NCBI GenBank assembly: GCA_019116045.1
Contig: DXCK01000113.1
Location: forward strand, 1 to 64,000
Direction of reading: 5' to 3'
DNA: 64,000 nucleotides
Origin: Candidatus Bacteroides merdipullorum
Lineage (GTDB): Bacteria; Bacteroidota; Bacteroidia; Bacteroidales; Bacteroidaceae
Shown: piece after piece, positions 1-64,000 of the stretch
Layout: the number at the start of each line of letters is the position of its first letter
Numbering within the stretch: position 1 is the stretch's first letter
Position numbers and translations under genes: made by a program
Notes under the pieces: generated by a model
Databases searched by the model: none
Seen by the model: the letters and a program-made list of their open reading frames with translations, nothing else
Told to the model about the DNA's origin: nothing

Positions 1-1236
1 TGGAGATTTTATCATATCTATGAAACTGATACCGTCGAGAGTTTGTATAGTGGTATATTTATTGATACCAGCCATGTCGAGGATTGTGGGGAAGAAATCT
101 TCTATCATTATTCGCTGGTCGTTTTGTGTACCGCCTTTCGTGATGCCTGGCCAATAGACAATCATTGGTTCACGTACTCCTCCCATGAAAGCAGAACCTT
201 TTCCTGCGCGTGCTGGGTAGTTCTGGTCTCGATTGGCTCGTCCTTGTCGTACATTGTTGAGTCCTTGGCCACCGTTGTCAGACATGAATAGGATGATGGT
301 GTTTTTCCCTGTTTCGGGATTTTGTTCTAAATAGTTCAGTAAATCGCCCAAGCTTTTATCCATACCTTCTACTAATGCGGCGTAGCGTGCTTCTTTTTCA
401 TTGAGGGTATCGTTCAGTTGTATGTCATAACGCCCTCGATAGTTGTTGCTGAATCGTTTATCGTCATCGTAAGGAGAATGGACTGCATAATGGGACATAT
501 ACAGATAGAACGGTTTGCCCATTTCAGTAGCACGTTTGATGTTGGCAATGGCTTCACGCGTCAAAGCTTCTGTCAGAAAGATGTCTTGTCCATGGTATTT
601 CTCCAAACCGTGTACGGCAAAGCGTGTGCCTTCTCCGAAGTTCTTAGTCCCAAGGTAGCTTCCCGGAGCTCCATTGGGGCCTCCGCCGATGTTTATGTCA
701 AATCCCATAGTCGCGGGATCTCCGCCTGGCGTGTTGCGTGCGCCGAAATGTGCTTTACCGCAGTGAATAGTGAAATAACCGTTGTCTTTCAGAATTTGGG
801 GTAAAGAAGTGATAGGAGTGGAGTTGTTGATTAGTCCGGCTGTGTTACTCGGTTGAATACCGTTGTAGTTCCAATCAGGCAATGCGATTGTTGAACTGGT
901 GGCATCCGTTTTTTGGTCCTTTTCCAATGTCCAGTTCGTGACACGATGGCGTGAAGCGTTCATGCCAGACATCAAGCTGCATCGTGTAGGGGAAGATATG
1001 GCGCAGGCATAAGCTTCTGTGAACCGGACTCCCATTTGTGCTAAGCGTTCCATGTTGGGGGTGCGGAAGCGTTGGTTCAGGGCTGTCTGTTGATTTTTAT
1101 AGAAAGGGACAGAAGTATCTTGCCAACCCATGTCGTCGACAAGAAAGAGAATTATGTTAGGATGTGCTACCTCTTGGGCGTTCGAAGCCAAGGCGGCTAA
1201 TACTAAACTTGAAAAGGAGAATGTTTTTTTCATCAT
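1..1236 (-). CDS. Sulfatase, C-terminus truncated by window edge
   Basis: Reverse-strand reading from ATG at 1236/1233: MMKKTFSFSSLVLAALASNAQEVAHPNIILFLVDDMGWQD...CAISSPTRCSLMSGMNASRHR; S-x-P-T-R matches the Ser-type sulfatase formylglycine motif. Confidence 0.9.
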   Translation of the reverse strand, partial: MMKKTFSFSSLVLAALASNAQEVAHPNIILFLVDDMGWQDTSVPFYKNQQTALNQRFRTPNMERLAQMGVRFTEAYACAISSPTRCSLMSGMNASRHRVTNWTLEKDQKTDATSSTIALPDWNYNGIQPSNTAGLINNSTPITSLPQILKDNGYFTIHCGKAHFGARNTPGGDPATMGFDINIGGGPNGAPGSYLGTKNFGEGTRFAVHGLEKYHGQDIFLTEALTREAIANIKRATEMGKPFYLYMSHYAVHSPYDDDKRFSNNYRGRYDIQLNDTLNEKEARYAALVEGMDKSLGDLLNYLEQNPETGKNTIILFMSDNGGQGLNNVRQGRANRDQNYPARAGKGSAFMGGVREPMIVYWPGITKGGTQNDQRIMIEDFFPTILDMAGINKYTTIQTLDGISFIDMIKSP

Positions 1237-1255
1237 TTGTCTTAGTATAAATTGA

Positions 1256-2827
1256 TTAAAGGGGTGTTTTTTGAGCGCGTACTTTACGGAGAATGCTTTC
1301 CAATTCAAAAACAGTTTCTGGATGTTGAGTTGCTACGTTTTCTTGTTCATACACGTCGTTTTTCATGTTATATAGTTGCGGTGTAGGGCAGTTACCAGTT
1401 TCTACTTTCGAGCCCCAAGTCATAGTGGGGCCGTCATTGGCTTCTATGTATTTCCATTTAGGTGTACGGACGGACAGCGTATGGTTGGCTGCTTGTTCGA
1501 TGACCCATGGACGTCCTGCATACTTTTTCCCCAATAGCTCCTCTAAATAATTATGACTATCAGGAGCACTCCCTTTGGGTAGGCGTGCGTCAATAAGTGC
1601 AGCCAGCGATGCCATCCAGTCTATTTGCGACATTAAAGCATCCGATTCACTTTGAGGTTTAATGTATTTGGGCCAGCAGGCAATGGCTGGTACCCGTGTG
1701 CCTCCTTCGTAAGCACTGTATTTATAGCCGCGCAAAGGCCCGCTGGGTTTATGATTGCCCAACAATTCTTCTGCCTGGTCCTGATATCCATCATTCACTA
1801 CCGGGCCATTATCGCTGGAGAGGATGATGAGTGTATTGTCGCTTATGCCCAGTTCATCAAGTGTCTGCATGATTTGTCCTACACACCAATCGAATTGTAC
1901 AATGGCGTCTCCGCGCAGTCCCATCGTAGATTTTCCTCTGAAACGTGGGTGAGGGAAACGTGGGACATGTACATCGTTTGTGGCGAAGTAAATAAAGAAA
2001 GGTTTATTGTGGTGCTTCCGTATGAATTGAGTGGCATGGAGGGTGATGGAATCGGCAATATTTTCATCTTTCCACAAGGCCTGTCCGCCACCTTTCATAT
2101 ATCCGATACGGCTGATGCCATTGACTATAGATTGGTCATGTCCATGTTTGGGCGCGGGCTTCAGATTATATAACAGTTCGGGATGTGCTTTACCCGTGGG
2201 CTCACCTGCAAAATTTTGTTTATAGCTGACTTCGATTGGGGGGGCGGAAGCGTCATAATTGGCTACACATCCGTCTTCGATGAATACGCAAGGAACGCGG
2301 TCGGCTGTGGCTGCCATGATGTAATGATGGTCAAAACCCAAGTCTGCAGGTGTGGCTGCCAATGGTGCATTCCAATCTTGTTCACCACTCTTATTACCCA
2401 ATCCGAGATGCCATTTGCCAAACACAGCCGTAGTATATCCAGTGTGTTTGAACATGTCGGCCAAGGTATATTGCCATGGTTGTATTATCATGGCTGCATC
2501 TCCATTGGCGATATCAGTGTCCGGACGGCGCCAAGCATATTCACCTGTCAACAAGGAATAGCGTGAAGGGGTACTGGTCGCTGCTACGGCATGCATGTCG
2601 GTAAAACGGATGCCTTTGGCTGCCAGACGGTCGACATTAGGCGTACGGACTCCTTGAGCGCCATAGCATGATAAATCTCCGTAGCCCAAATCGTCTGCGT
2701 AAATCAGAATGACATTCGGCTTTTCAGGTTCGTCCATCCGTTTGTCCTTCTGGGAAGCCCCTGCTCCCGTTGCTGTTGTGGTAAGCACAGGAGAGAGGAG
2801 GCTTAATGTAAAGAAAAAAGGTTTCAT
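1256..2827 (-). CDS. Sulfatase (Ser-type)
   Basis: 523 aa; signal-like N-terminus, NVILIYADDLGYGDLSCYG, and ATSTPSRYSLLTGEYAWR (S-x-P-S-R). Confidence 0.95.
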   Translation of the reverse strand: MKPFFFTLSLLSPVLTTTATGAGASQKDKRMDEPEKPNVILIYADDLGYGDLSCYGAQGVRTPNVDRLAAKGIRFTDMHAVAATSTPSRYSLLTGEYAWRRPDTDIANGDAAMIIQPWQYTLADMFKHTGYTTAVFGKWHLGLGNKSGEQDWNAPLAATPADLGFDHHYIMAATADRVPCVFIEDGCVANYDASAPPIEVSYKQNFAGEPTGKAHPELLYNLKPAPKHGHDQSIVNGISRIGYMKGGGQALWKDENIADSITLHATQFIRKHHNKPFFIYFATNDVHVPRFPHPRFRGKSTMGLRGDAIVQFDWCVGQIMQTLDELGISDNTLIILSSDNGPVVNDGYQDQAEELLGNHKPSGPLRGYKYSAYEGGTRVPAIACWPKYIKPQSESDALMSQIDWMASLAALIDARLPKGSAPDSHNYLEELLGKKYAGRPWVIEQAANHTLSVRTPKWKYIEANDGPTMTWGSKVETGNCPTPQLYNMKNDVYEQENVATQHPETVFELESILRKVRAQKTPL

Positions 2828-2864
2828 GGTCGGTCCGTTTTGTATTCCATTTGAAGGTATGGGT

Positions 2865-6461
<3,597 letters not shown>

Positions 6462-6563
6462 TTATGGATTAATGTTCGTTTGCTTGAATGGAGAACGAAG
6501 AATGAGGCTGGTCTGCTCACTCTCCATTCTCCATTGAGGCGACCAGTGGCGTCGGTTATTTGC

Positions 6564-8390
6564 TTACCGGTCGAGCGTTATCCCGAGTTCTTTTATGTCT
6601 ACTATGGCCGTTTGCCCGTCAGGAGTAGTGGCCTCCAGGCGGATGAAGCGCGCTTGGGGGACTTCCTTCAGTGTTACGGTTTGCGGCACGGGGTTGTGCA
6701 TGATGTTGCTGAACTCGCCGGGTGTGGACATCGTGTTCCACTGTTGTCCATCTATGCTGGTGCTGAATTGATAGCGGAAGGCCATTGTCGGCCGGGCTTC
6801 GCCGTTCAGCGGGGCATAGGTGAAGGCTTTCAGGGAGACGGCTTTACCCAGGTCTATGGTCAGCGGATTGGCAGATAGCACTTTCCATGAGTCTCGTGGC
6901 AGGTCGTTCCATTGTGTTTCGTCTTGGCTTTCGGACAGGGGAGGAGCGTAGTAGGCGGCCACGTTGCTGATGTTGGCTTTCAGGCGGGTGGACAGCAGTT
7001 TGAGGCGCAGACGGGTAGCTTCTGTTTCGGGAAAGCGTAGCAGGCGTTTGTAACCTATGGTCGTTCCTTGGCCCAGTGTTTGCCATTGTCCGTCCACCAA
7101 GGCTTCTACTTCGAAGCTTTCAACGCGTTGGCCTTTGGAAATATCTTCTTGTAGGAGAACGACGTTGATGCGCGAGCCTTCTTTCAGCGTGTATTCTTGG
7201 CTTTTGCCTCCGGCGGCTGTCCAGAGCGTCTGTCCGTCTGTCACACGGTTGTCGGCAAAGGCACGGCTGCGATAATCGGCAAACTCTTTGAGCCGTTGCA
7301 CGTCGTTCTCGTGGATGAGTCCGCGGCAGTCGGGTGGAATGTTGAGCAAGAGTACGGAGTTGTAGCCTACTGATTGGAAATAGATGTCCGTCAGGTGTTT
7401 CAAGCTTTTCACTTGGTTGTCTTGGTCGGCATGGTAGAACCATCCGGGGCGGATGGATACGTCTACTTCCGACGGATACCAGAACAGTTCGTTGGCTTTG
7501 GCCAGTATGTCTCGGCCACCCAGGTCGGGCGATTTGGGGCGGATGCCCAAGGCGCTGTTGACGCTGTCCGAGCGGGTGTAGATGCCGGGTGCCAGTACGG
7601 TGGCGCTCCATTCGGTTTCGCGGCCTAAGCCTTTTTCGTTGCCTACCCAGCGCACGTCGTCGCCCATGATGGCCATGACGGCTTTAGGCTGTAAGGTCTG
7701 GATGGTTTTGTAGAAGGCTTCCCAGTCGTACACTTGTTTTTTCCCGTTGGGGCCTTCGGCGCATGCGCCGTCAAACCATACTTCGTGCACTTCTCCGTAG
7801 TTGGTCAGCAATTCGGTCAGTTGGTCGATGAAGAACTGGTTGTAGCGGGGCGAGTCGCCGTAGCTTTCGGCGTTGCGGTCCCAGGGCGAGAGGTAGACGC
7901 CAAATTTCATGTCGTATTTGGTGCATGCGTCGCGCAGTTCTTTCACCACGTCGCCTTTCCCGCCTTTCCAGGGCGAGGAGGCTACGCTGTGCTGGGTGGT
8001 TTTGGTGGGCCACAGGCAGAAGCCGTCGTGGTGTTTGGCTGTAAGGATAACCATTCGGAAACCAGCTTCCTTCAGTGTACGCACCCATTGTTCGGTGTCC
8101 AGCTCGGTTGGGTTGAACAAGGCCGGGTCTTCCTTGCCGTCGCCCCATTCGCGGTTGGTAAAGGTATTGATGCCGAAGTGTAGGAAAGCGGTCAGCTCCA
8201 GTTGTTGCCACTCCAGTTGTTGGGGTGAGGGTACGAGACGGGCTGCCATGTCTACTTTTTCTTCCAGGGTAGCTCCTGGCGGAAAGCTGATGTGCTTGAC
8301 GAAGTTCTTTTCGCTTCGCTGTGAGCATCCTTCCAGTGCGGAACAGGCGAGCAAGCACAGCACAATAGCTAACAGATTGATTCTCTTCAT
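6564..8390 (-). CDS. Alpha-L-fucosidase (GH29), lipoprotein, C-terminal F5/8-type domain
   Basis: 608 aa; lipobox LEGC, TAFLHFGINTFTNREWGDG, TAKHHDGFCLWPTKTT, EVWFDGA. Confidence 0.92.
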   Translation of the reverse strand: MKRINLLAIVLCLLACSALEGCSQRSEKNFVKHISFPPGATLEEKVDMAARLVPSPQQLEWQQLELTAFLHFGINTFTNREWGDGKEDPALFNPTELDTEQWVRTLKEAGFRMVILTAKHHDGFCLWPTKTTQHSVASSPWKGGKGDVVKELRDACTKYDMKFGVYLSPWDRNAESYGDSPRYNQFFIDQLTELLTNYGEVHEVWFDGACAEGPNGKKQVYDWEAFYKTIQTLQPKAVMAIMGDDVRWVGNEKGLGRETEWSATVLAPGIYTRSDSVNSALGIRPKSPDLGGRDILAKANELFWYPSEVDVSIRPGWFYHADQDNQVKSLKHLTDIYFQSVGYNSVLLLNIPPDCRGLIHENDVQRLKEFADYRSRAFADNRVTDGQTLWTAAGGKSQEYTLKEGSRINVVLLQEDISKGQRVESFEVEALVDGQWQTLGQGTTIGYKRLLRFPETEATRLRLKLLSTRLKANISNVAAYYAPPLSESQDETQWNDLPRDSWKVLSANPLTIDLGKAVSLKAFTYAPLNGEARPTMAFRYQFSTSIDGQQWNTMSTPGEFSNIMHNPVPQTVTLKEVPQARFIRLEATTPDGQTAIVDIKELGITLDR

Positions 8391-8406
8391 GGTTATCTTT
8401 CGTTTG

Positions 8407-10737
8407 TCAGTTGATAATGATTTCGTCTATATACACGCGTGAGGGTTGCCCCGGACGCACGTGGTTGTCTGGGCAGTTGCCGGGAGTGTCCAGTGTGAAA
8501 CGCACGTAGCGTCCTTTTTGCCCGGGAGTGTTCACGGTCAGGTCTTCGATGAAATTGCCTTCCTGGAAGATGTCGCTGTCGGCATATTCCAGCCGTCCGA
8601 TTTCTTTGAAGGTCTGGTTGTCATCGGATACTTCTACAATGACTCTCCTTGGCTTGTGGACTGCCATGCCATAATTGGTGACGCAGCCTACGGTGCATTG
8701 GTCAAAGCTTTCTGTCTGCTGCAAGTCTATCGTGAGCGAGTAGTCCTTGCCCAAGTCGCCCGTGTACCATTCGAAGTCCGTCTGCTTCAGACTGCCTCTC
8801 AGGCCGTTTACCACGATGTCGGCTGCCTGTGGCGTGCCGCTCAGTGGTTTGGCTGTCGCGCGGTTCCATGCCAAGGGGAGAATCAGCAGTTCGCCCATTT
8901 GTTCACCATGGGCAAAGGTAGCGGCTTTTATGGTCATATCCTTGTCTGCGAGTATTTTTTCTTTGTACAGCGTCGACGAGGTGGTGGGCTGGCTGCCGTC
9001 TGTGGTGTAGCGCAGCTCTACGTCCGGGCGTTCACACTCCAGGCTAACTGCCAGTTTTCCTTCCGCAGTGGGGTGGATGCTGTGTTGTATGTTATACATC
9101 GAGTGTGCCGTTACGATTCCTTTTTGAGCCAGGTGGGCCAGGTAGTTGTCCAGACCCTTCAGGAAGGTAGGCCAGTCTTTGCGTCCCTTGGGTGCCCATG
9201 CCGTTTCGGCCAGGGCGGCCAGACGGGGGAAGGTGAGGTAGAACACGTCGTCGGGCTTGCTGCAGAACTCTGTCCACATGCAGGCTTGTACGCCCATCAG
9301 CAGAGGCTCGTATTCCGGTTTCCAGTCGGCTTGCACAGGTTCGTAGTCATAGACGTTCTTCAGTGTGTTGTTGCCAAAGTAGGTAGTCGGTTCAAACCAT
9401 TGTGGCCCTTGGTAGCGTATGAGGTAGAGCACCCGGGCCGGAGCCATGATAAAACGGTGTCCTTGGGCGGCGGCTTTCAGGGCAGCTTTGCCAAAGCCTT
9501 GCCAGCCCAGGATGATGGACTCTTCGGGCAGTTGGCTGTTGGTCAGTTCGTCCCAGCCGATGACCTCTTTGCCGTGGCTGCGCACGTAGTCGGCCATGCG
9601 TCCCATGAAGTACCCTTGCAGGGCTTCTTCGTCTTTCAGGCGTTCGTGGCGGATGCGGGCTTGGCACAGCGGACACTTTTGCCAGTTGTTTTTGTTGGCT
9701 TCGTCTCCTCCCAAATGTATGTAGCGCGAAGGGAATAGGGCCATGACTTCATCCAGCACGTCTTGCAGGAAGGTATAGGCGCGGTCGTTGCCGGCACAGA
9801 ATATGACTTCTGCGTTCCGTCCCCCCAGTCCGGGCAATACGCCGATAAAATCTTTTACTACCGGGCAGGCATATTCCGGATAGGCGGCCAGTGCGGCATT
9901 GGAATGGGCGGGGATGTCAATCTCTGGGATGATTTCAATTTGTCGGTCGGCGGCATAGCGGATGATTTCTTTCATGTCCTCCTGCGTATAGAAGCCGCCT
10001 ACGGGTGTCGGTTCGTCGCGTTTCGGGTTGCGGCGGTCGGGGAAAGGTTGGTTGCCCCGGTCTACGCGCCATGCCCCCACTTCGGTCAGGCGCGGATATT
10101 TCTTAATCTCCAGTCTCCAGCCGTTGTCATCGCTCAGGTGTAAATGCAGGCGGTTGATTTTCAGCATGGCGATGCAATCTATCATGCGCATCACGTCTTC
10201 TTTGGGCAGGAAATAGCGCGATACGTCCAGCATGTAGCCACGGTATCCGAAGCGTGGCTCGTCTTTGATGTTCACGGCGGGGATTGTCCAACGGTTGTCA
10301 ACGGAGTTTTCTCCTTCGATGGACGGAGGAAGTAGCAAGCGTAGGCTTTGCAGGGCATAGAAGAAACCACGGGAATCGGAAGCCTTGATATTGATTTGTT
10401 TAGAGGTTACTTGCAGTTCGTAAGCCTCGGCTTTCAGCGTAGTGTCTTTGAGGAGGCGGATATCACCTTTTTCACCGATTTGTACGGCAGGGGTAAAGCC
10501 GGCTGCGCGAGTGAAAAGGTTGGCAAAGCCTTCGGCTACGCTTCGTTCATCTTCATCGGTGATGCTTAGGACGGTATTTGCCGTGATGCGGAATGTGCCA
10601 TCGCTTTTCTCGCTCGAAAGAGGTTGGGGGACAAGGAAGGCGTCCGTCTTTTCAGATGTTCCGGTACAGGCGGACAGGGCCAGGACGGCAGACAGCACGC
10701 AAATCAACATTCGTTGGATGGTATTCTGGTTCTTCAT
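8407..10737 (-). CDS. Beta-N-acetylhexosaminidase (GH20), lipoprotein, with chitobiase-C-like and F5/8 C-terminal domains
   Basis: Probable start MKNQNTIQRML at 10737, lipobox LSAC; YIHLGGDEANKNNW catalytic motif. The ORF-track start at 10875 is probably too early. Confidence 0.92.
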   Translation of the reverse strand: MKNQNTIQRMLICVLSAVLALSACTGTSEKTDAFLVPQPLSSEKSDGTFRITANTVLSITDEDERSVAEGFANLFTRAAGFTPAVQIGEKGDIRLLKDTTLKAEAYELQVTSKQINIKASDSRGFFYALQSLRLLLPPSIEGENSVDNRWTIPAVNIKDEPRFGYRGYMLDVSRYFLPKEDVMRMIDCIAMLKINRLHLHLSDDNGWRLEIKKYPRLTEVGAWRVDRGNQPFPDRRNPKRDEPTPVGGFYTQEDMKEIIRYAADRQIEIIPEIDIPAHSNAALAAYPEYACPVVKDFIGVLPGLGGRNAEVIFCAGNDRAYTFLQDVLDEVMALFPSRYIHLGGDEANKNNWQKCPLCQARIRHERLKDEEALQGYFMGRMADYVRSHGKEVIGWDELTNSQLPEESIILGWQGFGKAALKAAAQGHRFIMAPARVLYLIRYQGPQWFEPTTYFGNNTLKNVYDYEPVQADWKPEYEPLLMGVQACMWTEFCSKPDDVFYLTFPRLAALAETAWAPKGRKDWPTFLKGLDNYLAHLAQKGIVTAHSMYNIQHSIHPTAEGKLAVSLECERPDVELRYTTDGSQPTTSSTLYKEKILADKDMTIKAATFAHGEQMGELLILPLAWNRATAKPLSGTPQAADIVVNGLRGSLKQTDFEWYTGDLGKDYSLTIDLQQTESFDQCTVGCVTNYGMAVHKPRRVIVEVSDDNQTFKEIGRLEYADSDIFQEGNFIEDLTVNTPGQKGRYVRFTLDTPGNCPDNHVRPGQPSRVYIDEIIIN

Positions 10738-10840
10738 TGGAAGCGTTTTTTTAGGTTCATAGTCGTATGGAGGATTTGTCTGGGTCGGGATTTGGGGGTG
10801 TGAGGCGGAGCTTTGTTCCGTTCCGGCCAAAGTATGAGAA

Positions 10841-10886
10841 AGTCCGCACGGTTGCAACTTTGCAACACCTTGCAACCGTGCGGACT
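10841..10886. repeat. 17-bp perfect inverted repeat (AGTCCGCACGGTTGCAA / TTGCAACCGTGCGGACT), 12-nt loop
   Basis: Read directly; lies between susD-like and GH20 genes. Confidence 0.9.
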
Positions 10887-10945
10887 ATGTGGCCGGGAGG
10901 AAGCCTGCCGAAGCAAGACTTCTCTCCCGTCAGAGAACAAGGGCG

Positions 10946-12790
10946 TTAATATCCCGGATTGTTTCCGGTGATAGACGGGTTGGCGTCTATTTCCGTCTGC
11001 GGGATGGGGAAGAGCATCATCTTTTCCAGGAATTCGGCCGTCAGGTTTCCGTTGTTGTACAGGCGCTCCGTGAAGCGGTTGTTAGACTCGTTGTAATAGG
11101 CGTTTCCTGCCTGAACCATTTCGTGCTGGTTGTGGTAGTCCAGGAACTCTTTCAAGAACTCCGTTCCGCGCAGGCGGGCCATATCCCAGATGTCCGGCTC
11201 GCCCCACAATTCGAAGATGCGTTCGTAGTACAACTTCTTGCGTACCGTCGTCTGGTCCAGCGTGCTGCTCCAGGCGGCAGGTTCGGTGGCTGCCTTTTCG
11301 CCGGCCGAATTGCGGGCGCGCTCCAATACTTCGTTGGCCAATGCAACTGCCCGCGAGGGGTTGCCTAATTCGTTGTACACGTCCGCCATCAGCAGCAGCA
11401 TTTCGGCGTAACGATATACCATCAGGTTTTTATGGGCAGCCTGGGCAGCTTGGTATTGGTCGAAGGCCTTGCCGAACGAAGGATAAGCGTAGGCATTTCC
11501 TTTGCGCGCAAAAGAATTTTCTGCTTTCTGCAGAGCCGTGATGCGGGCTTTTTCTTGCGGTGTGGCGTCGGCGGGAATCTCCATATTTTTCAACTCATCC
11601 AAGGTCATCCCGTAGGGTACTGTGGCGACAAATTGTTTCAGGACAGGATTCCCGCTGTTGTTCTTGATGGGATTTCCCTCTGCATCCAAAAGATAAACGC
11701 CGGCTACCGTGTAGGTCAGTTTCGGATAGGCATAAGTCGAATCGTTGGGCGACAACTCTAAGCCGACTTGCGGCTTCGGGTTGGCTTGATTGTTGCCGGG
11801 ATAGGTTCTCCATTGCGTCAGGAAAGTGGTCTCCATGCGCGGGTCGCCCGGATAGAAGCCTCTTTGCAGGTCATACGCACTGAACGAGAAAGCATGCGTA
11901 GTCCAGTTGACACCCGTTGTCGAAGCTTGAGGACACAAGCGGTTGCTGCCTCGGTTGTAGGCTGCGGAGGCATTTCCAATGAAGTTTATCTGGAAGATGG
12001 CTTCTTTGGAGCCGGTTACCCATTCGCCAAACAAGTCTGCATAGTTGCTTTCCAGTTCGTACGGGCCGTGTTCATACACGTCGTCAAAGTATGTTTTGGC
12101 GTTTTCCAGGTTTTGCTGCGTGTCGATGCCCAAAACTGCCATTTTGTGGTAAACCTTGCCTAAGTAAGCCTTTACCGTCCAACGGCAGGCGCGTTCATTT
12201 TCTTTTGGCTCTTCGCTGATGGCCAATGCATCTGTCAGGTCTTGTATGATTTGCTTGAATACATCCTCGCGGGGCGTGCGGGGCATAGCGATGCCTTCGG
12301 AGGTAGAAGCTACCGTTTTCAGGGGCACGTCGCCGAAGAGTGTCACCAGGTTGAGGTAAGCTACGGCGCGCAGGAATTTGGCTTCGCCTACGTACTGCGT
12401 GATAAGCTCTTCGCTCAGTCCGCTGCCTTGCATGTTTTCAATGAAAGCATTCGATTCGGAGATAACCTTGTACAAGCCGTCCCACATCGCTCCTATTTGT
12501 CCGATGCTTGGCGTGGGGGTGAGGCTGGTAAACAAGTCTGGGTCGCCAGCATTGCGCTGTGCCCACGCATGTCCGCCCACGGCGATAAGTACTTCTTGCA
12601 TGTTTTGGCCATATACGTTGCTGGTTGCAAAGTAAGAGTAGCAACCGCGCAAGGCCAGATTGGCATTCTCTGGGTTCGAGAATACGATCTCGTTGTTTTG
12701 GCTGTACAGCGGATCTTCATCCAGGCAAGACGTCAGGCTGAAGGCTGCTGCCATCGACAAAATCAAGTATTTATATCCTTTGAATTTCAT
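10946..12790 (-). CDS. SusD-like outer-membrane glycan-binding lipoprotein (RagB/SusD)
   Basis: MKFKGYKYLILSMAAAFSLTSCLDEDP lipobox; SusD-family composition; adjacent to SusC. Confidence 0.95.
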   Translation of the reverse strand: MKFKGYKYLILSMAAAFSLTSCLDEDPLYSQNNEIVFSNPENANLALRGCYSYFATSNVYGQNMQEVLIAVGGHAWAQRNAGDPDLFTSLTPTPSIGQIGAMWDGLYKVISESNAFIENMQGSGLSEELITQYVGEAKFLRAVAYLNLVTLFGDVPLKTVASTSEGIAMPRTPREDVFKQIIQDLTDALAISEEPKENERACRWTVKAYLGKVYHKMAVLGIDTQQNLENAKTYFDDVYEHGPYELESNYADLFGEWVTGSKEAIFQINFIGNASAAYNRGSNRLCPQASTTGVNWTTHAFSFSAYDLQRGFYPGDPRMETTFLTQWRTYPGNNQANPKPQVGLELSPNDSTYAYPKLTYTVAGVYLLDAEGNPIKNNSGNPVLKQFVATVPYGMTLDELKNMEIPADATPQEKARITALQKAENSFARKGNAYAYPSFGKAFDQYQAAQAAHKNLMVYRYAEMLLLMADVYNELGNPSRAVALANEVLERARNSAGEKAATEPAAWSSTLDQTTVRKKLYYERIFELWGEPDIWDMARLRGTEFLKEFLDYHNQHEMVQAGNAYYNESNNRFTERLYNNGNLTAEFLEKMMLFPIPQTEIDANPSITGNNPGY

Positions 12791-12820
12791 AATGGTTCTC
12801 AATATTAAAGGTTCATGATG

Positions 12821-15800
12821 TTAGAAGGTGACGTTCAATCCAAATATATATTGGCGAGGTGTGGGATACGAACTCATGTCGATGCCCGGGCGCAGACCGT
12901 CGAAAGCAAAGCTGTTTACTTCGGGGTCGTAGCCGCTGTAATCGGTGATGACGAACGCGTTTTTAACAGATGCAAATACCGATATGTTCTGGAAGCCGAT
13001 TTTGTTCATCCAAGCCTTGGGCAATGCCCAGTTCAGGGTGATGTCCGAGCAGCGCAGGTAGCTGGCATCTTCCACGTAACGGTCGTACACGTATCCGAGC
13101 AATATGTTGCTTGTAGACGACGGATAGAGGTTGGAATGGTTCTCCGGGGTCCACATGCCGTAGAAGGCGTCCTTGCTTACATTGTTGTTGTTCGTTGAGG
13201 GCATGTTGATGTAGCGGTTGTTTGTATTGATGACGTCGCGGTCGTGTACGCCGTTGAAGGCAGCAGACAGGGTCAGGCTCTTCCACGATACAGAAGTCTG
13301 GAAACCGTAGGTAAATCCGGGATTCGGGTTGCCGATGATGGTGCGGTCTTCTGCTGAGATGCTGCCGTCGCCGTCTTGGTCGACGAACTTGACATCGCCG
13401 GCTTTCGGGCTTGTGCCATCCACGGTTGTGTAATAGCCGGTAGAGCCGTCAGCTTTGATAAACTTCACGCCTTCGCTGGTGATGTCTTCTTCCTGCACGA
13501 TGCCTTGTGTCTGTAAGCCGAACAGCAGTCCCGGAGCTTCTCCTTCCAAGAAGATGTTACCCACGCCGAAGTGGTCGCCTATCGAGTTGCCATAGTAACC
13601 TACGCGCTCTCCCAGGCAGCCGAAAGAAGTCGGGTCTAAACCTAAGTTGGTGATTTTGCTCTTGTTCTTGCCGATGTTGGCGCTTACGCTCCATTTCCAG
13701 TCACCTTTGTCGATGATTTGTGCATTCAGCGAGAACTCGACGCCTTTGTTGTCCAGCGAACCTTGGTTGTAGTAGGTCGAACTGAAACCGGCAGAACCGG
13801 GAAGGTCGCGCAGAATGAGCAAGTCGTCAGTCTTCTTCATGTAGATGTCTAACGTACCGCTGAGACGGGAATCGAATATGCCAAAGTCGATACCGAGGTT
13901 CCACGAAGACGTCTTTTCCCATGTCAATCCGTCGTTAGGCAGGTTGCTGACGAGCAATGTGCTCATGCCCTCACCGTTGCCGTTGCCGATGGTGGTGGTA
14001 CTGCCTGAGTAGGTTGAGAAAGTGAAATAAGGGTCTATACTCTGGTTTCCTGTCATACCGTAGCTGGCGCGTATCTTCAGTTGGTGCAGCCAGGTGAGGT
14101 CTTTCATGAACTCTTCTTGTTCTACGCGCCAAGCGATAGAAGCTGAAGGGAAGTAACCCCAACGGTTTCCTTTGGCAAACTTGCTGGAGCCGTCGGCACG
14201 GATAGAAGCGGTTACCAGATACTTGTCGAGGAACGAGAGGTTGACACGTCCCAGGTAGGACAACAGTTGGTAGTCCTTCTGGATGGGCATCTCGTGTATA
14301 ACGCTACCGGCCATGTGGAGACCATTCTCACGCAGGTCGAAAGTAGAAAACTGTGTGCCGCGTGTGTTGGCGTTCAAGAATTTGTATTGGTCGTAAGTGA
14401 CACCGGCAGTGGCGTCCAGATGGAGCAGTTCGCCGAAGTCTTTGGTATAGTTAACCAGGTTTTCTACGTTGATGTTGCTCTTGTCGAGGTCGGAAATGGC
14501 CAGTAATCCATTGTTGTTCATGCCTTGGTAGAGTGACATGCCATACCAGCGTTTGCGGTCGTTGGTGTTCAGGTTGCCGCCGGCGCGGAAGTTGTAGCTC
14601 AAACCGTCGATGATTTGCCACCGCAGGTCTACGCTGGCATTGAAGGTCTTGTCGTTGGCAACGTCTACGTAGTCGTTCAGCCAACTGAGCACGGTTGTGG
14701 TGGTTTCGCCAGTCAGTGACGGGTCATCGTCGGGTAACTGGAACGGAGCATAGTCCAAGGCTGTACGAGAGATAGCAGTGGTCGAACCGCCCAGCGTGCT
14801 ACCGCCGGCCATCATGTTGTTCTGGCGGATAGAGCCGCTCATCGTCATGTTCAGATGAACTTTCTTGGAGATGTCGATGCCCAAGTTAGCGCGCAGGTCA
14901 CCTTGTTGCAAGCCTGTTTGCTTCACGGTGCCGTTGATGTCTTTGAAATTGGCCGAAATGTAGTAGGTGATTTTATCCGTACCGCCGCTCAGAGACACAG
15001 AGTAGTTCTGCGAGAAAGCCGATTGGTAAATCTCTTTCTGCCAGTTGCGATAGTTGATAAGACGATAAGTTTCTGGGTCGTTCGGATCATAATCGGCTAA
15101 AGCATCGCTGAATACATAGCGCATTTCATCTCCTACCTGGTAAAAATAATATTGGCCGTTCTCGATGCGTGAGTTGCGGTAAGCGGCGTATTCTTGCAGG
15201 TTGGTCATCTCCATTAATTTGGACGGCTCTGCAATGGTGAAGTTGGCTGCTACGTTGACTTTCGCTTTGCCTTGGCGGCCTTTCTTGGTCGTGATGAGGA
15301 TGACGCCGTTAGCACCACGCGAACCATAGATGGCGGTAGACGAGGCGTCTTTCAGGATAGTAATGTCTTCGATGTCGGCAGGGTTAAGCGAAGCCAGCGG
15401 GTCTTGGTTGATCTGGTAGTCACCGCTTCCTACAGATGACGAAGCGAACTCTCCGGCAGAGGCCATCGGCACGTTATCGATGACATATAACGGCTGGTTG
15501 TCACCTCGCAGTGAACTGGCGCCACGGATTTGAATGGATGAGGCTGCACCTGTCATGGATGAAGCAGTGCTCACGACCAGACCTGCAACTTTACCGCTTA
15601 ACAGGTTGTCCAGCGATACTGCTTTGGAAGCGTCGTTAGCGTCTGGACGCATCGTGGTCAGTGCGCCTGTTAAGTCTCCTTTACGTGAAGTTCCGTATCC
15701 TACGACAATTACTTCATCCAGCAGTTCTGTGTCTTCTGACAAAACGATGCGATTGCCCGTCAGTTGGCTCACTTTCAGTTCTTGGCTGGCATAACCGATG

Positions 15801-16045
15801 TAGGATGCAATAATGGTATTCCCTACTTCTCCTTTGACACTGAAGTTTCCGTCAATGTCAGTGATACTACCGATAGTAGTTCCTTTCACTTGGATGGAGG
15901 CACCGATGATGCTTTCACCCGATTCGTCGACTACCTTTCCGGTAATCATACCTTGTTGTGCAAACAGCCCTGTGGGAAGTAACAACAAAGAGGTCAACAA
16001 ACATGCGCATAGGTAACGCGCTTTACTAATCTTTGCTAATTTCAT
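12821..16045 (-). CDS. SusC/RagA-like TonB-dependent transporter
   Basis: 1074 aa; ITGKVVDESGESIIGASIQVKGT carboxypeptidase-like domain, DEVIVVGYGTSRKGDLTGA, plug and barrel. Confidence 0.97.
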   Translation of the reverse strand: MKLAKISKARYLCACLLTSLLLLPTGLFAQQGMITGKVVDESGESIIGASIQVKGTTIGSITDIDGNFSVKGEVGNTIIASYIGYASQELKVSQLTGNRIVLSEDTELLDEVIVVGYGTSRKGDLTGALTTMRPDANDASKAVSLDNLLSGKVAGLVVSTASSMTGAASSIQIRGASSLRGDNQPLYVIDNVPMASAGEFASSSVGSGDYQINQDPLASLNPADIEDITILKDASSTAIYGSRGANGVILITTKKGRQGKAKVNVAANFTIAEPSKLMEMTNLQEYAAYRNSRIENGQYYFYQVGDEMRYVFSDALADYDPNDPETYRLINYRNWQKEIYQSAFSQNYSVSLSGGTDKITYYISANFKDINGTVKQTGLQQGDLRANLGIDISKKVHLNMTMSGSIRQNNMMAGGSTLGGSTTAISRTALDYAPFQLPDDDPSLTGETTTTVLSWLNDYVDVANDKTFNASVDLRWQIIDGLSYNFRAGGNLNTNDRKRWYGMSLYQGMNNNGLLAISDLDKSNINVENLVNYTKDFGELLHLDATAGVTYDQYKFLNANTRGTQFSTFDLRENGLHMAGSVIHEMPIQKDYQLLSYLGRVNLSFLDKYLVTASIRADGSSKFAKGNRWGYFPSASIAWRVEQEEFMKDLTWLHQLKIRASYGMTGNQSIDPYFTFSTYSGSTTTIGNGNGEGMSTLLVSNLPNDGLTWEKTSSWNLGIDFGIFDSRLSGTLDIYMKKTDDLLILRDLPGSAGFSSTYYNQGSLDNKGVEFSLNAQIIDKGDWKWSVSANIGKNKSKITNLGLDPTSFGCLGERVGYYGNSIGDHFGVGNIFLEGEAPGLLFGLQTQGIVQEEDITSEGVKFIKADGSTGYYTTVDGTSPKAGDVKFVDQDGDGSISAEDRTIIGNPNPGFTYGFQTSVSWKSLTLSAAFNGVHDRDVINTNNRYINMPSTNNNNVSKDAFYGMWTPENHSNLYPSSTSNILLGYVYDRYVEDASYLRCSDITLNWALPKAWMNKIGFQNISVFASVKNAFVITDYSGYDPEVNSFAFDGLRPGIDMSSYPTPRQYIFGLNVTF

Positions 16046-16347
16046 GGCCTTACTCTCATGATTTTTAGTTGAAACATTTGTTTATAACCGCGGTAATGCG
16101 ACAGCAAAGTTTGCTTAAATAAGCCAGACTGATGTTTGAAAATCGCTAAAGTTTTTCCAATATTCGATATTTCATTGTTTGAAGCACCTCTGAGAGTATC
16201 TTTCTATGTAAAAACAAACAATAAAATATCTAAAAATGGAAGCCGCTCTTTCTTTCTGTATAGTTGGACTGTGTATTTCTTCGGGTTTCATGCTTCTTTT
16301 TTTGACTAAAATGGCTATCTTTGTGGCGTTACGAAATCTTGAAAACG

Positions 16348-19300
16348 ATGGAAAAACACAGGCTTCTGTTCTTATATATATTAATGTGTCTTGGACTTCC
16401 AACGATGACGTTGTCGGCCGAAGACTATCTGTTTAAACAAGTATCTATATCCAAGGGTATGCCGGCTTCCATTCAAAGTGTATATGCTGAAAAGGGAGGC
16501 TTTGTATGGGTAGGTACCAAGAAGGGGTTAGGACGTTTTGACGGCTACGAACTGAAGATGTATACACATGATGCAGACAACCCCTATTCTCTGCCAGGCA
16601 ACGAAGTCTATCAAATAGTAGAGGATAGCCTGCAAAATCTTTGGGTGTTGACCGATGGAGATTTGGCCTTTTACGATAAAAGTTCCGCTCGTTTTTTGAA
16701 ACTCTCGGGCAAGGATGGGGTGAAAGCAACAACATCTTGCCGATGGCCTGGAGGAATGTTCTTTTCTTCGAGGGCGGCTCTCTTTTTTTATGACTATTCA
16801 ACTCGCCAATTGAAGAAAGTGGCTGATTATGGCGGCTGGGGTTCTTTTGTTAAAGAGATTGTTCCATGGGATGACCATACCCTGCTTTGCCTTCGATTGT
16901 GGGAAGGGCTTTCTTTATTGGATATTAGGACTGGGAAAATGAGACCAGCCCCGATGGAACATTCAGAGGGTGTTACACGTATTCTGCTGGATAGCCAGCA
17001 ACGTTTGTGGACTACTTCTTATAATAAAGGGGTATCTTGCTTTGATAGGGAAGGACGTTTACTGGCATCATATACTACGGAAAATTCTGATTTGAGCCAC
17101 AATATTATTCTTTGTATGAGTGAGCATGAAGGTGATATTTGGATGGGGACAGATGGTGGAGGTATCAATATTCTTGATCCGGAAACTGGGCGGATAAGAG
17201 TCCTCACTTATATTCCAGGTGATAAGAACGCTTTACCGGATAATTCTATTCAGAGTCTGTATGCAGATGCAGATAACCTTTGGGTGGGAAGTATCAAAGG
17301 AGGATTGATTAACATTCGTCGTTCTTTCATCCGGTCTTATTCTGATGTCCCACTGAATGCAAACAGTGGCTTGAGTGAGAAAGCCGTGTTGGCTTTTTGC
17401 CAGGAAGAAAAGACTGGTGACATTTGGATTGGTACTGATGGAGGTGGTATTAACCGTTTCGAGCCCAATGCACGTAATTTTGTTCATTATCCGCAGACTT
17501 GGGGAGAGAAGGTGACTTCGATTTGTACTCTTAATGAACGTGAGTTATTGGTTACTTTGTTTTCCAAAGGTATTTTTGCCTTTAATAAACGTACAGGGAC
17601 TTTGCGTAAGATTAATGACATCGATGTCATCGAGCAACAAGCGCTATATGGACGTAAATCAGTTTATGTATATCGCGATACTCCTTCCTCTATTCTAATA
17701 TTATCTTCTCATATCTATCATTATTTCCCAGATACGAGACGGGTGGAACGGCTGACTGCAGAAGGAAGCAATGCAGAAGGTGTTTTCACGATAGTTGGAC
17801 AACAAGGTCCTTATACCTATTTGCATGACATGCGTAGTATTTATAGTTTAGATGGGCGTAATGGCAGTTTGCAAGTTGTCTATTCGGTAGCTTCTCATAT
17901 TATATTGCAGTGCGTGTGCCGGGATGCAGAAGGCAAATTTTGGGTAGGAACGTCGGAGGGGCTGAGTTTGTATGATCCAATGACTCATAGTGTGACTCCT
18001 TTGCAAAATGCTACGTTGAAAGGTGTCCTTTCACTTTTGTATGATAATGGGCGTCGTTTGTGGATTGGAGCAGAAGGTGGTTTGTATGTATGGCTGCCTG
18101 AACGGAAGAAACTTATTTCACTCGATGAATCAGATGGCGTGCAGGCTAATGGATATACAGAACGTGCAGTATTGAATGCTTCGCAAGGAGGTATCTATAT
18201 TGGAGGAATCAATGGCTTCGTATATGTGGATGGCAATGTCGCTGATTTGGAGGTGCCCGACATGCCGTTGCTTTCGTTAGGAGATATCATTGGTGGAGAA
18301 CATAGCCTGTTGGGGGAAGTCGATAAGGATAGTCGTGAATTGATGCATGCTGTTAAGGACGGAACGGTTTCCATTAAGTTGATGACTCACACCGATAACC
18401 GTTTTCGTAAACGTTTGTATCGTTGGCAGATTAATGGTGCTGATAAGCAGGTGGCCGAAGGCGGAGATCCTGAAATCACTTTGCGTGCTCTCTCGCCAGG
18501 TACTTATCGCATTTTGGCCTCATGCAGTACAAAATATAGCGAGTGGATGCCGTGGAATCATATTGTGACTTTTACAGTACCACCTGCTTGGTATCAGACG
18601 TGGTGGTTTGTATTGCTTTGTGCTTTATTCATTGCCAGTGCATTGGTCTATTTTGTATTGCAGGCTATACGACGCAAAGAAGAGAAAATGGTTTTGGCGT
18701 TAAAGGAGCATAAGCAGCAAGTTTATGAAGAAAAAGTACGTTTCTTGATCAACATCAACCATGAATTACGTACGCCGTTGACGTTAATAAGTGCTCCTCT
18801 GAGCCAGATTTTGCAGAAACTCTCTCCTGATGATGCTCTCTACCCACCTTTGAAGAACGTCTTGAAACAAGCGAAGCGAATGAAAAGCTTGTTGAATATG
18901 GTGTTGAGTTTGCGCAAAATGGAAATGAAGGAGACTAAATTGCAGATGAAGCCTCATTTGCTGAATGAATGGCTGAAAGAAACGGCCGATGATTTTTTGT
19001 ATGAGGGAAAGGAACGGAACATAAGCCTAACTTATGAACTGGATGACGCTATCGGAGAGGTCTATTTCGACCAAGAGAAAAATGTAATCATACTGACCAA
19101 TCTAATAGTCAATGCTTTTAAACATAGTCCTGATGGGAGTAGTATCATCTTGCGTACGGAGTTAGTGCAAGAAAGAAATGCTGTGCGTATATCGGTTGTC
19201 GACTGTGGAGATGGTTTGAAGGGAGTAGATGCCGCGCAGTTGTTTACCCGTTTTTATCAAGGAGAAGGGGCAAAAGATGGAGCAGGCATTGGATTGTCTT

Positions 19301-20271
19301 ATTCAAAAATTCTAGTAGAGAAACATCATGGGCAGATTGGCGCTTTTGATAATCCAGATGGGGGAGCTTGTTTCTGGTATGAGTTACCTCTGCGTCAACC
19401 TGCAGAAGATGCAGTTTTCCAGCCAGAGGAGTATTTGAATCATTTAGTACAGTCGGAAGATTATATCAAGCCTGGTACACCGTTGACCGAAGAGGTAGAT
19501 ATGCATAATTATACTTGTCTGTTTGTTGATGACAATCGGGATTTGCAACAGATGATACTTTCCACTTTCATGGGGCGCTTTAAAAAATTGCATGTCGTTT
19601 CGAATGGCCAAGAGGCGTTGGAATGGATACGGCGTGAGATGCCTGACGTTGTAGTAAGTGATTTGATGATGCCTCGTATGGACGGCTATGAGTTGTGCAG
19701 TTGCATTAAGGGTAATCCAGATTTAGCTTATATTCAAGTCATTTTGTTAACCGCACGTACCGATGAGCAAAGTCACATGGATGGATATAAAACCGGAGCG
19801 GATGCTTATGTGGAAAAGCCTTTTGAGCCAGATGATTTGTTGGAGGTGATTCGTAATCGCCTTTTCTTGCGTGAACAACTTAAATCAAGGTATGTGCCAG
19901 TTTCGCCTACGTCTGACAGTCCAGTCTCTTCGGCAGACGATGCTTTCCTTTATAAAATAAACAATATAATTCGTAATCATCTGAGTGAAGAATTGTTGGA
20001 TGTGACGTTCTTGTGCGAACAGATGGGAACCAGCCGCGCTTCGCTTTTTAATCGTGTGAAAGCACTGACAGGCATGGGTCCTAGCAATTACATCAATAAA
20101 CTGCGCATGGAATGTGCGGCCGAAATGTTGCGAAAGACTGAATTGAGTATGACTGAGATTGCCGAACGTACGGGCTTTTCCTCGTCCCGTTATTTTAGTA
20201 CAACATTCAAGAAATACATGGGGGTTACTCCTACGCAATATAAAAGTGATTCTTTTCAACCTGCATCTTGA
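16348..20271 (+). CDS. Hybrid two-component system regulator (HTCS): propeller sensor, Y_Y_Y, HisKA, HATPase, REC, AraC HTH
   Basis: WVGTKKGLGRFDG propeller repeats; NINHELRTPLTLISAPL; CLFVDDNRDLQ...VVVSDLMMPRMDGYE; C-terminal AraC helix-turn-helix. Preferred ATG is 16348 (see finding). Confidence 0.95.
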   Translation: MEKHRLLFLYILMCLGLPTMTLSAEDYLFKQVSISKGMPASIQSVYAEKGGFVWVGTKKGLGRFDGYELKMYTHDADNPYSLPGNEVYQIVEDSLQNLWVLTDGDLAFYDKSSARFLKLSGKDGVKATTSCRWPGGMFFSSRAALFFYDYSTRQLKKVADYGGWGSFVKEIVPWDDHTLLCLRLWEGLSLLDIRTGKMRPAPMEHSEGVTRILLDSQQRLWTTSYNKGVSCFDREGRLLASYTTENSDLSHNIILCMSEHEGDIWMGTDGGGINILDPETGRIRVLTYIPGDKNALPDNSIQSLYADADNLWVGSIKGGLINIRRSFIRSYSDVPLNANSGLSEKAVLAFCQEEKTGDIWIGTDGGGINRFEPNARNFVHYPQTWGEKVTSICTLNERELLVTLFSKGIFAFNKRTGTLRKINDIDVIEQQALYGRKSVYVYRDTPSSILILSSHIYHYFPDTRRVERLTAEGSNAEGVFTIVGQQGPYTYLHDMRSIYSLDGRNGSLQVVYSVASHIILQCVCRDAEGKFWVGTSEGLSLYDPMTHSVTPLQNATLKGVLSLLYDNGRRLWIGAEGGLYVWLPERKKLISLDESDGVQANGYTERAVLNASQGGIYIGGINGFVYVDGNVADLEVPDMPLLSLGDIIGGEHSLLGEVDKDSRELMHAVKDGTVSIKLMTHTDNRFRKRLYRWQINGADKQVAEGGDPEITLRALSPGTYRILASCSTKYSEWMPWNHIVTFTVPPAWYQTWWFVLLCALFIASALVYFVLQAIRRKEEKMVLALKEHKQQVYEEKVRFLININHELRTPLTLISAPLSQILQKLSPDDALYPPLKNVLKQAKRMKSLLNMVLSLRKMEMKETKLQMKPHLLNEWLKETADDFLYEGKERNISLTYELDDAIGEVYFDQEKNVIILTNLIVNAFKHSPDGSSIILRTELVQERNAVRISVVDCGDGLKGVDAAQLFTRFYQGEGAKDGAGIGLSYSKILVEKHHGQIGAFDNPDGGACFWYELPLRQPAEDAVFQPEEYLNHLVQSEDYIKPGTPLTEEVDMHNYTCLFVDDNRDLQQMILSTFMGRFKKLHVVSNGQEALEWIRREMPDVVVSDLMMPRMDGYELCSCIKGNPDLAYIQVILLTARTDEQSHMDGYKTGADAYVEKPFEPDDLLEVIRNRLFLREQLKSRYVPVSPTSDSPVSSADDAFLYKINNIIRNHLSEELLDVTFLCEQMGTSRASLFNRVKALTGMGPSNYINKLRMECAAEMLRKTELSMTEIAERTGFSSSRYFSTTFKKYMGVTPTQYKSDSFQPAS

Positions 20272-20340
20272 AGGTTCCATTTTCGGTAGCTAAGGCTGTC
20301 GCTTGCCAATATGCTTTCGCGGAAATTATATAGGTGGCAA

Positions 20341-20390
20341 TTTGCTCGTTTCGGTGAAAAACTGTACTTTTGCTCAATTTATTAGCAAAA
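20341..20390 (+). promoter_or_regulatory. TTTG-N20-TACTTTTGC promoter with inverted repeat TTTTGCT-N9-AGCAAAA over the -7 box
   Basis: TTTG 20341-20344, TACTTTTGC 20365-20373, inverted-repeat arms 20368-20374 and 20384-20390. Confidence 0.65.
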
Positions 20391-20408
20391 TGTAAGTCAG
20401 AAAGTACT

Positions 20409-20996
20409 ATGACCGTTTCCAAAACTCGTGCCCAATTGGTAGATGTCGCCCGTCGATTGTTCGCAAAGATGGGGGTGGAGAATACCACCATGAATGACAT
20501 TGCTGTGGCTTCGCAGCGGGGACGTCGTACACTCTATACTTATTTTAAAAGTAAAGAGGAGCTTTACCTGGCTGTGGTCGAGTCGGAGTTGGACATTTTG
20601 ACGGATACGATGAAGCGTGTGACGGAGAAGGATATCCGTGCCGACGAGAAGTTGATGGAGATGATTTATACTCATCTGGATACGGTGAAGGAGGTGGTTT
20701 ATCGAAATGGAACTCTCCGTGCAGACTTCTTCCGCGATACGTGGCGTGTGGAAACGGTGCGCAAGCGTTTTGATGCCAATCAGGTATTGTTGTTTAAAGA
20801 AGTATTGCGTGAAGGGATGCAGGCTGGTTTCTTTCGTATCGACGATGTGGATATGACGGCTGAATTGCTGTATTATTGTATTAAAGGTATCGAGGCTCCT
20901 TACATCCGTGGCCATGTGGGCTCGGATTTAGATGATGGGACGCTGGACGTTTACGTGCGTCGTTTGGTGCTTCGGGCTTTAGGTATGAACTTATAA
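20409..20996 (+). CDS. TetR/AcrR-family transcriptional regulator
   Basis: TRAQLVDVARRLFAKMGVENTTMNDIAVASQRGRRTLYTYFKSKEELY HTH. Confidence 0.93.
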   Translation: MTVSKTRAQLVDVARRLFAKMGVENTTMNDIAVASQRGRRTLYTYFKSKEELYLAVVESELDILTDTMKRVTEKDIRADEKLMEMIYTHLDTVKEVVYRNGTLRADFFRDTWRVETVRKRFDANQVLLFKEVLREGMQAGFFRIDDVDMTAELLYYCIKGIEAPYIRGHVGSDLDDGTLDVYVRRLVLRALGMNL

Positions 20997-21024
20997 TCGG
21001 AATTTTTAATTAATACAGAAAACT

Positions 21025-21771
21025 ATGGGATTATTAGACGGAAAAGTTGCTATCGTGACGGGCGCAGCCCGTGGCATAGGCAAAGCTATTGCGTTGAAGT
21101 TTGCTTCAGAAGGAGCTAATGTGGCATTTACGGATTTGGTGATTGACGAAAATGCTCAGCAGACAGAGAAAGAAATCGCCGCACTTGGTGTTCAGGCTAA
21201 AGGATATGCTTCTAATGCAGCCAATTTTGAAGATACGGCCAAAGTAGTAGAGCAGATCCATAAAGACTTTGGTCGCATTGACATCTTGGTAAACAATGCC
21301 GGAATCACGCGTGACGGCCTGATGATGCGTATGAGTGAGGCTCAGTGGGACATGGTATTGAACGTCAACCTGAAGTCAGCCTTTAACTTCATTCATGCTT
21401 GTACCCCTATTATGATGCGTCAGCGTAGTGGCAGCATCATCAATATGGCATCGGTAGTGGGCGTTCATGGCAATGCCGGTCAGTCTAACTATGCTGCATC
21501 CAAAGCAGGTTTGATTGCCTTGGCAAAGTCCATCGCCCAAGAATTAGGTTCGCGCGGCATCCGTGCCAATGCCATTGCCCCTGGATTTATCATCACAGCC
21601 ATGACAGATGCGTTGTCGGATGAAGTAAAAGCCGAATGGGCTAAGCGTATTCCTTTGCGTCGTGGCGGCACGCCTGAAGATGTGGCCAATATTGCTACTT
21701 TCCTGGCTTCGGACATGTCATCCTACGTTTCCGGTCAAGTTATTCAGGTAGATGGCGGTATGAACATGTAA
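21025..21771 (+). CDS. fabG: 3-oxoacyl-[ACP] reductase
   Basis: SDR motifs VTGAARGIGKAIA, NNAGITRDGLMMRM, YAASKAG. Confidence 0.95.
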   Translation: MGLLDGKVAIVTGAARGIGKAIALKFASEGANVAFTDLVIDENAQQTEKEIAALGVQAKGYASNAANFEDTAKVVEQIHKDFGRIDILVNNAGITRDGLMMRMSEAQWDMVLNVNLKSAFNFIHACTPIMMRQRSGSIINMASVVGVHGNAGQSNYAASKAGLIALAKSIAQELGSRGIRANAIAPGFIITAMTDALSDEVKAEWAKRIPLRRGGTPEDVANIATFLASDMSSYVSGQVIQVDGGMNM

Positions 21772-21782
21772 TTTCCGTTAGT

Positions 21783-21857
21783 GAAGAATGGAGAATGAAG
21801 GATAAAGGCTCTGGTGCGGAAACCGGCCTGTTTTTAATTCTCCATTCTTCTTTTTTT
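21783..21857 (+). terminator. Hairpin with 14-bp perfect stem GAAGAATGGAGAAT/ATTCTCCATTCTTC followed by T7
   Basis: Arms 21783-21796 and 21837-21850, then TTTTTTTATTTTT. Confidence 0.65.
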
Positions 21858-21870
21858 ATTTTTCTTTAAA

Positions 21871-22539
21871 ATGACAGTTGTTTACGAAGACAACCACATT
21901 ATCATAGTCAACAAGACCGCTTCCGAGATCGTTCAGGGAGACAAAACGGGCGATACACCTTTGTCAGAAACTGTGAAACAGTATTTGAAAGAAAAGTATG
22001 CCAAGCCCGGCAATGTCTTTATCGGTGTCACCCACCGGCTGGATCGTCCCGTGAGCGGTCTGGTTGTTTTTGCCAAGACCAGCAAAGCATTGACACGGTT
22101 GAATGAAATGTTCAGAGGTGGTGAGGTACAGAAGACTTATTGGGCTGTGGTGAAAAACCGGCCGTCTCTGGTCGAAGGCGAATTGGTGCACTATCTGGTG
22201 CGCAACGAGAAGCAGAACAAAAGCTACGCTTACGATACTGAACGTCCTGGCAGCAAGAAGGCTGTACTGCATTATCGTCTTATCGGCCGTTCACAAAACT
22301 ATTTTTTGCTGGAGGTGGATCTGAAGACCGGCCGCCATCATCAAATCCGTTGCCAGTTGGCCAAGATGGGTTGTCCTATCAAGGGGGATTTGAAATATGG
22401 CTTTCCCCGTTCCAACCCCGACGGTAGCATCTGTCTGCATGCTCGCCGCGTCTGTTTTGTCCATCCGGTTTCCAAACAGTTGATAGATGTGGAAGCGCCG
22501 CTTCCGTCGGGAAACTTATGGAGCGGCTTCGAACTTTAA
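21871..22539 (+). CDS. RluA-family pseudouridine synthase
   Basis: VTHRLDRPVSGLVVFAKT; GRHHQIRCQLA. Confidence 0.93.
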   Translation: MTVVYEDNHIIIVNKTASEIVQGDKTGDTPLSETVKQYLKEKYAKPGNVFIGVTHRLDRPVSGLVVFAKTSKALTRLNEMFRGGEVQKTYWAVVKNRPSLVEGELVHYLVRNEKQNKSYAYDTERPGSKKAVLHYRLIGRSQNYFLLEVDLKTGRHHQIRCQLAKMGCPIKGDLKYGFPRSNPDGSICLHARRVCFVHPVSKQLIDVEAPLPSGNLWSGFEL

Positions 22540-22555
22540 TAATTGATTAACCCTA

Positions 22556-25084
22556 ATGAAAAGATTTCTTATCGTGTGGGCCATGTCTCTTGTGGCCCTG
22601 GCAGTTTGTTCGCAAGAGAAAGTAACGGAATATGCGATGCGTCCGGCCGTCGTGGTGCGGATGCCTTTGCAAAGTGACAGTATCAATCAGAAAGGCGAGA
22701 AGTTTGGTGCTGCCGAGTTGCTGAAGACCCAGATACCTTTTGACTTTGCCCAGGCCGGACGAGTGTCGGCCGATACGGCTGGCTATGTGACGGTGGAGAA
22801 GCCGCAGACAGATAATTTGCTTTACTTGTTTTCCACCCGTTTTCGGGCCGAACGTTTCATGAAAGGCAGGTTGAGAGTTTCTTCTCCGGCTCGTTTTGAA
22901 GTGTTTGTCAACGGGCGTTCCCAGCGTTCGAAGACTACGGCTGAAGATAGTTTGCCGCAGGTACGCCCTGTCGAGATAGACCTGCGTCTGGAGCCGGAGG
23001 CTGATTATGAAATCGTGGTTAAGCTGCTTGCTACGGCTGGAGATAAGGTACAACCTGTGCTGAAATGTGAGCTGGAAAAAGACGAGGAGTTTTCCGATGT
23101 GGTTTGCCGTATGGCTCCCGACTTGAAACGTCGTCTTTCTTTGTTCGATACCAATTTCGGCAGCCGCGTGGCATCGGTGTCTTTGTCGCCCGACGGCAAG
23201 TATCTGTTGACTCGATACAGTGATAATTATGACCTGAAGCGTTCGCGTTCGCATACGGAGCTGACGGAAGTGAAGTCTGGGCGGGTTTTGTTGCCCAATG
23301 TGGGTGAGAACATGAGCTGGATGCCTCGGGGTAATCGTTTGTATTACACCGTGACGGGCAAGCAAGGGAACGACCTTATGGTCTATGACCCGGCCAGCGG
23401 GCAGGAAGCTGTCTTGTACCGCAACATTCCGGAAGGGTATTTCACTTGGTCGCCCCGTGAAGATTTTCTCATATATACAGAGACCGAGGAGGGCGAAAAG
23501 GTTGACGGCCCTTTGAAGCGTCTGTTGCATCCGGATGACCGTATCCCCGGTTCGCGCAACCGCTTTTACCTGGTGAAATATGATTTGTCGACAGGGCTTT
23601 CCGAACGTTTGACTTATGGCAGCGCCAGTGTTTATTTGAATGACATTTCGCCCGACGGTACGAAGTTGCTTTGCAGCACTCAGAAGCCTAATATCACGAA
23701 ATGCCCTTTCTCGCTCACTTCTGTTTTCCAGCTTGACCTGGCTACTTTGCAGGCCGACACGTTGGTGAAGTGGGATGCTTATGTCAATGGTGCGTCTTAT
23801 TCGCCTGATGGCACCCGCTTGCTCCTGACGGGCAGTCCTTCGGCTTTTGGTGGCATCGGCAAGAACTGCGGTGAGCTGCCCATAGCCAATGACTTTGACG
23901 TGCAGGCTTTCCTGATGGATTTGCAGACTCGCGAGGTCGAGCCTATCACCCGCGATTTTGACCCGGCGATCATTTCTTCTGTTTGGAACCGGGCAGACGG
24001 TTGCATCTATTTCAATACGACAGATCGGGATTGCCAGCATGTGTACCGTTATGTGCCGGACAAGGACGTGTTCGAGATGTTGCCTTTGGAGGAAGATGTG
24101 GTTTATGGTTTTTCTCTGCCCGACGACGATGCTTCGCTCATGGCCTATGTGGGTGGGGGAAACACCAGCGCCGGTGTGGCTTATCTGTATGACCGCAAAA
24201 AGGGGAAGTCTGCTTTGCTGGCCGACCCGATGAAGGAAGCGTTGGACAAGATAGAGCTGGGAGAGATGCAGCCGTGGAACTTTACGGCTGCGGACGGCAC
24301 GCTGATTGAAGGCATGATGTGTCTGCCGCCCGACTTCGACCCGCAGAAGAAATATCCCCTCATTGTTTATTATTATGGCGGTACGACGCCCACTACGCGT
24401 GGCCTGACCAGCCCTTACAGTCCGCAGCTTTTCGCTTCGCGCGATTATGTGGTCTATGTCATCAATCCCAGTGGTGCCATCGGTTACGGGCAGGAGTTTT
24501 CGGCCCGCCACGTTAATGCGTGGGGCGACTGGACCGCCGACGAGATTATCGAGGGGACAAAGAAGTTTTGTGACGCCCATCCGTTTGTCGATGCCAAGCG
24601 CATCGGTTGCTTGGGCGCATCGTATGGTGGCTTCATGACGATGTACCTCCAGACGAAGACCGACCTTTTTGCCGCCGCTGTTTCACACGCAGGCATAAGC
24701 AACGTGACCAGCTATTGGGGCGAGGGCTATTGGGGCTATTCGTACAACGGAGTTGCGGCGGCCGATAGCTATCCGTGGAATCGTCCTGACCTGTTTACCA
24801 AGCATGGCGCTTTGTTCAATGCGGACAAGATTAATACGCCTCTCTTGCTGCTGCACGGAACGGTGGACACCAACGTGCCTATCGGCGAGAGTATCCAGTT
24901 GTATAATGCGTTGAAGATTTTGGGTAAACCCGTGGAATTTATTACGGTGGAGGGAGAGAACCATTTCATCAGCGATTACGAAAAACGTGTCCTCTGGCAC
25001 AATTCTATCATGGCTTGGTTTGCCCGCTGGTTGCAGGACAGTCCCCAGTGGTGGGACGACCTCTATCCGGAGCGTCATTGGTAG
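22556..25084 (+). CDS. S9-family prolyl oligopeptidase / DPP IV-like peptidase
   Basis: GCLGASYGGFMTMYLQTKTDLF nucleophile elbow; C-terminal alpha/beta hydrolase domain. Confidence 0.93.
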   Translation: MKRFLIVWAMSLVALAVCSQEKVTEYAMRPAVVVRMPLQSDSINQKGEKFGAAELLKTQIPFDFAQAGRVSADTAGYVTVEKPQTDNLLYLFSTRFRAERFMKGRLRVSSPARFEVFVNGRSQRSKTTAEDSLPQVRPVEIDLRLEPEADYEIVVKLLATAGDKVQPVLKCELEKDEEFSDVVCRMAPDLKRRLSLFDTNFGSRVASVSLSPDGKYLLTRYSDNYDLKRSRSHTELTEVKSGRVLLPNVGENMSWMPRGNRLYYTVTGKQGNDLMVYDPASGQEAVLYRNIPEGYFTWSPREDFLIYTETEEGEKVDGPLKRLLHPDDRIPGSRNRFYLVKYDLSTGLSERLTYGSASVYLNDISPDGTKLLCSTQKPNITKCPFSLTSVFQLDLATLQADTLVKWDAYVNGASYSPDGTRLLLTGSPSAFGGIGKNCGELPIANDFDVQAFLMDLQTREVEPITRDFDPAIISSVWNRADGCIYFNTTDRDCQHVYRYVPDKDVFEMLPLEEDVVYGFSLPDDDASLMAYVGGGNTSAGVAYLYDRKKGKSALLADPMKEALDKIELGEMQPWNFTAADGTLIEGMMCLPPDFDPQKKYPLIVYYYGGTTPTTRGLTSPYSPQLFASRDYVVYVINPSGAIGYGQEFSARHVNAWGDWTADEIIEGTKKFCDAHPFVDAKRIGCLGASYGGFMTMYLQTKTDLFAAAVSHAGISNVTSYWGEGYWGYSYNGVAAADSYPWNRPDLFTKHGALFNADKINTPLLLLHGTVDTNVPIGESIQLYNALKILGKPVEFITVEGENHFISDYEKRVLWHNSIMAWFARWLQDSPQWWDDLYPERHW

Positions 25085-25104
25085 CCGGTTGGCAGGCAGG
25101 CATA

Positions 25105-25149
25105 CAAAAAACCGTTCCCTCGAATAGACAAGCTGGGAACGGTTTTTTT
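25105..25149 (+). terminator. Rho-independent terminator after S9 peptidase
   Basis: AAAACCGTTCCC ... GGGAACGGTTTTTTT. Confidence 0.85.
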
Positions 25150-25713
25150 GTGTTAGTATGCTTACTCTTCTTCGGCCTCTCTCTGCAATCTTTACGCATG
25201 ACTCCCCTTTTCGGGGCTGTTTCGGCCTCCCTCCCGTGCTGTTGGCCGTATTGCCAACCTGCAACGGGAAGAAGAACCACCACAAACAAACATAAACAGG
25301 ACTGCTTACTTTTTTACTAACTCTTTAGGTCAACTCTTTTTTGTAGGTCTAAAAAACTATGCTTAAAGTTGGATTTAATAAGGTATCTGTATATATTTTC
25401 TCTCAAATACTGTGCCACGTTAGGCAATCGCCTGTTCTTTGCCGTTTTTTTCGGCTTTCTGTACCCAAAAAGTTAGGGTTCGGCAGAGGTTTCCTTCTTC
25501 CGGGCAACGGATTCCCTTCTTTCGGACAGGAGCCATGCTCCTTCCGGATGATAGCTATGTGCTTAAAAAAGAGAAGGATAGTGAGCCGTGGAAAAAGAAT
25601 CCGCCGGCAGTGGGGTGTCGGCGGAAAAGTGGTTTGTGGAAAAGGAGGGTGCAGTGTGGAAAGTTGTGGAAAGTGTGGAATGTGTTGTGGAATTATTCCA
25701 CACCTCTTCCTTC

Positions 25714-27042
25714 TTATGCCTCAATGCCGTAGGCTTTCAACTTGTTGTAAAGCGTCTTTCGGTCGATGCCCAGCAGTTGGGCGGCTCGGCTTTTGTTGTT
25801 TCCCGTTTGCCGCAAGGCTTCGATGATGTGTTGCTTCTCTGCCTCTTCGTTGCGCAGTGGCAAGTAGGCCGATGTGGGTGTGGCCTCGGGCAAGTCGCTC
25901 AAGTCGGCCGGCGTGATGTAGGCCCCGGTGGCCAGCAGCGTGGCGCGCCGGATGGCATTTTTCATTTGCCGCAGGTTGCCGGGCCAGGGATAGTCCATCA
26001 GCAGTTGGGCGGCGCGTTCGTCAAACCCTGCCACTTCCTTGCCCATCTCTCGGTTGGCTTGGCTCAGGAAAGAACGTGCGAAGAGCATGATGTCTTCTTT
26101 CCGGTCTTTCAGCGTCGGGATGCGCAGGGTGAACTCGTTGATGCGGTGATACAAGTCTTCGCGGAACAGGCCTTTTTCGATGGCCACCTCCAGGTTTTCG
26201 TTGGTGGCAGACACCAGACGCACGTCCACTTGGATTTCTTTTCCCGACCCCACGGGGCGCACCTTCCGCTCTTGCAGGGCGCGCAGCAGTTGTACCTGTA
26301 CTTCATAGCTTAGGTTTCCTATTTCATCCAGGAAAATCGTACCGCCGTTAGCTTCGACAAAAGCACCCGTCTTGTCGCTTGTGGCTCCTGTGAAAGCTCC
26401 CTTTACGTGCCCGAAAAACTCCGATGCCGCCAGCTCCTTGGGGATAGACCCGCAGTCGATGGCTATGAACGGACTGCCGGCGCGTTTGCTCAGCCGGTGG
26501 ATGCGGTGGGCTACATATTCCTTGCCAGTCCCGCTGGCACCGTTGATAAGGACAGACATGTTGGTGGGTGCCACCAGTCGGACATAGTTGTACAGTTGGC
26601 GGGCAGCCTCACTTTGCCCCTCAATGAAGTCCGTCGTTTCCTCTGTCGTTGGTGTTTTGAGCTTGGCTGCCGCAGGCTGCGTGCCGGTGTCCAGGGCTTC
26701 GCCTATTTTTTTTAGCAGCTCGTCCGGGTTGACAGGCTTGGACACATAGTCCCGTGCCCCCATCTTCATGGCCTGCACAGCCGACTGGATGTCGGCATAT
26801 CCCGTCATGATGATGAGCGGTATGGACTTTTGCTCGTCTGCCAGCCACCGGAGCAGGTCTGTCCCGTCGTGGTCGGGCAGGCGCAGGTCGGACAGGATTA
26901 AATCCACGTTTTCCGTTTCGAGGTGTTTCCGGGCACGGGCCACATTGCTGGCCGAGGCTACTTGGAACCCCTTCTTCCCCAGCCACGTCTTCAGCATCAT
27001 GCCATAGGTGATATCGTCTTCTACGATTAAAATGGATTTCAT
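25714..27042 (-). CDS. Sigma-54-dependent NtrC-type response regulator (REC-AAA+-Fis HTH)
   Basis: MKSILIVEDDITYGMML; GASGTGKEYVAH; KGAFTGATSDKTG (GAFTGA); Fis-like C-terminus. Start set at 27042. Confidence 0.95.
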   Translation of the reverse strand: MKSILIVEDDITYGMMLKTWLGKKGFQVASASNVARARKHLETENVDLILSDLRLPDHDGTDLLRWLADEQKSIPLIIMTGYADIQSAVQAMKMGARDYVSKPVNPDELLKKIGEALDTGTQPAAAKLKTPTTEETTDFIEGQSEAARQLYNYVRLVAPTNMSVLINGASGTGKEYVAHRIHRLSKRAGSPFIAIDCGSIPKELAASEFFGHVKGAFTGATSDKTGAFVEANGGTIFLDEIGNLSYEVQVQLLRALQERKVRPVGSGKEIQVDVRLVSATNENLEVAIEKGLFREDLYHRINEFTLRIPTLKDRKEDIMLFARSFLSQANREMGKEVAGFDERAAQLLMDYPWPGNLRQMKNAIRRATLLATGAYITPADLSDLPEATPTSAYLPLRNEEAEKQHIIEALRQTGNNKSRAAQLLGIDRKTLYNKLKAYGIEA

Positions 27043-27134
27043 TGCCTTCACTTTAGGTTTTCTTTTGCCAACAAAGGTAAGAGGTTTTGACTGAAAGTCG
27101 TATATTTGCAGGCTTAAATTAAACAAAAAGGTAA

Positions 27135-27974
27135 ATGAAGCGAAACATCATTGTCATATTAACCATACTCGTTTGCGGCTTGACAGCCTGCAAACCGGGA
27201 ACAAATCAAGGTAAAATGGAAAAAGAAACCAAACTGAAAATCGAAACTACAGCAGGTGACATCGTGGTGAAGCTCTACAACGAAACACCGAAACACCGTG
27301 ACAACTTTATCAAGCTGGCCAAGGAAGGTATGTATGACGGAACCCTGTTTCACCGCGTCATCAAAGACTTCATGATTCAAGCGGGCGACCCTCAGAGCAA
27401 GAATGCACCGAAAGGTAAGTCGCTTGGCGCAGGCGACGTGGGCTATACCATCCCTGCCGAGTTCGTTTATCCGAAATACTTTCACAAGCGAGGTGCCTTG
27501 TCGGCTGCCCGTCAAGGCGATAACGTCAATCCCGAGAAAGCATCATCTGGCTGCCAATTCTACATCGTGACGGGTAAGGTGTATAACGACTCGTCGCTGG
27601 CAAACATGCAGGAACAGATTAACCAGATGCATTTGCAGAACGCGTTCAATGCGCTGGCGCAAAAGCACATGAAAGACATCTACAAGATGCGCCGTGAGAA
27701 TGATCAGGAGGGGTTGATGAAGTTGCAAGATGAACTGATTGAACAGGCTGAGGCACAGATGGCCGGGAAACCTCGTTTTGAGTTTACGCCTGAGCAATGG
27801 CAGGCATACACCACAGTCGGAGGAACGCCCCACCTGGACGGCGAGTACACCGTTTTCGGCGAAGTCTTGGAGGGCATGGATGTGGTAGACAAAATACAGC
27901 GCGTCAAGACCGACCGCAACGATCGCCCTGAAGAAAATGTTGTCATCAGTAAAGTGACTGTCCTTGAAGATTAA
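27135..27974 (+). CDS. Cyclophilin-type peptidyl-prolyl cis-trans isomerase, lipoprotein
   Basis: LTACKPG lipobox; FHRVIKDFMIQAGDP; SGCQFYIVTGK. Confidence 0.93.
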   Translation: MKRNIIVILTILVCGLTACKPGTNQGKMEKETKLKIETTAGDIVVKLYNETPKHRDNFIKLAKEGMYDGTLFHRVIKDFMIQAGDPQSKNAPKGKSLGAGDVGYTIPAEFVYPKYFHKRGALSAARQGDNVNPEKASSGCQFYIVTGKVYNDSSLANMQEQINQMHLQNAFNALAQKHMKDIYKMRRENDQEGLMKLQDELIEQAEAQMAGKPRFEFTPEQWQAYTTVGGTPHLDGEYTVFGEVLEGMDVVDKIQRVKTDRNDRPEENVVISKVTVLED

Positions 27975-29202
27975 TCACCATATACTGGACAACGGCTTGC
28001 GACTGGTGCATCACGAAGACACCGGTACGCAGATGGTGGCACTGAACATTGTCTACGACGTCGGGGCGCGCGATGAACACCCTGATCATACAGGCTTTGC
28101 TCATTTGTTCGAGCATCTGATGTTCGGAGGGTCGAAGCACATTCCCGACTATGACGTACCCTTGCAATTGGCTGGCGGTGAGAACAACGCTTGGACCAAC
28201 AATGACATTACCAATTACTATCTGACTGTGCCTGCCACGAACGTCGAGATTGGCTTCTGGTTGGAATCTGACCGGATGCTGGAACTGGCCTTCAGTCCAC
28301 GTAGTCTGGAGGTGCAGCGTGGGGTGGTGATGGAAGAGTTCAGACAACGTTGCCTGAATCAGCCTTACGGTGATGCGGGTCATTTGCTGCGTCCGTTGGC
28401 TTATCGCGTACATCCGTATCGTTGGCCCACCATTGGCAAGGATTTGTCTCATATCGCTAATGCTACGCTGGACGAGGTGAAAGAATTCTTCTTCCGTCAT
28501 TATGCACCCAACAATGCTGTGCTGGCCGTGACGGGCCATCTGTCGTGGGACGAGACGCGCCGTCTGGCCGATAAATGGTTCGGCCCTATCCCGCGCCGCG
28601 ACATTGCGCGGCGGGTTTTGCCGCAAGAACCAGAACAGATGGAAGAACGTCGCCTGACAGTAGAACGCAATGTACCGCTCGATGCTTTGTACATGGCCTT
28701 TCGTATGTGCGGGCGTGGCGAGGCAGATTATTATGCCTTCGATGCTTTGTCTGACGTCTTGAGCAACGGGCGTTCCAGTCGGTTGACGCAGCATCTGGTG
28801 CAAGAGCGAAAGCTTTTCTCGAACATCGATGCTTACGTCTCCGGTTCGCGTGATTCGGGACTCTTGTATGTTAACGGAAAACCTTCGTCGGGCGTTACCT
28901 TGGAAGAGGCTGAGGCTGCCGTGTGGGAAGAGTTGGAGCGCTTGGCTCAGGAACCTGTGGACGAACGGGAATTGGAGAAGGTAAAAAACAAGTTCGAGTC
29001 AACGCAGATTTTCGGTAATATTAATTACTTGAATGTGGCTACCAACTTGGCTTGGTTTGAACTGACCGGGAAGGCTGAAGATATCGACCGCGAGGTAGAG
29101 CGTTATCGTGCTGTGGATGCTGGGCAATTGCAGGCAGTTGCTCGACGGGCGTTCCGGCGAACGAATGTTAATGTTTTGTATTATAGAACTCACGCTAAAT
29201 AA
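27964..29202 (+). CDS. M16-family zinc metallopeptidase (TTG start, overlaps cyclophilin by 11 nt)
   Basis: HTGFAHLFEHLMFGGS (HxxEH). Confidence 0.92.
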   Translation: MKINHHILDNGLRLVHHEDTGTQMVALNIVYDVGARDEHPDHTGFAHLFEHLMFGGSKHIPDYDVPLQLAGGENNAWTNNDITNYYLTVPATNVEIGFWLESDRMLELAFSPRSLEVQRGVVMEEFRQRCLNQPYGDAGHLLRPLAYRVHPYRWPTIGKDLSHIANATLDEVKEFFFRHYAPNNAVLAVTGHLSWDETRRLADKWFGPIPRRDIARRVLPQEPEQMEERRLTVERNVPLDALYMAFRMCGRGEADYYAFDALSDVLSNGRSSRLTQHLVQERKLFSNIDAYVSGSRDSGLLYVNGKPSSGVTLEEAEAAVWEELERLAQEPVDERELEKVKNKFESTQIFGNINYLNVATNLAWFELTGKAEDIDREVERYRAVDAGQLQAVARRAFRRTNVNVLYYRTHAK

Positions 29203-30552
29203 ATGAACCGATTGTTGCAGACGTACGGTGCACATTACCGGACTTTGTTTTCTTTGGGGATGCCTATCGTGGTGGGCCAGTTGGGAGTTATAGTTCTTGG
29301 CTTTGCCGATACGTTGATGATTGGGCATCACAGCACGCCGGAACTGGGGGCGGCCTCGTTCGTGAATAATATGTTCAACCTTTGTATTATTTTCAGTACG
29401 GGGTTTAGTTATGGCTTGACACCTGTTGTCGGCAGCTTTTATGGGCGTGGACAGTGGGCTGAGGCAGGAAGCGCACTGCGTGCCAGCTTGGTAGCCAATG
29501 TATGGGTGGCTCTATTGGAAATGGCTGTGATGGGTATTCTTTATTTTAATATTGAGCGTCTGGGTCAGCCCGAAGAGTTACTTCCTCTTATCAAACCTTA
29601 CTATTTGGTATTGCTGGTTTCGTTGCTCTTTGTCATGTTGTTTAATGCTTTCAAACAGTTTACCGATGGTATTACAGACACAAGTACAGCGATGTGGATT
29701 CTGTTGGGGGGGAATGCAATGAACATCGTAGGGAATTATATTCTTATTAATGGTAAGCTTGGTCTGCCCGAGTTAGGGTTGCTGGGGGCGGGGCTGAGTA
29801 CGTTGTTGTCACGCGTCATGATGGTGGTCGTCTTTGCGTGGATAGTGCTTCGTGCGCGCCGTTTCCGTCGTTATCGGGTAGGCCTGTTGCGGCGTCCCTG
29901 GTCTTCGGTGTTGTTCCGTCGTCTCAATGCGTTGGGGTGGCCAGTCGGGTTGCAGATGGGGATGGAGACTGCGTCTTTCAGCCTGAGTGTGATAATGGTA
30001 GGCTGGTTGGGCACGGTTGCTTTAGCTTCGCACCAGATTATGCTGACCATTTCTCAGTTCACCTTTATGATGTATTATGGCATGGGCGCGGCGGTGGCCG
30101 TGAGGGTCAGCAATTATCATGGACGAGGGGATGTCGTGAACGTGCGTCGTTCGGCTTATGCGGGCTTTCACCTGATAATGGCAATGGCTGTTGTGTTGTC
30201 GTTGATTGTTTTCGTATGTCGTCCCTGGGTCGCAGGCTGGTTTACGGACAGTGCAGAAGTGGCCGTGCTGGTACCAGCTTTGTTTGTACCTTTTCTCATC
30301 TATCAGTTTGGAGACGGATTGCAGATAACGTTTGCCAATGCTTTGCGCGGTACGTCGGATGTGCGACCGATGATGTTTATTGCTTTCATTGCTTATTTTG
30401 TTGTATCCTTGCCTGTGGGCTACTTGTTCGCTTTTGTGCTGAATTGGGAGCTGGTGGGCATTTGGATGGCCTTTCCTTTCGGTTTGACTACGGCGGGTGT
30501 GCTGTTTTGGTTACGTTTTCGTCGTCGTACACATGCAGATGTGCGGTGCTGA
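29203..30552 (+). CDS. MATE-family multidrug efflux transporter
   Basis: LGMPIVVGQLGVIVLGFADTLMIGHHSTPELGAASFVNN; multi-TM. Confidence 0.93.
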   Translation: MNRLLQTYGAHYRTLFSLGMPIVVGQLGVIVLGFADTLMIGHHSTPELGAASFVNNMFNLCIIFSTGFSYGLTPVVGSFYGRGQWAEAGSALRASLVANVWVALLEMAVMGILYFNIERLGQPEELLPLIKPYYLVLLVSLLFVMLFNAFKQFTDGITDTSTAMWILLGGNAMNIVGNYILINGKLGLPELGLLGAGLSTLLSRVMMVVVFAWIVLRARRFRRYRVGLLRRPWSSVLFRRLNALGWPVGLQMGMETASFSLSVIMVGWLGTVALASHQIMLTISQFTFMMYYGMGAAVAVRVSNYHGRGDVVNVRRSAYAGFHLIMAMAVVLSLIVFVCRPWVAGWFTDSAEVAVLVPALFVPFLIYQFGDGLQITFANALRGTSDVRPMMFIAFIAYFVVSLPVGYLFAFVLNWELVGIWMAFPFGLTTAGVLFWLRFRRRTHADVRC

Positions 30553-30769
30553 AGGCATTGTCATCATTTGCGTTATGCTTTGTCAGACTTTGAGAGCTTG
30601 TAATATGTCGGCGTATGGCAGATGTATTTTTGTCGTGTACGGCTATGTCTGTTTTCAAACGGAAGATGTAAACCTTCGTTTAGCCTCCTTTGAAAAGTAG
30701 GTGTCAGACAGGAGGCTTGCTCTTGTTTTTTCTGTATATTTGCTCCGGAATACATTTCTACCTACGCTT

Positions 30770-33052
30770 ATGAATAATGTATCGAGGCTAAAAGTCGTGG
30801 TCGGTTATACGGTGATGCTGGCCGTGTTGTTCTTTTCTCTTTACTTTGTCCACCGTGAAATGGCCAATCTGACGCAGTCCGAAGGACAAAGCACTCAGTG
30901 GATGGACAGTCTTTCGACACTGTTGCAAGAAAAAGATGCCAATACTGTTCGCATTTTACGTACGCTGGCCGAGGTGAACGATAGTCTTATCTCAGCCTCA
31001 TGGGCCGAGCGTATCATCACCAGCCGTGATACGGTAGTGGTGCGTCCGCGCGTACAGCATCGGCGCGTGGTCCATACGGACACGGTCGTTACGCAGCCTG
31101 TTGTTCCTCGGGGATTTTTCCGGAGGCTGCGTGATGCTTTTGTACCATCCAAGCAAGATTCGGCAGTGCAGGTAAAGACTTCCGTCGAGTACGCTACCGA
31201 TACTTTGCTGGAGGTTTACAACCCTTTGGACACTTTGCAGGCGCGTCTTAAAGCTGTTGTTGAGCGCGAACGTGAAGCCAATACACTTATTCATAAACGG
31301 AAGCGTCGCCTGCAACAAGTCAATACTCAATTGTCGGCACGTATAGATACCCTTTTGCGTCATTACGAAGAGAATGCTTTGGAGCGAGCCAAGGCCGATG
31401 CTACCTATCGTCAAGAAGTTCGCTTACAGTCGGCACAGATAGTGGGAGGCATCGCCGTAGGCGCTGTTTTACTGGCAGCTTTGTTCCTTGCTTTGATAGG
31501 GAGGGACATCACCCGCAGTAACCGATACCGGAACGAACTGGAAGAAGCGCGCCGACGGGCAGAAGACTTGCTGGCCATTCGTGAGAAAATGATGCTGGCC
31601 ATTACTCATGATTTCAAAGCACCTTTGGGCTCTATCATCGGCTATACTGACTTGCTGGAGCGGCAGGCGGCGATGGACGGGCAGCAACGCTCATACCTGG
31701 AGAACATGCGCGCATCGTCACAACATTTATTGAAACTGGTGACTGACCTGCTTGACTTTCATCGGTTGGAACAACATAAGGCTGACATCAACCGTGTGCC
31801 CTTTTGTCCAGCCGACCTTTTAGATGCTATCTGCGTTAGTTTTCGGCCTCTCACTGTCGAAAAAGGCTTGCAACTGCATTGCTGTCTGGCACCCGAATTG
31901 TCTGGTACATACGTTTGCGATCCTTTACGTTTGCGACAGATTGTAACCAACCTCCTTTCTAACGCCGTTAAGTTTACTGACCGAGGTACTATCACCCTGA
32001 CGGCTGGCTACGAAGAAAACCGACTCGTTTTGGCTGTTTCCGATACGGGAAGAGGCATGGAACCAGCCGATCGAGAACGTATCTTTCATGAATTTACCCG
32101 TCTGCCTGGTGCTCAGGGAGAAGAAGGTTTCGGTTTGGGACTGTCTATTGTTAAGATGCTGGTACAGCTATTGGGAGGAACCATCGAAGTAGAAAGTACG
32201 TTAGGAAAAGGGAGTACCTTTACCGTACGTATTCCTATGTCATATACTGCAGAAGCGCTACCTGTTCCTTCTGTCACAGTTCCCGATGCTTCTCCGGCTT
32301 TGTCCTATGCCCCATCCAATATGTCTGCCCACTTCCGTCGTCTGCTGCTGATAGATGATGACCGTATCCAATTATCATTAACGGCTGCCATGCTGAAACA
32401 GAAAGGTATTGACACCGTTACTTGCTTACAGGTAGATGACTTGCTGGATGCTTTGCGTACAACTCATTTCGATGCCTTGTTGACAGATGTGCAAATGCCT
32501 GCTCTCAATGGTTTTGAACTCCTGCAACTTTTGCGCGCTTCGAACATTCCCCAGGCACGAACTATCCCAGTCATTGCTATTACGGCACGCAGTGATATGC
32601 AACGAAATGAATTCACCTCGCATGGATTTACGGGATGCTTGCACAAACCCTTCAGCGCGCAAGAACTTATGGAAGAACTAGAACATCTGGGACAGTTAGA
32701 TTTCTCAGCTCTTACGACTTTTTCGACAGATGACCCGGAAGAAGCTCAGTCCATACTTCGTACTTTTGCTGATGAGACCCGACTTAATGTAGAACGTATC
32801 CATCGTGCGCTGGATGAAGAAGATGTCGGGGCACTGGCTGCCGTAGCTCATAAGATGCTTCCTCTTTTTACTTTGATAGGTGCAACGGCTTTGGTTTCGT
32901 TGTTGAGGCAATTGGAAGCTTCTGCCAACCTCTCGTGGGAAGAAAGTTTGAAAATAACAGCTACGCAGGCATTAAGCGAAATAGAAACAGTATTGCAACA
33001 GTTGGAACAGATAGTTTTTCTGCCTTCTGGACATACTATTTCCGGAAAATAA
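30770..33052 (+). CDS. Hybrid sensor histidine kinase (HisKA-HATPase-REC-Hpt)
   Basis: MLAITHDFKAPLGSIIGYTDLL; FGLGLSIVKMLVQLLGG; LLIDDDRIQLSLT...LTDVQMPALNG; C-terminal Hpt-like AAVAHKMLPLFTLIG. Confidence 0.92.
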   Translation: MNNVSRLKVVVGYTVMLAVLFFSLYFVHREMANLTQSEGQSTQWMDSLSTLLQEKDANTVRILRTLAEVNDSLISASWAERIITSRDTVVVRPRVQHRRVVHTDTVVTQPVVPRGFFRRLRDAFVPSKQDSAVQVKTSVEYATDTLLEVYNPLDTLQARLKAVVEREREANTLIHKRKRRLQQVNTQLSARIDTLLRHYEENALERAKADATYRQEVRLQSAQIVGGIAVGAVLLAALFLALIGRDITRSNRYRNELEEARRRAEDLLAIREKMMLAITHDFKAPLGSIIGYTDLLERQAAMDGQQRSYLENMRASSQHLLKLVTDLLDFHRLEQHKADINRVPFCPADLLDAICVSFRPLTVEKGLQLHCCLAPELSGTYVCDPLRLRQIVTNLLSNAVKFTDRGTITLTAGYEENRLVLAVSDTGRGMEPADRERIFHEFTRLPGAQGEEGFGLGLSIVKMLVQLLGGTIEVESTLGKGSTFTVRIPMSYTAEALPVPSVTVPDASPALSYAPSNMSAHFRRLLLIDDDRIQLSLTAAMLKQKGIDTVTCLQVDDLLDALRTTHFDALLTDVQMPALNGFELLQLLRASNIPQARTIPVIAITARSDMQRNEFTSHGFTGCLHKPFSAQELMEELEHLGQLDFSALTTFSTDDPEEAQSILRTFADETRLNVERIHRALDEEDVGALAAVAHKMLPLFTLIGATALVSLLRQLEASANLSWEESLKITATQALSEIETVLQQLEQIVFLPSGHTISGK

Positions 33053-33087
33053 TTGCTTACTTTGTGTACTGTTAACTCATACGACGT

Positions 33088-36000
33088 ATGGCCGAAGAAA
33101 TCGTTGTAAAGAAAAGACTCTGGTTACGGATAGCTTTGTGGGTATTACTGACGCCGCTTGCGCTATTTCTCTTGCTGATGGCATTGCTTTATGTGCCACC
33201 TGTACAAGACTTTATTCGCCAGAAAGCAACAACCTTAGCCGGGGAAGCCAGTGGTATGGATATTTCCGTCCAGCGCATAGATTTACGTTTCCCGTTGAAT
33301 CTGTTGGTGCGTGGTGTGCAAGTATCACAGCCTGTTGACGAACAACATTCTGATACATTGCTTACTTTAGGGAGCCTGAGTGTGCGCGTGCAAGCTTGGC
33401 CATTGCTGCGCGGGCAAGTAGAGGTTGACGGTATACTGCTACGGGATGCCACAGTCCATTCTTCCAATCTTTTAGAAGGAATGAGATTGGACGGTACGTT
33501 AGGACGTTTTTTTCTGCGCAGTCATGGCATAGACCTGGGTGATGAGAGTGTGGTATTAAATAATGTGGAACTGGAAGATACCCGCCTCTCTTTGTCCCTG
33601 TCAGATACTACAGCTACTGTGCCAGACACCACCTCGACCACTGTACGTTGGAAACTGTTGCTCCATACGCTCCAGTTGAAGAATGTGTCTGTAGATTTGA
33701 ACATGCCATTGGACACACTTTCCCTTTCCGCTCGTTTGCGAGAAGCTCGTATTGAAGAAGCATGTGCCGACCTTGGACGGCAAGCGTATGCATGTGAATT
33801 GTTCCGCTTGTCTGGAACCTCGTTGACTTATGACAGCGGACCGGTTGATACGTTGTCTTCTGTTGCCGCGGGTTTTGACCCTCGGCATATCGCTTTACGT
33901 GATTTGAATATTGGCATAGATTCAGTGCGTTATGCTGGCCGTGAGATGAATGCTGTCATTCGTGAGTTCTCTTTGAACGAACATTCTGGCTTGAATATTA
34001 CTTCTTTATCCGGTCGACTTGTGGCCGATTCTACTCAAATACGTATTCCTTCACTACGTTTGTCAACGCCTCACAGTGAAATAGACCTTTCGGCACAAAC
34101 TTATTGGGAGCTTATTGATATTCCCACTACGGGGCGGCTTATAGCCCGCCTTGATGCTCGTATAGGCAAACAAGATGTATTGTTGTTGGCTGGAAGCTTG
34201 CCTGATAGTTTTAAGGAAGCTTATCCGGCGCACCCATTGGTGGTTCATGCAGGAACAGTGGGAAATCTCCGACAGATGCAGATAAGCCGCTTTACCATCG
34301 ACTTGCCGGGCGCTTTCTCGATGAGTGCCGGAGGCGAACTTTGGAATCTGACGGATAGTCTGGCTCGTAGCATCAACATGGATTTGGAGATGCAGACGCG
34401 CGATTTGAACTTTCTGACCGCCTTGGGAGGTGTTACACCGGATGGTTCGCTGGTCATTCCGGACAGTATGCGTCTGGATGCACGGCTTTCTATGAAGGGT
34501 AATGACTGTATTGCCTCCCTTGATTTGCGGGAACGAAGAGGAACGTTAAACCTGAATGCCGATTATGATTTGGCCGAAGAACGCTATCGGATAGATTTGC
34601 AAGCCGATTCTTTGCAATTGCATCATTTTTTGCCTAAAGATTCCCTTTATGAGTTTTCGGCTACGCTTTTGGCACGTGGTCAAGGTTTGGATTTCTCTTC
34701 TCCACATACGTCGGCTCATGTGGATATGTCCCTTAAACAATTGCAATATGCTAATTGGAATTTCTCAGGCATTGCCTTGCAAGCTGCCCTGAAACATTCG
34801 TGGGCCACGGTCAAATTGAATAGTGATAATTCTCTTCTTCGTATGCATTTAGATGGTGGTCTGCATTTGGATAGGTCGTATATGGACGGGCAGTTAGCTT
34901 TGAACTTGAAAGATGTCGACCTGCATAGCCTTGGGATTCTTCCTGCGCCACTGGGGCATCCGCTGGAGTTGGGTTTGACGGCTGAGGCGCGACGTGATTC
35001 CATCAAACTGCACATCGGGGCTGGAGATTTGGACTTTGACTTCAAAGCCCAAAGTACCTTGAAGCGTTTGCTGGAGAAATCAGACGAATTTATGACCTTA
35101 CTGATGCAGCAGTGGGAGCTTCGTCGCTTGGATCATGCTGCTTTGCGTCGGGTGTTGCCGTCGGCAGGCATGCAGTTGACGGCCGGCCGCAACAATCCTG
35201 TCGGTTATTATCTGGCTTCTCAAGGCACTGCTTTCAACCGTCTCAAGTTGCAGTTTGGCTTTACTCCCGAATGGGGTATTAACGGACGGGCCGCGCTTGA
35301 GGGCTTGAGGACGGATTCTTTGCAACTGGATACAATCTTTTTTGCCGCCCATCAGGATACTACGCGGATGAGGTTGCAGGGGGGCATTATTAATGGTCCT
35401 CGTAATCCTCACTTTACGTTCCGCAGTACAGTGACCGGTGAAATCCGCAACGAAGACGCAGAACTGACTCTGGACTTTACCGATGCCAAAGGACGCACCG
35501 GTGTCTTGCTTGGGGTTAATGCCCGGCCTTTGACAGAGGGAAATGGGAAAGGTAATGGTGTCTTGCTCCGGTTGACGCCTGAAGAACCGGTTATTGCCTA
35601 TCGCAAGTTCCATTTTGCGGAAGGGCGGAATAGTTTGTATTTGCATAAGAATATGCGTGTTTACGCCAATATCGATATGCAAGGAGGAGACGGGATGGGT
35701 TTTCGCATGCAGTCTGATGTGCGTGACACCGTTTCTTTGCAAAACGTAAACGTGGAGCTGAGTCGTTTCCGGTTGAGTGAGTTGAGCGAAGTGCTTCCTT
35801 ATCTGCCGCAGTTGACAGGGCTTTTCACGGTGGAAGGAAATTATATACAGACTGCCGATGCTTTTCAGGTCGCAGCAGAGGCGGACATCGATTCGCTGAC
35901 TTATGAAGGAAGGCCTGTGGGTGACTTGGGTGTGGGTGTCACTTGGCTGCCCGATTCGGGAGAAAACCACTTCCTTAGTGCATACCTGGCTTGCAACGAC

Positions 36001-37656
36001 CGCCAGGTGGCTACGGTAGAAGGGCGGTTGGGAGATGCACAAGGCGCCGATGCTTTTGCATTGGATGCTTCGTTTGAACGTTTGCCGTTGGACATGGCCA
36101 ATGCTTTCGTCCCAGACGGCATGGTCACTCTGAAAGGACACTTGAATGGAGGGGTCGCTTTGCGGGGTTCGACGGAGAAGCCCGATTTGCAAGGCAGCAT
36201 CCAGTTGGACACGGCGTCGGTCTTTGTTCGTCAGTTGGGAGCACGTTACTATTTTGATGGTCGTCCTGTGACGATTGCAGGCAACACGTTATCCTTCGAT
36301 AAGTTCTCTATCTTTACTACCAACCGTAATCCGTTTGTCATTGACGGTTCGGTCAGCTTTGCTCAGTTGGACCGGCCGACGGCCAACCTGACGTTGCGGG
36401 CTGCCAACTACAATTTGCTGGATGCCCCGCATACACGGGAGAGCCTGGTTTATGGTAAGGTTTTCGTAGACATGGATGCTTCGATTCGTGGCCCGTTGGA
36501 CGCCTTGACCATGCGTGGAAGCATGAGTTTGTTGGGAAATACGAACGTGACTTATGTGCTGACTGATTCTCCCTTGACGGTAGAAGACCGTTTGAGCGGT
36601 TTAGTGACATTCACTTCTTTTGCTGACAGTGTAGGGACGGATACGCTGCAAGTGGCGGCTGTCCCCTTGGGAGGTATGGAGATTTATATGGGCGTGCACA
36701 TTGACAATGCCGTGCGGCTGCGGGCCGACTTGAGCCCCGCGGGCGATAAATATATTGAGTTGGAGGGAGGCGGAGACCTGAATTTGCAGTACACGGCGCA
36801 GGGCGACATGAACTTGACTGGCCGCTATACGTTGACCGGGGGTGTGATGAAATATTCGCTGCCCATTATTCCGCTGAAGGCCTTCAACTTCAATACGGGC
36901 AGCTATGTCGATTGGCGGGGAGACCTGATGAACCCGGCGCTGGACCTGACGGCGACGGAGCGTGTGCGTGCCTCGGTAGGTGGGGAAGATGATGCCACGC
37001 GCATGGTTAACTTTGATGTCAGTATCGGCATCAAAGGACAGTTGGAGTCGCCCGACCTGATTTTCGACATCGCCGCCCCGGAAGATGCTACGGTGCAGAA
37101 CGAGCTCCAAGCCATGGGGGCCGAGGAGCGCAGCAAGCAGGCCATCGCTATGCTGGCTACGGGTATCTACCTGAACAGCGGGGCAAAGGGGGGAGGCCTT
37201 TCGATGGGGGCTGCTCTGAACAGCGTGTTGCAGAGTCAAATCAATGCGTTGGCCGGCTCGGTGAAGGGGGCCAGCATCAGTGTGGGAGTAGAAGACCGGA
37301 CGTCGGCCGAGACAGGGGCTACGCAGACGGATTATAGTTTCCGCTACTCGCAGCGTTTCTTCAACGACCGTTTCCAGGTGGTCATAGGCGGCAAGGTGTC
37401 GACCGGGGCCAATGCCACGAATTCGGCAGAATCGTTCATCGACAACATATCTTTGGAGTATCGGTTGGACAATTCGGGTACCCGCTACATCCGAGTGTTC
37501 CACAATAAGAATTACGAAAGCGTGTTGGACGGCGAAATCACAGAGACGGGGCTCGGCCTGGTGCTGAGGCGCAAGATGGATCGCCTGGGAGAACTTTTCA
37601 TCTTCCGGCGGAAACGTCCGGTTCCGCCTGGGGAAGAGAAGGCGTCGTCCCAATAG
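33088..37656 (+). CDS. tamB: TamB-family (DUF490) translocation/assembly module protein
   Basis: 1522 aa; N-terminal TM then long beta-helix; C-terminal TamB-like region. Confidence 0.88.
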   Translation: MAEEIVVKKRLWLRIALWVLLTPLALFLLLMALLYVPPVQDFIRQKATTLAGEASGMDISVQRIDLRFPLNLLVRGVQVSQPVDEQHSDTLLTLGSLSVRVQAWPLLRGQVEVDGILLRDATVHSSNLLEGMRLDGTLGRFFLRSHGIDLGDESVVLNNVELEDTRLSLSLSDTTATVPDTTSTTVRWKLLLHTLQLKNVSVDLNMPLDTLSLSARLREARIEEACADLGRQAYACELFRLSGTSLTYDSGPVDTLSSVAAGFDPRHIALRDLNIGIDSVRYAGREMNAVIREFSLNEHSGLNITSLSGRLVADSTQIRIPSLRLSTPHSEIDLSAQTYWELIDIPTTGRLIARLDARIGKQDVLLLAGSLPDSFKEAYPAHPLVVHAGTVGNLRQMQISRFTIDLPGAFSMSAGGELWNLTDSLARSINMDLEMQTRDLNFLTALGGVTPDGSLVIPDSMRLDARLSMKGNDCIASLDLRERRGTLNLNADYDLAEERYRIDLQADSLQLHHFLPKDSLYEFSATLLARGQGLDFSSPHTSAHVDMSLKQLQYANWNFSGIALQAALKHSWATVKLNSDNSLLRMHLDGGLHLDRSYMDGQLALNLKDVDLHSLGILPAPLGHPLELGLTAEARRDSIKLHIGAGDLDFDFKAQSTLKRLLEKSDEFMTLLMQQWELRRLDHAALRRVLPSAGMQLTAGRNNPVGYYLASQGTAFNRLKLQFGFTPEWGINGRAALEGLRTDSLQLDTIFFAAHQDTTRMRLQGGIINGPRNPHFTFRSTVTGEIRNEDAELTLDFTDAKGRTGVLLGVNARPLTEGNGKGNGVLLRLTPEEPVIAYRKFHFAEGRNSLYLHKNMRVYANIDMQGGDGMGFRMQSDVRDTVSLQNVNVELSRFRLSELSEVLPYLPQLTGLFTVEGNYIQTADAFQVAAEADIDSLTYEGRPVGDLGVGVTWLPDSGENHFLSAYLACNDRQVATVEGRLGDAQGADAFALDASFERLPLDMANAFVPDGMVTLKGHLNGGVALRGSTEKPDLQGSIQLDTASVFVRQLGARYYFDGRPVTIAGNTLSFDKFSIFTTNRNPFVIDGSVSFAQLDRPTANLTLRAANYNLLDAPHTRESLVYGKVFVDMDASIRGPLDALTMRGSMSLLGNTNVTYVLTDSPLTVEDRLSGLVTFTSFADSVGTDTLQVAAVPLGGMEIYMGVHIDNAVRLRADLSPAGDKYIELEGGGDLNLQYTAQGDMNLTGRYTLTGGVMKYSLPIIPLKAFNFNTGSYVDWRGDLMNPALDLTATERVRASVGGEDDATRMVNFDVSIGIKGQLESPDLIFDIAAPEDATVQNELQAMGAEERSKQAIAMLATGIYLNSGAKGGGLSMGAALNSVLQSQINALAGSVKGASISVGVEDRTSAETGATQTDYSFRYSQRFFNDRFQVVIGGKVSTGANATNSAESFIDNISLEYRLDNSGTRYIRVFHNKNYESVLDGEITETGLGLVLRRKMDRLGELFIFRRKRPVPPGEEKASSQ

Positions 37657-37819
37657 CCGGACACGAGCTTCGACCGACGTGGCAGACGCTTTTCCTTCTT
37701 GTCCGCAACGCCCTCGGCCGGTCTGGGAGAAAGCCCTCCCCGTCGTTCGGAAGAAGGAAAGCGGCGATGAAGGGCAGAGCCTCACGAATGAAACAATTAC
37801 ATATAATCACTCATTGCGT

Positions 37820-40195
37820 ATGAAACACAGTATTTGGGGCCGACGGTTGCGGCACTTCTTCATCATAATCTGTAGCCTTCTGTTGGTGTCTTGTTCCACC
37901 ACCAGAAACTTGCCGGAAGGCGAGGTGCTCTACATTGGGCAGCGGCCGACGCTGGTGGATAATCCGCAACCGACATCCGTGGGCGAAACTGCCTTGGAAG
38001 AAGTCGAGGCCGCCTTGGCCAAGGCTCCCAATAATTCGCTGTTGGGCAGTACTTCAGTGCGCGTCCCTTTTCCCGTAGGATTGTGGGTTTACAATGGCTT
38101 CCAGAAGTATGAGAAAGGTTTGGGGCGATGGATTTTCAACCGCTTTGCAGCCGACCCCGTATTGCTTTCGACAGTCAATCCCGACATACGTACGCAGGCA
38201 GCCACCAACCTGCTGCACGACTACGGCTACCTGCGGGGCACGGTAGACTATGAAGTCTTCCCTTCGAAGAAAGACTCGCTCAAGGCCCGCGTGCAGTATG
38301 CAGTCCACATGGGAGAACCGTTCTTCATCGACACGGTGGACTATCGGGGTTTCTCGCCTCGCACCTTGGCCATCATGCGATTAAGCCGCCGGCGTTCACT
38401 TATCAGTTCCGGCGAGCAGTTCAATGTGCCCGATTTGGATGGCGAGCGCACTCGCCTGAGCAACCTGCTGCGTAACGTAGGTTGCTATTACTTCCGTCCC
38501 GATTACCTGACCTACCAGGCCGATACGATGCAAGTGCCAGGACACGTCTCATTGCGCCTGATGCCTGTGGCCGGTATGCCCGCCGTGGCCGAGAAGCCCT
38601 TCCGGTTGGGGCGAAAATCGTTCTATTTGTTGGGCAAAAACGGTGAAACGCCCGACGACAGCCTGAAGTACAAAGACCTGACCATCTACTATCACGATAA
38701 GCTTCGTGTGCGTCCCAACATGTTGTACCGCTGGATGGACTATCAGAACTTCCGTTACAAACGCCAGGTGGAAGACAGTGCGGGAATCGACCGCCGCCGT
38801 TCGGCAGCTTCGCTTTACAGCCTTTACCGGCAGACGCGTGTGCAAGAGCGACTGGCCAACGTCGGTATCTTTAAGTATACAGAGATGCAGTTCTTGCCGC
38901 GCGACTCGGCTTTCGTGTCAGACACGCTGGATGTTCACATTATTGCTTCGTTGGACAAACCTTACGATGCCGAGCTGGACTTCAACATCAAGATGAAAAG
39001 CAATAACCAGACGGGACCGGGCGCTGTATTTACTTTGACGAAAAACAACATCTTTGGTGGTGGTGAGAAATGGAACGTCGAATTGAAAGGCTCTTATGAA
39101 TGGCAGACGGGAAAAGACCGTTCTTCGGCCATGAACAGCTACGAACTGGGCGTTGCCACTTCGTTGGTATTCCCTCGCGTAGTTTTTCCCCGCCTGGGCG
39201 GCAATGAGTATGACTTTCCGGCCACCACGACTTTCCGCCTTTATGTCGACCAGATGAGCCGGGCGCGCTATTATAAACTCCTGGCCTTTGGCGGCAATGC
39301 CACGTATGACTTTCAGCCCCGGGCCACCTCTAAACATAGCTTTACGCCTTTCCGCTTGACGTTTAACGTCCTTCGTGACCCTACTGCCGAGTTCCAGCAA
39401 TTGCAGCAAGAGAACCCTGCACTCTACGTCAGCTTGCGTAATCAGTTCATCCCGGCCATGGAGTATACGTACACCTTCGACAACAGTTCGTTGCCCCACA
39501 AGCGTAACCCTCTGTGGTGGCAGACCACGGTGACTTCAGCAGGCAATGTGACTTCCGTGATTTATCGCATGTTGGGCCAGCCCTTCAGCGAACAAGGCAA
39601 GATGTTGTTGGGAGTCCCCTTCGCACAGTTCTTGAAACTGAACACAGAGTTGCGTTACAACATGCGCATAGACCGCAACCAATCTCTGGCCTCACGCCTG
39701 GCTTTAGGAGCCATCTGGTCGTATGGCAATGCCACGACGGCACCCTATACCGAGCAGTTCTATATCGGCGGCGCCAACAGTGTGCGTGCCTTTGCCGCGC
39801 GCAACATTGGTCCGGGAGGCTATCCAGCCGACGAGAACGATACTTATTCCTTCATCAACCACGTGGGAGACATCCGTTTCGAGGCCAACCTGGAGTATCG
39901 CTTCCGCATCATCAGCGACCTGCACGGGGCAGTGTTCCTCGATGCTGGTAACGTGTGGCTGATGCGTAGCGACCCCGCCCGTCCTGGAGGTGAATTTCGC
40001 TTGAAGGACTTCCCCCGGCAAATAGCCTTGGGAACAGGTGTTGGCGTGCGTTACGATTTAGGCTTTCTGGTGTTTCGCCTCGATTGGGGTATCGCTTTGC
40101 ACGAACCCTACGACACGGGCAAGTCTGGATACTATAATGTGCGCAAGTTCATGGACGGCACCGCACTGCACTTCGCCATCGGATATCCTTTCTGA
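37820..40195 (+). CDS. tamL: TamL-like lipidated BamA/TamA-family outer-membrane protein
   Basis: Start MKHSIWGRRLRHFFIIICSLLLVSCSTTRNLPEGEVLYIG; C-terminal Omp85 barrel IGGANSVRAFAARNIGPGGY. Confidence 0.88.
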   Translation: MKHSIWGRRLRHFFIIICSLLLVSCSTTRNLPEGEVLYIGQRPTLVDNPQPTSVGETALEEVEAALAKAPNNSLLGSTSVRVPFPVGLWVYNGFQKYEKGLGRWIFNRFAADPVLLSTVNPDIRTQAATNLLHDYGYLRGTVDYEVFPSKKDSLKARVQYAVHMGEPFFIDTVDYRGFSPRTLAIMRLSRRRSLISSGEQFNVPDLDGERTRLSNLLRNVGCYYFRPDYLTYQADTMQVPGHVSLRLMPVAGMPAVAEKPFRLGRKSFYLLGKNGETPDDSLKYKDLTIYYHDKLRVRPNMLYRWMDYQNFRYKRQVEDSAGIDRRRSAASLYSLYRQTRVQERLANVGIFKYTEMQFLPRDSAFVSDTLDVHIIASLDKPYDAELDFNIKMKSNNQTGPGAVFTLTKNNIFGGGEKWNVELKGSYEWQTGKDRSSAMNSYELGVATSLVFPRVVFPRLGGNEYDFPATTTFRLYVDQMSRARYYKLLAFGGNATYDFQPRATSKHSFTPFRLTFNVLRDPTAEFQQLQQENPALYVSLRNQFIPAMEYTYTFDNSSLPHKRNPLWWQTTVTSAGNVTSVIYRMLGQPFSEQGKMLLGVPFAQFLKLNTELRYNMRIDRNQSLASRLALGAIWSYGNATTAPYTEQFYIGGANSVRAFAARNIGPGGYPADENDTYSFINHVGDIRFEANLEYRFRIISDLHGAVFLDAGNVWLMRSDPARPGGEFRLKDFPRQIALGTGVGVRYDLGFLVFRLDWGIALHEPYDTGKSGYYNVRKFMDGTALHFAIGYPF

Positions 40196-40326
40196 GTCTT
40201 TTTCTTGGGATTGAGTATTACGTATATAATTATTTTGTACATTTGCACGGGGCTATCGGGCGAACCGTCCCTGCATGACAAGCGATACAGATATGAATAT
40301 CATTATAAACCATTAATTTTACTGCA

Positions 40327-41238
40327 ATGAAACCTACTCTATTCCTGTTGGCTGCCGGCATGGGCAGTCGCTACGGCGGTCTGAAGCAGTTGGACGGCCT
40401 GGGCCCCAACGGCGAGACTATCATGGATTACTCTATTTACGACGCTATTCACGCCGGATTCGGCAAGCTGGTCTTTGTTATCCGCAAGGATTTTGAGAAA
40501 GACTTCCGTGATAAAATCATCTCCAAATACGAGGGGCATATCCCTTGCGAACTGGTGTTTCAGTCGCTCGATGCCCTGCCCGAAGGCTTCACCTGTCCCG
40601 AAGGCCGGACCAAACCCTGGGGTACGAACCATGCTGTCCTGATGGGCGAGCCAGTCATCCGTGAACCGTTTGCCGTCATCAACTGCGACGATTTCTATGG
40701 CCGCGATTCGTTCCAAGTGATGGGACGTTTCCTCTCTGCCTTGCCCGAAGGCTCGAAGAATACGTATGCCATGGTAGGATTCCGTGTGGGCAATACGCTG
40801 AGTGAAAGCGGAACGGTGTCGCGCGGCATCTGCGGAACGGACGAGAAGCGTATGTTGACCTCGGTCGTAGAGCGTACGAAGATTCAGCGTATGGACGGCG
40901 AGGTGAAGTATCTTGATGATGACGACCAGTGGGTGGCCACTCCGGAAACCACGCCCGTCAGCATGAACTTCTGGGGCTTTACGCCTGACTATTTCGCTTA
41001 CAGTGCGGATTACTTCAAGGGCTTCTTGGCCGACCCGAAGAACATGGCAAACCTGAAAAGCGAGTTCTTCATCCCGCTCATGGTGGACAAACTTATCAAA
41101 GAGGGGACGGCTACTGTCGAAGTGCTCGACACCACCAGCAAGTGGTTCGGCGTCACTTATCCCGAAGACCGCCCGGCCGTGGTGGCCAAGATTAAGGCGC
41201 TGGTAGAGGCTGGTGAATATCCCGACAAACTGTTCTGA
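40327..41238 (+). CDS. Nucleotidyltransferase (sugar-nucleotide NTP_transferase-like)
   Basis: MKPTLFLLAAGMGSRYGGLKQLDGLGPNGETIMDYSIYDA. Confidence 0.9.
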   Translation: MKPTLFLLAAGMGSRYGGLKQLDGLGPNGETIMDYSIYDAIHAGFGKLVFVIRKDFEKDFRDKIISKYEGHIPCELVFQSLDALPEGFTCPEGRTKPWGTNHAVLMGEPVIREPFAVINCDDFYGRDSFQVMGRFLSALPEGSKNTYAMVGFRVGNTLSESGTVSRGICGTDEKRMLTSVVERTKIQRMDGEVKYLDDDDQWVATPETTPVSMNFWGFTPDYFAYSADYFKGFLADPKNMANLKSEFFIPLMVDKLIKEGTATVEVLDTTSKWFGVTYPEDRPAVVAKIKALVEAGEYPDKLF

Positions 41239-41265
41239 CTGCCCCTTTAGGCAACATAAACGGAA

Positions 41266-41316
41266 AGAGACCGCCTGCATATACACCCGGAAGAGGTGTT
41301 TGCAGGCGGTCTTTCT
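41266..41316 (+). terminator. Bipartite hairpin terminator
   Basis: AGACCGCCTGCA (41268-41279)/TGCAGGCGGTCT (41301-41312), inner ACACC/GGTGT, then TTTC. Confidence 0.8.
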
Positions 41317-41374
41317 GTGTTAAAGAAACAGAAAAGATGAGCCTTGTCCGGTTACAACTTATTCTTTCATTTCC

Positions 41375-41383
41375 TACCTTTGC
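41375..41383 (+). promoter_or_regulatory. -7 box TACCTTTGC
   Basis: Matches Bacteroides TAnnTTTGC; 20 nt upstream of the 41403 sORF. The -33 element is not clear. Confidence 0.6.
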
Positions 41384-41402
41384 ACCCGAAATCAACAGTT
41401 AT

Positions 41403-41498
41403 ATGAGCCGTATGAAAGAATCATCTTACAGCAAGTCTGCTATCTACAAGAACAAGATTCACTTCTTCCATGCCTGGGGTGCGTGCGCTCAGATTTAA
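41403..41498 (+). CDS. Candidate small protein / leader peptide MSRMKESSYSKSAIYKNKIHFFHAWGACAQI
   Basis: 31 codons directly behind a -7 box; absent from the ORF track because of length. Confidence 0.5.
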   Translation: MSRMKESSYSKSAIYKNKIHFFHAWGACAQI

Positions 41499-41598
41499 AA
41501 GTCCCTCTTCCATTCCTGCCACATTCCATTGATTGTCGCGGGGCTTTCGGCGGAAAGCTTGTGTACAACAGTATCTAATTCTTAATCATTATTTTAGT

Positions 41599-42488
41599 AT
41601 GAGCAAAAGAAACAGGCTCATAGTGCTGTGTAGTGCGGCACTGTGCAGCTACTACATGTATGCCCAACAACGTACGATGGGCATGGAAGAGATGTTTCGC
41701 CTGGCTGATGCCAACAGTAAGAGCATACAGGCTTACAAGACAGGCAAGGAGGCTGCCGACGAAGCCCTGAAAGCGGCCAAGGCACAACGCTTGCCCGACA
41801 TTACGGCCTCGGTGTCGGCTTCTTACCTGGGCGACGGGCGCTTGTGGGACAGGGATTTCGGTCATGGAGTCCGTATCGACATGCCTCACTTCGGCAATAA
41901 CCTGGTCATAGAGGCTCGGCAGGTGGTTTATGCGGGCGGAGCCATCAGCAGTGGTATCGGGCTGGCCGAGCTGGGACGTGAACTGGCCGAGCTGGACTGG
42001 CAGAAAAACCGCTAGGAAGTGCGCTTCTTGTTGGCGGCTATTATTTGGAACTCTACAAGCTGGATAACCAGAAGAAGGTGGTGCGGCATAATCTGCAACT
42101 GACCGAACGCGTCATAGACAACGTCAGGGCCCGGCATGAGCAGGGTACTGCCCTGAAAAACGACATCACCCGCTACGAGTTGCAACGGGAGACGCTGAAG
42201 CTGCAGTTAGCACAGATTGCGGATGCGCGCCAGATTGTGAACCATCAACTGGTGACCACGCTGCACCTGCCGGCCGGTACCGACATTTGCCCGGACACCA
42301 CGTTGCTGAACAAAGAGGTGCAGACGTTGGCGGAAGAGGACTGGCAGAAGCTGGCCACGCGGACGCATCTGGGCCTGCGGCAGTCGGTGGCGTTGCTGCT
42401 GCTGTTGCTGCTGTATGACGCGCCGGTGCGGCGGAGTCTGAAGCTGATGCCGCTGTGGACGCGCGTGCGCCGCGAGGCTGAGGGGTAA
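41599..42488 (+). pseudogene. Degenerate TolC-family outer-membrane efflux protein
   Basis: MSKRNRLIVLCSAALCSYYMYAQQRTMGMEEMFRLADANSKSI... interrupted by TAG at 42013, -1 frameshift near 42035, continues MELYKLDNQKKVVRHNLQLTERVIDNVRARHEQGTALKND, then ends early after a CTG-rich stretch. Confidence 0.85.
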
Positions 42489-42493
42489 AAGAG

Positions 42494-42520
42494 CGGGGGG
42501 CGCGGTTGCCGCGCCCCCCG
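42494..42520. repeat. Perfect 12-bp GC-only hairpin CGGGGGGCGCGG-TTG-CCGCGCCCCCCG
   Basis: Read directly; between convergent tolC remnant and HU-like gene. Confidence 0.85.
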
Positions 42521-42558
42521 TGGGTGTGTCCTCCGGCTCCCCACTGGCCGGGGGATGG

Positions 42559-43044
42559 TTAGCCGAACGTGCCTTGTCCGCTGTCGTCGTCATCCTCGCC
42601 GCCGGTGCCGGGGGTGGTGCCATCGACGGCTTGTGCGGGGATGTCTTCGCTGAGCAGTTCCCAGAAGACGTCTTCGGCGATGAGGCTTCGCGATACGATT
42701 TGTCCCTTGCTGCCGCGGGCGGTTTCAGGGATGAAGCGCACGCGCGTGCCGGTAATCTGCTTGGCGCTGACCTCATCGGCCGTGTCCACACCGTTGCCTT
42801 CGGCGTCGATGGTGTAGTAGAACGTGCCCACGCCTTCCAGCTTGACCGTGCGGCCTTCGTTCATAAACTGCCCCAGCACGCCGCCCAGCAGGTCGAGCAC
42901 GGAGATGACGTCGCCCGTGCTGAGCGATGACAGGGCCGAGAGTCTGCGCGCCACTTCCTTGGTGGTGACTGGTTTTCCGATGGTGGTAGCTACCGGGTAC
43001 CACTTGCCGTTGGATTTCATTTGTTTCTTAGTAAAGTATCCCAT
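42559..43044 (-). CDS. HU/IHF-related DNA-binding protein with acidic C-terminal tail
   Basis: Start MGYFTKKQMKSNGKWYPVATTIGKPVTTKEVARRLSALSSLSTGDVISVL; tail GTGGEDDDDSGQGTFG. The ORF-track start at 43329 is too early. Confidence 0.85.
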   Translation of the reverse strand: MGYFTKKQMKSNGKWYPVATTIGKPVTTKEVARRLSALSSLSTGDVISVLDLLGGVLGQFMNEGRTVKLEGVGTFYYTIDAEGNGVDTADEVSAKQITGTRVRFIPETARGSKGQIVSRSLIAEDVFWELLSEDIPAQAVDGTTPGTGGEDDDDSGQGTFG

Positions 43045-43097
43045 AGTGTAATGATTTATTATCATCGCCGGCGGCCGTCCCTGGCATCCTCCCCACC

Positions 43098-43163
43098 TTT
43101 TGTGGGAAAAGGTGGGGACTTTTGTAGGAAAAGGTGGGGAGTTTTGTGGGAAAAGGTGGGGAC
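43098..43163. repeat. Three tandem copies of a 22-bp unit TTTTGTGGGAAAAGGTGGGGAC
   Basis: Copies start at 43098, 43120, 43142; second copy has G-to-A and C-to-G variants. Confidence 0.9.
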
Positions 43164-43260
43164 TTTTCCTCTCCCCCTCCACAACCCCTTGTAGGGCCGT
43201 CGCCGGTTCAGATAGGTTATGTAATAAAGTTTGAATCTCTGGCCCCCGCAGGGACCTGTC

Positions 43261-43292
43261 GCAAAGATAGTCTTTTCCGGCGATAATCCAAG
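43261..43292 (-). promoter_or_regulatory. Promoter CTTG-N19-TATCTTTGC for HU-like gene
   Basis: Reverse-strand -7 at 43269-43261, -33-like CTTG at 43292-43289. Confidence 0.6.
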
Positions 43293-43332
43293 CACCGGGG
43301 CAAACTTTTTTCGGCATTTTTTTGCGCAACCC

Positions 43333-43364
43333 CTTGCATAATCCGCAGAAAAGCCCTTACTTTG
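43333..43364 (+). promoter_or_regulatory. Candidate carB promoter CTTG-N20-TTACTTTG
   Basis: CTTG 43333-43336 and TTACTTTG 43357-43364; near consensus. Confidence 0.45.
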
Positions 43365-43385
43365 CACCCAACAACATAGTTATTC

Positions 43386-43601
43386 ATGTTCATAAGAAAT
43401 CGTATTCGTCCACTTCTCGACTCTGCCGTTCCGACGGAACGAGAGGGGCTTGATTTTTTCTTTTTTTGCACTTTTCTAATTTATACAAACCTTCTGATGC
43501 GTCGTCCCCGTGAGGGGGTGGCGCATTTCTTTTCCCAGGAGACAATAGCTAACCCATTGATAGACATAAAAACACCCAGAGATTTATGGAACAAACATTG
43601 A
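43386..43601 (+). CDS. Candidate carB leader peptide ORF (71 codons), overlaps carB start
   Basis: MFIRNRIRPLLDSAVPTEREGLDFFFFCTFLIYTNLLMRRPREGVAHFF...; TGA at 43599-43601 is inside carB. Confidence 0.45.
   Translation: MFIRNRIRPLLDSAVPTEREGLDFFFFCTFLIYTNLLMRRPREGVAHFFSQETIANPLIDIKTPRDLWNKH
43499..43534 (+). terminator. Attenuator-like hairpin GCGTCGTCCCC-GTGA-GGGGGTGGCGC followed by ATTTCTTTT
   Basis: 11 bp including 3 G-U pairs, GNRA loop; upstream of carB. Confidence 0.55.
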
Positions 43602-46600
43602 AGAAAGTGCTCGTCCTCGGGTCGGGCGCACTCAAAATCGGTCAGGCCGGCGAGTTCGACTACTCCGGCTCGCAGGCCCTGAAAGCCCTGCGCGAAGAAG
43701 GCATCCAGTCCGTACTGGTCAACCCTAACATCGCCACCATCCAGACCTCGGAAGGCATCGCCGACCAGGTCTACTTCCTCCCCGTCACCCCTGAGTTCGT
43801 CACACGCATCATCGAAAAGGAGCGCCCAGACGGCATCCTCCTGGCCTTCGGCGGGCAAACGGCGCTGAACTGCGGCACCGAGCTCTACCAGTCGGGCGTG
43901 CTCCAGCGCTACGGAGTCCGCGTGCTGGGCACCTCCGTCGAGGCCATCATGAACACCGAAGACCGCGACCTCTTCGTGCGCAAGCTCGACGAAATCCCCA
44001 TGAAGACCCCCAAGAGCCACGCCGTCGAGACCATGGCCGACGCCCTCAAGGCGGCTCACGACATAGGCTACCCCGTCATGGTGCGCTCCGCCTACGCCCT
44101 CGGCGGCCAGGGCAGTGGCATCTGCCCCGACGAGGAAACCTTCCTCCGCCTGGCCGAAAGCGCCTTTACCTTCTCACGCCAGATACTGGTGGAGGAGAGC
44201 CTGAAGGGATGGAAGGAGATAGAGTTCGAGGTCATACGCGACGCCAATGACCACTGCTTCACCGTGGCTTCGATGGAAAACTTCGACCCCCTGGGCATCC
44301 ACACCGGCGAGAGCATCGTGGTCGCACCCACCTGCTCGCTCACTCCCGACCAGGTCGAGACCCTGCAAGAGCTGTCCCGCCGCTGTGTGCGCCACCTGGG
44401 CATCGTGGGCGAGTGCAACATACAGTATGCCTTCAACGCCGACACCGGCGACTACCGTGTCATAGAGGTCAACGCACGCCTCAGCCGTTCCTCCGCCTTG
44501 GCCTCGAAGGCAACGGGCTACCCCCTGGCCTTCGTCGCCGCCAAGATAGCCCTGGGCTACACGTTGGACCAGATAGGAGAGATGGGCACCCCCAACTCCG
44601 CCTACGTTGCCCCCTCGCTCGACTACCTCATCTGCAAAATCCCACGCTGGGACCTCACCAAGTTCGTCGGCGTTAGCCGCGAGATTGGCTCCAGCATGAA
44701 GTCGGTGGGAGAAATCATGTCCATCGGACGCTCCTTCGAAGAAATCATACAGAAGGGCCTCCGCATGATAGGCCAAGGCATGCACGGGTTCGTGGGCAAC
44801 GAGGGACTGACCTTCGACGACCTCGACCACGAGCTGGCCCATCCCACCGACCTGCGCATCTTCGCCATCGCACAGGCGCTGGAAGAGGGCTACACCATCG
44901 ACCGCATATACGAGCTCACCCGCATAGACCCCTGGTTTATCCAGCGGCTGAAGAACATCGTCGACTACAAGGCAGTCCTCTCACAGTACGACCGCATCGA
45001 AGACCTCCCCGCCGACGTCCTGCGCCAAGCCAAGCGCTTAGGCTTCTCAGACTTCCAGATTGCACGCTTCGTCCTCCATCCCGAGGGCAACATGGAGCGC
45101 GAGAATCTCCAGGTGCGCGCACGCCGCAAAGAGCTTGGCATCCTGCCCGCCGTCAAGCGCATCAACACCGTTGCCTCCGAGCATCCCGAGCTGACCAACT
45201 ATCTCTACATGACCTATGAGGCAGAGGGCTACGACGTCAACTACTATAAGAACGAGAAGTCCGTCGTCATACTCGGCTCCGGTGCCTACCGCATCGGCTC
45301 CTCCGTCGAGTTTGACTGGTGCAGTGTCAATGCCGTACAGACGGCACGCAAGCTGGGATACAAGTCCATCATGATCAACTACAACCCGGAGACAGTCTCC
45401 ACCGACTACGACATGTGCGACCGTCTCTACTTCGACGAGCTGTCGTTCGAGCGCGTCCTGGACGTCATCGACCTCGAACAGCCGCGCGGTGTCATCGTCT
45501 CCGTGGGCGGGCAGATCCCCAACAATCTGGCCATGAAGCTCTACCGCCAGTCGGTTCCCGTGCTGGGTACGTCGCCCGTCAGTATCGACCGTGCCGAGAA
45601 CCGCAACAAGTTCAGCCACATGCTGGACATGCTCGGCATCGACCAACCCGCCTGGCAAGAACTGACCAGCCTGGACGACGTCAAGGCTTTCATCCAGAAG
45701 GTGGGCTACCCCGTCCTGGTGCGTCCCAGCTACGTCCTGTCAGGCGCAGCCATGAACGTCTGCTACGACGAGGAAGAACTCGAGGAGTTTCTCCGCATGG
45801 CCGCCAAGGTGTCGAAGGAATACCCCGTGGTCGTGTCGCAGTTCCTCCAGAACACAAAGGAGATTGAGTTCGACGCCGTGGCCCAGAATGGCGAGATTGT
45901 AGAGTATGCCATCTCCGAGCACATCGAGTTTGCGGGCGTACACAGCGGCGACGCCACCCTGGTCTTTCCCGCGCAGAAGATATACTTCGCCACGGCACGC
46001 CGCATCAAGCAGATCAGCCGCCGCATCGCCAAAGAGCTGAACATCTCCGGCCCGTTCAACATACAGTACCTGGCCCGCAACAACGAAGTCAAGGTCATTG
46101 AGTGCAACCTCCGTGCCTCGCGCTCCTTCCCCTTCGTCAGCAAGGTGCTGAAACGCAACTTCATTGAGACGGCCACCCGCATCATGCTCGACGCTCCCTA
46201 CACCCGTCCCGACAAGTCGGCCTTCGACATTGACTGGATAGGCGTCAAGGCCAGCCAGTTCTCCTTCTCACGCCTGCACAAGGCAGACCCCGTCCTTGGT
46301 GTGGACATGTCCTCGACGGGCGAGGTTGGCTGCCTGGGCGACAGCTTCGACGAGGCACTGTTGAATGCCATGATTGCCACAGGCTTCAAGATTCCCCAGC
46401 CGGAGAAGGGCGTGATGGTGTCCAGCGGCGCCATGAAGTCCAAGGTGGATTTGTTGGATGCCACCCGCATGTTGCATGCCAAAGGGTATAAGATTTATGC
46501 CACCGCCGGCACCTCGGCCTTCCTCAACGCCCACGGGGTGGAGACGACACCCGTCTACTGGCCCGACGAGAAGCCCGATGCCGAGAACAACGTGATGCGC

Positions 46601-46813
46601 ATGATTGCCAACCACGCCTTCGACCTCATCGTGAATATCCCCAAGAATCACACGAAGCGTGAGCTGACCAATGGCTACAAGATACGCCGTGCGGCCATCG
46701 ACCACAACATACCGCTCATCACCAACGCCCGGTTGGCAAGTGCCTTCATCGAGGCCTTCTGCAACCTCAAGCCGGAGGACATCGCCATCAAGAGTTGGCA
46801 GGAATACAAGTAA
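43586..46813 (+). CDS. carB: Carbamoyl-phosphate synthase large subunit
   Basis: 1075 aa; LKKVLVLGSGALKIGQAGEFDYSGSQALKAL; duplicated ATP-grasp and MGS domain. Confidence 0.97.
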   Translation: MEQTLKKVLVLGSGALKIGQAGEFDYSGSQALKALREEGIQSVLVNPNIATIQTSEGIADQVYFLPVTPEFVTRIIEKERPDGILLAFGGQTALNCGTELYQSGVLQRYGVRVLGTSVEAIMNTEDRDLFVRKLDEIPMKTPKSHAVETMADALKAAHDIGYPVMVRSAYALGGQGSGICPDEETFLRLAESAFTFSRQILVEESLKGWKEIEFEVIRDANDHCFTVASMENFDPLGIHTGESIVVAPTCSLTPDQVETLQELSRRCVRHLGIVGECNIQYAFNADTGDYRVIEVNARLSRSSALASKATGYPLAFVAAKIALGYTLDQIGEMGTPNSAYVAPSLDYLICKIPRWDLTKFVGVSREIGSSMKSVGEIMSIGRSFEEIIQKGLRMIGQGMHGFVGNEGLTFDDLDHELAHPTDLRIFAIAQALEEGYTIDRIYELTRIDPWFIQRLKNIVDYKAVLSQYDRIEDLPADVLRQAKRLGFSDFQIARFVLHPEGNMERENLQVRARRKELGILPAVKRINTVASEHPELTNYLYMTYEAEGYDVNYYKNEKSVVILGSGAYRIGSSVEFDWCSVNAVQTARKLGYKSIMINYNPETVSTDYDMCDRLYFDELSFERVLDVIDLEQPRGVIVSVGGQIPNNLAMKLYRQSVPVLGTSPVSIDRAENRNKFSHMLDMLGIDQPAWQELTSLDDVKAFIQKVGYPVLVRPSYVLSGAAMNVCYDEEELEEFLRMAAKVSKEYPVVVSQFLQNTKEIEFDAVAQNGEIVEYAISEHIEFAGVHSGDATLVFPAQKIYFATARRIKQISRRIAKELNISGPFNIQYLARNNEVKVIECNLRASRSFPFVSKVLKRNFIETATRIMLDAPYTRPDKSAFDIDWIGVKASQFSFSRLHKADPVLGVDMSSTGEVGCLGDSFDEALLNAMIATGFKIPQPEKGVMVSSGAMKSKVDLLDATRMLHAKGYKIYATAGTSAFLNAHGVETTPVYWPDEKPDAENNVMRMIANHAFDLIVNIPKNHTKRELTNGYKIRRAAIDHNIPLITNARLASAFIEAFCNLKPEDIAIKSWQEYK

Positions 46814-46833
46814 CTCTTGTGCAGTTATTGAAT

Positions 46834-46916
46834 GTGCGGATTGCGCGGATTCGTCATGGATGTGCCTGTGTGAAGCTCATCTCGTGCGAGCGTCTGCGTA
46901 ATCCGCACCTTTTTTG
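46834..46916 (+). terminator. Long-loop terminator after carB
   Basis: GTGCGGATT (46834-46842)/AATCCGCAC (46900-46908) then CTTTTTTG. Confidence 0.6.
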
Positions 46917-46920
46917 TTGG

Positions 46921-47712
46921 TCATTCACGCAACCGGTACACTTTTACCCAGTCTACCGACATCTCCACGGGCAGTTCCTCTGGACGTGCTTTCCCCACCC
47001 ACGGGCCTTCTATCTGCATATCCACCAGCAGATAGTACGGCGTCCCGAAAGGATATTGCCCCGGCTGGTCTGTCTCAATACGCGGATAGGTGAATGTTTT
47101 TCTTCCGTTGATTGAGAATATCAGGCTGTCCGGCAGGATTTCTACTGCATAAGTGTTGTAATCGTCGCGGTTGATGGCTCCGGTGGCTTCATGGGGAGGG
47201 ATGCTGTCATTCTTCAATATGTAGGTATAATGGGAGTGCACGGTCTGATAAACGAAGGTATCGTGGTTTAAGTGTTCCATGATGTCTATTTCTCCTCCGT
47301 CGGGCCACTTGGCATTTTCAGGCAGCATCCAGATGGCAGGCCAGGCCCCTTGTGCTCGGCCAAACTTGGCACGTACTTCCACTTTGCCATGCCTTATGTT
47401 GAACTTTCCCTTGGTGTATAATCCTCCGGTGAGGTAGCGTGCTGTGTCTTGAGCCACCGTTCCGTTGTTACAGATGCCACGCAATATCAGGTTTCCATCT
47501 TCCATGGCATATAGAGTATCAGCGTTGGACATGTGGCGGTTCCAGTTTGCCTTTCCCCGGGGGATTTTGCTCCAATATGCTTCGTTGAAGGTGCTTTCGT
47601 CAAAATGATCCTCCCAAATCAATTCATACGTTGCCTGCTGAGCTTGGCTGGCCAGGGCGAGGCAACATCCGCATAAGGCAGCCACGATTCTTTTTCTTCC
47701 CATAATAAACAT
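46921..47712 (-). CDS. Glycoside hydrolase family 16
   Basis: YELIWEDHFDESTFN...; catalytic GGEIDIMEHLN (ExDxxE). Confidence 0.92.
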   Translation of the reverse strand: MFIMGRKRIVAALCGCCLALASQAQQATYELIWEDHFDESTFNEAYWSKIPRGKANWNRHMSNADTLYAMEDGNLILRGICNNGTVAQDTARYLTGGLYTKGKFNIRHGKVEVRAKFGRAQGAWPAIWMLPENAKWPDGGEIDIMEHLNHDTFVYQTVHSHYTYILKNDSIPPHEATGAINRDDYNTYAVEILPDSLIFSINGRKTFTYPRIETDQPGQYPFGTPYYLLVDMQIEGPWVGKARPEELPVEMSVDWVKVYRLRE

Positions 47713-47973
47713 CTCTTATTGTCTTACTTTACTTTGATGCTTCAAAGGTAAGCTAAAGGGAAAGTTTTTCTTGTTGTTGAAAGCTAAAAAGCTATAAAAG
47801 CAAAGATTCATCAACCTGTGGTAATGCTGTCAGAGAAGAAATAAATAGAGAGAAATCAGAGTGAAGGTAACTTTTCCTTTCGTTGTGTACATAAAAGCGA
47901 AATAATTAATATGTTGAAAAACAGTATCTAAGGAGAAATAATGGAAAAAGGAGAAAAAATAATAGGAAAAAGT

Positions 47974-48005
47974 TTTGGTAGTCTCAAAATAAGCCGTACC
48001 TTTGC
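47974..48005 (+). promoter_or_regulatory. Consensus promoter TTTG-N19-TACCTTTGC for tRNA-Val
   Basis: TTTG 47974-47977; TACCTTTGC starting 47997. Confidence 0.8.
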
Positions 48006-48030
48006 ATCGCTTTTGAAACGGAAGTGTAAC

Positions 48031-48105
48031 GGACGTTTAGCTCAGCTGGTTCAGAGCGTCTGCCTTACAAGCAGAGGGTCGGCGGTTCGAATCCGTCAAC
48101 GTCCA
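48031..48105 (+). tRNA. tRNA-Val(TAC), followed by encoded CCA
   Basis: GGACGTT...CTGCCTTACAAGCAG...GGTTCGAATCC...AACGTCCA cloverleaf. Confidence 0.95.
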
Positions 48106-48139
48106 CCAGCAACGAAATACACTTCTAGAAACAAAAGAC

Positions 48140-48214
48140 GGACGTTTAGCTCAGCTGGTTCAGAGCGTCTGCCTTACAAGCAGAGGGTCGGCGGTTCGAA
48201 TCCGTCAACGTCCA
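48140..48214 (+). tRNA. tRNA-Val(TAC), second copy, followed by CTA
   Basis: Same tRNA sequence as 48031-48105. Confidence 0.95.
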
Positions 48215-48283
48215 CTAGTTGTATTTGAAATATGCCATAATGGATAGTCTTGCAAGTGATTTGTAAGGCTATTTTTTTTGTCC

Positions 48284-49651
48284 TTATCCGAAGAGGCAGC
48301 GGAAGGCTTCTTCTACCTTGCGCACGGGTACCAGTTCTATCTTTATCTTTGCCGTATTCAGTCCTTGCAGGTTCTGCCGGGGCAGGATGAATTGGCGGAA
48401 ACCTAGCTTCTCTGCTTCGCCGATGCGCTGTTCTATGCGGTTTATGGGGCGGATTTCGCCTGATAGGCCCACTTCGCCAGCCATGCATACTTCAGCCTCG
48501 ATGGCGGCATCCATGTTGCTGCTCAGTATGGCACTGATGACTGCCAGGTCGATGGCCGGGTCGTTCACTTTCAATCCGCCGGCAATGTTCAGAAATACGT
48601 CCTTCTGTGCCAGTTTGAAGCCTACACGCTTTTCCAACACAGCCAGCAGCATGTTCATGCGTCGTGTGTCAAAGCCGGTGGCCGAGCGTTGCGGGTTGCC
48701 GTAGACTGCGCTGCTCACCAGTGCCTGCGTTTCGATGAGGAAGGGGCGTATGCCCTCGATGGCCGAAGCAATGGCCACGCCACTCATGCCCTCGTGATCC
48801 TGGCTGAGTAGGAGTTCCGACGGGTTGCTCACCTGGCGCAATCCATCCTGCCGCATTTCGTAGATGCCCAGTTCCGCTGTGCTGCCGAAGCGATTCTTGA
48901 TGCTACGTAAGATGCGGTACATGTAGTGTTGGTCACCCTCGAATTGCAGCACCGTGTCTACGATGTGCTCCAGCACTTTGGGACCGGCGATGCTCCCTTC
49001 TTTGTTGATATGCCCGATGAGGATGACGGGCGTGTGGCTCTCTTTGGCGAAGCGCAGAATGGAGGCGGCACATTCCCTTACCTGGGCAATGCTGCCCGGT
49101 GATGATTCCAGGCTTTCGGTCGATATGGTCTGTATGGAGTCGATAATGACCAGGTCGGGTTGCGTGTTCTTGATATGTACGAAGATTTGCTCCAGTGAAG
49201 TCTCGCAGGCAATGAGGCAATCGCTCGATGTGTGGGTTAGTCGGTCGGCACGCAACTTCAGCTGGCGGGCGCTTTCTTCGCCCGATATGTAGAGGATGCG
49301 CTTTTCGGGCATCCGCAGCACGGTTTGCAGGATAAGTGTGGACTTGCCAATGCCTGGTTCTCCGCCCAGCAGTACCAGCGAGCCGCGTACCAGCCCGCCG
49401 CCCAACACGCGGTTCAGTTCATCGTCGTGCATGTCGATGCGTGGTTCGTCATCGGCATTGATTTCGTTTAGTGTCACCGGCTTTGACTTTGTTTTGGCTA
49501 GTCCGGTCAATGAGGGGCGTGCCGCAGGCTCCTTGCGCACGATTTCTTCGACGAAGGTGTTCCATTGTCCGCACGAAGGACATTTGCCTTGCCACTTGGG
49601 CGATTCTTGCCCGCAGTTGCTGCATACATATACGGTCTTCTCTTTTGCCAT
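48284..49651 (-). CDS. radA: DNA repair protein RadA
   Basis: VCSNCGQESPKWQGKCPSCGQWNTF zinc motif; GGEPGIGKSTL Walker A; Lon-like C-terminus. Confidence 0.96.
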   Translation of the reverse strand: MAKEKTVYVCSNCGQESPKWQGKCPSCGQWNTFVEEIVRKEPAARPSLTGLAKTKSKPVTLNEINADDEPRIDMHDDELNRVLGGGLVRGSLVLLGGEPGIGKSTLILQTVLRMPEKRILYISGEESARQLKLRADRLTHTSSDCLIACETSLEQIFVHIKNTQPDLVIIDSIQTISTESLESSPGSIAQVRECAASILRFAKESHTPVILIGHINKEGSIAGPKVLEHIVDTVLQFEGDQHYMYRILRSIKNRFGSTAELGIYEMRQDGLRQVSNPSELLLSQDHEGMSGVAIASAIEGIRPFLIETQALVSSAVYGNPQRSATGFDTRRMNMLLAVLEKRVGFKLAQKDVFLNIAGGLKVNDPAIDLAVISAILSSNMDAAIEAEVCMAGEVGLSGEIRPINRIEQRIGEAEKLGFRQFILPRQNLQGLNTAKIKIELVPVRKVEEAFRCLFG

Positions 49652-49763
49652 TTCGTTGCTTATTTGTGGTCAAAGGTACGATTAATATGGGTAGTTTCCT
49701 CCATATTCTGCACTTTTATCGCAAAAAAGTGGGATGAAGTGATAGATTGTATGCTTTTATTGC

Positions 49764-49772
49764 TACATTTGC
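49764..49772 (+). promoter_or_regulatory. -7 box TACATTTGC for thr operon
   Basis: Matches TAnnTTTGC; 37 nt upstream of the leader ORF. The -33 element is not clear. Confidence 0.5.
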
Positions 49773-49808
49773 AACATCTTATTCATCAGAAACGATAGAA
49801 ACCAGGCT

Positions 49809-49868
49809 ATGGACAAGTATTATCCGCATACCGTCACATCAATGCGCACCATGACCCTTCGGGGTTAG
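49809..49868 (+). CDS. Candidate threonine-operon leader peptide MDKYYPHTVTSMRTMTLRG
   Basis: 19 codons, 4 Thr in the last 12; upstream of terminator-like hairpin and thrA. Confidence 0.5.
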   Translation: MDKYYPHTVTSMRTMTLRG

Positions 49869-49920
49869 GGATAGTATTTCGTGTTTCTACGTGTTACACA
49901 TTATTTTCGGTTTTTCCTTT

Positions 49921-49963
49921 CCTCCGTCTGCGGAGGCTGCCCGGCAGGAACGGGCTTTTTTCC
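49921..49963 (+). terminator. Two adjacent hairpins with U-tract upstream of thrA (putative attenuator)
   Basis: CCTCCG-TCTG-CGGAGG (49921-49936) and GCCCG-GCAGGAA-CGGGC-TTTTTT (49939-49961). Confidence 0.6.
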
Positions 49964-50006
49964 TACATATTATTTACATACAGTAACTTCATTAAAACAG
50001 CATAGG

Positions 50007-52445
50007 ATGAAAGTAATGAAATTCGGCGGAACGTCGGTAGGTTCCGTGGAGAGCATATTGAGTGTGAAACGCATTGTCGAGGCGGAAGCCGGTCGTGAAC
50101 CGGTCATCGTAGTGGTGTCGGCGCTTGGCGGCATTACGGACAAGTTGATAAAGACCTCGCGCATGGCGGCGGCAGGCGATGCGGCGTATGAGGACGAGTT
50201 CCGCGAAATCGTGAGCCGGCACGTGGAGATGGTGAAGCGGGTGATTCCAGAGTTTGACGCGCAGATGACCATGCAGCGCCGGGTGGGGGAGTTGCTCAAT
50301 GAACTGAAGGATATCTTCCAGGGCATCTATCTCATCAAAGACCTGTCGCAGAAGACGTCGGACACGATTGTGAGCTACGGCGAACGCCTTTCGTCCATCA
50401 TTGCCGCCCAACTGACGGGGGCGCGGTGGTATGACTCGCGCAGCTTCATCAAGACGGAGAAGAAGTTTTCGAAGCATGTGTTGGACACGGAGTTGACGAA
50501 CCGGCTGGTGCGCGAGACCTTCAGTGAACTGCCTCCGCTGGTGCTGGTGCCGGGCTTCATTGCCACAGACAAGGACACGGGTGAAGTGACCAACCTGGGT
50601 CGGGGCGGGTCGGACTACACGGCGGCAATCATCGCGGCGGCGCTGGATGCGGACAGCCTGGAGATTTGGACGGACGTGGACGGATTCATGACGGCCGACC
50701 CCAGGGTCATCTCTACGGCCTATACCATCAATGAACTGAGTTACGTGGAGGCGACGGAGTTGTGCAACTTCGGCGCGAAGGTGGTCTATCCGCCGACAAT
50801 CTATCCCGTGTGCCACAAGAACATACCTATCCTTATCAAAAACACCTTTAACCCGGCGGGAGCGGGAACGGTCATCAAGCAGACCGTGAGCAGTCCGCAG
50901 GGCAAAGCCATCAAGGGCATCTCATCCATCAACGATACGAGCCTCATCACGGTGCAGGGCCTGGGCATGGTGGGGGTGATTGGCGTGAACTACCGCATCT
51001 TCAAGGCTCTGGCGAAGAATGGCATCAGCGTCTTCCTGGTGTCGCAGGCGTCGTCGGAGAACTCTACGTCCATCGGTGTGCGCAATGCCGACGCTGACCT
51101 GGCGTGCAGTGTGCTGACGGAGGAGTTTGCCAAGGAGATTGAGATGGGCGAGATATCGCCCATGCAGGTGGAGCGCGACTTGGCCACGGTGGCCATCGTG
51201 GGCGAGAACATGAAGCATACGCCGGGCATCGCGGGCAAGCTGTTCGGCACGCTGGGGCGGAACGGCATCAACGTCATTGCCTGCGCACAGGGGGCGAGCG
51301 AGACCAATATTTCGTTTGTGGTGGACAGCAGGTATCTGCGCAAGTCGCTCAACGTCATCCACGACTCGTTCTTCCTGTCCGAATACCAGGTGCTGAACCT
51401 CTTCATCTGCGGCATCGGCACGGTGGGTGGCAAGCTCATCGAGCAGATTCGTAGCCAGCGGCAGCGGCTGATGCAGGAAAACGGCCTGCAACTGAACGTG
51501 GTGGGCATTGCCGACGCCTCGCGCTCGATGTTCAGCCGTGAGGGCTTCGATCTGTCACGTTTCCGCGAGGAGCTGAAGGAGAAGGGGCAGGAGAGCGACA
51601 CGCAGCGCCTGCGCGACGGCGTCATTGGCATGAACATATTCAACAGCGTCTTCGTCGACTGCACGGCCAGCCCCGACGTGGCGGGCATCTACGAGGAGTT
51701 GTTGCGGCACAACATCTCCGTCGTGGCGGCCAACAAGATTGCCGCATCCAGCGAGTACGAGAATTACCTCCGCCTGAAGCAGACGGCGCGTCAGCGGGGT
51801 GTGAAGTACCTGTTCGAGACCAACGTGGGTGCGGGCCTGCCCATCATCAACACCATCAACGACCTTATCCACAGCGGCGACAAGATTCTGAAGATTGAGG
51901 CCGTGCTGAGCGGCACGCTGAACTACATCTTCAACCAGCTCAGCGCCGACGTGCCTTTCAGCCAGACCATACGCATGGCGCAGCAGGAGCGCTACTCCGA
52001 GCCCGACCCGCGCATCGACCTCAGCGGCAAGGACGTCATCCGCAAGCTCGTCATCCTGGCGCGCGAGGCGGGCTACCGCATCGAGCAGGGCGACGTGGAG
52101 CGGCACCTCTTCGTGCCCGACGACTTCTTCGAGGGGTCGCTGGACGACTTCTGGCGCAAGGTGCCCTCGCTGGACGCCGACTTCGAGGCGCGCCGCCGGC
52201 GGCTGGAGGCCGAGCACAAGCACTGGCGCTTCGTGGCGCGGCTGGACGGCGGACGGGCGTCGGTGGGACTGATGGAGGTGGCCCCCGGGCATCCGTTCTA
52301 CGGGCTGGAGGGCAGCAACAACATCATCCTGCTGACCACCGAGCGCTACCGCGAGTACCCGATGATGATTCAGGGCTACGGCGCGGGAGCCGACGTGACC
52401 GCCGCGGGCGTCTTTGCCGACATCATGAGCATTGCCAATGTCTGA
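50007..52445 (+). CDS. thrA: Bifunctional aspartate kinase/homoserine dehydrogenase I
   Basis: MKVMKFGGTSVGSVE; ACT domains; GIGTVGGKLIEQI. Confidence 0.97.
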   Translation: MKVMKFGGTSVGSVESILSVKRIVEAEAGREPVIVVVSALGGITDKLIKTSRMAAAGDAAYEDEFREIVSRHVEMVKRVIPEFDAQMTMQRRVGELLNELKDIFQGIYLIKDLSQKTSDTIVSYGERLSSIIAAQLTGARWYDSRSFIKTEKKFSKHVLDTELTNRLVRETFSELPPLVLVPGFIATDKDTGEVTNLGRGGSDYTAAIIAAALDADSLEIWTDVDGFMTADPRVISTAYTINELSYVEATELCNFGAKVVYPPTIYPVCHKNIPILIKNTFNPAGAGTVIKQTVSSPQGKAIKGISSINDTSLITVQGLGMVGVIGVNYRIFKALAKNGISVFLVSQASSENSTSIGVRNADADLACSVLTEEFAKEIEMGEISPMQVERDLATVAIVGENMKHTPGIAGKLFGTLGRNGINVIACAQGASETNISFVVDSRYLRKSLNVIHDSFFLSEYQVLNLFICGIGTVGGKLIEQIRSQRQRLMQENGLQLNVVGIADASRSMFSREGFDLSRFREELKEKGQESDTQRLRDGVIGMNIFNSVFVDCTASPDVAGIYEELLRHNISVVAANKIAASSEYENYLRLKQTARQRGVKYLFETNVGAGLPIINTINDLIHSGDKILKIEAVLSGTLNYIFNQLSADVPFSQTIRMAQQERYSEPDPRIDLSGKDVIRKLVILAREAGYRIEQGDVERHLFVPDDFFEGSLDDFWRKVPSLDADFEARRRRLEAEHKHWRFVARLDGGRASVGLMEVAPGHPFYGLEGSNNIILLTTERYREYPMMIQGYGAGADVTAAGVFADIMSIANV

Positions 52446-52599
52446 CCCGACGCTGCCGGAAATGCGCCCCGACGCCGCTAAAAACGCGCCCTGACGCGGT
52501 TAAAAATGCGACCCGACGCATTTTCAACGCCGACCCGACGCGGTTGTAAACGCGACCCGACGTATTTTCAACGCCGACGGGTCGCAGTTCAGACCCCCA
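52446..52599. repeat. Tandem 22-bp array, 6 copies plus a degenerate 7th (CCCGACGC...AACGCGA)
   Basis: Unit starts at 52446, 52468, 52490, 52512, 52534, 52556, 52578. Confidence 0.9.
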
Positions 52600-52627
52600 A
52601 AGTATAACCCTAAAAACAAGAAGCGAT

Positions 52628-53947
52628 ATGAAACACATTATTATATTAGGGGACGGCATGGCCGACCATCCCGTCCCCTCGCTGGGCGGGCGGACGCTGC
52701 TCCAGGACGCTCGTACCCCGTGGATGGATCTGCTGGCGCGCCTGGGGCGCAACGGGCGGCTCGTCACCGTCGCCCCCGGCTTCCACCCCGGCAGCGAAGT
52801 GGCCAACATGTCCGTGCTGGGCTATGACCTGCCCACCGTCTACGAAGGCCGCGGCCCGCTCGAGGCGGCCAGCATCGGCGTCGACCTCGCGCCCGGCGAC
52901 ATGGCCATGCGTTGCAACCTGGTCTGCCTCGAGGGCGACCTGCTGAAGAACCACTCCGCCGGGCACATCACCACGGAGGAGGCCGACACGCTCATCCGCT
53001 TCCTGCAAGAACGGCTGGGCGACGAGCGCGTCCACTTCTACACCGGCGTGCAATACCGCCACCTGCTGGTTATCCGCGGGGGCGAAAAGCGCCTGGACTG
53101 CACGCCGCCGCACGACGTGCCCCTGCAGCCCTGGCGGCCGCTGCTGCCTAAGGCAGCTACGAGCGAAGAGCTACAAGCGACGAGCTACAAGCTACGAGCT
53201 ACAAGTGGTGACGGAGATACGGACGGACTCGTAGCTCGTAGCTCGTCACTCGTAGCTAATACCCCGTCACTCACAGCTAAAGATACCGCCGACCTGCTCG
53301 ACACGCTCATCCTACGCTCGCAAGACCTGCTGCGCGACCATCCGCTGAACAAGCAACGCATCGCCCAAGGCAAAGACCCCGCCAACAGCATCTGGCCCTG
53401 GAGCCCCGGCTACCGTCCGCAGATGGAGCCCTTCTCCGCCCGCTTCCCCCAGGTGAGGAGCGGGGCGGTCATCACCGCCGTCGACCTCATCCGCGGCATC
53501 GGGCGCTATGCCGGACTGCGGCGCATCGACGTGCCCGGCGCCACCGGACTCTATGACACCGATTACGAGGGCAAGGTCCGCGCCGCTCTCGACGCCCTGC
53601 GCACCGACGACTTCGTCTACCTGCACATCGAGGCCAGCGATGAGGCCGGCCACGAGGGGGACATCGCCCTGAAACGCCGGACCATCGAAGACCTCGACCG
53701 CCGTGTCGTCGGCCCCGTCTACGAGGCTGTGAAGGATTGGCCCGAGCCCGTGGCCATCGCTGTCCTGCCCGACCATCCCACGCCCTGCGAGGTGCGCACC
53801 CACACGGCCGAGCCCGTGCCCTTCCTTGTCTGGCATCCCGGCATCGAGCCCGACGCCGTGCAGACCTTCGACGAGGTGGCCGCCTGCGAGGGTTCGTATG
53901 GCCTGCTGAAAGAAGACCAATTCATTAACACATTCATGAACGCTTAG
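52628..53947 (+). CDS. ApgM-type cofactor-independent phosphoglycerate mutase homolog, probable homoserine kinase substitute
   Basis: MKHIIILGDGMADHPVPSLGGRTLLQ; located between thrA and thrC. Confidence 0.9.
   Translation: MKHIIILGDGMADHPVPSLGGRTLLQDARTPWMDLLARLGRNGRLVTVAPGFHPGSEVANMSVLGYDLPTVYEGRGPLEAASIGVDLAPGDMAMRCNLVCLEGDLLKNHSAGHITTEEADTLIRFLQERLGDERVHFYTGVQYRHLLVIRGGEKRLDCTPPHDVPLQPWRPLLPKAATSEELQATSYKLRATSGDGDTDGLVARSSSLVANTPSLTAKDTADLLDTLILRSQDLLRDHPLNKQRIAQGKDPANSIWPWSPGYRPQMEPFSARFPQVRSGAVITAVDLIRGIGRYAGLRRIDVPGATGLYDTDYEGKVRAALDALRTDDFVYLHIEASDEAGHEGDIALKRRTIEDLDRRVVGPVYEAVKDWPEPVAIAVLPDHPTPCEVRTHTAEPVPFLVWHPGIEPDAVQTFDEVAACEGSYGLLKEDQFINTFMNA
53153..53278. repeat. In-frame heptameric palindromic repeat (18 x 7 bp) inside apgM
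   Basis: Left half (CGAGCTA CAAGCTA) heptads, right half CGTAGCT/CGTCACT heptads in the same phase; near-perfect 20-bp inverted arms 53179-53198/53228-53247. Confidence 0.88.
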
Positions 53948-53951
53948 ACTT

Positions 53952-55256
53952 ATGAACTATTACAGCACCAACCACCAGTCGCCCGCCGCCACCCTTCAGG
54001 AAGCCGTGGTGCGCGGACTCGCCCCCGACAAGGGCCTCTATATGCCGGAGCATATCCGTCCGCTCCCGCCCGAGTTCTACGAACAGATTGACCGCATGAC
54101 CCTGCCCGACATCGCCTGCCGCGTGGCCGACGCCTTCTTTGGCGACGACATCCCCAGCGATACGCTGCACGAACTGGTGCGCGACACGATGAGCTTCGAC
54201 ATACCGCTCGTGCCCGTCGCTGACCACATCCACGCGCTCGAGCTCTTCCACGGCCCCACGCTGGCCTTCAAAGACGTGGGCGCCCGCTTCATGGCCCGCC
54301 TGTTGGGCTACTTCATCCGCCGCGAGGGTGCGGGCGAGGTCAATGTCCTCGTGGCCACGTCGGGCGACACGGGCAGTGCCGTGGCCAACGGCTTCTTGGG
54401 CGTGGAGGGCATCCGCGTCTACGTGCTCTACCCCAAGGGCAAGGTCAGCGAGATACAGGAGAAGCAGTTCACCACCCTGGGCCGCAACATTACGGCCATC
54501 GAAGTGGACGGCACCTTCGACGATTGCCAGGCCTTGGTGAAGGACGCCTTCATGGATGCCGACCTCAACGCCCACATGCGCCTGACCAGTGCCAACAGCA
54601 TCAACGTGGCACGCTTCCTGCCGCAGTCGTTCTACTACTTCCATGCCTACGCCCAGTTGAAGCGCGCCGGTCGTGCCGACGGCGGGGTGGTGGTGTGCGT
54701 GCCCAGCGGCAACTTCGGCAACATCACCGCAGGGCTGTTTGCCGCCCGCATGGGCCTGCCCGTCAGCCGCTTCATTGCCGCCAACAACCGCAACGACATC
54801 TTCTATCAGTACCTGCGCACGGGTGTCTATTCGCCCCGTCCCAGCATCGCCACCATCGCCAACGCCATGGACGTGGGCGCGCCCAGCAATTTCGCCCGCA
54901 TCCTGGCCCTCTACGACGGTAGCCACGACGCCATCTCGGCCGACATCAGCGGTGCCACGTACACCGACGAGCAGATTGCCGACACCGTGCGCGCCACGTG
55001 GCAGCAGCACCGCTATCTGCTCGACCCGCACGGCGCCTGCGGCTACCGTGCTTTGCAGGAGGGGCTACGTCCCGGCGAGACGGGCATCTTTCTGGAGACC
55101 GCCCATCCGGCCAAGTTCAAGGACACGGTGGAGCGCATCATCGGGCAGCCCGTCGACATCCCCGCCAAGCTCCGCGCTTTCATGCAGGGCACCAAGCAGA
55201 GCGTGCCGATGCCGAAGGACTTCCCCGCCTTCAAGGCCTATCTGATGGGGCAGTGA
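53952..55256 (+). CDS. thrC: Threonine synthase
   Basis: HGPTLAFKDVGARFMARL; ATSGDTGSAVANGF. Confidence 0.97.
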   Translation: MNYYSTNHQSPAATLQEAVVRGLAPDKGLYMPEHIRPLPPEFYEQIDRMTLPDIACRVADAFFGDDIPSDTLHELVRDTMSFDIPLVPVADHIHALELFHGPTLAFKDVGARFMARLLGYFIRREGAGEVNVLVATSGDTGSAVANGFLGVEGIRVYVLYPKGKVSEIQEKQFTTLGRNITAIEVDGTFDDCQALVKDAFMDADLNAHMRLTSANSINVARFLPQSFYYFHAYAQLKRAGRADGGVVVCVPSGNFGNITAGLFAARMGLPVSRFIAANNRNDIFYQYLRTGVYSPRPSIATIANAMDVGAPSNFARILALYDGSHDAISADISGATYTDEQIADTVRATWQQHRYLLDPHGACGYRALQEGLRPGETGIFLETAHPAKFKDTVERIIGQPVDIPAKLRAFMQGTKQSVPMPKDFPAFKAYLMGQ

Positions 55257-55271
55257 TGGCGGATTTATTAC

Positions 55272-55384
55272 CCAGCAGGGGCGCAGGGTTACTATCCAGC
55301 AGGGGCGCAGGGTTACTACCCAGCGGGGGTGCAGGGTTACGCCCCAGCGGGGGTGCAGGGTTATGCCCCTGCGGGGGCGCTGGA
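55272..55384. repeat. Tandem 24-bp minisatellite, 4 full plus 1 partial copies
   Basis: Unit CCAGCAGGGGCGCAGGGTTACTAT; starts 55272, 55296, 55320, 55344, 55368. Confidence 0.92.
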
Positions 55385-55416
55385 TAAACGGAATCAATAG
55401 GAACCAATAAACAACA

Positions 55417-56301
55417 ATGAATCATATGTATCTGACATCCTTTTTACTGACGGCGGCCGCACCCGCCCAGGCCGCACAAGACGGGGCTGACAAAGTGCAA
55501 CAAGTCATACAGCACCTCATAGACGGCGGCGTCGACATCGGCGGGCGCATCCTGGGGGCGCTGGTCATCTTCCTCATCGGGCGTTTCCTCATCTCCTTCC
55601 TCAACAAACTGGTGCGGCGCATCCTGGAGCGGCGCAAGGTCGATGCCGGCATCCGCAGCTTCGTGGAGAGCCTGGTGAACATCCTGCTGATGGTACTGCT
55701 CATCGTGGCCATCGTGGACAAGCTGGGCATCGAGACCACCTCCTTCGCCGCCCTGCTGGCTTCGGCCGGTGTGGCCGTGGGCATGGCCCTGAGCGGCAAC
55801 CTGCAGAACTTCGCCGGCGGGCTCATCATCCTGCTGTTCCGCCCCTACAAGGTGGGCGACTGGATAGAGTGCCAGGGCGAGAGCGGCTCGGTGAAGGAGA
55901 TACAAATCTTCCACACCATCCTGACCACGGCCGACAACAAGACGGTTTACATCCCCAACGGCTCGGCGTCGAGCGGCGTGGTGGTGAATTACAGCAACGA
56001 GGAAACCCGCCGCGTAGACTGGGTGGTCGGCGTGGAATACGGTGAAGACTATTCCCGGGTGGAGGAGGCGGCACGCCGCATCGTCGCGGCCGACAAACGC
56101 ATCCTCGACACGCCCGCGCCCTTCATCGCCCTGGATGCCCTGGATGCCAGCAGCGTCAATATCCGCATCCGCGTGTGGGTGAAGAACGCCGACTATTGGG
56201 GCGTGTACTACGATGTGCAGCGCGCCATCTACGACGAGTTCAACAAGGCCGGCATCGGCTTCCCCTTCCCGCAACTCACGGTGCATCAGGCCAAGGACTG
56301 A
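55417..56301 (+). CDS. Small-conductance mechanosensitive channel (MscS)
   Basis: TTSFAALLASAGVAVGMALSGNLQNFAGGLIILLFRPYKVGDWIE. Confidence 0.94.
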   Translation: MNHMYLTSFLLTAAAPAQAAQDGADKVQQVIQHLIDGGVDIGGRILGALVIFLIGRFLISFLNKLVRRILERRKVDAGIRSFVESLVNILLMVLLIVAIVDKLGIETTSFAALLASAGVAVGMALSGNLQNFAGGLIILLFRPYKVGDWIECQGESGSVKEIQIFHTILTTADNKTVYIPNGSASSGVVVNYSNEETRRVDWVVGVEYGEDYSRVEEAARRIVAADKRILDTPAPFIALDALDASSVNIRIRVWVKNADYWGVYYDVQRAIYDEFNKAGIGFPFPQLTVHQAKD

Positions 56302-56334
56302 GCGCTGTCAGGGTGCTGTCTCTTTGGGGTCTGC

Positions 56335-58347
56335 TCACGGATGTTGGGCAGGCCCCTTTGTTTTTGGGCGGTCTAATATCAATTCGTGTTTGACCAGATA
56401 CTCGGCTGTTTGCAGCATACTGAAGGCATAACTTTTCAACCAAACAAAAGCTGAGTCGCTAGGTTGTCCGGGTCTGCAAAGGCTGTCGGTATGGAAACAG
56501 CGTTCAACTTTCGTCTCCGGGTTGTAAATATACAGATGAAGGGAATCTCTTGCAGCAACCAAATCGTCTGCCGTATAAAATATGCATGGTCGTTTTTCAC
56601 GCAGCAGGTCAACTCCCAGGTTGTTTTGCACATAGTCGATGCCCAACAGATGTAACAGAGTCGGGGCTACATCTACTTGCCCACAGAAGTCCGTTCGCAG
56701 TTCCGGTGCAATGCCTTTGCCGAAGAACATCAGAGGGATGTGGTTATAGGATTCCGGTAATTCACATTCAGGCGTTGTTACCAGTTTGCCGTGGTCGCCC
56801 AAGAATACAAAAATCGTATTCTCGAACCAAGGTTCGCGGGAGGCTTGTTGCATGAAGTTGCCGATAGACCAGTCTGCATATTCCACAATCTGCTCCTCTT
56901 TCTTGCAACTGCGTGGTTGAAAGTAGGGTGGAATGACATAAGGCGGATGGTTGCTGATGGTCAGTAGTACGGCGAAAAAAGGTTGGTCGCTGTCGGCTTT
57001 TTGTCGCAATACAGGCAATGCATATTGGAAAAGGTAATCATCCTGCACCCCGAAATGATTGGCTATTTTGTCTGCCGGATAATCTTCTTGCGAATATATT
57101 TCGTCGAAGCCATTCGTACGGAAGAAGCCGTTCATGTTGTCGTATTGCGATTCGTGAGTCATGAAGAAAAGGTTCCGGTATCCATGTTCTTTTAATACGG
57201 TAGGCAGTCCTGCATAACGGCGAATAGACGAATCCTTCATAGCGTTACGCTTCATGATGGCCGGGAATGAATAGAGTGTAGAGTACATGCCGTGGTTGGT
57301 ATGTATGCCAGACGAATAGCAATTGGAGAAATGTAATGATCGGGCGTAAATAGAGTCTAAATGAGGCGTTAGGCCCTTATCGGCTCCGAAGCTGTCCATC
57401 AGATGAGCAGACATCGATTCCATCAGGACGATGATTACGTTCTTCTTCTCTTCCCTTTGCGGATTGTCCACTTGTTGAGCTATGGGGGAGATGTTCGTTA
57501 TGCCAGGCCGTTGTAGCAAGTGCTGTACATTTTTTACAGCCTTGGTTTCGATTGCTAGCTGCAACCACTGATGTCCGTCACGATGTTCGTCTATTGTGCT
57601 GCTCAACAGATTGAATACCGGGTTTATGCCTACTTGATTTAAGAAGGGGTCTTCGCAATAAAAGGCCTGGCTTACTTTGATAGGATTATATCCGCAACGT
57701 CCGCGAATACCAAAGATACATAGACCGATGCAGACTGCGCCACTGAGAAATATGATACCTCGGCTTGTCCAGTCCATTGTAGTTGCAGAGCTCATGTTTT
57801 TGCATCGTTGGTAAGCCCAATTTGCCTGTTTCCACATAATCCAGCTCCAAAGAACAGTCGTGACCACGGCTAATAAGAGGTATGGGTAATAAGAGCTTTC
57901 TTCCAGCACCATACCGGCTGTGGTTGTTCCGTACTCGAACCAATTGAATATGGATGAATTGATTACTTTAAAGAAGTAGGCGAAATAAGGGATATTGGCA
58001 GCCGCGACGAAAGAAGCCAGTCCGTAGAAGATGGAAAAGAAAATAGCTGTAGCGCGGAACAATGCTCGTGGAAGCCAGTTCAGTAACGCGCTAATCCAAA
58101 GCACAGCTAATGGGGTCAATAGCACGTAGCAGGCTATCACATTGTCAAACCATAAGCCATAAAGGAAAGAGCGGGATTGCAGCAAGTATTCATGTTGGAT
58201 GGTCTGCGGAAACTCGTAGTCGCTCGCGAAGAAGAATATCAGGCGAAATAATGAGAATAAGGATAGTGCCATTACATGCACACTCAGCAGGTAGATAAAT
58301 ATAGTACCACCTTTTTTAAGCAGAGCTTTGGGTTGAAAATCTAACAT
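56335..58347 (-). CDS. LTA synthase-like membrane alkaline-phosphatase-superfamily protein
   Basis: N-terminal TMs; NVIIVLMESMSAHLMDSFGADKGLTPHLDSIY; FVFLGDHGKL. Confidence 0.88.
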   Translation of the reverse strand: MLDFQPKALLKKGGTIFIYLLSVHVMALSLFSLFRLIFFFASDYEFPQTIQHEYLLQSRSFLYGLWFDNVIACYVLLTPLAVLWISALLNWLPRALFRATAIFFSIFYGLASFVAAANIPYFAYFFKVINSSIFNWFEYGTTTAGMVLEESSYYPYLLLAVVTTVLWSWIMWKQANWAYQRCKNMSSATTMDWTSRGIIFLSGAVCIGLCIFGIRGRCGYNPIKVSQAFYCEDPFLNQVGINPVFNLLSSTIDEHRDGHQWLQLAIETKAVKNVQHLLQRPGITNISPIAQQVDNPQREEKKNVIIVLMESMSAHLMDSFGADKGLTPHLDSIYARSLHFSNCYSSGIHTNHGMYSTLYSFPAIMKRNAMKDSSIRRYAGLPTVLKEHGYRNLFFMTHESQYDNMNGFFRTNGFDEIYSQEDYPADKIANHFGVQDDYLFQYALPVLRQKADSDQPFFAVLLTISNHPPYVIPPYFQPRSCKKEEQIVEYADWSIGNFMQQASREPWFENTIFVFLGDHGKLVTTPECELPESYNHIPLMFFGKGIAPELRTDFCGQVDVAPTLLHLLGIDYVQNNLGVDLLREKRPCIFYTADDLVAARDSLHLYIYNPETKVERCFHTDSLCRPGQPSDSAFVWLKSYAFSMLQTAEYLVKHELILDRPKTKGPAQHP

Positions 58348-58852
58348 AGGAACTCTCTTTATTTTTGAAAAAACGGCTGCAAAGCTATGAATTTATGGTT
58401 ACATTTCCAATAAATCTTTGTGTCAGAATCCGGGAATAGGCTAAAAACAGCGTTCTCCTCTGTTTTTTTATCATTTCGCAATTGCGTTTCTTTGGATTTT
58501 ACGTTATCAGGCCGTTCGAAATCTCTTTCGTGAAGTTGGAGGGGGTAATTCTATTTCCTGTGTTATTTGAGTTTCTGTGGTAGCTCTGCAAATGTATTTT
58601 TTATGCTGCTGCTTTCTTGTATAATTCGGCAAATCCGTTGTGCTGAAGAATAGTTCCTGGTGAAAGTGTTGGATTGAGTATATGAAGCTTTCGTAGTTTT
58701 GGTTAGAGAATGTCTATGATGGGAAAGTAGAGGTATAGGAGTCTTTATATGTATAAAGAACCATTCTTCATAGTCGTAGCGTGAAAAGAAAAAAAGGCAT
58801 TTGTAAAGCGTAAGCTTGCAAATACCTTTTCTTAATGTCTTCAATTAACTTG

Positions 58853-58926
58853 TAGCGGGACCCGGGATTGAACCGGGGACCTCATGATTATGAATCATGC
58901 GCTCTAACCAGCTGAGCTATCCCGCC
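58853..58926 (-). tRNA. tRNA with CAT anticodon, probably elongator tRNA-Met
   Basis: GGCGGGATAGCTCAGCTGGTTAGAGCGCATGATTCATAATCATGAGG...; CATGA-TTCATAA-TCATG anticodon arm. Confidence 0.92.
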
Positions 58927-58946
58927 ATCATTTCTCGTTTGCGGGT

Positions 58947-58978
58947 GCAAAGATAGAGCATTTGTTTGAATTGGCAAA
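58947..58978 (-). promoter_or_regulatory. Consensus promoter TTTG-N19-TATCTTTGC for tRNA-Met
   Basis: Reverse-strand TTTG 58978-58975, TATCTTTGC 58955-58947. Confidence 0.8.
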
Positions 58979-59104
58979 CAGATTGCCGCATTTTTTTCGC
59001 TTTTTTCTGCTTCTCCCTTTTCCTGTCAGGCGATGCCTGGCCGTTAGGACGCTGTTTTTTAGTCGTTTGTATCGCCAGGCAAATGTCGGGGAGGGTGTTT
59101 CCTT

Positions 59105-59170
59105 CTTGCCCGCACGAAACGCGGCTCTTGCCCACATGAAGCGCGGCCCTTGTCCGGACGGAGCGTCATG
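59105..59170. repeat. Tandem 22-bp repeat, 3 diverged copies
   Basis: CTTGCCCGCACGAAACGCGGCT / CTTGCCCACATGAAGCGCGGCC / CTTGTCCGGACGGAGCGTCATG. Confidence 0.75.
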
Positions 59171-59326
59171 CTTTGGGTGGCGGCGAGCGTTCCGATGGCA
59201 TACTTCTCTTGCTTCAAACGTGAAAAATACTGTCGAATGTATAAAATGAGGAGAATTATATGTCTGGATAAGGAAAAAGTTTATATCTTGGCGGCGCGAA
59301 AGGAAATGACTTTTCTGAAAGACGCC

Positions 59327-59713
59327 ATGGAACGTAAAAAAATACATTTAGAATATCTATTAAACGCTACTTCGAAGAATATCCTATGGGATGCAATCAG
59401 TACACCGACTGGCCTGGAAGGATGGTTTGCCGATAAAGTACTGTCCGATGATAAATTTGTGACCTTCTGTTGGGGGAAAACAGAGAAACGTGAAGCTGAA
59501 ATAGTGGCTATACGCACTTATTCCTTTATCCGTTTTCGTTGGTTGGACGCCCCCCAAGAACGAGAGTATTTTGAACTGAAGATGACAAATAATGAGTTGA
59601 CCAATGACTATGTGTTGGAAATCACAGATTTTGCTGCTGCCGATGAAGTGGATGATGTGTGCGATTTGTGGGAGTATGAAGTGGATACATTGCGCAGGAC
59701 GTGTGGTTTTTAG
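59327..59713 (+). CDS. START-like domain (SRPBCC/AHSA1-type) protein
   Basis: MERKKIHLEYLLNATSKNILWDAISTPTGLEGWFAD. Confidence 0.85.
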   Translation: MERKKIHLEYLLNATSKNILWDAISTPTGLEGWFADKVLSDDKFVTFCWGKTEKREAEIVAIRTYSFIRFRWLDAPQEREYFELKMTNNELTNDYVLEITDFAAADEVDDVCDLWEYEVDTLRRTCGF

Positions 59714-59789
59714 TTAACTTTCTGCCAAAAATTTCCCTCCCTCCCGTTTTTGTACTACTTTTGCATCTTCAATAGAGACTACGAGACGA

Positions 59790-61691
59790 ATGCCCATGTT
59801 GCGTATAAAAAAGTTAGATATATTCATATTGAAGAGCTTCTGCCTGCTCTTTGCCGGCACTTTTTTCATCTGCCTGTTCATCTTCATGATGCAATTCCTA
59901 TGGCGATATGTCGATGAAATGGTAGGTAAAGGATTGGAAATGACTGTTCTTGCGCAGTTCTTTTTCTATTCGGCCTTGGTGCTGGTGCCTGTCTCTTTGC
60001 CCTTGGCCGTTTTGTTGGCGGCGCTTATTACCTTTGGTAATTTTGGAGAGCGCTTTGAATTACTGGCTATGAAAGCCGCCGGAATCCCCTTGCTGCGCAT
60101 CATGCGTCCGCTTATCATCTTTATTGCGTGCGTCTCTTGTGTTTCTTTCTATTTTCAGAATGTCATAGGGCCTAAAGCCCAAGTCAAACTAAACACTTTG
60201 CTCATTTCTATGAAGCAGAAGTCGCCTGAAGTAGACATTCCCGAAGGAGCCTTTTATGACGAGATAAAAGATTATAACCTTTACGTGAAGCATAAAAATC
60301 GGGATACAGGCATGCTGTATGACGTGCTGATATACAATTTTGAGAAAGGCTTTGAAAACGCTCAGATTATCAAGGCTGATTCCGGACGCCTGGAAATGAC
60401 TGCCGATAAGCAACACCTCTATCTGCATTTGTACAGCGGTGAACAGTTCGAAAATTTGAAAGACCAGAGCGTAAGTCGGAAAAACGTGCCCTACCGGCGG
60501 GAAGCTTTCCGTGAGAAACATGCCATTATTGAGTTTAACTCAGATTTCAATATGGCCGATGAGGGTATCATGAGCAACCAGGCATCCAGTAAAAATATGC
60601 GCACACTACAAGTGGGGATTGATTCGATGCAGATGCGTACTGACAGCATCGGGCGTGCCTATTACAAAGAAGCTATGGCGAATGTCTACAACGTTACTTC
60701 CCGGTTGGACCGCAAAGATTCGTTGAAGTTGAAAGAAGCGTTGCCGACATATTACAATATAGATAGCTTGTATGCTGTGGCCACCTTGTCCGAGAAATCC
60801 AAAATCCTGTCGAACACTATTGGGAGGACTGGGAGCATTGAGAGTGACTGGAATTTTAAGAGTTTCAATATCCAGCAGACTGAAGCCAGCTTGCGGCGTC
60901 ACATGACCTCGTGGCATGAAAAGCTGACAATGTCGTTGGCATGTCTCATTTTCTTCTTTATCGGAGCTCCTTTGGGGGGTATTATCCGTAAGGGCGGGCT
61001 GGGTATGCCCGTGGTCGTCTCTGTACTGATTTTCATTGTCTACTATATTATTAATAACACGGGCTTCAAGATGGCTCGCGATGGAAAATGGATTGTCTGG
61101 ATGGGAATGTGGACCAGTACAGCCGTCTTGGCACCGTTAGGTGCTTTCTTTACCTATAAGGCCAATAAGGATTCTGTGGTGCTTAATGCCGATGCTTATA
61201 TCAGTTGGATAAAAAAGATTTTGGGCATACGCAGTGTGCGGCATCTCTATCGCAAGGAGGTCATTATCCATGATCCAGATTATACACGTCTGCCGGGCGA
61301 TTTGCAAATGTTGTCTGAACAATGCCGCGCTTATTCCGAAAGCCATGACTTGAAACGGATGCCCAATTACTTTAAACTTTGGATGAACGTCGGCGAGGAT
61401 GTGGAGGTAGAAGAAATAAGTGCCCGTATGGAGGCTCTTATAGAAGAAATGTCTAATACGAAATCTCCTAAGTTAATAGCTGTGTTGAACAATTATCCCA
61501 TTATTCCGGTCCGTGCCCATGTGCGTCCTTTCCGGCGTTATTGGTTGAATGTGGCATGTGGGATATGCGTTCCGGTCGGATTGTTTTTCTTCTTCCGTAT
61601 TTGGGCTTTCCGGCTTCGCTTGAGTAAAGACATGGAGCGTATTATAAAGGCGGATGACGATGCTATTTATGTCATCAATTCTTTGGAGTGA
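59790..61691 (+). CDS. LptF/LptG (YjgP/YjgQ) permease
   Basis: LRIKKLDIFILKSFCLLFAGTFFICLFIFMMQFLWRYVDE. Confidence 0.92.
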   Translation: MPMLRIKKLDIFILKSFCLLFAGTFFICLFIFMMQFLWRYVDEMVGKGLEMTVLAQFFFYSALVLVPVSLPLAVLLAALITFGNFGERFELLAMKAAGIPLLRIMRPLIIFIACVSCVSFYFQNVIGPKAQVKLNTLLISMKQKSPEVDIPEGAFYDEIKDYNLYVKHKNRDTGMLYDVLIYNFEKGFENAQIIKADSGRLEMTADKQHLYLHLYSGEQFENLKDQSVSRKNVPYRREAFREKHAIIEFNSDFNMADEGIMSNQASSKNMRTLQVGIDSMQMRTDSIGRAYYKEAMANVYNVTSRLDRKDSLKLKEALPTYYNIDSLYAVATLSEKSKILSNTIGRTGSIESDWNFKSFNIQQTEASLRRHMTSWHEKLTMSLACLIFFFIGAPLGGIIRKGGLGMPVVVSVLIFIVYYIINNTGFKMARDGKWIVWMGMWTSTAVLAPLGAFFTYKANKDSVVLNADAYISWIKKILGIRSVRHLYRKEVIIHDPDYTRLPGDLQMLSEQCRAYSESHDLKRMPNYFKLWMNVGEDVEVEEISARMEALIEEMSNTKSPKLIAVLNNYPIIPVRAHVRPFRRYWLNVACGICVPVGLFFFFRIWAFRLRLSKDMERIIKADDDAIYVINSLE

Positions 61692-61763
61692 AGAATTGCG
61701 GGAATAAAGGCGGCTTTGGAAAACACCGCTGCTGAAAGTTTAATAATTAATAGTTGATGAAAT

Positions 61764-62978
61764 ATGGAAAATATTAAAATGAATTCGATAGAAGAGGCGA
61801 TAGAAGAATTCAAGTCTGGCAACTTTGTCATTGTGGTGGACGATGAGGACCGCGAGAATGAGGGTGACTTGATTATCGCTGCCGAGTTAATCACGCCTGA
61901 GAAGGTGAACTTCATGTTGAAGCACGCACGTGGAGTGTTGTGTGCCCCTATCACGATATCCCGTTGCCAAGAGTTGGATTTACCTCATCAGGTGGTGGAC
62001 AATACGTCGGTGTTAGGGACTCCTTTTACCGTGACCATTGATAAATTGGAAGGTTGTACCACGGGCGTGTCGGCTGCCGACCGTGCAGCTACCATCCGTG
62101 CATTGGCCGACCCGGCATCTACACCTGCTACGTTTGGTCGTCCCGGACACATTAATCCGTTGTATGCTCAAGAAAAAGGGGTCTTGCGTCGTGCTGGACA
62201 TACAGAGGCCACTATCGACCTGGCCCGCCTGGCCGGGCTGTATCCGGCGGGTGCGTTGATGGAGATTATGAGCGACGATGGGACGATGGCCCGCCTGCCG
62301 GAGCTGCGTAAGTTTGCTGACGAGTATGGGTTGAAACTGATTTCTATCCACGACCTGATAGCTTATCGCTTGAAGCAGGAATCTATTGTTGAAAAAGGTG
62401 TGGAGGTGAACATGCCTACGGCTTACGGCGATTTCCGTCTGATAGCTTTCCGCCAGAAGTCAAACGGACTGGAACACGTGGCTTTGTTTAAAGGGGCGTG
62501 GGAGCCGGACGAGCCCATCTTGGTGCGGGTACATTCGTCGTGTGCCACGGGCGACATCTTCGCCTCCAAGCGTTGCGATTGTGGGGAACAGTTGCACAAG
62601 GCCATGCAGATGATTGAAGCCGCCGGCAAAGGCGTGCTGGTTTATCTGAACCAGGAAGGGCGCGGCATCGGCCTGATGGAGAAGATGAAGGCTTATAAAC
62701 TGCAGGAAGACGGCATGGATACGGTGGATGCCAACATCTGCCTGGGGCATCTGGCCGATGAGCGCGACTATGGTGTGGGAGCCCAAATATTGCGGGAACT
62801 GGGTGTGCACAAGATGCGCCTGATGACCAATAACCCCGTAAAACGTGTGGGGCTGGAAGCTTATGGGTTGGAAATCACCGAGAATGTTCCCATCGAGACG
62901 ACTCCCAACCCATATAATGAGCGTTACCTGCGCACGAAGCAAGAGCGCATGGGGCATACGTTGCATTTTAATAAATGA
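61764..62978 (+). CDS. ribBA: 3,4-dihydroxy-2-butanone-4-phosphate synthase / GTP cyclohydrolase II
   Basis: [50 protein letters not shown]. Confidence 0.96.
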
Positions 62979-63009
62979 AAGATTGTTTATAACATAGGAG
63001 GAAAACAAG

Positions 63010-64000
63010 ATGAATCAATTATCAGACCGCGTGAACAGCTTGTCGCCTTCGGCAACGCTGGCCATGTCTCAGAAAAGCGCTGAATTGAAAGCGCAGGGCA
63101 TAGATGTTATTAACCTGAGTGTGGGGGAACCTGATTTCAATACCCCAGACCATATCAAGGAGGCTGCCAAGAAGGCTATCGACGAGAATTATTCCCGTTA
63201 TTCGCCTGTGGCCGGCTATCCGGCTTTGCGCAACGCTATCGTGGCCAAGCTGAAGAATGAAAACGGGCTGGACTATACGGCCGCCCAAATCTCTTGCGCC
63301 AACGGTGCCAAGCAATCAGTCTGCAACACCATCCTTGTCCTGGTCAATCCGGGCGATGAGGTCATCGTGCCCGCTCCCTATTGGGTGAGCTATCCGGAGA
63401 TGGTGAAACTGGCCGAAGGTGTTCCCGTTATCGTGTCTGCCGGCATTGAGCAAGATTTCAAGATGACGCCTGCCCAGTTGGAGGCTGCCATTACGCCGAA
63501 GACCAAAGCGCTGATACTGTGTTCGCCGTCCAATCCTACCGGCTCGGTTTACAGTGCCGAAGAACTGGCAGCTTTGGCCGCCGTGCTTCAGAAGCACCCG
63601 CAGGTCATGGTCATAGCCGATGAGATTTACGAGCATATCAACTACATAGGCCGCCATCACAGCATTGCCCGGGTTCCTGGCATGAAGGAGCGCACGGTGA
63701 TTGTGAACGGTGTGTCCAAGGCATACGCCATGACCGGTTGGCGCATCGGTTTCATTGCTGGACCCGAATGGGTCGTTAAGGCTGTCAATAAGCTGCAAGG
63801 CCAGTATACGTCCGGCCCTTGCTCGGTGTCGCAAAAGGCTGCCGAAGCTGCTTATACCGGCACCCAGGCTCCCGTCGAAGAGATGCGCCAGGCGTTCCAG
63901 CGTCGTCGCGACTTGATTGTTCGTCTGGCCAAGGAAGTGCCCGGCTTCGAAGTGAATGTGCCCGAAGGTGCTTTCTACCTTTTCCCAAAATGCAGTTCCT
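63010..64000 (+). CDS. Aspartate/aromatic aminotransferase class I (3' end outside window)
   Basis: MNQLSDRVNSLSPSATLAMSQKSAELKAQGIDVINLSVGEPDFNTPDHI; VNGVSKAYAMTGWRIG. Confidence 0.93.
   Translation, partial: MNQLSDRVNSLSPSATLAMSQKSAELKAQGIDVINLSVGEPDFNTPDHIKEAAKKAIDENYSRYSPVAGYPALRNAIVAKLKNENGLDYTAAQISCANGAKQSVCNTILVLVNPGDEVIVPAPYWVSYPEMVKLAEGVPVIVSAGIEQDFKMTPAQLEAAITPKTKALILCSPSNPTGSVYSAEELAALAAVLQKHPQVMVIADEIYEHINYIGRHHSIARVPGMKERTVIVNGVSKAYAMTGWRIGFIAGPEWVVKAVNKLQGQYTSGPCSVSQKAAEAAYTGTQAPVEEMRQAFQRRRDLIVRLAKEVPGFEVNVPEGAFYLFPKCSS

Follow-up and report, generated by a model that had tools for sequence, protein, structure and literature searches.

The window, by which we mean the whole stretch of 64,000 nucleotides analysed here, carries the thr operon thrA-apgM-thrC. 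Upstream of the operon lies a divergent radA gene (48284-49651, identified from sequence), and between the two is a leader region with several RNA elements. The genes and leader elements are as follows.

49764-49772, plus strand: promoter box TACATTTGC with a Bacteroides-type -7 element (TAnnTTTG, 49764-49771), read from the sequence.
49796-49802, plus strand: 5' arm of helix P1, UAGAAAC, which can pair with 49883-49889.
49809-49868, plus strand: leader ORF MDKYYPHTVTSMRTMTLRG and its stop codon; in 55/55 homologues an ORF ending in T(L/P)(R/W)G is found here.
49818-49825, plus strand: 5' arm of helix P2, UAUUAUCC, equal to leader codons 4-6, pairing with 49869-49876.
49854-49865, plus strand: hairpin P4, ACCC-UUCG-GGGU, lying over the final Thr codon and the 3' end of the ORF.
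49869-49876, plus strand: 3' arm of helix P2, GGAUAGUA, directly 3' of the stop codon and followed by AUUUC.
49881-49899, plus strand: possible hairpin P5, GUGU-N11-ACAC, weakly supported, which contains the core GUGUUUCUACGUG (49881-49893).
49921-49936, plus strand: hairpin H1, CCUCCG-UCUG-CGGAGG, read from the sequence.
49939-49961, plus strand: hairpin H2, GCCCG-GCAGGAA-CGGGC followed by six U (49956-49961), called terminator-like by program.
50007-52445, plus strand: thrA, bifunctional aspartate kinase/homoserine dehydrogenase I (NF006959, 1048 bits, cut-off 726).
52628-53947, plus strand: apgM-like gene, a proposed homoserine kinase (TIGR02535, 553.6 bits, cut-off 446).
53952-55256, plus strand: thrC, threonine synthase (TIGR00260, 289.6 bits, cut-off 167).

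The start codon of thrA is the ATG at 50007; a longer ORF that opens with the GTG at 49881 was rejected as its start, being an accident of the open frame. Within the apgM-like gene, at about 53150-53290, an insertion of about 45 residues (EELQATSYKLRATS...SSSLVANTPSLTAK) resembles a translated simple repeat and interrupts the family match, leaving two separate parts. Between thrC and the next gene, at 55250-55400, there are also short tandem repeats in frame (one reading gives SRGAGLL/PSGGAGL). Downstream of radA there are two adjacent tRNA genes of equal score (48031-48105 and 48140-48214). The promoter box is kept at the matching position in the leaders extracted by hand from aligned relatives, and transcription would start just 3' of it.

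An earlier note on this DNA had described the promoter box, the leader ORF with its four Thr codons, the small hairpin that we name P4, and both downstream hairpins, and all of them are present at those positions. The Thr codons are at positions 8, 10, 14 and 16; the note had missed the conserved Met codons at positions 12 and 15. In DNA searches of relatives, conservation covers 49714-49899 and is far lower 3' of that. The consensus of 14 hand-extracted leaders reads M..YYPHTVTSM(C/R)TMTL(R/W)G before the stop. From three of these leaders we built a covariance model, R1, which matches in 43 of 301 Bacteroidaceae genomes, and altogether we collected 55 leaders in the family, 50 of them before thrA and 5, in genus g32, before apgM-thrC. 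The end of the peptide lies over the ACC-containing P4 hairpin in every one of the 55. Among 50 distinct leaders, Thr makes up 27.6% of residues in the leader frame, compared with 7.1% and 3.3% when the two alternative frames are read; for Met the figures are 10.9%, compared with 0.1% and 0.2%. The agreement of frame between P4 and the ATG (50/50) was discarded as evidence because the start codon had been picked in frame. Judged by these comparisons, the leader peptide is real, with conservation far beyond chance, and the ORF is presumably translated. In one homologue (L062, locus about 930-985) the usual stop after P4 is absent (GGGGUAGGG) and the leader frame continues through the core to 43 aa.

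The element is not found before every thrA in the family. In L006 (G005, about 1430-1495), thrA follows a promoter box and a short 5' region from which leader, P2, P4 and core are all missing, apparently because the entire attenuator has been deleted naturally; the element is therefore dispensable. L016 and L017 (G006, G008) have a more divergent thrA (MKVLKFGGSS) behind short 5' regions without the thr leader, which seems to have been lost, or never present, in that part of the Bacteroidaceae.

The long-range helix P2, also missed by the earlier note, joins leader codons 4-6 to the bases just past the stop, a pairing already suggested by single-sequence folds. In the model-fitted alignment, 93.6% of cells in P2 are paired and 6 of its 7 modelled pairs have changes on both sides; sliding the partners leaves at most 49% of cells paired for the whole structure. 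As such an alignment leans towards its model, we added an alignment-free cognate test, in which every 5' region is paired with the 3' region of its own leader and the duplex energy is set against that obtained with permuted partners. For P2 the energy is -9.76 against -8.55 (sd 0.29, 33 sequences; z = -4.2), with 0 of 20000 permutations as low, figures which, as in all our cognate tests, are not strict probabilities because the sequences are related. This version replaces one that clustered too harshly (10 sequences, p = 0.002). Examples of covarying P2 pairs are CAACUGC/GCAGUUG in L057, UAUAUAC/GUAUAUA in L060 and CAUUAUC/GAUAAUG in L065. P4 is found in 55/55 homologues with 98.8% of cells paired, and its opening three bases are always ACC, a Thr codon. 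For P1, 90% of cells are paired with changes on both sides in 1 of 7 pairs (model-fitted alignment), and the cognate test for P1 and P5 covariation is not significant or marginal; P1 appears to be conserved, and weakly supported as a helix.

We folded the window leader with a ribosome imposed at successive codons. A ribosome at Thr8 or Thr10 abolishes P2; one at codons 12-16 abolishes P4 and leaves P2 intact; after its release both helices form. H1 and H2 form at every ribosome position. Since P2 and P4 are lost in these folds while H1 and H2 are kept, the switch is placed in P2/P4, and the best reading of the alignments and folds is that the conserved switch is P2/P4, overlapping the leader ORF. 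The earlier note had proposed a different switch, in which CCGTCTGC (49924-49931) pairs with GCAGGAACGG (49944-49953) and disrupts H1 and H2. That pairing can form in the sequence. It lies wholly outside the leader ORF and would therefore be out of reach of a stalled ribosome, and at the DNA level the H1-H2 region is matched, briefly and weakly (E 8.5e-4), in only 1 of 4 close relatives. In the comparison of thrA leaders across the Bacteroidaceae that the note had suggested, the leader ORF and its last Thr codon are conserved (55/55) and the alternative downstream stems are not, the covarying helix being P2 instead.

The codons suggest what is sensed. An internal Met past the first four residues is present in 48 of the 50 thrA-led Bacteroidaceae leaders, and the other two (L066, L067) have a Met earlier in the peptide. 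In g32, thrA is found at another locus and has no leader there, and it is apgM-thrC that the leader precedes; these leaders (n=5) have 33% Thr and 15% Ile, and 0/5 have an internal Met. A leader before thrB-thrC in family f117 has a run of Thr and no internal Met. Outside the Bacteroidaceae, internal Met occurs in only about half of the thrA-led leaders. ThrA feeds both Thr and Met, while apgM-thrC serve Thr (and Ile) only. As Met codons are typical of thrA-led leaders and gone when thrA leaves the operon, the signal would be Thr plus Met rather than Thr alone. The loss of Met where thrA is absent comprises two independent cases (g32 and f117), which are few and go in the expected direction, and the sensor appears tuned to exactly what the operon makes. 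The Thr-sensing attenuation of the earlier note is thus upheld in its Thr codons and its stalling ribosome, and amended in its restriction to Thr, Met being equally characteristic of thrA-led leaders.

R1 has no match outside the Bacteroidaceae among 295 genomes of the order, and its extension to the whole order was dropped. Order-wide leaders were found instead by reading upstream of thrA and by a hairpin-pattern search; a looser class-wide pattern was dropped, its control matches being as many as the real ones. Upstream of thrA in other families we find short ORFs ending in TTTP(WG) over a lengthened P4, ACCCC-UUNG-GGGGU. Leaders of this simpler form were seen in about 13 families besides the Bacteroidaceae (f3, f11, f19, f23, f29, f30, f31, f60, f68, f96, f108, f109 and f117; less certainly in f11 and f23). 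Taking all families together, the leaders always stand upstream of thrA, apgM-thrC or thrB-thrC. Those outside the Bacteroidaceae too have a long-range stem, between the region of the ORF start and the bases just past P4 (cognate -9.80 against -8.23 permuted, p = 0.0014), and the sister genomes L120 and L121 differ in it by a compensatory change from A-U to G-C. In L079, L085, L091, L120 and L121 six or seven U directly follow this stem, and in this type the sole visible terminator overlaps the leader ORF. The claim of the earlier note that a leader peptide with regulatory Thr codons precedes the operon therefore stands on 55 homologues in the family and leaders in about 13 others, with in-frame Thr and a covarying helix.

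The same leaders bear on the possibility that the ORF encodes a small protein, or is a chance ORF, and that the RNA structure has a role apart from translation. P2 pairing dictates the YYP residues, and part of the peptide conservation is therefore due to RNA, as this explanation would have it. It would leave aside that, among unrelated peptides from many families, only a single frame is enriched in Thr (28%, compared with 2-7% for the other frames, across Bacteroidaceae and the 13 other families), that outside P4 the peptides are not conserved between families, and that codon content shifts with operon content; we consider it very improbable.

We conclude, with a probability of roughly 0.8, that the leader is a ribosome-mediated attenuator of the thr operon reading the supply of charged tRNA-Thr and tRNA-Met, a reading that rests on comparative sequence and modelled folds. 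The peptide would be translated while the RNA is being made. When Thr and Met are ample, the ribosome would complete the ORF and depart; P4 would then form at the end of the ORF and bring together the arms of P2, the early codons and the bases past the stop. P2/P4 followed by U-rich sequence, or else a terminator hairpin at a more distal site, would favour premature termination. Under a shortage of Thr or Met, the ribosome would wait at a Thr or Met codon between the 5' arm of P2 and P4, masking P2 at early codons or P4 at late ones, and transcription would continue into thrA-apgM-thrC. For stalling, for termination and for the direction of control we rely on the known behaviour of such leaders, and by that analogy the operon is very probably switched on by ribosome stalling when Thr or Met runs short. 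Against this explanation count the poor U-tract of the window, where the flank after P2 is only AUUUCGUGUUUC, the survival of P2 in late stalls, the scant covariation of P1 and P5, the leaderless thrA of L006, and the share of only about half with internal Met among thrA-led leaders outside the Bacteroidaceae.

The terminator may be either P2/P4 with a U-tract, as other families suggest, or a downstream hairpin. In most relatives a hairpin P6 (GCUUAC..GUAAGC) lies just 3' of the core, nearer to it than H2 is in the window. A build like that of trp would keep the same Thr/Met-sensing leader and depart from the explanation above solely in the terminator, with P2 (and P1) as pause or antiterminator and a separate hairpin, P6 in most Bacteroidaceae or H2 in the window, as terminator. 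The strong covariation of P6 (cognate z = -5 to -7) speaks for this build, as do terminator-like hairpins in 13 of 49 Bacteroidaceae intervals between P5 and thrA against 1.1 expected from shuffles (several being P6 itself), clear downstream hairpins with U-runs in the families of L103 and L130, and the motif GUUUCUA, common to P1 and P5, which makes these two mutually exclusive. P6 is, however, missing in the clade of the window and in g32, and where present its usual 3' flank is CAAAAC, not a U-run. In sister L002 hairpins like H1 and H2 are kept with a degraded U-run, and neither is conserved beyond the closest relatives; H2 may act as a local terminator in the window. We found no conserved pairing of P6 or H2 with the leader through which a ribosome might act, nor any conserved exclusive helix pair that includes a terminator among the Bacteroidaceae leaders. 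The persistence of H1 and H2 in the folds at any ribosome position also argues against this build, and several other families (e.g. L091) have no downstream hairpin at all. We give it somewhat less than an even chance.

The core GUGUUUCUACGUG is nearly invariant in the 55 homologues, and in a scan of 12 genomes its pattern matches essentially the thr leader alone, on which we rejected P5 as an element common to other operons. The core may be an RNA-polymerase pause signal, whose pattern (G-10, Y-1, G+1) it fits, and attenuation could instead depend on Rho or on pausing: a stalled ribosome would shield the RNA past the stop from Rho, and the pause would synchronise polymerase with ribosome. For this account speak the near invariance of the core in spite of the scant covariation of its hairpin, and the one base that varies towards its end, a U or C in the would-be -1 position; P2 would end about 12 nt upstream of the pause, the distance of known pause hairpins. 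The core is absent, however, from other families that keep the leader, and we regard this account as unlikely.

Taken across the order, these leaders might form an attenuator class of the Bacteroidales, not catalogued before, whose terminator stem surrounds the leader ORF, with the hairpin that encodes the last Thr codon as nucleation switch and with a sensed set (Thr plus Met or Thr plus Ile) that evolves with the gene content of the operon; we put this forward tentatively, with the odds slightly against it.

The Thr attenuator of enterobacteria uses Thr and Ile codons. The leader described here resembles it (RF00506, Thr_leader) in the function of its operon, in clustered Thr codons and in stem-loops that overlap the ORF. 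RF00506 has no match at gathering score, nor at E up to 10 over 49700-50050, so the leader is not a member by that test; no Rfam family matches the leader region, and the T-box riboswitch gives no match either. Unlike in RF00506, the second amino acid is Met in thrA-led leaders, with Ile-rich leaders only where thrA is outside the operon; the last Thr codon and the ORF end lie inside a hairpin; the covarying helix joins early ORF codons to bases right past the stop; and the hosts belong to another phylum. In L103, from another family of the order, the leader MKHQLHTIITITTTRPQTS upstream of thrA is followed by a classical terminator, GCGCCTTTC..GAAAGGCGC-TTTT; by its sequence, this is a conventional Thr/Ile attenuator. 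With the trp, his, ilv and leu attenuators the Bacteroidaceae leaders share control codons in a short ORF, helices overlapping that ORF and a biosynthetic operon downstream, but no conserved 2:3 antiterminator or canonical U-tract terminator is identifiable in them. As in E. coli pyrBI, the sole candidate terminator in some families (e.g. those of L091 and L121) overlaps the leader ORF, so that the ribosome would cover it, whereas the signal here would be amino-acid supply read through codons rather than UTP. What attenuators have in general is found here, namely a short upstream ORF rich in codons for the product and conserved helices that overlap it and depend on the ribosome in modelled folds.

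In the literature, Naville and Gautheret (PMC2965389) stated in 2010 that no leader peptides were known outside Proteobacteria and Actinobacteria before their Firmicutes case. The passages available from a B. thetaiotaomicron transcriptome (PMC7366714) treat leader-like sORFs in general, and those from a F. psychrophilum paper (PMC9723704) give strong clues for leader-peptide attenuation at amino-acid operons. Those candidates are, like ours, short ORFs in long 5' UTRs; the passages mention no leader for threonine and offer no structural comparison. We found no description of a Bacteroidales thr leader in the literature searched, an earlier prediction being possible: Lopatovskaya et al., in 2010 (Mol Biol 44), reportedly may have predicted Bacteroidetes cases.

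To our knowledge, little is known of how amino-acid synthesis is regulated in the Bacteroidales, a dominant order of the gut. The leader would be a cis-regulatory element at the branch point of Thr and Met, seen in the Bacteroidaceae and about 13 other families, and the leaders that have shed their Met codons in operons without thrA amount to a natural experiment. Scans with Rfam and for terminators miss such attenuators because these have no tidy terminator, and the combination of leader ORF, P2 and P4 may serve as a model for seeking further attenuators in the Bacteroidota.
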